Assembly (NCBI GenBank): GCA_015065335.1 | Contig: SVQM01000010.1 | Location: 1-35,265 of the forward strand | DNA from: Oscillospiraceae bacterium | GTDB taxonomy: Bacteria; Bacillota; Clostridia; Oscillospirales; CAG-272 | Length of the DNA: 35,265 nt | Direction of reading: 5' to 3' | Shown here: positions 1 through 35,265 of the stretch, piece by piece | How the letters are laid out: each line of letters begins with the position of its first letter | Position numbering within the stretch: the stretch's first letter is position 1 | Notes under the pieces: model-generated | Told to the model about the DNA's origin: nothing | Databases searched by the model: none | The model's input: the letters and a program-made list of their open reading frames with translations, nothing else | Translations under genes and position numbers: made by a program

Positions 1-493
1 AGAGAGGTACACGAACAACAGCGCCTGTCTCAACAGTAGCATTCTTGGTAGCACCGGTAGCAGTATCACCACGGATACCGGGCTCGGTGTCGATAACCTC
101 AAGAACTACGAACATGGGAGGCTCAACGGAAAATACGTTACCCTTGTAGGACTTAACGGTACACATCATCTCTTCCTTAACGAACTTGAAGGTATCGGTA
201 AGCTTGTCTGCATCAAGGGGAATAGTCTCAAAGGACTCCATATCCATGAAGTAGTAGAGATCACCGTCGGTGTAGGAATACTGCATCTCACGTCTGTCGA
301 TACGAGCATCCTGGAACTTATCGGTGGGGTTGAAAGTGGTCTCGGTAACAGCACCGGTGATAACGTTACGGAGCTTGGTACGAACAAAAGCTGCTCCCTT
401 ACCGGGCTTTACGTGCTGGAACTCGATTACCTGCATTACGTTTCCGTCCATGTCAAAGGTAACGCCGTTCTTGAAATCTCCTGCAATAACCAT
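1..493 (-). CDS. efp: Elongation factor P, C-terminus cut by window edge
   Basis: Translation factor that binds ribosomes stalled on polyproline and promotes peptide bond formation. The reverse strand reads [17 protein letters not shown] and continues for 164 codons to the window edge, so about 20 C-terminal residues of a usual ~185 are missing. The KPGKGAAF loop near residues 29-36, whose lysine is the tip that reaches the ribosomal active site, and the downstream OB-fold sequence ending near [13 protein letters not shown] are typical of EF-P. The ATG at 493-491 is chosen because an in-frame TAG lies six codons upstream. The only good ribosome binding site, AAAGGAG at 530-524, is 30 nt upstream and is separated from the start by a hairpin at 505-520. 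Confidence 0.95.
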
Positions 494-504
494 GATAATG
501 TATT

Positions 505-520
505 CCTGCTATGTAGCAGG
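505..520 (-). promoter_or_regulatory. Hairpin between the Shine-Dalgarno and start codon of efp
   Basis: CCTGCTA and TAGCAGG form a perfect inverted repeat around TG (a realistic 6-bp stem with a 4-nt loop). It lies between AAAGGAG at 524-530 and the efp start codon at 493. Without the hairpin the spacing would be about 14 nt instead of 30. The structure is seen; a role in translation is inference. Confidence 0.5.
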
Positions 521-626
521 AAACTCCTTTCTTTATATACGCATAATTACACTTTATTATACTTCATTTCAGTGCAATTTGCAATAGTTTTTATAAGATT
601 TATGCCACTCTTGAGAAATTTCCTTA

Positions 627-1982
627 TTATTCCGGATCTGCGGCAGTGTAAATTATGATATTTTTCGTTTCGGAAGCATCCTCTTCCTCAGGCTCATCAT
701 TTTTATTACTCTCCGTCGGCTCTTCCGTCACCACACTTGAAGTAGCTCCGTCATCACTCTCGCCGCCGATATTTTTGTAAACATCTATTGCAGCAAACAC
801 GGGGCCGAATTTCTCCCCCGAGCCTGCGGTAACGAGAATATACTTCGTAGGCTGAGCCTTCAGATCATCCTCACTCATTCCGGGGATAAGCTCTGTGGCA
901 AAGGTAGCAAGGCAATTCTTAGCCTCGGTGGTATAGCCGGTCTTACCACCCTGAACGAACACTGTTCCCGACTCATCTCCGTTCATTCTGGAGAGGAGCG
1001 TGCTTGTAAGCAGGATCCCTTCGGGATGCTCGGGAGTAGACCTTGTTGTATACTGATACGTGGACAATACCTCTCTCATAAAATCATCCTTGATGGCATA
1101 TTCAAGGATAAGTGCGATCTCATGACAGGTGCTGTAATGATCGGCGTCGTGAAGGCCCGTACAGTTGGTGAAATGAGTATTTTTAAGTCCGAGCTCTTTT
1201 GCCTTATCGTTCATCAGCTCGGCAAAGGCTTCTTCACTGCCTGCGATATGATATGCAAGTCCGAGCGCTCCGTCACCGCCTGAAGGAAGGATGAGTCCGT
1301 AGATAAGGTCACGCATCGTGACCTCCTCACCTACGAGGAAGCCTGCGACAGAGGCATTTGCAAGATACAGGGGATCTGTGATCTCCGCCGTCATGGTAAA
1401 GGTCTCATCAAGATCCTCCACGCTTTCAGCCGCCACGATAAGCGTCATTATCTTTGTCATGGATGCGGGGTATATCTTTCGGTCTCCACCCTTGCTCTGA
1501 AGAACTGTATTGGATTCGATATCAATGAGTATTCCGTGAGTTAGATCAAGTCCCGCAGGCAATCCTGAGGTTTCGTCTCCTGTTGCGGCATGGCTCACGG
1601 GATATGTTTCCTCTGTGGTAGTGGTCTCAGCAGAATCACTGTCGCTCACACTTGCCGCTGCAGGACGTGATTCATCCGAATCTCCGTCAAATCTTCCCAT
1701 TGTAAATGCAATTATAAGTATTACTGCAAGAACGACCACAAGAACGGCACCCCATATTACCGCTACACGGCCGATCCCGCCGCTTTTTTTAGCTTTTGGA
1801 GGCTGATTGGCGGAGACAGGACGTCCGGATCTGACTGTCACAGGTCTTGCTTGTCTTGGATCAGGCCGTCTCTGAGAATGAGGGATAGGTTGTCTTTGCT
1901 GTCCGTTTCCTTGAGGTCTGTCGTTATCCCGAGTTCTCCGTGCTTCCGCTTCCCTTCTTTCATTGCTATGATTTCTATTCAT
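627..1982 (-). CDS. D-alanyl-D-alanine carboxypeptidase, membrane-anchored (S11 family)
   Basis: Penicillin-binding protein of the DacA/DacF type, which trims the terminal D-Ala from peptidoglycan stem peptides outside the membrane. The 451-residue protein has a long basic, Gln/Arg/Pro-rich N-terminal cytoplasmic segment (1-70), one membrane helix at about 73-95, an acidic Ser/Thr spacer (97-135), then the peptidase domain. The catalytic SxxK is SMTK at 174-177 and the KTG box is at 347-349. The second motif reads SGGDG at 234-238, where most relatives have SxN. The C-terminal tail (405-451) is Glu/Thr-rich and lacks the usual C-terminal amphipathic anchor, consistent with N-terminal anchoring. 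No terminator is obvious before efp, so read-through into it is possible. Confidence 0.9.
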   Translation of the reverse strand: MNRNHSNERREAEARRTRDNDRPQGNGQQRQPIPHSQRRPDPRQARPVTVRSGRPVSANQPPKAKKSGGIGRVAVIWGAVLVVVLAVILIIAFTMGRFDGDSDESRPAAASVSDSDSAETTTTEETYPVSHAATGDETSGLPAGLDLTHGILIDIESNTVLQSKGGDRKIYPASMTKIMTLIVAAESVEDLDETFTMTAEITDPLYLANASVAGFLVGEEVTMRDLIYGLILPSGGDGALGLAYHIAGSEEAFAELMNDKAKELGLKNTHFTNCTGLHDADHYSTCHEIALILEYAIKDDFMREVLSTYQYTTRSTPEHPEGILLTSTLLSRMNGDESGTVFVQGGKTGYTTEAKNCLATFATELIPGMSEDDLKAQPTKYILVTAGSGEKFGPVFAAIDVYKNIGGESDDGATSSVVTEEPTESNKNDEPEEEDASETKNIIIYTAADPE

Positions 1983-2041
1983 ATATATCTGTACATCCGT
2001 TATTTTAACTCGGCAACACCGTGTGATGCCATATTTCTTAT

Positions 2042-2070
2042 ATTATACCATATTTTCCTCATGATTTCAA
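2042..2070 (-). promoter_or_regulatory. Promoter for the D-Ala-D-Ala carboxypeptidase gene
   Basis: On the reverse strand TTGAAA (2070-2065), a 17-nt spacer and TATAAT (2047-2042) preceded by TGG (extended -10). It lies 60 nt upstream of the start codon. Confidence 0.7.
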
Positions 2071-2117
2071 CAGAAATATGCAGCAGGATGAAATTATCTC
2101 TTACACGGGCTTTTGTA

Positions 2118-2146
2118 TTGACAAAACAGTTCGGAAATATTAAAAT
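2118..2146 (+). promoter_or_regulatory. Promoter for the RNHCP gene
   Basis: Consensus TTGACA at 2118-2123, 17-nt spacer, TAAAAT at 2141-2146. Initiation is expected near 2153, about 25 nt ahead of the start codon. Confidence 0.75.
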
Positions 2147-2177
2147 AATGATAGTATAAAATGTGGGAGACATTCCG

Positions 2178-2507
2178 ATGGAAACAAAGAGATTTACAAA
2201 AAACGATAACTCATTCATCTGTCAGAACTGCGGTCGGGAGGTAGAGCCTTTGGGATATACCTCACGCAATCACTGTCCTTTTTGTCTCTGCTCGGTACAT
2301 CTTGATGTGAATCCCGGCGACCGTGCATCTGACTGCGGTGGTCTTATGGAGCCTGTTTCCGCCGTTCCCGATCCCAAGAAAGGCTTTATCATCATTCACC
2401 GATGTACAAAGTGCGGCGAGATAAGACGAAACAAAGCTGCTCACGAAGCAAAAAATCAGCCCGATGATATGCGGCTGATAATTGAGCTTACGGCAAAGCA
2501 GATATAG
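2178..2507 (+). CDS. RNHCP domain protein
   Basis: Small 109-residue zinc-ribbon-like protein of the RNHCP family, of unknown function. It shows the name-giving RNHCPFCLCSVHLD segment followed by NPGDRASDCGG, plus CQNCGRE near the N-terminus and CTKCGEIRRNKAA near the C-terminus. These give several Cys pairs that could bind zinc. The ATG at 2178 is preferred over an in-frame GTG at 2163, because GGGAGA at 2165-2170 then sits about 8 nt upstream as a ribosome binding site. It has its own promoter and terminator, so it is monocistronic. The family assignment is recognition of the motif; no activity is known to me. Confidence 0.88.
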   Translation: METKRFTKNDNSFICQNCGREVEPLGYTSRNHCPFCLCSVHLDVNPGDRASDCGGLMEPVSAVPDPKKGFIIIHRCTKCGEIRRNKAAHEAKNQPDDMRLIIELTAKQI

Positions 2508-2522
2508 GTGGATTATTTATCA

Positions 2523-2556
2523 GGGAGGGGAGCTTTTTGAAAAAGGCTCCCCTCCC
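2523..2556 (+). terminator. Terminator after the RNHCP gene
   Basis: An 11-bp stem (GGGAGGGGAGC with GCTCCCCTCCC) encloses a TTTTT-G-AAAAA inner stem. It begins 16 nt after the stop codon. The downstream tail CCACAAAAACTTTTATATA near 2597-2617 matches the repeat tail described for the other hairpins. Confidence 0.7.
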
Positions 2557-2653
2557 CCGCACATCGCTTTGCTTGCCAACCTAAAGGTCGTCCCACCCCA
2601 CAAAAACTTTTATATATGATTCAACAAACTATCGTTTATGACGGTTTTGTGTT

Positions 2654-2775
2654 CCATATTTTTTATCCGAAAGTTTTTAGGGGGTCGGGCGGCCGACTGC
2701 CGTTTATCGTCATTACTTTATCCTATAAATAAAGCTATCCCTCGACCATATTTTTTATCCGAAAGTTTTTAGGGG
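2654..2775 (-). repeat. Direct 30-bp repeat pair in the ddh 3' region
   Basis: The same 30 bases (starting CCATATTTTTTATCC, ending GTTTTTAGGGG) occur at 2654-2683 and 2746-2775. On the reverse strand each is the CCCC-TAAAAACTTT tail that follows a hairpin: a short GTCGG/CCGAC stem at 2685-2698 for the left copy and the ddh terminator for the right copy. The rest of the 2508-2834 gap shows no coding sequence. Confidence 0.8.
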
Positions 2776-2780
2776 AGAGC

Positions 2781-2816
2781 GCGAGAACCCCCTTTTTTCA
2801 AAAAGGGGGTTCTCGC
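2781..2816 (-). terminator. Terminator of ddh
   Basis: A 17-bp perfect stem, GCGAGAACCCCC plus TTTTT with AAAAA plus GGGGGTTCTCGC, starting 18 nt beyond the ddh stop codon. Nearly identical in sequence and placement to the hairpin at 4875-4910. Confidence 0.8.
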
Positions 2817-2834
2817 ACAACTATTTCCATATTA

Positions 2835-3821
2835 TCAAAGAAGTGTTTTTCTCAGCTCGTCTGCCGATTTGGGTGAGAGAAGTGCGGGAGCTATATCAAA
2901 CACAGTCTTGCATCCGATCTCCCCTGCCGCCTGCATACGGTATGCTGCTCTTGCATATGCGGTGATGACCGATGCGGTAAACTCGGGATTTGAATCAAGC
3001 TTCAAGCTGTACTCGATAATATGAGTATGCTCTCTGTCCTTGCCGGTCTTACCTGAACGGATCACGAATCCGCCGTGAGGGATACCACTGTGATCACGGC
3101 GAAGCTCATCAAGTGTTATAAAGTGAACGGTAGTATCGTAATCTGCGAAATAATTGGGCATTTCCTTGATCTCTCTCTCGATACGTGCGATATCCGCACC
3201 TTCCTCAGCCACTACAAAGCACTCACGGGTGTGCTTTTCTCCTGTAGTAAGCTCGGGTGCCTCACCGCTTCTTACAGCATCAAGTGCAGACTGCACGGGT
3301 ATGGTGTACTGCTTGCCGTCAACAACGCCGTCGATACGTCTTATTGCATCGGAATGTCCCTGACTGACACCCTTTCCCCAGAATGTATAATCCTCACCCT
3401 CGGGAAGGATCGCACCTGCGTAAAGTCTGTTAAGGGAGAACATACCGGGATCCCATCCGCAGGATATTATCGCAACATTTCCCGCCTCTTTTGCCGCTGC
3501 ATCAACATTTGCAAAATGCTCGGGTATCTTTGCGTGGGTGTCAAAGCTGTCGATAACCGTAAAATCACGTGCAAGCATGGGTGTCTGCACAGGCAGATCG
3601 GTGGCACTGCCTCCGCAGAGGATCATTACGTCGATCTCATCCTTATGCTCTGCCGCACTGTCCGCAGAATACACGGGTACGCCCTCTGTTGCGATCTTAA
3701 GATCTGCAGGATTTCTTCGGGTAAAAACTGCCGCAAGAGTCATATCGGGATTCTGCCCGATGGCACATTCTATTCCCCGTCCGAGATTTCCGTAGCCGTA
3801 AATGCCGATTCTGATGCTCAT
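2835..3821 (-). CDS. ddh: meso-Diaminopimelate D-dehydrogenase
   Basis: NADPH-dependent enzyme of the one-step dehydrogenase branch of lysine and peptidoglycan synthesis, converting tetrahydrodipicolinate plus ammonia to meso-diaminopimelate in the cytosol. The 328 residues match the family length. The Rossmann motif IGIYGYGNLGRG is at the N-terminus, CGGSATDLP is near residue 70, SCGWDPGMFS is near 120, and FWGKGVSQGHSDAIRRI follows. All are signatures of Ddh rather than DapB. The ATG follows AAGGAC and a promoter at 3858-3886. It is monocistronic, ending at a strong hairpin. Its presence implies meso-DAP-type peptidoglycan. Confidence 0.95.
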   Translation of the reverse strand: MSIRIGIYGYGNLGRGIECAIGQNPDMTLAAVFTRRNPADLKIATEGVPVYSADSAAEHKDEIDVMILCGGSATDLPVQTPMLARDFTVIDSFDTHAKIPEHFANVDAAAKEAGNVAIISCGWDPGMFSLNRLYAGAILPEGEDYTFWGKGVSQGHSDAIRRIDGVVDGKQYTIPVQSALDAVRSGEAPELTTGEKHTRECFVVAEEGADIARIEREIKEMPNYFADYDTTVHFITLDELRRDHSGIPHGGFVIRSGKTGKDREHTHIIEYSLKLDSNPEFTASVITAYARAAYRMQAAGEIGCKTVFDIAPALLSPKSADELRKTLL

Positions 3822-3857
3822 AAAACTACCGTCCTTGTTGCTTTAAAATACATAGAT

Positions 3858-3886
3858 ATTTTACTCCATAATGTCTCATTTGTAAA
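3858..3886 (-). promoter_or_regulatory. Promoter of ddh
   Basis: Reverse strand TTTACA (3886-3881), 17-nt spacer, TAAAAT (3863-3858). The predicted leader is about 30 nt. Confidence 0.65.
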
Positions 3887-3990
3887 GTGGTACGGTGAAG
3901 AAAATCAGTATTACTCGTGAAAATATTATATGAATACAGAGCGTCTTACTTGTCAACAATATCCATATAACCACATTTTTGGAGGTAATT

Positions 3991-4581
3991 ATGGATTTTC
4001 CCGTAAGTGAAACAAAAACAAATCTCATGCGTGCCTTTGCAGGCGAGAGCCAGGCATACATGAGATACAATTTTGCTGCCGCAACAGCAGAGAAAGCAAA
4101 GCTGCAGGTCATCGGTCAGGTATTCAGGTACACCGCCGATCAGGAGAAGGAGCACGCAGAGATATTCTATAGTCATCTGCGGACTCTTGCAGGTGAAACT
4201 ATCGTTATTGACGGCGGTTATCCCGTGAATCTGTCGGACAGCATTGCTGAGCTTCTCAGGATGGCAGAGCACGGCGAATTTGAAGAATACAATGATGTGT
4301 ACAAGAATTTCGGAGACACGGCAAAGAAGGAAGGCTTTGCGGAGATCGCCGCATCCTTCTACATGATCGCTGACATTGAGAAGACTCACTGCGAGCGTTT
4401 CAGAAGATTTGCAGAGCTAATGGAATCGGGAGATCTCCTCGGATCTCAGACTGAGGAAACTTGGATATGCCTCAACTGCGGTCATATTCACAAGGGTACA
4501 AAAACTCCGCCCATGTGTCCCGTTTGCAAGCACGATCAGGGATATTTTGTGAGGCTCGGCTCAAGCCCGTTTAGTTGTTGA
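3991..4581 (+). CDS. rbr: Rubrerythrin
   Basis: Non-haem diiron peroxidase that reduces hydrogen peroxide in the cytosol of anaerobes. The 196 residues comprise a ferritin-like four-helix domain with AGESQAYMRY (Glu19), DQEKEHAE (52-57) and IEKTHCERF (129-137) as iron ligands. A C-terminal rubredoxin-like domain follows with Cys160, Cys163, Cys176 and Cys179 (CLNCG...CPVCKH). GGAGG at 3981-3985 fixes the start at 3991. It is monocistronic and is followed by an odd tandem repeat and a terminator. No convincing promoter was found upstream. Confidence 0.95.
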   Translation: MDFPVSETKTNLMRAFAGESQAYMRYNFAAATAEKAKLQVIGQVFRYTADQEKEHAEIFYSHLRTLAGETIVIDGGYPVNLSDSIAELLRMAEHGEFEEYNDVYKNFGDTAKKEGFAEIAASFYMIADIEKTHCERFRRFAELMESGDLLGSQTEETWICLNCGHIHKGTKTPPMCPVCKHDQGYFVRLGSSPFSC

Positions 4582-4585
4582 TATT

Positions 4586-4645
4586 GTGGGGAGAACGATT
4601 GTGGGAAGAACGATTGTGGGGAAAATGATTGTGGGAAGAACGATT
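4586..4645 (+). repeat. 15-bp tandem repeat, four units
   Basis: Units of GTGGGRARAAYGATT at 4586-4600, 4601-4615, 4616-4630 and 4631-4645. The second and fourth are identical; the others differ at one to three positions. The array starts 5 nt after the rubrerythrin stop and runs into the GTGGGGAC arm of the following terminator. Confidence 0.9.
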
Positions 4646-4646
4646 T

Positions 4647-4674
4647 GTGGGGACTTTTTGAAAAAAGTCCCCAC
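4647..4674 (+). terminator. Terminator of rubrerythrin
   Basis: GTGGGGAC-TTTTT and AAAAA-GTCCCCAC form an uninterrupted stem. It is followed by GCCCCCAAAAACTTC, the conserved tail of this hairpin family. Confidence 0.75.
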
Positions 4675-4679
4675 GCCCC

Positions 4680-4827
4680 CAAAAACTTCAACCTGACTTC
4701 GTCATGTTTCGTTCTTCTGTAATCGTTAGTAATAGAAAGCCACGATTTTTCACTCCGTTAAAATCGCATATAGTCATCCGAGCCGTAACTGTCCCACATA
4801 ATCCGACCGACATACAGTATATGTCGG
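4680..4827. repeat. Interspersed intergenic repeat, copy 1
   Basis: The segment holds a hairpin-forming 24-mer at 4743-4766 (CGATTTTT...AAAATCG). It reappears in reverse complement at 25536-25559 with one mismatch, and the flanking CTTTC...CTGACTT-GTCA motif is also shared. A second stem, CCGACATA/TATGTCGG, lies at 4807-4827. No coding sequence is seen in 4582-4927. Confidence 0.65.
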
Positions 4828-4874
4828 GACAACGTATAACATATCCTTTTATTTGAAAGTTTTTGGGGGAGAGC

Positions 4875-4910
4875 GCGAGAACCCCCTTTTTGTAAAAAGG
4901 GGGTTCTCGC
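4875..4910 (-). terminator. Terminator of the aminopeptidase-deacetylase operon
   Basis: GCGAGAACCCCC-TTTTT paired with AAAAA-GGGGGTTCTCGC, starting 18 nt past the deacetylase stop. It is a near copy of 2781-2816, with the same GCTCTCCCCCAAAAACTTTC tail on the reverse strand. Confidence 0.8.
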
Positions 4911-4927
4911 ATAATAAAAATAATAAA

Positions 4928-5833
4928 TCAAACCATCACCGTTTCCCCGGGGGCGATCTCTATGGTCTTATCGTTCATAAAGATCCACACGGGTATCGCA
5001 GAGGGGTTATACACTCTGTCACGTGCAAGATTGAAATCAAGGCTTCTGAACGCCATCGTATAGCGGTAATACTCCATATTGGTGCAGAACCAGATCTCAT
5101 CCTTTGCGGAAGCGAGCTTCTCTACATTCCTCTCCATAACGTCAAAATCCTTGTTTATTGTCAGCTCATAGGAATGTGCAAAAAGATAGATCAGCTTTGC
5201 ATGAACATCATCAAACCAGATGCAGTTGCTGTCCTGCTTCAGCTCAACGAATCTGTCCACCACTGCAGTATTATTGTATCCGCAGGTGGGTCCCCACTCC
5301 ATAAAGCTTGTGGGGAGAGTAAAATCATCGTGGAACCAGCATGTACGTGCGTAAACTATACCTGCTCTTGGCAACACCTCAAGCACTCTCTTATCATAGC
5401 TTCCCTGTGCAAACGCATGGCCTCGCACACTCTCGCCCATGATATCCTCAAGGAAGATCCTGTCACGCATGATCTCGTGGATCATTGCATCATCGTCGAT
5501 CCAATTAAGCACCGCATGAGTGGCACCATGAGTCGCAAGCTCCATTCCCGAGCCGGGGAATGTCTTTCTCATCTGCTCCTCCGTCATTCTGTGACACCAT
5601 TCCTTTGTGCAGAAAATGCGGTACGGCAGGCTGTCGAAATCAAAATCCTCACTGTCGGGAGTCCATGCGCTGTTCATGTTGAACGTACCCTTCATACCAT
5701 GAGATCTAAGCAGATCCACGATCCACATATCCTCAACACTTCCGTCATCGAAACTGAAGGTTGCAGCCTTGCGCTTTCCATTCGGGAATCTTATAAAAGC
5801 AAGGGGATGCCTTGTCATATCATTAAGTGTCAT
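4928..5833 (-). CDS. Polysaccharide deacetylase (NodB-like), cytoplasmic
   Basis: Member of the carbohydrate esterase 4 / NodB superfamily, metal-dependent deacetylases of N- or O-acetylated sugars. In the 301 residues, FSFDDG (26-31) supplies the catalytic and metal-binding aspartates, and THGATH (101-106) supplies the HxxxH metal ligands. GTFNMNS (49-55) matches the strand after the first motif. No signal peptide or membrane helix is visible, unlike the secreted deacetylase at 32039. Its start lies only 2 nt after the stop of the M18 aminopeptidase gene, with the AGAGAGG ribosome site inside that gene, so the two are translationally linked. The substrate is unknown. Confidence 0.85.
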   Translation of the reverse strand: MTLNDMTRHPLAFIRFPNGKRKAATFSFDDGSVEDMWIVDLLRSHGMKGTFNMNSAWTPDSEDFDFDSLPYRIFCTKEWCHRMTEEQMRKTFPGSGMELATHGATHAVLNWIDDDAMIHEIMRDRIFLEDIMGESVRGHAFAQGSYDKRVLEVLPRAGIVYARTCWFHDDFTLPTSFMEWGPTCGYNNTAVVDRFVELKQDSNCIWFDDVHAKLIYLFAHSYELTINKDFDVMERNVEKLASAKDEIWFCTNMEYYRYTMAFRSLDFNLARDRVYNPSAIPVWIFMNDKTIEIAPGETVMV

Positions 5834-5835
5834 TT

Positions 5836-7113
5836 TCAGATACCTCTCTTTATCGTGATCCCGTCAGCCGTCACTTCTGCTGACGAAGAATAAAATTCCT
5901 TTGCAAACAAAGTCATATGCTCTACATCTGCCTCTCCTGCACATTCCACTGCAGAATGCATTGCAAGCTGAGGTGCACCTATATCAGCACAAAGCACGGG
6001 AAGTCCCGTGACCGCAATCGCTCCGAGAGTCGATCCTCCGGGAAGGTCAGATCGGTTGAAGAACCGCTGCACAGGCACATTTGCTCTTCTGCACAGCTCA
6101 TACACCACTCCATCGGTATCACCCTCCGTCATATAGCTGCGTGATGCACTGCGCTTTATGGTAACACCGCCGTTCAGCCGCACGTCTGCACTGTCAGACA
6201 GCTCAGGATGATTGGGGTGTACCGCATGAGCATTATCTGCGGAAATAAGCACTGTATTCTCAAGCATCCATCGGTAGCTGTCCTCATCTCCTGCAATCAT
6301 CCGAAGCACTGTAGACAGGAAATCAGAGCCTGCTCCGTCACGGAGTCTGGAGCCGATCTCCTCACCGTCATAGACACAGTACACAGGCACTGCGGTACTG
6401 TCCTCCGCCTCCAGAAATCCGTCAAGCATCGTCTTTATGCACATAAGATCGTCAAGTCTCGGAGATGCGATGAATCTCTCATCACAGCCGAATACGAACC
6501 CCATATCTGCACATGAAAGCACACCGTCGAAGGACACGAGCTCCTCGGTGGTGACACCGCACAGCTCTGCTATATACTCTGTAACCGATGCTCCTTTTTC
6601 TCCGAAAAGAGGAACGAGATCCTTTGCGGGATCAAGCTTGAAATCGGTGTTAGCCTTACGGTTCAGGTGGATCGCAACGGAAGGGATCAGTGCCGCAGGG
6701 GATTCCGACCTGAAAAGCTTCATGGAAACGCCTGAGCCTGTACGCACCACAGCTCTGCCCGACAGCTCAAGAGGTCTGTCAAGCCATGAGGAATGGAGCA
6801 TTCCGCCGTATCTCTCACAGCACATCACGGAATAATCCACCGAGTTTTTGCAGCCTGCGGCTTTAAGTCTGAAGCAGGGTGAATCCACATGAGATGCACT
6901 TATCATAAATCCCTTTGCCGCAGATTCGGGTACACGGAACGCCGCAACAGCATTGCCCCGTCTTACAAAAAATCTTCCCGAAGAGACACCGCCGTACTCC
7001 TTCACCTCGGTATATCCCTCATTTCTCAGCCGTTCGCAAATCACCGCCGACGCATGGTACGGATCGGGGCATCTTTTTATAAATTCAAAAAGGCTTTTTG
7101 TTTCGCTGTTCAT
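5836..7113 (-). CDS. apeB: M18 family aminopeptidase
   Basis: Dinuclear zinc aminopeptidase of the aspartyl-aminopeptidase family, removing N-terminal (often acidic) residues from peptides in the cytosol. The length of 425 residues is typical. Expected metal and catalytic residues are visible: ASHVDSP with His75, SPRLDD with Asp221/222, YDGEEIGS with Glu251/252, SADNAHAVHPN with Asp293, and QLAMHSA with His386. The start follows CAGGAGG. First gene of a two-gene operon with the NodB-like protein, driven by the promoter at 7139-7167. Confidence 0.93.
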   Translation of the reverse strand: MNSETKSLFEFIKRCPDPYHASAVICERLRNEGYTEVKEYGGVSSGRFFVRRGNAVAAFRVPESAAKGFMISASHVDSPCFRLKAAGCKNSVDYSVMCCERYGGMLHSSWLDRPLELSGRAVVRTGSGVSMKLFRSESPAALIPSVAIHLNRKANTDFKLDPAKDLVPLFGEKGASVTEYIAELCGVTTEELVSFDGVLSCADMGFVFGCDERFIASPRLDDLMCIKTMLDGFLEAEDSTAVPVYCVYDGEEIGSRLRDGAGSDFLSTVLRMIAGDEDSYRWMLENTVLISADNAHAVHPNHPELSDSADVRLNGGVTIKRSASRSYMTEGDTDGVVYELCRRANVPVQRFFNRSDLPGGSTLGAIAVTGLPVLCADIGAPQLAMHSAVECAGEADVEHMTLFAKEFYSSSAEVTADGITIKRGI

Positions 7114-7138
7114 ACTGCCTCCTGTGATCTTTTTTATT

Positions 7139-7167
7139 ATGATACCATATTTTTCCCTTTGTGTAAA
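7139..7167 (-). promoter_or_regulatory. Promoter of the aminopeptidase operon
   Basis: Reverse strand TTTACA (7167-7162), 17-nt spacer ending TGG, TATCAT (7144-7139). Confidence 0.6.
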
Positions 7168-7184
7168 GAATTATTCCGAAAAGA

Positions 7185-7207
7185 AAAAGGAGCCGATGGC
7201 TCCTTTT
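7185..7207 (-). terminator. Terminator of the fibronectin-like dockerin gene
   Basis: A perfect 10-bp stem AAAAGGAGCC/GGCTCCTTTT with loop GAT, 3 nt after the stop codon, followed on the reverse strand by a T-rich tract. Confidence 0.85.
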
Positions 7208-7209
7208 AA

Positions 7210-8763
7210 TTATCCTTTCCATCCTGCAATGGTCTGGAGCATTTTTGAAACATCTCTCAGATTTACAAAGCCGTCTCTTTTATAATCTGCCGTTTTTTCA
7301 TTAAATCCGTCAACATTCCATTTTGCTATATGTTTCAATGTCATAGCAGCGTCGGTAAGGTTTATCTTAAGATCTCCGTTGACATCTCCGAGTATATAGT
7401 CATTAACATCATATCTGCAACTCTCAATATATTCCGTCAGTTCGTCATAATAAACTTTTACCGTAAATGAACATCCGAGATCATCAATTGTAGTGGTGCA
7501 TGTCTGCCTCGTAACACCTTCCAGTTTAACACCATTACGGTACCACTCATATCTGAGCTTACTTTTATCAACGGATGAACTCAGGTTACTAAAACTCACC
7601 CTTATCGGATCGCCGGGCTCTTTACTTCCTGAGAGACTTACGATACCAATGTCTGATATGGTTATTTTACCCGGTTCATACGGTTCATACGTTTCACCCG
7701 GCTTCAAAGTTTTAAATACGAGGGGTTTAGTAATACCACCCATATAGTAATCAGTACTTTGATTTCTGCCAAAAATCATATATTCCGTATCGGGGGAAAG
7801 ATCTGTAAACACACAGGAACTCTGCCAACCTTTAACCGTATTTCCATCGGCATCGGTTAAAATGTAATCTTTCACTCCGACAAGATCATATATTTCAACT
7901 GTAGTATCAGATTTCATTTTAAGATTAGGTGAAGTCTTACTATTCTTTGATGCATTAAGAAGGGTTTTGGTACGGAAGGTATAGAATACTTTTTCCTCTG
8001 AAGGATAATACGCTGCATTAGGAGTTCGTCTCACGTAAATCGTATATTCCGTATCCGGGTCAAGATTCCCGAAATACAGATATTTTTTCCATTCTTCTCG
8101 GTCGATACTAAACTGATATTCTAAATTATTATCGTAATAATCACTTTCGATATAAAAATAATAGCATCCGATAACCTCAGTGAGAAATACCGGCTCCAGC
8201 ATATCATTATCAACAATGATATCCCTTGCGGGTAGCTTGTCAAGCTTATACACAAGTGCTTCACTTGATTCACTTACGTAATTCGCACCTGATTCGGCAA
8301 CTCTCTGATAATACCTGTGCTCACGGGAAAAATCTGATTTAAATTTCGCAGATGACTGCCATTCGCCGTCATCCATCTTATACTCATACCCCGGTGTATA
8401 CACGAGAAATACGTTATATGCGCCATAATAATCTATCTCCGGAGGAGGCGGTGCTTCTGCCACCGGTTTATCGGTCCATACAGAAGTACTCTCACTTACA
8501 ATACCTGTTTCAGTATCTCTCTGATAAAATACATACTTTGTCAAAGGCTCAAGGCCCATAAAGAGATTCCTTGTCTGCCATTCGCCGTCACCCATCTTAT
8601 ACTCATATCCGATAATTGGTGCAAGAACAACAGAATTTTCAGTAACTGCAATAACAATAGGCGGAACAGTTGATGTAATTTCAGCATTATCCGCAGCAAT
8701 TGAAGCGGAGACGGTACCAAACATCATAAACACTGCCATAAAAAATGGTAATAATCTTTTCAT
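7210..8763 (-). CDS. Secreted dockerin protein with fibronectin/Ig-like repeats
   Basis: Extracellular 517-residue protein. A signal peptide (1-24, MKRLLPFFMAVFMMFG) is followed by four divergent repeats. The first two share YEYKM-DGEWQ, and all end in a motif like L-P-T-Y-Y-R, the pattern of fibronectin-III-like or synergist repeats. An Ig-like segment (about 370-450) includes LRYEWYRNGVKLEG. A C-terminal type-I-like dockerin spans 456-517. Its first calcium loop is canonical (Asp460, Asn462, Asp464, Asp471). The second (493-504) has Lys495 where Asn or Asp is usual. No enzyme domain is recognised. The ATG at 8763 is preferred over a GTG 12 nt upstream, because AAGGTGG then lies at proper spacing. 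A client for the cohesins at 11272 or 30336 is inference. Confidence 0.85.
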   Translation of the reverse strand: MKRLLPFFMAVFMMFGTVSASIAADNAEITSTVPPIVIAVTENSVVLAPIIGYEYKMGDGEWQTRNLFMGLEPLTKYVFYQRDTETGIVSESTSVWTDKPVAEAPPPPEIDYYGAYNVFLVYTPGYEYKMDDGEWQSSAKFKSDFSREHRYYQRVAESGANYVSESSEALVYKLDKLPARDIIVDNDMLEPVFLTEVIGCYYFYIESDYYDNNLEYQFSIDREEWKKYLYFGNLDPDTEYTIYVRRTPNAAYYPSEEKVFYTFRTKTLLNASKNSKTSPNLKMKSDTTVEIYDLVGVKDYILTDADGNTVKGWQSSCVFTDLSPDTEYMIFGRNQSTDYYMGGITKPLVFKTLKPGETYEPYEPGKITISDIGIVSLSGSKEPGDPIRVSFSNLSSSVDKSKLRYEWYRNGVKLEGVTRQTCTTTIDDLGCSFTVKVYYDELTEYIESCRYDVNDYILGDVNGDLKINLTDAAMTLKHIAKWNVDGFNEKTADYKRDGFVNLRDVSKMLQTIAGWKG

Positions 8764-8797
8764 AACAAATCCCACCTTTCTGTTTTATTACATCTTT

Positions 8798-8826
8798 ATT
8801 TTATCATACATCTGATTCACAGTCAA
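8798..8826 (-). promoter_or_regulatory. Promoter of the fibronectin-like dockerin gene
   Basis: Reverse strand TTGACT (8826-8821), 17-nt spacer, TAAAAT (8803-8798). Confidence 0.7.
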
Positions 8827-8841
8827 CAGTCGCACTATGTA

Positions 8842-8866
8842 AAAAGCACCCCGGCGGGGTGCTTTT
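8842..8866 (-). terminator. Terminator of ConA-like surface protein 1
   Basis: AAAAGCACCCC and GGGGTGCTTTT form a perfect 11-bp stem with loop GGC, 9 nt past the stop codon. Confidence 0.9.
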
Positions 8867-8875
8867 AGATATAAT

Positions 8876-9874
8876 TTATATGTTCACCTTACGAATGATT
8901 ATCGCACATCCCAGTGTTGCAACCATTGCAGCAACAACTATAAATGTCACATCTCCTGTGCTTGCGGAATTACCGCCCTGTACTGCACCGGTATTGGTGT
9001 CAGCGGGAGCATCGGTAACGATGATCTCCTCAGTAACCTTATTACCGTCAGCATCTGTAACAGCATTACCCTTGTCATCGGTAACGTCAACTACTTCCTT
9101 ACGGGTAGTGGTCTCAGCAGGCTGAGTGGGAGCAGTAGTCTCCACGGGAGTGGGGGCAGAACCTGTTGAAGGATAAAGATGAGTTGCAGTAGCGACTGTA
9201 ATATCGGTGATATTCAGGTAGTTACCGTCATTCCACATAAAGAAGGGGGAATTGATTGAATCAGCAACGTACATGGAGGTTCCGTCAATATCATAGAGAA
9301 GCTGATCGTCAATGAAGAAACGGACACGGTTCTTCTCTACGGATATACCGAAAGTATAGAATGTGCCGCCCTCGACATCAAGCTCCATAGGAATGGGATC
9401 CCCGAGAAGACCACCCTCGGTGAAACCGGGGAAACCGCCTACAGTTGCGTTGAACTCCTGCTTCTGGATATCGTAGGTGAGGGTTATGAACTCTCTTGCC
9501 TCAGCAGCACCATTAACACGGGGATTATCGTTACAGTATGCGATATTGATAGTTCTGTCATACTCTACAAGTTCATCGTCAGCCATAGAAAGGGTGATGG
9601 ATGCATCATAGGTAAGCCATGTATTGAGAGTATTGTCAAAGATTCCATCGGGATCACTGTACATAGACTGAAGCGCCTTTGCTTCATAGTATCCGTAAAG
9701 AACGCCCTCGACGTCATCAACGTGGAACGCGCCCTCCATAAACTGAGCATAGAACTGATCTTCGGTCATAGTTTTGAAATCAGCTCTGAAAATAACGCCT
9801 GCTGCAGAAGTGTTTACCACAACCATGCTAAGCATCATCACAAGGATAAGCATTACTGAAATAATTCTTTTCAT
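8876..9874 (-). CDS. ConA/LamG-like surface protein 1 with C-terminal anchor
   Basis: Secreted 332-residue protein. The signal peptide (1-24) ends near NTSAAG. A beta-sandwich domain (about 27-225) resembles LamG / DUF1080 concanavalin-like folds, with the signature FGISVEKNRVRFFIDDQLLYDID. A Thr/Pro spacer follows with the repeat VTDDKGNAVTDADGNKVTEE, then NTGAVQGG, STGD, a membrane helix (about 308-326) and a basic tail RKVNI. This end looks like a sortase-type or membrane-retention signal but lacks the LP of LPxTG. It is a paralogue of the genes at 10032, 12203 and 34130. It has its own promoter and terminator. Ligand unknown; glycan binding is inference. Confidence 0.75.
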   Translation of the reverse strand: MKRIISVMLILVMMLSMVVVNTSAAGVIFRADFKTMTEDQFYAQFMEGAFHVDDVEGVLYGYYEAKALQSMYSDPDGIFDNTLNTWLTYDASITLSMADDELVEYDRTINIAYCNDNPRVNGAAEAREFITLTYDIQKQEFNATVGGFPGFTEGGLLGDPIPMELDVEGGTFYTFGISVEKNRVRFFIDDQLLYDIDGTSMYVADSINSPFFMWNDGNYLNITDITVATATHLYPSTGSAPTPVETTAPTQPAETTTRKEVVDVTDDKGNAVTDADGNKVTEEIIVTDAPADTNTGAVQGGNSASTGDVTFIVVAAMVATLGCAIIIRKVNI

Positions 9875-9921
9875 ATGTACTCCTTTGTCGGTATTTATAT
9901 CAATACCATTTTATTTACTAC

Positions 9922-9950
9922 ATTGTATCATAAATTCCATAAGTTTGCAA
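9922..9950 (-). promoter_or_regulatory. Promoter of ConA-like surface protein 1
   Basis: Reverse strand TTGCAA (9950-9945), 17-nt spacer, TACAAT (9927-9922). Confidence 0.7.
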
Positions 9951-9988
9951 TATTTTTTAACAAATTTCGTTCCTAATTCCGGAGATAA

Positions 9989-10018
9989 AAAAATCGGTGA
10001 CTTTCGTCACCGATTTTT
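9989..10018 (-). terminator. Terminator of ConA-like surface protein 2
   Basis: AAAAATCGGTGAC paired with GTCACCGATTTTT around TTTC, 13 nt beyond the stop codon. Confidence 0.9.
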
Positions 10019-10031
10019 ATGTAATTTTAAA

Positions 10032-11051
10032 TTACTTTACGCTTACCTTACGAACGATAAGAGCACAACCGAGAGTTGCAACCATAGCAGCAACAACGAT
10101 GAATGTTACATCGCCGGTATTGGAGGAGTTACCGCCCTGAACTGCACCGGTATTGGTGTCAGCTACAGGAGGCTCAGTGATGATAACGGTCTCAGTAACC
10201 TTGTTACCCTTGTCATCGGTCACATCGTTACCCTTGTCATCAGTAAGCACTACCTCTGAGATCTTGGTAGTGGTAACACGAGGAGTGGTAGTCTCAGTAG
10301 CATTGGTATTTACAGGAGCCTGAGTCTGAATGGGAGCATCAGGCATCTCAGGATAGAGAGCGCCGTGATCACCAATGGTGATGTTGGAGATCTGGATGAA
10401 GTTACCGTCCTGCCAGAAGAGGAAGGGAGAGGTAATCTCATGAGCGATCAGATACTCATTGTTTGCATCAACAAAGTTGAAGATAAGCTCATCGTTGTAG
10501 AAGCAACGGATGTTACCCTGCTTTACAGAGATACCCATAGTGAAGAAATCCTCACCATCGGTGTTGATCTCCTTAGCAACGGAAGGAAGCATGTTGTGCT
10601 CGTTCTCGTCGGAATCGATATTCCAGCCGGTACCGAAACGGAAGCAACCATTCTGTACATCATAACCGAAGGACATCATAAGTCTGTCCTCCTGACGTCC
10701 CTCGAATACTACGTTATCGTTACAGTAAACGAGGTTTACATATCTGTCAGTCTCGCTGAGCTCGTCATCACCGATAGCAAGAGTAATAGATGCATCATAG
10801 GTGAGCCAAGTGTAAGCGGTGTCGTCGAACCAACCCTGAGAGTCATCATACTGAGTCTGAAGAGCCTTAGCCTCAGCATAACCATAAAGAAGGTTATCCT
10901 CTACATAGAAAGCGCCGGCAATAAACTGAGAGGTGAATACTTCCATGCTCTCAAAGTTCATGTTTACATGAATAGCGGCAGCAGATGTGCTTACGCAAAC
11001 CACGCTAAAGATCATGGTAAGGATAAGCAGTGCGGAAATGATCTTTTTCAT
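10032..11051 (-). CDS. ConA/LamG-like surface protein 2 with C-terminal anchor
   Basis: Secreted 339-residue paralogue of protein 1. The signal peptide MKKIISALLILTMIFSVVCV is followed by a ConA-like domain containing TMGISVKQGNIRCFYNDELIF and SPFLFWQDGNFIQISNI. A Thr-rich spacer with VLTDDKGNDVTDDKGNKVTE leads to ADTNTGAVQGG, NTGD, a membrane helix and the tail RKVSVK. The start is set at 11051 because AAAGGAG at 11061-11067 is 9 nt upstream; an in-frame upstream Met has no signal peptide context. Protein 1 and this copy share an identical stretch TGDVTFIVVAAMVATLGCA at the anchor, pointing to recent duplication or gene conversion of the 3' end. Confidence 0.75.
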   Translation of the reverse strand: MKKIISALLILTMIFSVVCVSTSAAAIHVNMNFESMEVFTSQFIAGAFYVEDNLLYGYAEAKALQTQYDDSQGWFDDTAYTWLTYDASITLAIGDDELSETDRYVNLVYCNDNVVFEGRQEDRLMMSFGYDVQNGCFRFGTGWNIDSDENEHNMLPSVAKEINTDGEDFFTMGISVKQGNIRCFYNDELIFNFVDANNEYLIAHEITSPFLFWQDGNFIQISNITIGDHGALYPEMPDAPIQTQAPVNTNATETTTPRVTTTKISEVVLTDDKGNDVTDDKGNKVTETVIITEPPVADTNTGAVQGGNSSNTGDVTFIVVAAMVATLGCALIVRKVSVK

Positions 11052-11108
11052 TTTCCAAATCTCCTTTGTAATTTTTGCTTGTGCAACCACAAACAGTATT
11101 TCATGTAT

Positions 11109-11137
11109 ATAATACCACACTCAACTGATAATTGCAA
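11109..11137 (-). promoter_or_regulatory. Promoter of ConA-like surface protein 2
   Basis: Reverse strand TTGCAA (11137-11132), 17-nt spacer ending TGTGG, TATTAT (11114-11109). Confidence 0.7.
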
Positions 11138-11225
11138 GTACTTTTTTCAAGTTCATATGCGGTTTTATTTTTGTTTACATTTTACCGTAATGACCGATAT
11201 TTCGAAAAATAAATCTGCAAAACAC

Positions 11226-11253
11226 AAAAAGTGCTTCAAAAGAAGCACTTTTT
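11226..11253 (-). terminator. Terminator of the anchored cohesin gene
   Basis: AAAAAGTGCTTC and GAAGCACTTTTT form a perfect 12-bp stem with loop AAAA, 18 nt past the stop codon. Confidence 0.9.
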
Positions 11254-11271
11254 GTATGATTAAGTATTTAA

Positions 11272-12018
11272 TTACTTAACGTTAACCTTCTTTACAACTA
11301 CAGCTGCGCCAAGAGCAACAACCATGAGTGCAACAACTGCAAACATCATAGTGGTGTTGTCGCCGGTAGCAGGAGCACCGGTAGTATCGGTAGGCTCGGT
11401 TACAGGAGCGTCGGTTGCAGGAGCCTCGGTAGCCTCGGAAGCCTCGGTAGAAACAGGAGCCTCGGAAGCCTCGGTAGAAACAGGAGCCTCGGAAGCCTCG
11501 GTAGAAACAGGAGCCTCGGTAGCAGCAGCAACTACAACAGTGCAATCACCACAAGTAGCGGTAACAGCATCGCCAGCAACGGTAGCAGGCATATTGTCGG
11601 GCTCGAACTCAAGGTCAAGAGCAAACTCTGCACCAGCAGCGAGAGCAGCATCAGCCTTGAAAGTAAGAGTGCAAAGAACGGTGTCGCCTACAGGAAGAGA
11701 AGCAGTACCAGCAACCCAAAGAATCATGTAGGGGTTGGTATCGGTAGTCTCAGAACAGGTGTACATACCCTCATCGGTGTAAACCTTCTTGAAGCTATCA
11801 AGCTTAATTCCTTCGGGAACGGTGAGAAGCAGACCAACCTGAGTTACATCTCCACCCTCGGGAAGGTGAGCAACAACGTCAACGGTGAAGGTGTCAACAC
11901 CCTCAGTTACCTCTGCAGCAACCAGGTTAAAGGAAACTGCATCATCAGCAGAAGCGCCGATGCAAGCGAAGCTTGCGATGAAAGCAAGAACGCAGAGCAC
12001 AGAAAGAATTTTCTTCAT
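11272..12018 (-). CDS. Membrane/wall-anchored protein with one cohesin-like module
   Basis: Candidate anchoring scaffoldin of 248 residues. Signal peptide 1-24; cohesin-like beta-sandwich at about 28-165 (FTVDVVAHLPEGGDVTQVG, then YMILWVAGTASLPVGDTVL and CTLTFKADAALAAG); a spacer with three perfect APVSTEASE repeats (169-195) and more Thr/Pro; then APATGD (215-220), a membrane helix (224-243) and tail KKVNVK. APATGD followed by a helix and Lys residues resembles a variant sortase signal. The module closely matches modules 1 and 2 of the scaffold at 30336, sharing AHLPEGGDVTQVG exactly. Cohesins bind dockerins, so this could tether dockerin proteins at the cell surface. The cohesin call rests on pattern, not on a profile search. 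Confidence 0.72.
   Translation of the reverse strand: MKKILSVLCVLAFIASFACIGASADDAVSFNLVAAEVTEGVDTFTVDVVAHLPEGGDVTQVGLLLTVPEGIKLDSFKKVYTDEGMYTCSETTDTNPYMILWVAGTASLPVGDTVLCTLTFKADAALAAGAEFALDLEFEPDNMPATVAGDAVTATCGDCTVVVAAATEAPVSTEASEAPVSTEASEAPVSTEASEATEAPATDAPVTEPTDTTGAPATGDNTTMMFAVVALMVVALGAAVVVKKVNVK
11434..11514 (-). repeat. Perfect 27-bp tandem repeat, three units
   Basis: Three identical 27-bp units at 11434-11460, 11461-11487 and 11488-11514 encode the APVSTEASE repeats of the anchored cohesin. Perfect in-frame repeats can gain or lose units by slippage, changing spacer length. Confidence 0.97.
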
Positions 12019-12093
12019 GTTTTTTTCTCCTTATATGTACATATTTTCCAAGCGGCCGTGATCTGTGCAATCACAACACGATTGAACATAGGT

Positions 12094-12122
12094 ATTCTAT
12101 CACAGTCTGTCTGCAATTTCAA
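12094..12122 (-). promoter_or_regulatory. Promoter of the anchored cohesin gene
   Basis: Reverse strand TTGAAA (12122-12117), 17-nt spacer, TAGAAT (12099-12094). The leader is about 70 nt and contains TGTGATTGCACAGATCACG, a weak inverted repeat. Confidence 0.65.
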
Positions 12123-12202
12123 CCCTTTTTTAAATATTTTCATAAAAAATAATTGGTTTTTTTGCATATTTACTGTAATATTTGGTGTTTTGCGGTTAAT
12201 TT

Positions 12203-13189
12203 TTATCTAACATTAACCTTTTTAACTACTACAGCACATCCGAGAACAGCGACCATCACTGCAATAACGATGAACGATGCATCTCCTGTGTTGGTAGAAG
12301 AGCCGCCCTGTACTGCACCGGTATTGGTATCAGCAGCAGGAGCATCGGTAACGATGATCTCCTCGGTAACCTTATTACCGTCAGCATCGGTAACCTCATT
12401 ACCTTCAGCATCGGTAACATTAACTACTTCCTTACGGGTAGTAGTCTCAGTGGACTGAGTGGGAGTATCGGTAACAACAGGAGCAGGTGCGGGAGTCTCA
12501 TTGAAGAGCTGGTAATCTGCGCTTGCAACGATAACATCATCCCATGCAGAGTAGCATGCACTGTTAAGAAGAAGGATAGGAGACTTCTCGGTAGCCGCTA
12601 CATTAGCGGATGCATACTCGAGGATCTTATCTCCGTTCAGGTAGCAAGAGATATTGCCGGGAACGATCTTCCAGCCGAGAGTGAACCAGTCACCACCTAC
12701 CTCAACACCTGATACGGGAGCAGTCATGAGGGGAGCATCAACACCCTCTTCCCAAAGCTCCATCTCCATAGTATCGGCATTCACCCAAACATTGTAAACC
12801 TCGCCAAGCTCAAGGCCGAGCTCGTCAGCATTTGCATAGAAATCATCTCTCCACCAGAGACCTACCTTATGCTCTGCTCTGTCAGAATCAAAATCTCTGA
12901 CCTGAACACGAACCATCATGGAGCAGTTGGTGTACTTACGAGGAATCGGAACATCCTCGGAGAACTCCATCTGGCAAACTCTACCGGGATCGTATGCTAC
13001 GATACAGGGATTGGACTCATCGGTAAAGTCGTCACAGAAGAACTCATTTCCTTCGAGGATCCAGTTGTTGGGATTGGTAAACTTGTCGGAGAAATCCTCA
13101 TGCCAATAGATCTCGCCGGCAGCAGATGTGCTTACAGCAAGTGTAGCAAGCATCATTACGCAAAGGAAAAGTGTAATAAGCTTTTTCAT
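12203..13189 (-). CDS. ConA/LamG-like surface protein 3 with C-terminal anchor
   Basis: Secreted 328-residue member of the same surface family. The signal peptide MKKLITLFLCVMMLATLAVS is followed by a ConA-like domain with WHEDFSDKF near the N-terminus and FTLGWKIVPGNISCYLNGDKIL, the strand pattern seen in LamG / DUF1080 folds. This core is the most divergent of the four. The C-terminal part is nearly the same as in protein 1: ETTTRKEVVNVTDAEGNEVTD, then ADTNTGAVQGG, NTGD, a helix and KKVNVR. GGAGG at 13195-13199 selects the ATG at 13189. The shared tail with a divergent core suggests domain shuffling onto a common anchor. Confidence 0.73.
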   Translation of the reverse strand: MKKLITLFLCVMMLATLAVSTSAAGEIYWHEDFSDKFTNPNNWILEGNEFFCDDFTDESNPCIVAYDPGRVCQMEFSEDVPIPRKYTNCSMMVRVQVRDFDSDRAEHKVGLWWRDDFYANADELGLELGEVYNVWVNADTMEMELWEEGVDAPLMTAPVSGVEVGGDWFTLGWKIVPGNISCYLNGDKILEYASANVAATEKSPILLLNSACYSAWDDVIVASADYQLFNETPAPAPVVTDTPTQSTETTTRKEVVNVTDAEGNEVTDADGNKVTEEIIVTDAPAADTNTGAVQGGSSTNTGDASFIVIAVMVAVLGCAVVVKKVNVR

Positions 13190-13224
13190 GTTAACCTCCA
13201 AAATATATTTTACCGTAAACGGCG

Positions 13225-13252
13225 ATGGTACAATGATCTCTCATTATACCAT
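13225..13252. promoter_or_regulatory. Palindrome carrying two opposed -10 elements
   Basis: ATGGTACAATGA, TCTC, TCATTATACCAT: 12-nt arms matching at 11 of 12 positions. The plus strand reads TGGTACAAT and the minus strand TGGTATAAT, both extended -10 sequences. The minus one is correctly placed to serve surface protein 3 at 13189, although its -35 is weak. The position also suits an operator. Confidence 0.5.
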
Positions 13253-13306
13253 GAGCCGTATTTTTACATTAAATAAATGCTTTGATTTTCTCTGTAAAAG
13301 AGCCTA

Positions 13307-14773
13307 TCAATAAATGGTCTTACCGCCGACCTCGTAGCCCTTCCAGCCTGCGATCCATCTCAGGTAGTAGGATGCGTCCATGGAATTGATACGTCCGTCG
13401 TCGTTAATATCGCCTGCTTCTCTGAAAATGCCGGGAAGCTCCCACTTAGCAATGATCTTAAGAACAAGAACAACGTCGAGAAGGTTGTACTTACCGTCAT
13501 CGTTAAGATCGTCCTTTGTATAGTTGTATACTTTGGAGATACCATTGGTAACGGCAACATTTGCAACGCCCTCGCTACCGGTAGCCTTAACGGTATTTAC
13601 GTTTGCACCGTAACGGTAGTAGTATTCCTGTCTGGTCTCTGCTGAAAGATTGTAGGTAATGGTTGCAAGCGCCTCACCCTTGTATCCGCTTCCGGTGATG
13701 GTGAGCTTTGAACCGTCAAGCTTTGCGGTGAGGCCGTCAGCCGCTACAACTTCCTTAACGGTTATGTACTGATCGTTCAGGAGGTCAAGCTCAAGAGAAT
13801 CAAGACCGGTATTGTTCTTGATGGTGAGTGCGATCTTGAAATCGCTTCCGGAGGAGAATATCTCATCAGGTCCGTTTGCCTTCTTATCGAGCCAGCTCTG
13901 GAAGATAACGTTTGCACGTCCCTCTTCTACGTCGGGCTGAGGCTGACCGTAGATATCATTAGAAGCATCAACGAGAGAATATGCCTCGGTAAGCTGCCAA
14001 TCCTTAGCATCTACCACAGTTGTAGTACCGGTTACATTGCCTTCATCGTCAACGACATCACTTGTAACCATCTTTGCATCCTCAAAATCGGAGAAGTACT
14101 TGTAGGAATCAGCACCCTCGCCGGTTTCGGGATCGTATACGCCTGCAGCGTATGCAGCTACGTTATCAACGATGCAAGTGATGTGAGTAGGATAAAGCAT
14201 GAAGTACTGGTGAGCAAAATAAGTAGCATAGTCAAGATCCTCATAGAGGTCAAAAGAAACTACGCACTTGCCATCCAGGTAAATGTTGATACCTGTATCA
14301 GCAATGAACTCAAAAGCGAGCTTGTATGTCACGCCGGGCTTAACGAGACCTTTCTCAGAGGTCGCAAGGTAATCAAGTCCGTCAATTCCCTCGCCGTATA
14401 CGGGGAAGTTGGGGCAAGTAGCAACGAAGAACATGTCCTCGGTCGCACTGTAGCCAACGTACTTGTAGTTACCCTCGCTCTCACCGAGAACGACAGCAAA
14501 CTTGGAAGTATGCTTCAGTGTAAGGTCGGTGGGATGGTAGCAGGGACCGCCCTCACGTCCGAAAGTGAAATCCATGGATACGGTATATCCGGGATTCATA
14601 AGACCGAGCAGATCTTTGATATCGAAGGCACCCATGCCGACATTTCCGCCGCCCTCAGACATAACGGTGTCATCAAATTTCAGCGCCTTATTGCCGTCAG
14701 CGGCAACAGCACCGATAGTAAATGTTCCGACGAGCATAAGCATCGCAAGAACAAGTGAAAGGATCTTTTTCAT
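13307..14773 (-). CDS. Secreted dockerin protein with ConA/LamG-like domain
   Basis: Extracellular 488-residue protein. Signal peptide 1-25; a ConA/LamG-like domain (about 28-210) with GVTYKLAFEFIADTGINIYLDGK; a linker; a second beta-rich domain (about 305-416, FKIALTIKNNTGLDSLELDLL and YKGEALATITYNLSAET) whose pattern is cohesin-like; and a dockerin at 421-478. Both calcium loops are canonical (Asp422, Asn424, Asp426, Asp433; Asp455, Asn457, Asp459, Asp466), each followed by a helix with IA-W (IAKW, IAGW). AAGGAG at 14781-14786 gives the start. No hydrolase domain is seen. Likely a client of the cohesins in this window. No clear terminator separates it from surface protein 3. Confidence 0.8.
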   Translation of the reverse strand: MKKILSLVLAMLMLVGTFTIGAVAADGNKALKFDDTVMSEGGGNVGMGAFDIKDLLGLMNPGYTVSMDFTFGREGGPCYHPTDLTLKHTSKFAVVLGESEGNYKYVGYSATEDMFFVATCPNFPVYGEGIDGLDYLATSEKGLVKPGVTYKLAFEFIADTGINIYLDGKCVVSFDLYEDLDYATYFAHQYFMLYPTHITCIVDNVAAYAAGVYDPETGEGADSYKYFSDFEDAKMVTSDVVDDEGNVTGTTTVVDAKDWQLTEAYSLVDASNDIYGQPQPDVEEGRANVIFQSWLDKKANGPDEIFSSGSDFKIALTIKNNTGLDSLELDLLNDQYITVKEVVAADGLTAKLDGSKLTITGSGYKGEALATITYNLSAETRQEYYYRYGANVNTVKATGSEGVANVAVTNGISKVYNYTKDDLNDDGKYNLLDVVLVLKIIAKWELPGIFREAGDINDDGRINSMDASYYLRWIAGWKGYEVGGKTIY

Positions 14774-14818
14774 GATATTTCTCCTTAGCATTATTGGGTT
14801 CACACACCCTGATAGTTT

Positions 14819-14847
14819 ATATTAACACAAATTCCCGAATTTTTCAA
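14819..14847 (-). promoter_or_regulatory. Promoter of the LamG-dockerin gene
   Basis: Reverse strand TTGAAA (14847-14842), 17-nt spacer, TAATAT (14824-14819). Confidence 0.65.
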
Positions 14848-14965
14848 GTCCTTTTGTGCAATTATAAACAGGATTTTAAAAATTTTTATCACACGGAAGC
14901 TTGTCTGCATAAATGCCTCCGGTTTTCTCGCTTATGTAAAAAATCTTTGAATCCGCAAAAGAATA

Positions 14966-14993
14966 TTGCCATGACGAAAATTTGTGCTATAAT
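14966..14993 (+). promoter_or_regulatory. Promoter of pyk
   Basis: TTGCCA (14966-14971), 16-nt spacer, TATAAT (14988-14993) preceded by TGC (extended -10). Confidence 0.7.
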
Positions 14994-15039
14994 ATGAATA
15001 ACAATAACGGTCTTTCGTCAATGTAAAGAAAGGATCATC

Positions 15040-16467
15040 ATGAGAAGAACAAAGATCATCTGCACTCTTGGCCCTGCAAGCTCAAACGAGACTGCTCTTG
15101 CGGAAATGCTCAGTTCGGGAATGAACGTTGCAAGGCTTAATTTTTCACACGGAACTCACGAGGAGCACAGACGCACCATAGAATTATTCCGTAAAGTCCG
15201 TGATAAGCTAAAGCTGCCTGCGGCGGTGCTTCTTGACACCAAGGGACCTGAGATCAGACTTGGTAAGGTCAAGGACGGAACACTGCTCCGTGACGGACAG
15301 CCCTTCATATTCACCACTGCCGATGTCGAGGGTGACGATCACCGTGTAAGTATTTCGTACAAGGAGCTTCCGTCTCAGGTAAAAAGCGGAGATCAGCTTC
15401 TCATCGACGACGGAAGGATCCGCCTTACAGTAGACGAATCCTCAGACACAGAGATACACTGCATCGTAAAAAACGGCGGTCCGATAAAAACCCACAAGGG
15501 TGTAAACGTACCGAACGTAGCTCTTGATATGCCGTACATAAGCCCTGCCGATGAGGCGGATCTTCTTTTCGGCATCGAACAGGACGTTGATTTTATAGCC
15601 GCTTCCTTCGTGCGATCGAAGGAGGATGTTATCGCCGTCAGAAAATTTCTTGATTACAACGGCGGTCACAGCATAAAGATCATCGCAAAGATCGAAAACA
15701 TTCAGGGTGTACGCAATTTTGATGAGATACTCCACTATTCCGACGGCATAATGGTCGCACGAGGTGACATGGGAGTTGAGATCGAATACGAGCGACTTCC
15801 CGGAATCCAGAAAAGATTTATCCGCAAATGCTACATGGCGGGAAAAATGGTCATCTGTGCGACTCAGATGCTTGAATCGATGATACAGAGCACCACTCCC
15901 ACGAGAGCTGAGATCACCGACATTGCAAATGCGGTATTTGACGGCACATCGGCTGTGATGCTGTCCGGAGAGACTGCCATGGGTGCTCACCCGTCTCTTG
16001 TTGTAAAGGTAATGGCGAGGATAGCGGAGCAGGCCGAGCTTGATGCAATGGATATGAACGCATACAGCGGTATCGTTCATGAGAATGATGCAAACGACAC
16101 AACGAATGCTATTTGCGATGCTGCGTGTACCACTGCAAGAGATCTTCGTGCACGTGCGATCATTGCGGTGACAAAATCGGGACAGACTGCAAGACGAGTA
16201 TCAAAATTCCGTCCGTTCCAGCATATTATAGCCGCAACGCCGTCAGAGAAGACATTCCATCAGCTTTCTCTCTCGTGGGGAGTATTCCCCGTGCTTGCGA
16301 GAAGTCAGGATGACACGGACAGTCTCTTTCTTCACGCCATCGACTGTGCAAAGCAGATCGATCTCGTAACTCCCGGTGATACTGTAGTGATCACCGCAGG
16401 CGTTCCTCTCAACACACCCGGATCAACGAATCTCCTCAAGGTCCAGACAGTTGAAGGAAGAGCATAG
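15040..16467 (+). CDS. pyk: Pyruvate kinase
   Basis: Last step of glycolysis: phosphoenolpyruvate plus ADP to pyruvate plus ATP, in the cytosol. The 475 residues begin KIICTLGPASSN and RLNFSHGTHEEH, the usual PEP and ATP site strands. The active-site signature IIAKIENIQGV is near residue 210, and MVARGDMGVEI, which contributes magnesium ligands, is near 240. GEMSGETAMGAHP-type sequence (MLSGETAMG) is present. It ends after the allosteric C-domain, without the extra phosphohistidine domain found in Bacillus-type enzymes. AAAGGA precedes the ATG. It is monocistronic, with its own promoter and a strong terminator shared with the convergent dut gene. Confidence 0.97.
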   Translation: MRRTKIICTLGPASSNETALAEMLSSGMNVARLNFSHGTHEEHRRTIELFRKVRDKLKLPAAVLLDTKGPEIRLGKVKDGTLLRDGQPFIFTTADVEGDDHRVSISYKELPSQVKSGDQLLIDDGRIRLTVDESSDTEIHCIVKNGGPIKTHKGVNVPNVALDMPYISPADEADLLFGIEQDVDFIAASFVRSKEDVIAVRKFLDYNGGHSIKIIAKIENIQGVRNFDEILHYSDGIMVARGDMGVEIEYERLPGIQKRFIRKCYMAGKMVICATQMLESMIQSTTPTRAEITDIANAVFDGTSAVMLSGETAMGAHPSLVVKVMARIAEQAELDAMDMNAYSGIVHENDANDTTNAICDAACTTARDLRARAIIAVTKSGQTARRVSKFRPFQHIIAATPSEKTFHQLSLSWGVFPVLARSQDDTDSLFLHAIDCAKQIDLVTPGDTVVITAGVPLNTPGSTNLLKVQTVEGRA

Positions 16468-16497
16468 GAAAACGTATAATAATAACAATAATAATAT

Positions 16498-16533
16498 GCG
16501 GGGAACCCTTTTTCGAGAAAAAGGGTTCCCCGC
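16498..16533 (+). terminator. Bidirectional terminator between pyk and dut
   Basis: GCGGGGAACCC-TTTTT and AAAAA-GGGTTCCCCGC form a 16-bp perfect stem with loop CGAG. The tail ACCCCTTACAAAAAGCTTTATACAAAA belongs to the repeat family also at 2781, 4647, 4875 and 23318. Confidence 0.85.
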
Positions 16534-16660
16534 ACCCCTTACAAAAAGCTTTATACAAAACAGTAATTGGGGTGTATGTCAAAGGACAATGCGGAATTTT
16601 AACCGAAAACAACCGGCCCGAGCAATTCAAGCTCGACCTTTGACGGCATTTTTAGTTTTT

Positions 16661-17101
16661 TCACTTCGTTCCCGTAGAGCCGAAGCCGCCCTCACCACGC
16701 ACGGTATCGGAGAGTTCATCTACCTCCACATAATCCGCCTTGACGTATGGCACTATCATGAGCTGTGCAACTCTCTCGTGAAGCTCCACTGTTTGCTGGA
16801 GCGCACCGTGATTGTGGAGTGCCACCATGATCTCGCCTCGGTAATCGGAGTCTATAAGTCCCACCTTGTTTGCGGGAGCAAGGTCACGCTTTACGGAAAG
16901 TCCGCTTCTCGCCATGATAAGTCCGGCATATCCGTCAGGGATCTCAGCGGCGATACCGGTAGGTACCATAACAGTATCTCCCGGAGCAATGTCTATCCAG
17001 CCGCCGTCAAAGCAGGCGTACAGATCGGCACCTGCAGCCGCAGACGTTCCTCTTTGGGGCACCTTTGCATTCTCACGGAGTTTTTTGATTTTTATTTCCA
17101 T
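16661..17101 (-). CDS. dut: dUTP diphosphatase
   Basis: Hydrolyses dUTP to dUMP and diphosphate, keeping uracil out of DNA and feeding thymidylate synthesis; normally a homotrimer. All five motifs are present in 146 residues: AGADLYA (23-29), RSGLS (65-69), GLIDSDYRG (81-89, with the catalytic Asp), ERVAQL (109-114) and the P-loop-like RGEGGFGSTG (135-144). GAGAGG lies upstream of the ATG, and a promoter is at 17139-17167. It converges with pyk. Confidence 0.96.
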   Translation of the reverse strand: MEIKIKKLRENAKVPQRGTSAAAGADLYACFDGGWIDIAPGDTVMVPTGIAAEIPDGYAGLIMARSGLSVKRDLAPANKVGLIDSDYRGEIMVALHNHGALQQTVELHERVAQLMIVPYVKADYVEVDELSDTVRGEGGFGSTGTK

Positions 17102-17138
17102 AATTATTACCTCTCATTTTTTATTGTTTACTGAATTT

Positions 17139-17167
17139 ATAATACACACTCTTTCGTGAATTGTCAA
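17139..17167 (-). promoter_or_regulatory. Promoter of dut
   Basis: Reverse strand TTGACA (17167-17162), 17-nt spacer, TATTAT (17144-17139). Confidence 0.75.
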
Positions 17168-17207
17168 GGAGTTTTTATAATTACACGTGTTTTCCTGCTT
17201 ATTGCAC

Positions 17208-17236
17208 TTGACGACCGGTCTCTGCAGTGGTACAAT
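17208..17236 (+). promoter_or_regulatory. Promoter of the acyltransferase row
   Basis: TTGACG (17208-17213), 17-nt spacer ending GTGG, TACAAT (17231-17236). Confidence 0.75.
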
Positions 17237-17276
17237 ATATTATGTATAATTATGTGTATATAAAGGTGGTGTAAAA

Positions 17277-18392
17277 GTGAATCAGATAAAAGCAAGATCT
17301 GTCAGGAATCCCTCTCTTGACGTACTCAGGATCACTGCGTTTTTCCTCGTTGTATCAGTTCACTTTTTCGCACTTTCGGATTATAAAAAAATGGCGGTCG
17401 GCGGTCCCATGATGCTCCTCATGAGCATGGCATACTCCGTTGCGGTCTGCTGTGTCCCGCTTTTCATAATGCTCACGGGATATCTGCAGACAAACAAGAC
17501 CTTATCAAAGAAATATTACCTCGGCATAACACGTCCTGCGGCAACGTACATTCTCGCAAGTGTGGCATGCCTTGTATTCAAGATAATCAAATACAGCTAT
17601 CCCGCAGATATCTTCAGCAACGCACGAAGAATACTCGATTTCACTGCCAGCGATTATGCCTGGTACATGGAGATGTACTTCGGACTGTTTCTGATGATAC
17701 CATTTCTCAACGCCGCATATCACGGAATGAAGGATCACGGAAAAAAGCTTATCCTCGTGGTCACGTTTCTCGTGCTGACTGCCCTCCCCGGGATCCTCAA
17801 CACATTTAATTTCGTCACGGAGGGATGGTGGTCCATGCCTTCGGTTGACAGGACGTACAACAAGCTGATCCCCGGATGGTGGACGACTGTTTATCCCATT
17901 ACATACTATTTTATCGGATGTTATCTGAGAGAATTTCCGCTGAAGCTTAAAAAACTGATGAATCTTCTTCTCCTCGTTCTTGCGGCGGCTCTCTTCGGTG
18001 CCTATTATTTCTACAGGCTCAGAGGCGGTGAGTTCTTCTACGGCGCATTTATCACCGACGGATCGTTGACAGTTGCCGTAGTTGCAGTACTTCTGTTCTC
18101 ATTTATCGCAGAAAGGGACATGAGATGTCTTCCCTCTCCCCTTCGCAAGATCCTTGAGGTAGTTTCGGGATGGACTCTTGCGGCATATCTCGTAAGTCAG
18201 ATATTCGATGTGCTGTTCTATCCTGAGTTTAAAGAGCTGTTCCCTGTTATGTCAGACAGGATAAAAGCTGCTCCACTTGTTATCTTTCCCGTATTTTTTG
18301 CGTCGCTCCTTCTCGGAGGAGTCATCGACGGCATATACAGGCTCGGAGAAATCGGAGTGAAGGCACTGGTAAAGCTCTGCAGAAAAAGATAA
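17277..18392 (+). CDS. Acyltransferase 3 family membrane protein
   Basis: Integral membrane O-acyltransferase (Pfam Acyl_transf_3 type), which moves acetyl or other acyl groups to surface sugars or peptidoglycan. The 371 residues hold about ten hydrophobic helices. The N-terminal motif NPSLDVLRITAFFLVVSVHFF has the family Arg18 and the likely catalytic His29. The GTG start at 17277 is set by AAAGGTGG at 17262-17269, with its promoter directly upstream. The PfkB-like gene follows after 46 nt without a terminator, so the two may be co-transcribed. The acyl acceptor is unknown. Confidence 0.88.
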   Translation: MNQIKARSVRNPSLDVLRITAFFLVVSVHFFALSDYKKMAVGGPMMLLMSMAYSVAVCCVPLFIMLTGYLQTNKTLSKKYYLGITRPAATYILASVACLVFKIIKYSYPADIFSNARRILDFTASDYAWYMEMYFGLFLMIPFLNAAYHGMKDHGKKLILVVTFLVLTALPGILNTFNFVTEGWWSMPSVDRTYNKLIPGWWTTVYPITYYFIGCYLREFPLKLKKLMNLLLLVLAAALFGAYYFYRLRGGEFFYGAFITDGSLTVAVVAVLLFSFIAERDMRCLPSPLRKILEVVSGWTLAAYLVSQIFDVLFYPEFKELFPVMSDRIKAAPLVIFPVFFASLLLGGVIDGIYRLGEIGVKALVKLCRKR

Positions 18393-18438
18393 AAATACTG
18401 TTTACATACATTATATAGCGAAAGAAGGTGTACCGTTT

Positions 18439-19344
18439 ATGAAAAAAAGACTTCTTGTTATCGGCTCCGCAGGAGTAAGACTGAGGCTCGGATGCGAGCG
18501 TCTGCCTTATGCGGGTGAAAAGGCCGCCGGGACCAAATACGCATATTCCCCCGATTGTCTCGCAGGAGCTGCTGCTCTCGCTGCCGCAAGGATGGGTGTG
18601 GAATCGGTGCTTCTCGCCAGAGTAGGTCAGGATTCAAACGGCACAAAGCTCATTTCCGTTCTTGACGGAAAAGGCGTTGACACAAGATTCATGGTACGTG
18701 ACCGCAACTGCGCAACATCTCTCAGTGTTGTGATCGACGAGGATGCGGCAGATATGCGCACGATAACCTACAGGGGTGCCGCTTCAAATCTCACCTCCGC
18801 CGATGTGGAGGAGGCATTCAACTGCTACCCCGACTGTGTGCTTTTGAGGATAGAAGGCTCAAAGGACTCTGCTGTTGCCGCCGAGAGATTCGCAAAGGAA
18901 AAGGATGCGGATCTTTATGTGAGCATCGCAGATAATGAAGACGAGGACAGCATCCATCTTCCCTCAAAGATCAAAGCATTCGTGGGAGATGCAAAGTCTG
19001 TTCGTACCGTTACGGGGATCGCTCCTTCAAATTCCGACACTGCACTTCGTGCGGCTCTTGAGCTTTCACGAAAATGCAGTGTTGAGTACACCGTATTCCG
19101 CATGAACAGCGGATGTATATATCTGTACGACGGAAAATACGGACGTATCCTTGATATTACATCAAAAGGGCAGTCCTTCTGTGACATTTTCGCTCCTGCA
19201 CTTATTGCGGAATATCTCAGATGCGGTAATTTCTTTGCTGCCGCAAGATTCGCCGCCGCTGCAACATCACTCTGGGAGGCATGCGGGGAGACACTTGAAA
19301 GTGTTCCCACCACAACGGAGGTTCGCCGTGACCAGACTCTTTAA
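18439..19344 (+). CDS. PfkB-family sugar-kinase-like protein, altered active site
   Basis: Ribokinase-fold protein of 301 residues; family members phosphorylate sugars or nucleosides. The N-terminal part is recognisable (AGAAALAAARMGVESVLLARVGQDSNG, about 42-68). The usual GG-N of the first signature is absent (CLAGAAA), and the C-terminal anion-hole motif, normally GAGD, reads SFCD at 246-249 (GQSFCDIFAPAL). The catalytic Asp is kept (Asp249), but the two glycines are lost, so catalysis may be impaired or the protein may be a binder. GAAGGTG precedes the ATG. Its last 17 nt overlap the start of the lipoprotein gene, indicating coupled translation. Confidence 0.75.
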   Translation: MKKRLLVIGSAGVRLRLGCERLPYAGEKAAGTKYAYSPDCLAGAAALAAARMGVESVLLARVGQDSNGTKLISVLDGKGVDTRFMVRDRNCATSLSVVIDEDAADMRTITYRGAASNLTSADVEEAFNCYPDCVLLRIEGSKDSAVAAERFAKEKDADLYVSIADNEDEDSIHLPSKIKAFVGDAKSVRTVTGIAPSNSDTALRAALELSRKCSVEYTVFRMNSGCIYLYDGKYGRILDITSKGQSFCDIFAPALIAEYLRCGNFFAAARFAAAATSLWEACGETLESVPTTTEVRRDQTL

Positions 19345-20098
19345 ATTATTTGTCATATGTGTTGCGGTATGCCTTTTGTTATGCTCCTGTAACACAGGTG
19401 TGAACGACAAAGGCCCCACACATTCCTCACCGTCCACAGAGGATTCCACCGAATACACAGATCCTGCTGCTCCCGCCGACGGAGGAATATCCATAAGATC
19501 TGCCACAGCAGGTGAGATCCTCGACTATTTCTCCGAGATCGCCTTCGGAAGCGAATTCGGTACATCCTCCGGACGCCTTTGCAGATGGAAGGATACTATC
19601 GTTTACTGCATTTCAGGTTCACCGAAGGAAAAGGATATTGCCCTTGTGCGTGAGCTTGTAGTAAAGCTGAACACCATCCCCGGTTTTCCCGGAATGGCCG
19701 AGACAGAGGATGCGGAGGATGCAAATTTTGAGATAATGTTCATCCCACGCTCCGAGATCATCGAAAAATTCAGCAACGCCACCGATGCATGTGTCGGAAT
19801 GTCCGAATACAACTGGAGCATCAACACCTGTGAGATAATCAGCGCAAGAGCTGCCATCGACTGCGATGAGGTGACTGAACGCAATTCCACTATTTGCGAG
19901 GAGGTGCTTCAGGCTCTTGGACTTGCAAAAGATTCTTATGAACATATCGACAGTGTTTTCTATCAGGGAAAATGTGTTTACAACCGTCCCTCCGAGCTTG
20001 ACTGGGCACTTGTTCAGGTGCTCTATCATCCCACACTTCGCACGGGAATGTCAAAATACGAGGCAATAAGTGCCGCATCCGGAATCCTTGCATGGTAA
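19328..20098 (+). CDS. DUF2927 lipoprotein
   Basis: Predicted lipoprotein of 256 residues with a DUF2927-like domain of unknown function. A short basic N-terminus and hydrophobic stretch lead to LCSC, with lipidated Cys21 expected. After a Thr/Ser/Pro spacer the domain spans about 55-250, with NFEIMFIPRSEI, STICEEVLQALGL, DSVFYQG, ELDWALVQVLYHPTLRTGMS, the usual DUF2927 landmarks. The GTG at 19328 is chosen because GGAGG at 19317-19321 lies 6 nt upstream and a signal peptide follows; longer versions would put the peptide internally. It overlaps the PfkB-like gene. Confidence 0.8.
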   Translation: MTRLFKLFVICVAVCLLLCSCNTGVNDKGPTHSSPSTEDSTEYTDPAAPADGGISIRSATAGEILDYFSEIAFGSEFGTSSGRLCRWKDTIVYCISGSPKEKDIALVRELVVKLNTIPGFPGMAETEDAEDANFEIMFIPRSEIIEKFSNATDACVGMSEYNWSINTCEIISARAAIDCDEVTERNSTICEEVLQALGLAKDSYEHIDSVFYQGKCVYNRPSELDWALVQVLYHPTLRTGMSKYEAISAASGILAW

Positions 20099-20107
20099 TA
20101 ACAAAGA

Positions 20108-20142
20108 AAGCTACACAAGATCACTTATGACCTGTGTAGCTT
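20108..20142 (+). terminator. Terminator after the DUF2927 gene
   Basis: AAGCTACACA and TGTGTAGCTT pair across AGATCACTTATGACC. The same sequence recurs at 20343-20377 on the other side of this convergent gap. Confidence 0.7.
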
Positions 20143-20145
20143 GAG

Positions 20146-20236
20146 CTTGTCGAAAAACCTACGGTTTTTCCGACAGAGGGCTTTGCTTGCTCGCGCCTCG
20201 TGCCAATCCGCTTACGCTCCTGACACTCGCAAAGCC
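20146..20236. repeat. REP-like palindromes in the convergent gap
   Basis: Two inverted repeats: TGTCGAAAAACC-TACGGTTTTTCCGACA (about 20149-20175) and GGCTTTGC (about 20179-20186) with GCAAAGCC (about 20229-20236) bounding a CG-rich core. Nothing coding is seen in 20099-20377. Confidence 0.6.
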
Positions 20237-20342
20237 AATATGAGTAAGCTTAGTCACTTCCTAACGGAAGTTTCTGCGCTTACGAATCCTTATTATATAT
20301 CGTAATAGTTTTGTGCTCCGGACAGATTTTTTATACAGACTG

Positions 20343-20377
20343 AAGCTACACAAGATCACTTAAGATCTGTGTAGCTT
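20343..20377 (-). terminator. Terminator of the mnmA-tcdA-birA-bioY operon
   Basis: AAGCTACACAAGATC and GATCTGTGTAGCTT, with one unpaired A. It abuts the bioY stop codon. Near copy of 20108-20142. Confidence 0.75.
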
Positions 20378-20884
20378 TTATGTTTTTATCTTTTTTATAC
20401 GTCGCACTGCGGCAGTTGCCGCCACTATCTTCAGTGCATCAGGCAGAATATACGGAAGGACGCACGCTCCTGCGGCTGTGATCACAGGCACATCGGCATA
20501 TACGGTATACCAAACGGTACCGCACACGTACAGCAAAGCATTTCCGAGTATCATCGTCACGATACGGCTCCTGCCAAGCCCCGAAACAAGAGAAAGCAGC
20601 AGATATCCGAAAAGAAATCCGCCCGTAGGACCGAGAAGTCTGCCTGCACCTCCCGTAAATCCGGAAAATACGGGAAGTCCCACGCCCCCGAGCACAAGAT
20701 ACACAAGGACCGCCGCAGTGCTTTTCCATGCTCCTATCACCCCTGCAGACACAAGTATCACAAGTGTTGCAAGGGACAATGCCACATCTCCCACGGGAAT
20801 CGCTATGGGAGACACGACACACAGTACCGCCGCCGATATCCCGATCATTGAGACATCAAGCAGACGTTTTTTATTTTTCGTCAT
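20378..20884 (-). CDS. bioY: Biotin transporter BioY (ECF S component)
   Basis: Membrane substrate-binding subunit for biotin uptake, 168 residues with about six helices. The BioY pattern is clear: IGISAAVLCVVSPIAIPVGDVALSLATL at the N-terminus, YLVLGGVGLPVFSGFTGG-GRLLGPTGGFLFGYL in the middle, and YILPDALKIVAA near the end. It starts at 20884 inside birA (14-nt overlap), which is better than a GTG 27 nt upstream because of the tight overlap. No EcfA/T genes are nearby, so the energising module would be encoded elsewhere, or BioY may act alone as reported for some species. Confidence 0.94.
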   Translation of the reverse strand: MTKNKKRLLDVSMIGISAAVLCVVSPIAIPVGDVALSLATLVILVSAGVIGAWKSTAAVLVYLVLGGVGLPVFSGFTGGAGRLLGPTGGFLFGYLLLSLVSGLGRSRIVTMILGNALLYVCGTVWYTVYADVPVITAAGACVLPYILPDALKIVAATAAVRRIKKIKT

Positions 20885-21578
20885 AAGCTCTGCCTCTGAG
20901 CGAAAGCTCACCCGATGATATTTTTAACCTCTCACCGTCCGAAAGTCTCAGTACGGCTCCGCAGTCATCGGACAGCTCCTCAAAGACCGCATTGAAGCTC
21001 TCACCGCCACGGTATGCCGTAACCTCATGTCCGAGAAGGATCTGCCTGTCCTTGTATTCCTCGAAAAAATCATCGCATCTCAAAAATTCTTCAAGTATTC
21101 TCTTCGCAAGAAGCTCCGCCTCAGGTACAAGACCTCCTTCATCCGACACCGTAGTCGCAATATCCGAGATCTCAGAGGAAAGCTCTCCGTAAAGATTCAC
21201 GCCGATACCGACGATAAAATACTCTGCCTTGTCACCGTTCCACACGCCCTCGGTAAGTATTCCGCAGAGCTTTTTCCCGTTTACAAAGATATCGTTCACC
21301 CATTTGATACCGGAGGAAAGTCCCGTACAGCTCTCAATAGCTCTCGCTGTCGCAACTGCCGCTCTTGCGGTAAGCCTGTCTTTGCCATCGTCAGATGACA
21401 CAGCAAAGCTCATGTACAGCCCACCCTCGGGGGACTCAAAGGTACGCCCGAGCCTTCCTCTGCCCATAGTCTGCCGTCTTGCGATGACACACACATCACG
21501 CTCTCCCGCATCTGCAAGGCTTCGTGCATATTTGTTTGTGGAATCTGTTTCATCAAGATGTATGATACGGTATTTCAT
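20871..21578 (-). CDS. birA: Biotin-[acetyl-CoA carboxylase] ligase, catalytic domain only
   Basis: Activates biotin with ATP and attaches it to the lysine of biotin carboxyl carrier protein. The 235 residues start with TDSTN (11-15) and carry the biotinyl-AMP loop GRGRLGR (39-45), KWVNDI (92-97) and GKKLCGILTE (101-110). There is no N-terminal winged-helix domain, so this is a monofunctional (group I) ligase that cannot repress transcription directly. The start is the ATG whose bases overlap the tcdA stop (ATGA). Its linkage to bioY supports a biotin supply and use pair. Confidence 0.93.
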   Translation of the reverse strand: MKYRIIHLDETDSTNKYARSLADAGERDVCVIARRQTMGRGRLGRTFESPEGGLYMSFAVSSDDGKDRLTARAAVATARAIESCTGLSSGIKWVNDIFVNGKKLCGILTEGVWNGDKAEYFIVGIGVNLYGELSSEISDIATTVSDEGGLVPEAELLAKRILEEFLRCDDFFEEYKDRQILLGHEVTAYRGGESFNAVFEELSDDCGAVLRLSDGERLKISSGELSLRGRAYDEK

Positions 21579-22294
21579 CTGCATATATGGCGTATGACCT
21601 CTCCTGCAATGATAAGTCCTGCCGCAGAGGGAACGAAGGAGACACTTCCGGGAGTAGTGCGGCGCACGATCCCCGAATCCTCCGCAACAGGCGGCAGCTT
21701 TGGAATCACCGGTTCCTCTTTTGAATAGAGCACCTTCAGTGACTTTACGCCTTCCTTTCGGCAAAGTCTGCGTATCTCACGGGCGAGGGGGCACACATCC
21801 GTCTTGTAGATATCCGATATCTCAAGCCTTGTGGGATCAAGCTTATTGCCCGTACCGAGGCAACAGATGAGGGGAATATCCGCATCTCTGCATCTGGCCA
21901 CAAGCTCCATTTTTGATCTAACCGAATCAATGGCATCACAGACATAATCCGTACCCGTCAGATCAATGCTGTCTGCATTTTCTGCGGTATAAAACATATC
22001 GTAAAGCTCAAGCTCTATCGATGGATTTATACTTCTCGCTCTTGCAGCGGCGGCATCCACCTTCCTCATTCCGACAGTATCTGTGGTGGCGATAAGCTGT
22101 CTGTTGAGATTTGATTCTGCAACAGAATCGCCGTCAACGAGGATAAGATGTCCCACACCTGCTCTCACAAGAGCCTCAAGGATATACGAGCCCACTCCGC
22201 CGAGCCCGAAAACTGCTACGGTAGAATTTTTCAGTCTTTCAACGCCATCCTCACCCAGAAGCATGGCAGTTCTTGAATAAAATTCCTCAGCCAA
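21575..22294 (-). CDS. tcdA: tRNA threonylcarbamoyladenosine dehydratase
   Basis: E1-like enzyme that uses ATP to cyclise t6A at position 37 of tRNAs. The 239 residues begin FYSRTAMLLGEDG, then the nucleotide loop FGLGGVGSY (29-37), DGDSVAESNLNRQ (54-66) and DAIDSV. The PGSVSFVPSAAGL segment near the C-terminus is typical of the TcdA/YgdL group rather than ThiF or MoeB. A TTG at 22294 is preferred over one at 22315, since GGAGGAGG at 22303-22310 then has 8-nt spacing and the protein begins where relatives do. It overlaps mnmA by 8 nt. Confidence 0.9.
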   Translation of the reverse strand: MAEEFYSRTAMLLGEDGVERLKNSTVAVFGLGGVGSYILEALVRAGVGHLILVDGDSVAESNLNRQLIATTDTVGMRKVDAAAARARSINPSIELELYDMFYTAENADSIDLTGTDYVCDAIDSVRSKMELVARCRDADIPLICCLGTGNKLDPTRLEISDIYKTDVCPLAREIRRLCRKEGVKSLKVLYSKEEPVIPKLPPVAEDSGIVRRTTPGSVSFVPSAAGLIIAGEVIRHICR

Positions 22295-23306
22295 GTATAT
22301 ATCCTCCTCCCACAACGATATCTCCGTCGTAAAGAACCATCGACTGCCCCTTTGCAGGTGCTCTCACAGGCTCGTCAAACCGTGCGACGATCATATCCTC
22401 TGCGATCTGCACTACAGTCGCTATGCTTTCATGACGTGTATAGCGAAGCTTTACTGAAAATCTGCGTTCCTTTTCGATAGGCTCGCTGAGCCTTATTCCC
22501 ACCGCTGTGACATCTGTACGATAGAGATCGCTCTCGTCACCGAGAACTACCCGATTTGTACGGGCATCCTTTTCAATGACGTACATCCGACGGCCAAGGG
22601 CGATACCGAGTCCTCGGCTCTGACCGATGGTGAAATATCTTTGACCGATATGAGTGCCGAGGATATTTCCTTCCTTATCAACGAAATCACCCTGCTTTGC
22701 AGGACCGAGAGTTCTGTCGAGATATCCCCTGAAATCACCGTCGGGGATAAAACAGATATCCTGACTGTCGGGAGATGCATGGCAAGGAAGCTCTGCCATG
22801 CGTGCTATCTCACGGATCTCCGTTTTGGTATAGTCACCAAGGGGAAACACCATACGGCGAACAGTATCTTCGGAAAGCTCCCACAGCATATAGCTCTGAT
22901 CCTTCATTGGATCGGCGCCTTTGCGGATGTAGTACGAATCACCGACCTTCGCCACACGCACATAGTGTCCCGTTGCACAAAGCTCGCATCCGTTTCGGTC
23001 TGCCGCAGATATGAGACGGGGGAATTTTACGTTTTTATTGCACACCACGCAGGGATTTGGCGTAAGCCCGTGCTCATACATGGGTGCAAACATATCACGC
23101 ACATATTCCGCAAATTCTGCGGTAGCATCCTCCGTTTCATGAGGAATACCGAGTGCATCGCAGATAGCCTTTGCGTCGGCGCCGTCCTCGGTACCGTTCA
23201 TATCAAAGGTGACACCGTGGCAGTCATATCCCTCTTTCTTTAGAAGATACGCCGCCACACCGCTGTCCACTCCGCCACTCATGGCTATTGTTATTTTTTT
23301 AGTCAT
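22287..23306 (-). CDS. mnmA: tRNA-specific 2-thiouridylase MnmA
   Basis: Installs the 2-thio group on wobble uridine 34 of tRNAs for Lys, Glu and Gln. The 339-residue length is normal. The PP-loop SGGVDS (10-15), the first catalytic Cys in NPCVVCNKNVKF (Cys89), ATGHYVR, and the second catalytic Cys in DSQDICFIPDG (Cys185) are all present, as is KDQSYML. First gene of the mnmA-tcdA-birA-bioY operon, in which every junction overlaps. No strong ribosome site precedes the ATG, and a hairpin at 23318-23354 ends only 12 nt upstream. Confidence 0.96.
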   Translation of the reverse strand: MTKKITIAMSGGVDSGVAAYLLKKEGYDCHGVTFDMNGTEDGADAKAICDALGIPHETEDATAEFAEYVRDMFAPMYEHGLTPNPCVVCNKNVKFPRLISAADRNGCELCATGHYVRVAKVGDSYYIRKGADPMKDQSYMLWELSEDTVRRMVFPLGDYTKTEIREIARMAELPCHASPDSQDICFIPDGDFRGYLDRTLGPAKQGDFVDKEGNILGTHIGQRYFTIGQSRGLGIALGRRMYVIEKDARTNRVVLGDESDLYRTDVTAVGIRLSEPIEKERRFSVKLRYTRHESIATVVQIAEDMIVARFDEPVRAPAKGQSMVLYDGDIVVGGGYILG

Positions 23307-23317
23307 ATAAAAGTTAT

Positions 23318-23354
23318 CCGGGGGAACCTCTTTTGAAAAAGAGGCTTCCCCCGG
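23318..23354 (-). repeat. Hairpin immediately upstream of mnmA (terminator-family repeat)
   Basis: CCGGGGGAA-CCTC-TTTT and AAAA-GAGG-TTCCCCCGG with one unpaired base. The plus-strand tail ACCCCCTCCAGAAAACTTTACATAAAA matches the repeat family. It points away from mnmA, so it may be an inserted element rather than a terminator for a local gene. Confidence 0.65.
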
Positions 23355-23436
23355 ACCCCCTCCAGAAAACTTTACATAAAATGGTTATGGGGAAACCCAT
23401 ATAATTCAGTCGGAACAATTAAAAGTTTTTGAGGTT

Positions 23437-23466
23437 CCAAGGAACTTTTTTCAAAAAGTTCCTTGG
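23437..23466 (-). terminator. Terminator of hemW
   Basis: CCAAGGAACTTTTT and AAAAAGTTCCTTGG form a 14-bp stem about 40 nt after the hemW stop, followed on the reverse strand by AACCTCAAAAACTTTTAATTG. Confidence 0.75.
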
Positions 23467-23506
23467 TGGGGTGTGGGGCAAAGCCCTGCATGGAATACCC
23501 CTATGA

Positions 23507-24691
23507 TCACATTCCGTTCCAGATAACACTGCTGTCAAAGTCCAGAAGATCGGACAGGATATAGTTTGACACAAACATACCGCTTGGTGTAAGTGCGATA
23601 CTGTTCTCACGTCTGACCATAAATCCGCCTCGGAGATACGGCACCAGCTTCCGTCCGAACATTTCCTCAAAATCCGCATTGAAGCGGAATCGGAACTCAT
23701 CAAGCTTTATTCCTGCCGCAAGGCGAAGTCTCAGCATCACGTATTCGCCGAGTCTCTCCTTTGGCGTTATCTCCTCGGAGGAATCTATTATATCCACCGC
23801 TGCAAGAGGCTGTTCCACTCCTGCGATGTATTTTTCAATGGAACGGCTGTAGGAGAATCGGTTGTTATTGAAATAGGAATGCGCACCCGGACCGAATCCG
23901 AGATATTCAAAACAGTTCCAGTATTTCAGATTGTGGCGTGAATGGCGTCCCGGAACGGCAAAATTCGATATCTCATACTGCGGATATCCCTCGGAATTGA
24001 GATATTCCACGGCACGAAGGTACATATCGGCCTCCGCATCCTCATCGGGGAATACGAAATTCGAACGGTTCACGAAAAGAGGCGTACCCGGCTCAAGCTT
24101 TAAATCATAGAGGGAAATATGCTCGACCTTCAGCTTTGCGGCATACCGCAGATTCCGCATAAGTGAATCCATAGTCTGACCGGGAATACCGAACATCAGG
24201 TCAACGGAGATATTGTCAAAGCCTGCCTCTCTCGCCATTCGGTAGGATCGCTCAAAATCGGCCCTGTTGTGGCGGCGGGAGAGCATCTTCAGCTCTGTAT
24301 TATCACCCGTCTGCAGTCCGAATGAAATACGGTTCACCCCTACACGACGGAGCTTTCGGAGCATATCGGGTGTTACCGTTGCGGGATTTGCCTCAATGGT
24401 GAACTCCGGCTCACGTGTAAGATTGAAATTCTTCTTTATTCCTCGGATGAGCTTTACAAGAAGCTCTGTGGGAAGTGTAGTGGGGGTGCCTCCGCCGATA
24501 TATACCGTATCGCAGGTGTACTCAGCCGCACTCTCACGGTAATCGCTCATGTGAAGGAGGAGAGCATTCACATACCTCTCCATTATCTCCTCACCCGAGG
24601 GCACAAAGGAGTAAAAATCACAATACGCACATTTTGACAGACAAAACGGTATGTGCACGTATATGCCGAGGATCTTACTTGGTTGCGGCAT
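23507..24691 (-). CDS. hemW: HemW-type radical SAM protein (coproporphyrinogen oxidase-like)
   Basis: Radical S-adenosylmethionine protein of the HemN/HemW group; most short members like this are haem chaperones rather than coproporphyrinogen III dehydrogenases. The 394 residues start GIYVHIPFCLSKCAYCDF, with Cys17, Cys21 and Cys24 binding the 4Fe-4S cluster. VYIGGGTPT, IEANPATVTP and the HemW C-terminal domain (GFGPGAHSYF and YVMLRLRLAAGI) follow. The extra N-terminal Cys and length of true HemN are lacking. AAAGGAG precedes the ATG. No other haem genes are nearby. Confidence 0.93.
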   Translation of the reverse strand: MPQPSKILGIYVHIPFCLSKCAYCDFYSFVPSGEEIMERYVNALLLHMSDYRESAAEYTCDTVYIGGGTPTTLPTELLVKLIRGIKKNFNLTREPEFTIEANPATVTPDMLRKLRRVGVNRISFGLQTGDNTELKMLSRRHNRADFERSYRMAREAGFDNISVDLMFGIPGQTMDSLMRNLRYAAKLKVEHISLYDLKLEPGTPLFVNRSNFVFPDEDAEADMYLRAVEYLNSEGYPQYEISNFAVPGRHSRHNLKYWNCFEYLGFGPGAHSYFNNNRFSYSRSIEKYIAGVEQPLAAVDIIDSSEEITPKERLGEYVMLRLRLAAGIKLDEFRFRFNADFEEMFGRKLVPYLRGGFMVRRENSIALTPSGMFVSNYILSDLLDFDSSVIWNGM

Positions 24692-24708
24692 AGGTTTACT
24701 CCTTTCTG

Positions 24709-24766
24709 TGTAGTAGCCTTCCCCAGCAGGGGAAGGGGGACCGCGTTAGCGGTGGATGAGGTGTAT
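24709..24766 (+). repeat. Left inverted repeat flanking the GNAT gene
   Basis: TAGCCTTCCCCAGCAGGGGAAGG...GGTGGATGAGGTGT. Its reverse complement aligns with 25226-25277. It contains its own short palindrome CCTTCCCC-AGCA-GGGGAAGG. Confidence 0.75.
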
Positions 24767-24770
24767 ACGG

Positions 24771-25205
24771 TCATAGCTCTTTGCACATGAAACTCGGAGC
24801 ATATTCGACATACCCGTGTTTAGGGTAAAATTTCCACGATTCATAAAAATCTTTTTTGTCACCAAGGTGAACAATGGATCTTTTCTTTCCGACAAATCTC
24901 AAATGATCCTCGGCGGTCTTCAGCAAAGCTGTCCCGATACCTTGGCGTTTAAGATTTGCTTTGACAAAAAGTCTGTGAATTATGGCATCGTTCGTGCTTT
25001 GAACAGAATTATAGCCAACGCTTCCTATTACTCGGTCATTGTCGTCGATAGCAACCCAAAACATATCGCCTTTGTCAAAATAGTTTGATTCTATGTCAAG
25101 CAAATCCTCATTAAGTCCCGGTACTCTGCCGAGCGCATCCTTGGCTTCAAGAATCATGAATATGAGGTCGTCACGGTATTTGGGTTGGAATTGTATTATC
25201 TTCAT
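24771..25205 (-). CDS. GNAT family N-acetyltransferase
   Basis: Acetyl-CoA-dependent N-acetyltransferase of 144 residues, substrate unknown. The acetyl-CoA loop is LKRQGIGTALLKTAEDHL (about 94-111), preceded by the strand AIIHRLFVKANL and followed by YPKHGYVEY. The ATG at 25205 is assumed; no good ribosome site precedes it. The gene is tightly boxed between inverted repeats at 24709-24766 and 25226-25277 and interrupts otherwise housekeeping genes, so acquisition as a cassette is possible but not shown. Confidence 0.85.
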   Translation of the reverse strand: MKIIQFQPKYRDDLIFMILEAKDALGRVPGLNEDLLDIESNYFDKGDMFWVAIDDNDRVIGSVGYNSVQSTNDAIIHRLFVKANLKRQGIGTALLKTAEDHLRFVGKKRSIVHLGDKKDFYESWKFYPKHGYVEYAPSFMCKEL

Positions 25206-25225
25206 TTTTGTGATTTTAGATTGGT

Positions 25226-25277
25226 GACACCTCATCCGTCAGGTTCCGCCTGCCACCTTCTCCCACTGGAGAAGGCT
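25226..25277 (-). repeat. Right inverted repeat flanking the GNAT gene
   Basis: ACACCTCATCCGTC...CACCTTCTCCCACTGGAGAAGGCTA, the inverted partner of 24709-24766. Similar elements are scattered in many gut Clostridia genomes (general knowledge). Confidence 0.75.
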
Positions 25278-25280
25278 ATT

Positions 25281-25457
25281 GTAGGGGACGACGCTGCGGC
25301 GTCCTATTTTCGTACGGTCTGCATTTCCGTTTGCGGGCGGATATGGAATCCGCCCCTGCGGTAAATCGTTTGTTTCTTCGTAGGGGAGGGGCTTACTCCT
25401 CCCGCTTTCGTTGGGGTTAATAATTCCGTATGCGGGAGGGGAAACCCCTCCCCTACG
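25281..25457. repeat. Cluster of GTAGGGG-type palindromes
   Basis: Three elements: GGACG...CGTCC at 25286-25304; GGGCGGAT...ATCCGCCC at 25335-25355; and a larger inverted pair where CGTAGGGGAGGGG (25379-25391) pairs exactly with CCCCTCCCCTACG (25445-25457). All contain the GTAGGGG start typical of REP-like elements. The gap 25236-25686 has no gene. Confidence 0.7.
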
Positions 25458-25535
25458 AAATTATACTATATCTCCTTACTGCCATTTCGCTGTGAGAATC
25501 CGAGCGATATACCGTTATCACAGTATACCGTTATG

Positions 25536-25680
25536 CGATTTTAACGAAGTGAAAAATCGCAGCTTTCGATTGCGTACATCTGCGAAAGGCTTTAATCTGA
25601 CTTTGTCAGTTTAAAGTTCTTTGCGGAGCTTTCTTTCAAGAAAGCGACCGTACCCCTGACCGTACCCCTGACCGTACCCT
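25536..25680 (+). repeat. Interspersed repeat copy 2 plus 12-bp tandem repeat
   Basis: 25536-25559 matches the reverse complement of 4743-4766 at 23 of 24 bases, followed by shared CTTTC and CTGACTTTGTCAG. A hairpin GCTTTCTTTCAAGAAAGC lies at about 25627-25644. It is followed by ACCGTACCCCTG repeated twice and a partial third copy (about 25647-25679), just before the lepA stop. Confidence 0.65.
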
Positions 25681-25686
25681 CTCTTA

Positions 25687-27495
25687 TCAATCCTCGTCAA
25701 GCTTAAGCACAGCCATGAACGCCTCGGGTGAAACCTGAACCGAGCCGAGCTTACGCATCTTCTTCTTACCCTCTTTCTGCTTCTCCAGCAGCTTCTTCTT
25801 ACGGGTAATATCACCGCCGTAGCACTTGGCAAGCACATCCTTACGCATAGCCTTAACAGTCTCACGGGCAATGATCTTTGAGCCGATAGCCGCCTGTATC
25901 GGGATCTCGAAAAGCTGACGGGGGATATTCTCCTTCAGTCTCTCCGCAATACGTCTTGCTCTCGCATACGCCTTCTCGGAATGCACGATAAACGTCAGCG
26001 CATCTACCACCTCGCCGTTGAGCATAAAGTCAAGCTTCACAAGGTTTGAAGGATCATATCCGTCAGGCTCATAATCAAGTGACGCATAACCCTTGCTTCG
26101 GGATTTCAGTGCATCGAAAAAGTCATAGATTATCTCGTTGAGGGGCAGTCTGTAGAACAGCTCCACTCTCGTCTGATCAAGGTATTTCATATCCTTGAAC
26201 TCACCGCGTCTGTCCTTACACATATCCATGATACCGCCCATAAAATCAGTAGGCGTGATTATGGATGCCTTGACCATAGGCTCTGCGGCAACTTCGATCT
26301 CATCCTGTGTGGGATAGTTTGACGGATTATCGATCCGCACTACCTCACCGCTTTTCTTTGTGATCTCGTAAATAACGCTCGGTGCGGTGGTAATAAGGTC
26401 AAGATTGAACTCTCTCTCAAGTCTCTCCTCGATGATCTCCATATGGAGAAGTCCGAGGAATCCGCAACGGAATCCGAATCCAAGTGCGATTGACGTCTCA
26501 GGCTCAAAGGTCAGTGCCGCATCATTGAGCTGCAGCTTCTCGAGAGCCTCTTTTGTCTCGTTGTAGCGTGATCCGTCCGCAGGATAGATTCCCGCAAATA
26601 CCATGGGAAGTGCCTGCTTGAATCCGGGAAGTGCCTCTGTACAAGGTCTCTCTGCAAGAGTGATCGTATCACCCACACGGGTATCTCCCACATTTTTGAT
26701 GGATGCGGTAATATAACCAACGTCGCCTGCACACAGCTCTGCATCTGCCTCAAGTCCGAAGGGAGACATATGTCCAACCTCGACTACCTCGAACTCAGCG
26801 CCGTTTGACATAAGGCGAATGGTATCCCCCGCCTTTACACGACCGTCCATAACACGGATATATACCACAACACCGAGGTAGCTGTTGTATACCGAGTCAA
26901 AGATAAGCGCACGGAGAGGTGCATCGGGATCGCCATCGGGTGAGGGGATCTCCGAAACCACCGCCGCCATGACATCCTCGATATTCAGTCCCGTCTTTGC
27001 GGAGACTGCGGGGCATCCCTCGGCGGGGATACCGATAACGTCCTCTATCTCGTTTCTGACTCTGTCGGGATCGGCTGAGGGCAGGTCTATCTTATTCACA
27101 ACAGGAACGATCTCAAGTCCCTCATCCACTGCAAGATATGCGTTTCCGAGAGTCTGTGCCTCGATACCCTGTGTTGCATCGACTACGAGAAGTGCGCCCT
27201 CGCAAGCTGAGAGTGAACGTGATACCTCATAGTTAAAGTCAACGTGACCGGGGGTATCAATGAGGTTTAGCTCATACACCTCCCCGTCGGGGGCGGAATA
27301 ATTGATACGTACCGCACGTGCTTTTATCGTTATACCACGCTCACGTTCCAGATCCATATCGTCAAGGAGCTGCTCCTCCATATCACGCTTTGCCACTGTG
27401 TCGGAGAATTCGAGGATTCTGTCCGCAAGAGTAGACTTACCGTGATCGATATGTGCGATTATTGAGAAATTTCGTATATTTTTACGTCTGTCCAC
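25687..27495 (-). CDS. lepA: Elongation factor 4 (LepA), ribosomal back-translocase
   Basis: Translational GTPase that acts on mistranslocated or stressed ribosomes. The 602 residues are full length: P-loop HIDHGKST (15-22), switch II DTPGH (80-84), NKID (134-137), then the EF4-specific [15 protein letters not shown] and the C-terminal domain ending [27 protein letters not shown]. The GTG at 27495 follows AAAGGAG by 7 nt. Monocistronic, with a promoter at 27530-27558. No typical terminator stands out downstream apart from the palindromes. Confidence 0.97.
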
Positions 27496-27529
27496 AGGAT
27501 ATCTCCTTTGTGTAATACATCATCATATT

Positions 27530-27558
27530 ATTGTAACATAATTTTGCGGATAAATCAA
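27530..27558 (-). promoter_or_regulatory. Promoter of lepA
   Basis: Reverse strand TTGATT (27558-27553), 17-nt spacer, TACAAT (27535-27530). Confidence 0.65.
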
Positions 27559-27580
27559 TACAAGAAAACATGAAACAGAA

Positions 27581-27604
27581 AAAACGCCGTTTTCACAGCG
27601 TTTT
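27581..27604 (-). terminator. Terminator of the XRE gene
   Basis: AAAACGC and GCGTTTT, with a T-run on the reverse strand, overlapping the stop codon region of the XRE gene. Confidence 0.7.
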
Positions 27605-27824
27605 ATTTTTTGGGATACGGTTCATCAATATCGGTAAGTCCCGCAAGATAATCCATGCTTGTATCAAGCGCCACAGCTATTCTGCGACACTGCTCAAAGG
27701 TATAGTACCGTTTGCCGTTTTCAATTTTTGAATAATCACTTTGATCGATACCCGTGAGCATCTGCATTTTTATTTGAGTGAATCCTCGTTTTTTGCGAAG
27801 TGCCCTAAGTCTTTCATTATCCAC
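27603..27824 (-). CDS. Small XRE-family helix-turn-helix regulator
   Basis: DNA-binding regulator of 73 residues, essentially one HTH domain of the Cro/C1 type: LRALRKKRGFTQIKMQMLTGIDQSDYSKIENGKRYYTFEQCRRIAVALDTSMDYLAG. The GTG at 27824 is chosen because GAGGTG at 27831-27836 lies 6 nt upstream; a longer form from an upstream ATG would lack a ribosome site. It faces a divergent small gene, and the 85-bp space holds overlapping promoters and a repeated ATTGACCTAT, so autoregulation is likely by analogy. Confidence 0.88.
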   Translation of the reverse strand: MDNERLRALRKKRGFTQIKMQMLTGIDQSDYSKIENGKRYYTFEQCRRIAVALDTSMDYLAGLTDIDEPYPKK

Positions 27825-27840
27825 AAATATCACCTCAGCA

Positions 27841-27891
27841 ATATTATGGCACATTGACCTATTGACAATTAGGGGTAAATTGACCTATAAT
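27841..27891. promoter_or_regulatory. Divergent promoters with repeated operator-like motif
   Basis: Plus strand: TTGACA (27862-27867), 18-nt spacer, TATAAT (27886-27891). Minus strand: TTGTCA (27868-27863), 16-nt spacer, TAATAT (27846-27841), toward the XRE gene. ATTGACCTAT occurs at 27853-27862 (complete) and again at 27879-27888, 26 bp apart, covering the plus -35 edge and -10. Confidence 0.6.
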
Positions 27892-27909
27892 GTGTTTGAG
27901 GTGATAAAT

Positions 27910-28119
27910 TTGAAATTTTCAAAAACAGAATTATGGTTGATAATTTATGCTCTTGAGCACGAAATCACCGAACTTTATAAAAAACTCGAATCATCAAATA
28001 AGGATTATAAAAATGAGAAAGGTGAATGGGGAATATCCCATGAACAAAGAGATAAATTTCTGCACGAACAAACGGCAAAAATACTCGAAAGAATAATGGT
28101 GGAAATAAACAAAAGATGA
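27910..28119 (+). CDS. Small hydrophilic protein divergent from the XRE regulator
   Basis: Predicted 69-residue protein, not recognised. A TTG start at 27910 has GAGGTG at 27898-27903 with 6-nt spacing, mirroring the XRE gene. The sequence starts KFSKTELWLIIYALEHEITE and is rich in charged residues with a likely helical, coiled-coil-like middle (ELYKKLESSNKDYKNEKGE). A consensus promoter lies at 27862-27891. Placement opposite a small regulator suggests a regulated partner, such as an antitoxin-like or accessory protein, but nothing in the sequence proves a function. Confidence 0.6.
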   Translation: MKFSKTELWLIIYALEHEITELYKKLESSNKDYKNEKGEWGISHEQRDKFLHEQTAKILERIMVEINKR

Positions 28120-28139
28120 AATGCGTTTTTTGTGATATA

Positions 28140-28443
28140 GCGTAATTCCTTTTTCGAAGGAGGTTCTTGAAAATGTCCCAACGAACACCATCGCTCCCGA
28201 TGACCGTACCCCGAGTCTCTACGAAGGCACCATCTCAAACGCCGAAGTTGCCTCGCTGCGCTCACCTCCTTGGCTGTTCCTTTCTTTTTGTTGCCTTCGG
28301 CAACACAAGAAAGCGGGAGGGCGCAATGCCCTCCCTACGGTATACTACCGGGTATTTTATATTACAGTAATCCTATATGCCTATAGCAGCGAAATAGTTC
28401 TTTTCTTCTTTCTTGGAGAAAGAAGGAGAAAAAGCCACGCTGC
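28140..28443. repeat. Repeat-rich gap without a credible gene
   Basis: Contains GTTGCCTTCGGCAAC (about 28290-28304), a GGGAGGGCGCAATGCCCTCCC palindrome (about 28316-28336) and TTCTTTCTTGGAGAAAGAA (about 28408-28426). An open frame near 28173 preceded by GGAGG encodes Ser/Pro/Arg-rich sequence running through the palindromes, as repeat elements do, and is not called as a gene. Confidence 0.6.
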
Positions 28444-29286
28444 TCAACACTCCACCGTGTACTCACTCACATTCTCAAAAGGCTCGCCGTCGATCTGCAG
28501 GTCTGTAGGACGGTCGAAATTCACCGTAATACTACGTCCTTTGTGAACGGAGATCATCTTCTTGTATTTGGGGTGCTTTCCTTTGAGGAAGCTGGGAAAT
28601 CTCAGAAGCGCCGTAAGTCTGCGAGCATTGTGCATCCAAAGCACAGTCACCTCAGATCCACGCCTGTCCTGCATGGGTGCCGCCATAACACCGCCGCCGA
28701 AGAATCTGCCCTTCATGGTAGGCACGAGCCACACATTATTATACTCATACTCAGTGCCGTCAACGGTGATCTTTGCATTAACGGGTGAAAAATCCTTGAG
28801 AAACGCACGAATGGCAACGGCAACGTAGCTCGTCTTCTTTCCCTTTACTTTAGCACGTGCCACCTCAGCACAGCAGTAACCGTCAAGCCCCAGTCCCACT
28901 CCGTTTATGAATCTATGCGTCCGACCGTTCACCGTTATCCTCGGAAGATCCGTGAGGTATTCCTTTATTGAAAAAGGTGCTGTATCCCCGTCACGGTCGA
29001 GATCCTTCAGGAAATCGTTGCCGCTTCCCGCAGCATAATATAGAATATCACAAGGCACAGAAAGCCCGTCGATATCGTTTGCGAATCTGTTGAGAGTTCC
29101 GTCGCCGCCGCAGACTATCACCTTATCGGATCCATCGGTACCGCCGAAAAGCTCCGCATATCCGTCAAGCGTCGTCATATCAATGAAATAAGGCTCCGCA
29201 TCCGCAAGATGGCCCTTCAGCTTTTCCCTGATGTCGCCTTTTTTCTTCCCTGCGCCCGGATTGTACAGTACGTAAACGTCATTCAC
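28444..29286 (-). CDS. Diacylglycerol-kinase-family lipid kinase
   Basis: Member of the DagK/YegS/LCB5 lipid-kinase family, which phosphorylates diacylglycerol or related lipids at the inner membrane face. The 280 residues carry YNPGAGKKKG (8-17), the nucleotide-site motif CGGDGTLNRF (59-68), AAGSGNDFLKDL and the late QIDGEPFE. The GTG at 29286 follows GAGAGGTG with 6-nt spacing. A good promoter lies at 29321-29349, divergent from the MscS gene. The exact lipid substrate cannot be read from sequence. Confidence 0.9.
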   Translation of the reverse strand: MNDVYVLYNPGAGKKKGDIREKLKGHLADAEPYFIDMTTLDGYAELFGGTDGSDKVIVCGGDGTLNRFANDIDGLSVPCDILYYAAGSGNDFLKDLDRDGDTAPFSIKEYLTDLPRITVNGRTHRFINGVGLGLDGYCCAEVARAKVKGKKTSYVAVAIRAFLKDFSPVNAKITVDGTEYEYNNVWLVPTMKGRFFGGGVMAAPMQDRRGSEVTVLWMHNARRLTALLRFPSFLKGKHPKYKKMISVHKGRSITVNFDRPTDLQIDGEPFENVSEYTVEC

Positions 29287-29320
29287 TTAGAGCACCTCTC
29301 CATATCTTTATGTTACTTAT

Positions 29321-29349
29321 ATTTTAATCTATATTCCCTTATATGTCAA
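29321..29349 (-). promoter_or_regulatory. Promoter of the lipid-kinase gene
   Basis: Reverse strand TTGACA (29349-29344), 17-nt spacer, TAAAAT (29326-29321). Confidence 0.8.
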
Positions 29350-29364
29350 TCACGAAAAAGCATC

Positions 29365-29394
29365 TTTACAAAAGGCTCGGAAAAGGTGTATAAT
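29365..29394 (+). promoter_or_regulatory. Promoter of the MscS gene
   Basis: TTTACA (29365-29370), 18-nt spacer, TATAAT (29389-29394). Confidence 0.7.
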
Positions 29395-29431
29395 AAATAC
29401 GGTAAAATATTTCCTTTAAGGAGGCATTAAA

Positions 29432-30247
29432 ATGGAACAAATCAAAACAAAACTTGTCGATCTGCTGTTTTCCGCAGGTCCGAAACTTCTCATAGCACTT
29501 GCAGTGCTTGTTTTGGGACACATCCTTGTACGGATTCTTCTCAGAATTCTTGACAAAGCACTTGCAAAATTCAATCTTGATGTTTCGCTCATCAGATTCT
29601 TCAACAAAACCGTAAATATAGTATCCCACATATTTATTATTCTCAGCGCACTTACTACCGTCGGGATCTCTACAACGGGAATCCTTGCTGCGATGTCTGC
29701 GGCGGCTGTAGCCGTTTCACTGGCACTGAAGGATTCCCTGTCAAACATCGCTTCCGGTATTCTCATCCTTATGTCAAAGCCATTTGTTACGGGAGATTTC
29801 ATTGAAATCGGTGACAAATCAGGTACAGTTGTGGATATCGGCATGATGTCCACCATTATTATTACAGTTGACAACCGCCGTGTAATAATCCCGAACTCAC
29901 AGATGTCCACCTCTCAGGTGATAGATTACTCCGCTGAGGATATCCGACGTGTGGATATCGTATTCTCCATAAGCTACAACGATGACGCAGAGGCGGCAAA
30001 AGCGGCAATTCTCGGTGTTGTTGAAAAGCATTCACTCATTATGCTCGACGATCCGGAAAAAAAGCCCTTTGCAAGAGTTTCAGGCTATGGCGACAGCAGT
30101 GTGAACATTACCTGCCGTGTATGGTGCAAGAGCATTGACTACTGGACTGTTTATTTCGACCTCATGGAGCAGGTCAAGGCTGATTTCGACAAAAAGAATA
30201 TCTCCATTCCCTTCAATCAGCTTGATGTTCATTTGGTGAACGATTAA
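29432..30247 (+). CDS. mscS: Small-conductance mechanosensitive channel (MscS family)
   Basis: Membrane channel that opens under hypo-osmotic tension to release solutes. The 271 residues match the minimal MscS plan: TM1 (about 17-38), TM2 (about 60-80), pore-lining TM3 with small residues and the kink (ILAAMSAAAVAVSLALKDSLSNIASGILIL, about 83-113), then the cytoplasmic beta domain (FVTGDFIEIGDKSGTVVDIG, VIIPNSQMS) and alpha/beta domain. AAGGAGG precedes the ATG. No terminator is evident before the scaffold gene's promoter. Confidence 0.95.
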   Translation: MEQIKTKLVDLLFSAGPKLLIALAVLVLGHILVRILLRILDKALAKFNLDVSLIRFFNKTVNIVSHIFIILSALTTVGISTTGILAAMSAAAVAVSLALKDSLSNIASGILILMSKPFVTGDFIEIGDKSGTVVDIGMMSTIIITVDNRRVIIPNSQMSTSQVIDYSAEDIRRVDIVFSISYNDDAEAAKAAILGVVEKHSLIMLDDPEKKPFARVSGYGDSSVNITCRVWCKSIDYWTVYFDLMEQVKADFDKKNISIPFNQLDVHLVND

Positions 30248-30266
30248 GTATTTTTCCTTATCTCTG

Positions 30267-30295
30267 TTGCGAATCCTGTGTTACTGTGGTACAAT
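30267..30295 (+). promoter_or_regulatory. Promoter of the scaffoldin-like gene
   Basis: TTGCGA (30267-30272), 17-nt spacer ending GTGG, TACAAT (30290-30295). The region from 30251 (TTTTTCCTTATCTCTGTTGC) is repeated at 31961 upstream of the secreted deacetylase. Confidence 0.72.
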
Positions 30296-30335
30296 GTTAT
30301 TAACACATATTGAATATTGATACGGAGGCATTCTC

Positions 30336-31925
30336 ATGAAAAAACTACTCACTCTGTTTCTCACCGTCGCAGTGCTCGTCGGTACGCTTTCTTTCCCCGT
30401 TTCCCACGCGGATGGAATTGTCTACTTCAGCCTTGTTTCCTCCGCTGTACATGAAGGCCAAACCACCTTCACCGTTGATCTCGTTGCTCATCTTCCCGAG
30501 GGTGGTGATGTAACTCAGGTTGGTGTTCTTGTGGATGTTCCCGATGGGCTTAAGCTTGTGAGTTTCAAGGGTGTTTACGCCGGTAATGGTAAGGGTGTGT
30601 TCAGCACTTCTGAGACTTACAATACCAATCCTTACATGGTTCTTTGGGTTCATGGTACCGCTTTTCTCCCGGAGGGTGATACCACACTATGCACTCTGAC
30701 TTTTGAGGCAGACGAGGCTTTCGCCGCAGGTGACAAATATGACATCGGTCTTGAGGTTGAACCCGATAATCGACCGGCTACCGTTGCAGGTGATGAGGTG
30801 GTTGCATATTTTTTCGGTTGCACTGTAGAATACATCGCACCTGTTGAATTTTCTCTTGAGGCAGCGGATGCGAAAAATGGTGACACCACCTTCACCGTTG
30901 ATCTCGTTGCTCATCTTCCCGAGGGTGGTGATGTAACTCAGGTTGGTGTTCTTGTGGATGTTCCCGAGGGGCTCAGGCTTATGAGTTCCCAAAAGGTTTA
31001 CACCAAGGGTATGTACAGCTGTTCTCAGACTACCGATACCAACCCCTATATGATCTGGTGGATTGCCGGTACCGCTTCTCTCCCGGAGGGTGATACCACA
31101 CTATGCACTCTGACTTTTGAGGCAGACGAGGCTTTCGCCGCAGGTGACAAATATGACATCGGTCTTGAGGTTGATCCCGATAATCGACCGGCTACCGTTG
31201 CAGGAAATGCGGTGGTTGCATATTTTTACGGCTGCACTGTGGAGTACACAGGACCAACCCTTAATTTTGCTCTTGAAGCAAAGGATGTAAAGGAAGGCAC
31301 AACATCCTTTGACGTTGATCTCACCGTCACTCTCCCCAAAAATGCGACAGGTTATGAGCTCGGTTACTTCTGCCTTGAGATGAACTATGACAGTTCTGTT
31401 ATGCACCTTGCCGATGCTCCCGAATGGAAGGTTATCGGCGGAAATACTGAAAACTCCGATGAACTTACAGCTATGCCGTACAAATTTGTGTGGATCTCCA
31501 TTGACGAGGAAGAGCAGTTCTCCGCCGGAAAAAACGTGATCGCCACCATGACATTTGAGCTTGCGGAGCCTGCAAAACGAGGCAACAGTTACAGCGTCAG
31601 TCTTGCAGGAAATCAGAAGAATTTTGTGGCTACTATGGCATCGAGCGATGGTAGGTACAAAGAATTCAAATATGGTACAAATGATGTATCCTTCTCAGGT
31701 ATCTCATTTAATGCACTTATCACATACGGTGATGCAAACGGAGATGACAGTGTAACTCTTGCCGATATTTCACTGCTTCTCAAATACGTAGCCGATTGGA
31801 AGGGCATTACTATTGACACGGTAACTGCCGACGTAAACCTTGACGGTGATGTGACACTTGCGGATGCTTCCAGGATCCTCAAGTATATCGCCAAGTGGAG
31901 CGGCATCACACTGGGTGCAAGATAA
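30336..31925 (+). CDS. Scaffoldin-like secreted protein: three cohesin-like modules and a dockerin
   Basis: Secreted 529-residue protein. Signal peptide 1-25; cohesin-like module 1 (about 28-167), module 2 (169-306), a more divergent module 3 (308-458, with YFCLEMNYDSSVMHL and NVIATMTFELAEPAKRG, closest to a textbook cohesin), then a dockerin (463-524). Both calcium loops are canonical: Asp466, Asn468, Asp470, Asp477 and Asp499, Asn501, Asp503, Asp510, each followed by LLKYVADW or ILKYIAKW. Modules 1 and 2 are near-identical to each other and to the anchored module at 11272. Cohesins plus a dockerin in one chain is the plan of an adaptor scaffoldin. GGAGG at 30324-30328 sets the ATG. No enzyme or carbohydrate-binding domain was recognised. 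The fold is assigned by pattern. Confidence 0.78.
   Translation: MKKLLTLFLTVAVLVGTLSFPVSHADGIVYFSLVSSAVHEGQTTFTVDLVAHLPEGGDVTQVGVLVDVPDGLKLVSFKGVYAGNGKGVFSTSETYNTNPYMVLWVHGTAFLPEGDTTLCTLTFEADEAFAAGDKYDIGLEVEPDNRPATVAGDEVVAYFFGCTVEYIAPVEFSLEAADAKNGDTTFTVDLVAHLPEGGDVTQVGVLVDVPEGLRLMSSQKVYTKGMYSCSQTTDTNPYMIWWIAGTASLPEGDTTLCTLTFEADEAFAAGDKYDIGLEVDPDNRPATVAGNAVVAYFYGCTVEYTGPTLNFALEAKDVKEGTTSFDVDLTVTLPKNATGYELGYFCLEMNYDSSVMHLADAPEWKVIGGNTENSDELTAMPYKFVWISIDEEEQFSAGKNVIATMTFELAEPAKRGNSYSVSLAGNQKNFVATMASSDGRYKEFKYGTNDVSFSGISFNALITYGDANGDDSVTLADISLLLKYVADWKGITIDTVTADVNLDGDVTLADASRILKYIAKWSGITLGAR
30462..31204 (+). repeat. Tandem duplication within the scaffold gene
   Basis: 30462-30544 equals 30885-30967 over 83 bp (offset 423). 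30665-30760 equals 31079-31174 over 96 bp (offset 414), followed after one mismatch by 29 more identical bases (30762-30790 and 31176-31204). The change in offset is a 3-codon difference between the modules. Confidence 0.92.
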
Positions 31926-31930
31926 ACGCC

Positions 31931-31963
31931 AAAAAGTCATTGTGAAATTCACAATGACTTTTT
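31931..31963 (+). terminator. Terminator of the scaffold gene
   Basis: AAAAAGTCATTGTGAA and TTCACAATGACTTTTT form a perfect 16-bp inverted repeat, 5 nt past the stop codon. Confidence 0.9.
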
Positions 31964-31974
31964 CCTTATCTCTG

Positions 31975-32003
31975 TTGCAGATCTTGTTTCAATATGGTAC
32001 AAT
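31975..32003 (+). promoter_or_regulatory. Promoter of the secreted deacetylase gene
   Basis: TTGCAG (31975-31980), 17-nt spacer ending ATGG, TACAAT (31998-32003). It resembles the promoter at 30267-30295 over the whole region. Confidence 0.72.
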
Positions 32004-32038
32004 ATTATTACAAGATTCGACAATAACGGAGATATATT

Positions 32039-33088
32039 TTGAAAAGAATAATTTGCCTTATTGCGGTAATGTTTCTTATGGTATTTGCGGGCGGCTCGAC
32101 CGCCACGGTGCAAAGCTCGGATAACGAAGCCTCTGTATCTTCCACAGAGACTACCATACCCGAATCACCGGCATTACCGACCGACACCGAAGCCATGACC
32201 GATATCACGACTGAGATCACAACAGAGCCACCCATCCTAACGGAAATAATCACTGATACGGAGACTGTCATGAGCACAGAAACATCCACCGTTCCTGCTG
32301 ACAATGAAACAGCACCTCCCCCTGTTACCGAGCCGCCCGTCACCGAAGCTCCCGTGACGGAGCCGCCCGTAACGGAACCAACACCATCTGTAGACGAGGT
32401 CATCTCATGGTATTTCGGGCCGCAGCTTCCCGTGAGTGATATAACTACCATCCCTCTCGCCAAAAATCCGTCCATCGATCCTGCAAAGCCCATGCTTGCG
32501 CTGACCTTCGACGACGGTCCCAGCGCACATACAGAAAGACTTCTTAACATATTCAAGGCACACGGCGGTAAAGGCACATTCTTTGTAGTCGGCAACTCCA
32601 TCGGCGGAAAAGAGGCTACTCTTTCGAGAATGGCCGCTGAGGGACACGAGATCGGTATACATACGTGGTGGCATCCTCAGCTCACCACTCTCACGGATGT
32701 GGCGATCGTTGATGAGATCCTCATGACCAGAGCGAAGATCTACTCAGCTACGGGAGTTGACACCCGCATCGTCAGACCTCCCTACGGAGCGATCGATGAC
32801 AGAGTTAAAGCCATCGGTGCAAAAACCGGTGTATGCTTTGTAAACTGGTCGGTGGATACGGTAGACTGGAGAACGAGAAATGCCACTGCTGTTTACAACG
32901 AAGTGATGAACGGAGCAAGAAACGGTGCCATAATCCTATGTCACGATCTTCACGGCTCTACTGTCGATGCTATGGAAACAGTTATCCCAAAGCTCATTGC
33001 CGACGGATACCAGCTTGTCACAGTATCTGAGCTTCTGTCGTATTCCAACACTTATCTTGTGCCCGGCGGACTGTATAACAGACAGTAA
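32039..33088 (+). CDS. Secreted polysaccharide deacetylase (NodB domain)
   Basis: Extracellular carbohydrate esterase 4 enzyme of 349 residues, likely acting on peptidoglycan or another acetylated glycan. Signal peptide 1-20; a long Thr/Glu/Pro spacer (22-118) with repeated VTEPP and VTEAP; NodB domain (about 150-335) with LTFDDGPS (155-162), HTWWH (208-212, HxxxH metal site), RPPYG (246-250), the VDTVDW strand and ILCHDLH with His302. A TTG start is set by GGAG at 32028-32031. Unlike the dockerin clients it has no dockerin or C-terminal anchor, so it may be released. It shares promoter sequence with the scaffold gene. Confidence 0.92.
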   Translation: MKRIICLIAVMFLMVFAGGSTATVQSSDNEASVSSTETTIPESPALPTDTEAMTDITTEITTEPPILTEIITDTETVMSTETSTVPADNETAPPPVTEPPVTEAPVTEPPVTEPTPSVDEVISWYFGPQLPVSDITTIPLAKNPSIDPAKPMLALTFDDGPSAHTERLLNIFKAHGGKGTFFVVGNSIGGKEATLSRMAAEGHEIGIHTWWHPQLTTLTDVAIVDEILMTRAKIYSATGVDTRIVRPPYGAIDDRVKAIGAKTGVCFVNWSVDTVDWRTRNATAVYNEVMNGARNGAIILCHDLHGSTVDAMETVIPKLIADGYQLVTVSELLSYSNTYLVPGGLYNRQ

Positions 33089-33096
33089 TACAAAAA

Positions 33097-33130
33097 TCAA
33101 CCCTTGGAGTTCGGATACCCCAAGGGTTGA
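33097..33130. terminator. Bidirectional terminator
   Basis: TCAACCCTTGG and CCAAGGGTTGA, 11-bp perfect stem, between the convergent deacetylase and hydrolase genes. T-rich tracts lie on both sides. Confidence 0.85.
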
Positions 33131-33134
33131 TCTT

Positions 33135-34055
33135 TTAATTATAATTATTCATCCATATTAATGTTTCTTCAACTGCAGGTGTTATGCATATCTTCTCACC
33201 TTCGAAGATATCATTTCCCACAGGATCATCCACTGCATCCCCCACAAGCTGAGGCTCGTGTCCGCCGTAGGGGAATGTTCTGAGATATGCTGCAGAGCCG
33301 CACCTTCTTGCTCTCTCCACGAATTTTGCGGTAACGGAATACAGTACGACGGGGTCATCCTCGCACTGCCAGAACTTTACGGGGACAGGGTAAGTCTCTG
33401 CCTTTTTGCTTCTTGCGGGATCATAGCCTGCTATCTTCGACTCATCGTAGATATACTCTCCCGAACCGTCCGTATCAAATCTGTAGATCTTTCCAAGTGC
33501 AATCTTCGGCAGTCCGTCACTCCACGGTCGAAGAAATATCTGCTCATATGTATCAAGGACGGGACAATATGCCGAATGTGCTATTACCGGAACACAGCCG
33601 CTTAACACAAGATTTGTACTGCTGATACCGCCCATTGACGATCCGTGAACGAACACCTCCGGCTTCAGATTGAAATTGTCCATACAGTAGTGGTACGCCT
33701 TCACATAACTTCTTACGGCAATGGGGCTTCCGATATTGTTTCGGATATCGATACCGTATTTCTCTGCATACTCAACGGGTAGTCCGTTCACATCCATAAC
33801 AGCATACCCGTTAGCAACAAGATAATGGGTGAGTGCCTTATGCTCTATCTGTGAATCATCTGCGGAAACTGTACCTCCTGCTCCGTGACAACTTATGACA
33901 AGCCTTGTTTTTGCACCTGTATCACTATAGCTGTCGGGCAACATGATAAATCCATGATCGTCATAGCTCTCACAAATATCCTGCACCTTATCGGTAACTG
34001 CACAGTCATCGGGCAAAAAGCAGTTCACCCTCACCGAAAATCTATGTATCTGCAT
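33135..34055 (-). CDS. Alpha/beta hydrolase (esterase/lipase-like)
   Basis: Serine hydrolase of 306 residues with no signal peptide. The oxyanion region SCHGAGG (55-61), the nucleophile elbow GSSMGG (138-143, Ser140), a likely acid residue in CEDDPV (Asp233/234) and His266 in YGGHEPQ make a complete catalytic triad. A specific substrate cannot be named; the place beside a secreted deacetylase hints at a carbohydrate or acyl ester but is only context. GGAGA lies just upstream of the ATG. It converges with the deacetylase gene and shares its terminator. Confidence 0.82.
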   Translation of the reverse strand: MQIHRFSVRVNCFLPDDCAVTDKVQDICESYDDHGFIMLPDSYSDTGAKTRLVISCHGAGGTVSADDSQIEHKALTHYLVANGYAVMDVNGLPVEYAEKYGIDIRNNIGSPIAVRSYVKAYHYCMDNFNLKPEVFVHGSSMGGISSTNLVLSGCVPVIAHSAYCPVLDTYEQIFLRPWSDGLPKIALGKIYRFDTDGSGEYIYDESKIAGYDPARSKKAETYPVPVKFWQCEDDPVVLYSVTAKFVERARRCGSAAYLRTFPYGGHEPQLVGDAVDDPVGNDIFEGEKICITPAVEETLIWMNNYN

Positions 34056-34085
34056 GGTTATCTCCTTATTATGCCATCATAGAAT

Positions 34086-34118
34086 CCCCTTGTGTGCTCT
34101 TGAAAGCAACACAAGGGG
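34086..34118 (-). terminator. Terminator of ConA-like surface protein 4
   Basis: CCCCTTGTGT-GCT and AGC-AACACAAGGGG with one bulged base, 11 nt past the stop codon. Confidence 0.7.
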
Positions 34119-34129
34119 ATAATTTTAAT

Positions 34130-35113
34130 TTATGCGTTCACCTTACGAACGATAAGAGCACATCCGATAGCTGCAACCATTGCAGCAACAACAACGAACA
34201 CACTGTCACCGGTGTTGGTAGAGTTACCACCCTGTACTGCGCCTGTATTGGTGTCAGCTACGGGAGGCTCGGTAATGATAACAGTCTCGGTTACTTTGTT
34301 ACCGGAATCATCGGTCATGGTGTTGCCCTTGTCATCGGTTACATCAACGATAGAGGTTGCGGTTGTTGTAACTCTGGGTGTAGTAGTCTCGGTAGCAGAG
34401 GTATCGGTAGGTGTAGTATTATCAGCTACAGGAGTCATAGGATACAGGAATTCGGGAGTTGCGATCTTTACATCCTTGATTTGGATGAAGTTACCGTCAT
34501 TCCAATATACGAGAGCGGTAGGTACAGTATTCTCATCCTCAATACCGATAAGGTACTCATCAGCAGTATCAACATAATCGATCAAGAGCTTGTTGTCGAT
34601 GAAGCAACGGATACGTCCTCTTGTTACGGACATACCTAAGGAATAGAACTCGGATCCGTCATCTGCGATTCCCTCATAGGAAACAGGTCCAACGATAAGC
34701 TCTTCCTTGTCACAACCAACTCCGCCACCGGTGAGATAGAAACTTTTTTCCTCAACAACGTAACTGAAGCTCATGTAGTATGAACCATCTGCACGGCCGT
34801 AATTTAAAAGGTTGGTGTTGGGATAAACGACAGAAAAAGCTCTTTCAGTTTCGCTCATCTCATCATCAGCAAAGGCAGCTTCAATACAAGTATCATAGAT
34901 AAACCACTCACCCTTGGTCTGGAGACATTTAGCCTCATTGTATCCAAAAAGAAGGTTTTCATCGGTATAGAAAGCACCTGCGTGGAAGTTTGCGGTAAAT
35001 CTCTCCATATCAGAAAAATCAGACTGAACGAGGATTCCCGCAGCGGATGAGCTTACAGCAAAAACGCTGAGCATCATGGTAAGGATCACGAAAAAGGAAA
35101 CGATTTTTTTCAT
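34130..35113 (-). CDS. ConA/LamG-like surface protein 4 with C-terminal anchor
   Basis: Secreted 327-residue paralogue of the three proteins at 8876-13189, 21 kb away. Signal peptide MKKIVSFFVILTMMLSVFAV; ConA-like domain with YSLGMSVTRGRIRCFIDNKLLIDYVD and LVYWNDGNFIQIKDV; spacer with VDVTDDKGNTMTDDSGNKVTE; NTGAVQGG, NTGD, a helix and tail RKVNA. It is closest to protein 2 in the spacer (TETTTPRVTTT). The start at 35113 is set by AAAAGGAG at 35122-35129; upstream in-frame codons encode no signal peptide. The separate location suggests the family spread by duplication to both scaffold loci. Confidence 0.75.
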   Translation of the reverse strand: MKKIVSFFVILTMMLSVFAVSSSAAGILVQSDFSDMERFTANFHAGAFYTDENLLFGYNEAKCLQTKGEWFIYDTCIEAAFADDEMSETERAFSVVYPNTNLLNYGRADGSYYMSFSYVVEEKSFYLTGGGVGCDKEELIVGPVSYEGIADDGSEFYSLGMSVTRGRIRCFIDNKLLIDYVDTADEYLIGIEDENTVPTALVYWNDGNFIQIKDVKIATPEFLYPMTPVADNTTPTDTSATETTTPRVTTTATSIVDVTDDKGNTMTDDSGNKVTETVIITEPPVADTNTGAVQGGNSTNTGDSVFVVVAAMVAAIGCALIVRKVNA

Positions 35114-35161
35114 TTTTTTTACTCCTTTTATGTGTTTCCGTATTGTAAAGTTAAATGAAAG

Positions 35162-35191
35162 TTGAGAACCTGTCAATCCATATGGTACAAT
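35162..35191 (+). promoter_or_regulatory. Promoter for the gene leaving the right edge
   Basis: TTGAGA (35162-35167), 18-nt spacer ending ATGG, TACAAT (35186-35191): the same TGGTACAAT -10 as the scaffold and deacetylase promoters. Confidence 0.6.
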
Positions 35192-35238
35192 AGTTTCACC
35201 ACAAAACACAAGTACTCCGAAATGGAAGAAAGGTTCTC

Positions 35239-35265
35239 ATGATGAAATCATACCACATTTCATGC
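35239..35265 (+). CDS. Start of an unidentified gene, cut by the right edge
   Basis: ATGATGAAATCATACC... opens a frame of nine codons (MMKSYHISC) to the edge. AGAAAGG at 35228-35234 and the promoter at 35162-35191 support a real start. Nothing can be said of the product. Confidence 0.5.

Follow-up and report, generated by a model that had tools for sequence, protein, structure and literature searches.

A gene in the window, by which we mean the whole 35,265-nucleotide stretch of DNA that was analyzed (contig SVQM01000010.1 of an Oscillospiraceae bacterium), appears to encode a small secreted scaffoldin of a gut Clostridia bacterium with the module order cohesin A - cohesin A' - cohesin C - dockerin (Table 1). 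Its two A-type modules, M1 and M2, form a mosaic of identical and diverged segments. We consider it probable, if well short of certain, that the product is such a scaffoldin and that an older duplication of the A module was followed by gene conversion over two tracts; the order of events and the mechanism are deduced from one genome. This reading is built on what was seen directly: the exact runs, synonymous divergence that rises abruptly, a dockerin, a modelled cohesin fold for M2 and a paralogue in the same genome.

The 529-residue protein combines at least two cohesins with a secretion signal and, in a Pfam scan, has no catalytic domain, as a scaffoldin should; M2 was assigned by its fold, M1 by its amino acid identity to M2 (75%), M3 by profile, and the signal peptide by eye. 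The C-terminal dockerin scored 36 bits against PF00404 (cut-off 22.9) and would serve for attachment to another cohesin. The AlphaFold2 model of M2, built from 19 related sequences, is a predicted nine-strand jelly-roll whose nearest structures are cohesins: in a Foldseek search with it ranks 1-34 were all cohesin entries (best E 3e-7), and comparison to 2xdh (VIA) gave Z 15.4 with an rmsd of 2.2 over 125 residues and to 6kgc (VIA) Z 15.3 with an rmsd of 2.6 over 133 residues. The fold was assessed for M2 only; the model of the full-length protein was too uneven (mean pLDDT 74, dockerin mostly below 50) to be used for M1 and M3. The matches of the M2 model and the dockerin together bear out the labels "cohesin-like" and "scaffold" that had been given to this gene from its letters.

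The Pfam cohesin profile PF00963 found no match in M1 or M2 and only a sub-threshold one in M3; it was matched by 10 of the 19 members of the alignment behind the M2 model. The A1 profile alone did not reach the cohesins of the PDB by sequence; the wider profile A3, which takes in more distant relatives including some Pfam cohesins, does reach them. It has been reported that divergent cohesins in ruminococci escape sequence profiles and are revealed by AlphaFold2 (PMC11557425). M3 shares about 25% protein identity with M2, in keeping with the original prediction that the third module is far more divergent. By the A1 profile M3 is a distant relative of M1 and M2. The last module of a paralogue on another contig (the C143 paralogue) shares 55% identity with it, so that by sequence M3 is a separate cohesin subtype, not merely a more diverged copy from the same duplication.

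Table 1. Features of the scaffoldin-like gene, its A modules and the anchored module S1 (positions in the window)
Feature	Coordinates	Strand	Description or basis
Scaffoldin-like gene, 529 aa	30336..31925	+	signal peptide, cohesin-like M1, M2, M3, C-terminal type I dockerin
Probable signal peptide, aa 1-26	30336..30413	+	by-eye reading of the sequence: MKKLLTLFLTVAVLVGTLSFPVSHAD
M1, A-type cohesin-like, aa 27-167	30414..30836	+	A1 profile E 5e-67 (profile includes M1 itself)
M2, A-type cohesin-like, aa 168-306	30837..31253	+	AlphaFold2 model pLDDT 94.6, cohesin fold
M3, distinct C-type cohesin-like, aa 307-456	31254..31703	+	PF00963 19.1 bits (cut-off 24.1); A1 profile E 1.1e-9
Type I dockerin, aa 464-518	31725..31889	+	recognition residues LA/LA, "IAKW" class; PF00404
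Promoter-like TTGCGA-17-TACAAT	30267..30295	+	promoter-like site count in region not above shuffles
Shine-Dalgarno-like GGAGG	30324-30328	+	sequence, 5' of the scaffoldin gene
Terminator-like hairpin, 15 pairs	31931..31963	+	3' of the scaffoldin gene
Run A in M1, 83 bp	30462..30544	+	strands 2-3
Run A in M2	30885..30967	+	exact repeat
Divergent middle of M1, strands 4-6	30545..30664	+	79/111 aligned nt same as M2; 3 codons longer
Divergent middle of M2, strands 4-6	30968..31078	+	alignment and model
Run B in M1	30665..30790	+	strands 7-8
Run B in M2	31079..31204	+	exact repeat and one mismatch
S1, secreted single A-type cohesin-like module, LPXTG-type wall anchor	11272..12018	-	TIGR01167 19.2 bits (cut-off 15.9)

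A 52-bp direct repeat with 85% identity (30251-30302 and 31959-32010) has one copy immediately upstream of the scaffoldin gene and the other immediately upstream of a polysaccharide deacetylase gene (32039-33088). Each copy contains TTGC..-17-TACAAT, and a genome-wide search found nothing further except a 21-bp match; the repeat may be a shared promoter or a relic of duplication.

The exact runs of 83 and 96 bp that had been noted between the first two modules were recovered, at the same positions, as maximal exact repeats and are the two longest in the whole window. Run B consists of the 96-bp core (30665-30760 and 31079-31174), a single mismatch and a further 29 exact base pairs (30762-30790 and 31176-31204), or 125 of 126 in all; one other exact repeat of 17 bp was found. 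The offsets of the two runs, 423 and 414 bp, are both in frame within one ORF, with a 3-codon indel between the runs. Across 105 other loci of this genome, exact direct repeats reached 86, 72 and 68 bp at the longest, leaving 96 bp as the longest seen. Several of the long repeats in those loci sit in dockerin genes or repeat-bearing surface-protein genes, which makes long runs a common feature of this gene class. The 86-bp repeat, with a 117-bp period, lies in a dockerin gene on contig C79 (locus L138, near 1990-2193), and the same period recurs in L125, L127 and L012 (C140), which have cysteine-rich repeats.

Synonymous divergence between M1 and M2 is strongly uneven. The NG86 dS was 0 in run A and in run B, 0.43 in the middle segment and 0.32 beyond 30761; it reached about 1.5 in the N-terminal 16 codons, where 11 of the 16 residues differ. 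Each segment offers few synonymous sites (11 to 25). None of the 46 synonymous sites in the runs differed and about 20 of the 54 outside them did (Fisher p = 1e-6), and the runs set against the middle segment alone gave p 8e-5; the 95% upper bound on synonymous difference inside the runs is 6%. A Sawyer-type runs test on all polymorphic sites of M1 and M2 returned p = 5e-5. When same-residue codons of these two modules only were considered, runs of 28 and 43 identical codons were found (p 0.01 by longest run, 0.002 by sum of squares), and the test was weaker on the 41 codons silent in all four modules (p 0.06 and 0.02). Abruptly bordered tracts of synonymous identity in otherwise diverged copies, the mark of gene conversion, were observed here. 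Codon bias and chance were excluded as the cause of the runs by the 58 of 58 same-residue degenerate codons that are identical within them, for which independent draws would give ~1e-13 to 1e-22. Codon constraint is no explanation, because other A modules have in common with M1 only 53 of 85 (S1) and 30 of 70 (PA) same-residue codons. The original prediction had described identity also at synonymous sites, which is correct inside the runs and incorrect between them and at the N-terminus; the strong synonymous divergence that it had named as the finding that would speak against it extends over about half of the module.

The simplest reading of this mosaic is two conversion tracts in an older pair, and partial copying between old duplicates is an ordinary kind of event. 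An A module of the scaffoldin gene would have been duplicated, and 30462-30544 and 30665-30790, each with its copy, would later have been made identical by intragenic gene conversion, in which misaligned copies recombine either within one chromosome or between sister chromosomes. The segment between the tracts, with strands 4-6, loops and the 3-codon indel, would have escaped. The C143 paralogue, with the order A - C - dockerin and a single A module, argues for such an older duplication in the A - A' - C - dockerin gene of the window. Quartet patterns in the middle segment (M1+M2 4, M2+S1 1, M1+S1 2) also lean towards M1 and M2 as sisters from an older duplication, on few sites.

The rival to older duplication and conversion is replacement in a recent pair: the body of the A module would have been duplicated recently, and the N-terminal 16 codons, the middle and the C-terminal end of one copy would then have been exchanged by recombination with other cohesin genes. 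We regard this as unlikely, although it accounts for a dS of 0 in the runs and would leave the same pattern as conversion tracts; the alignment also shows a 22-nt stretch common to S1 and M2 in the middle, which speaks for it. Against it, three replacements are required and no donor for the middle was found, and import of the middle from the S1 gene was rejected since the quartets give it no support. The N-terminus of M2 is slightly closer to M3 (29/48 nt) than to M1 (22/48), as after an unequal crossover between A and C modules, but this difference is within noise and too weak to support a claim that M2 is a hybrid which took its N-terminus from an M3-type module. A single recent tandem duplication of the whole module, as the title of the original prediction had it, would suit the in-frame tandem arrangement, the overall protein identity and the long exact runs. 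Synonymous divergence is not uniformly low along the unit, and the diverged N-terminal residues, the indel and the synonymous differences outside the runs make this very improbable; because that divergence is uneven, a single recent whole-module copy is untenable unless the contig is chimeric. Of the two origins originally offered, recent duplication or gene conversion, partial conversion fits and recent duplication of a whole module does not.

Such a chimera, in which the mosaic or the number of modules would stem from a strain mixture or from misjoined short reads, is improbable as well. The assembly is a fragmented MAG (155 contigs, 75% complete, 3.7% contamination) that could contain a strain mixture, and distorted cohesin counts are a known problem of draft assemblies (PMC5748583). 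On the other side, each copy has its own flanks and stays in frame, and no near-identical gene fragment was found on another contig. Repeats of 83 and 96 bp are also shorter than the largest k-mers in common assembler use. Variation in module number between strains is plausible, given that the C143 paralogue carries a single A-type module where the window gene carries two. A search of relatives with a 460-aa query gave, its own genome aside, no hit at E 1e-10, and the A1 profile found only distant cohesins, in 6 other family genomes among the 395 searched and in 2 of the 27 genomes that were nearest by LepA. The closest relatives by LepA are uncultured Clostridia, and many at the top of that ranking come from herbivore gut or rumen. 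Searches of a genome contig collection and of viral contigs for relatives of the gene returned nothing, and literature searches on gene conversion in cohesins yielded nothing relevant.

When mapped onto the M2 model, run A corresponds to strands 2-3 and run B to strands 7-8, with the diverged middle in strands 4-6. M1 and M2 are 100% identical in each of strands 2, 3, 7 and 8 and share 3/8 residues in strand 4, 1/4 in strand 5 and 3/6 in strand 6. In Ruminococcus flavefaciens cohesins the dockerin-binding face is the sheet 8-3-6-5 (PMC5429695); with strands taken in order, M1 and M2 are identical over half of the expected face and differ in the other half. The changes in strands 5 and 6 are mostly mild (V/M, F/Y, V/I), with L74W as the main exception, and on the model a shift in dockerin preference between the two modules is possible. 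Repeated cohesins are the load-bearing parts of scaffoldins, and the partners that a scaffold can hold depend on how these repeats remain similar or diverge; here is a concrete case in which homogenized and diverged module parts map to different parts of a predicted binding face. A more speculative idea, which we think doubtful, is a copy-and-retain process in a non-cellulosomal surface scaffold: segmental gene conversion would keep the frame and face strands 3 and 8 identical while strands 4-6 diverge, and neighboring cohesins would thereby gain different dockerin preferences.

The window also encodes S1, which is 63-66% identical to M1 and M2 and by sequence is a candidate anchoring partner of the scaffoldin. 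M1-M3 would bind dockerins of the many dockerin-bearing surface proteins of the genome, and wall-anchored S1 may tether such complexes to the wall; five sortase matches in the genome, four of them over the cut-off, fit wall anchoring. The S1 linker (11431-11519) has a 27-bp tandem unit that gives a 62-bp exact overlapping repeat, and its length may vary. Four minus-strand genes (8876-9874, 10032-11120, 12203-13201 and 34130-35209) encode related secreted proteins with an "ADTNTGAVQGG..NTGD" tail, a hydrophobic stretch and a basic end. The product of 34130-35209, the one of the four that was scanned, had no Pfam match; a domain similar to that of these proteins adjoins cohesin-like modules on contigs C140 and C11.

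The genome (G000, 2.16 Mb; loci L116-L205) has about 97 dockerin matches. By pattern, ~75 fall into a class with N-L-x-D-like loops and a closing I-A-K-W and ~20 into a class with N-S/A-x-D loops and R-R-K-L-A-G. The dockerin of the scaffoldin belongs to the larger class, so the same cohesins could in principle bind both their own and other dockerins. Among the matches listed for 58 dockerin ORFs, some of which are cut at a locus edge, the commonest recognized partner was the BspA-type LRR (LRR_5, 17), with single matches to Ig-like, FN3, CUB, lectin, GH25 and GH26 domains, and none of the 25 listed is a cellulase family. GH9 was not found in this 75% complete genome in searches with working controls; a search for GH48 gave no match, but its control was silent too. 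With many dockerins on leucine-rich-repeat or Ig-like surface proteins and no GH9 found, a non-cellulosomal surface network is likely from the domain content; ORFs cut at locus edges and the missing quarter of the genome leave this short of proof. The genome is an example of a large gut cohesin-dockerin system with LRR proteins as the commonest recognized partners and no cellulase found, and its probably non-cellulosomal dockerin repertoire merits a study of its own.

Several known systems resemble this one. Like R. flavefaciens ScaA and ScaB, the scaffoldin is a single secreted protein in which several cohesins that differ from one another precede a C-terminal dockerin. In R. flavefaciens the number of cohesins varies with the strain, ScaB having 7 in strain 17 and 9 in FD-1 (PMC4081043). 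Here there are three modules of two subtypes, about 13-15% identical to the solved R. flavefaciens ScaB and ScaC cohesins; the dockerin is of the class that prevails in the genome, and cellulase partners were not found. S1, with a single cohesin-like module and an LPXTG-type anchor, recalls the sortase-anchored single cohesin ScaE of R. flavefaciens, but it is of the A type, close to M1 and M2 and not clearly a separate cohesin type, and its binding is putative. Lachnoclostridium sp. MSJ-17, described as scaffoldin-containing and presumably non-cellulolytic (PMC11557425), likewise has single-cohesin membrane-linked proteins, a small scaffoldin of cohesins and dockerin, dockerin proteins numbering in the tens and hardly any plant-wall enzymes. 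Its one scaffoldin has two cohesins and an N-terminal dockerin, and it has 39 dockerin proteins, compared to three cohesins, a C-terminal dockerin and the far larger dockerin count here. The amylosome of Ruminococcus bromii is also a gut cohesin-dockerin system that is not a cellulosome and has sortase-anchored scaffoldins (PMC9112005); its partners are starch enzymes and starch-binding proteins, whereas LRR surface proteins are the commonest recognized here.
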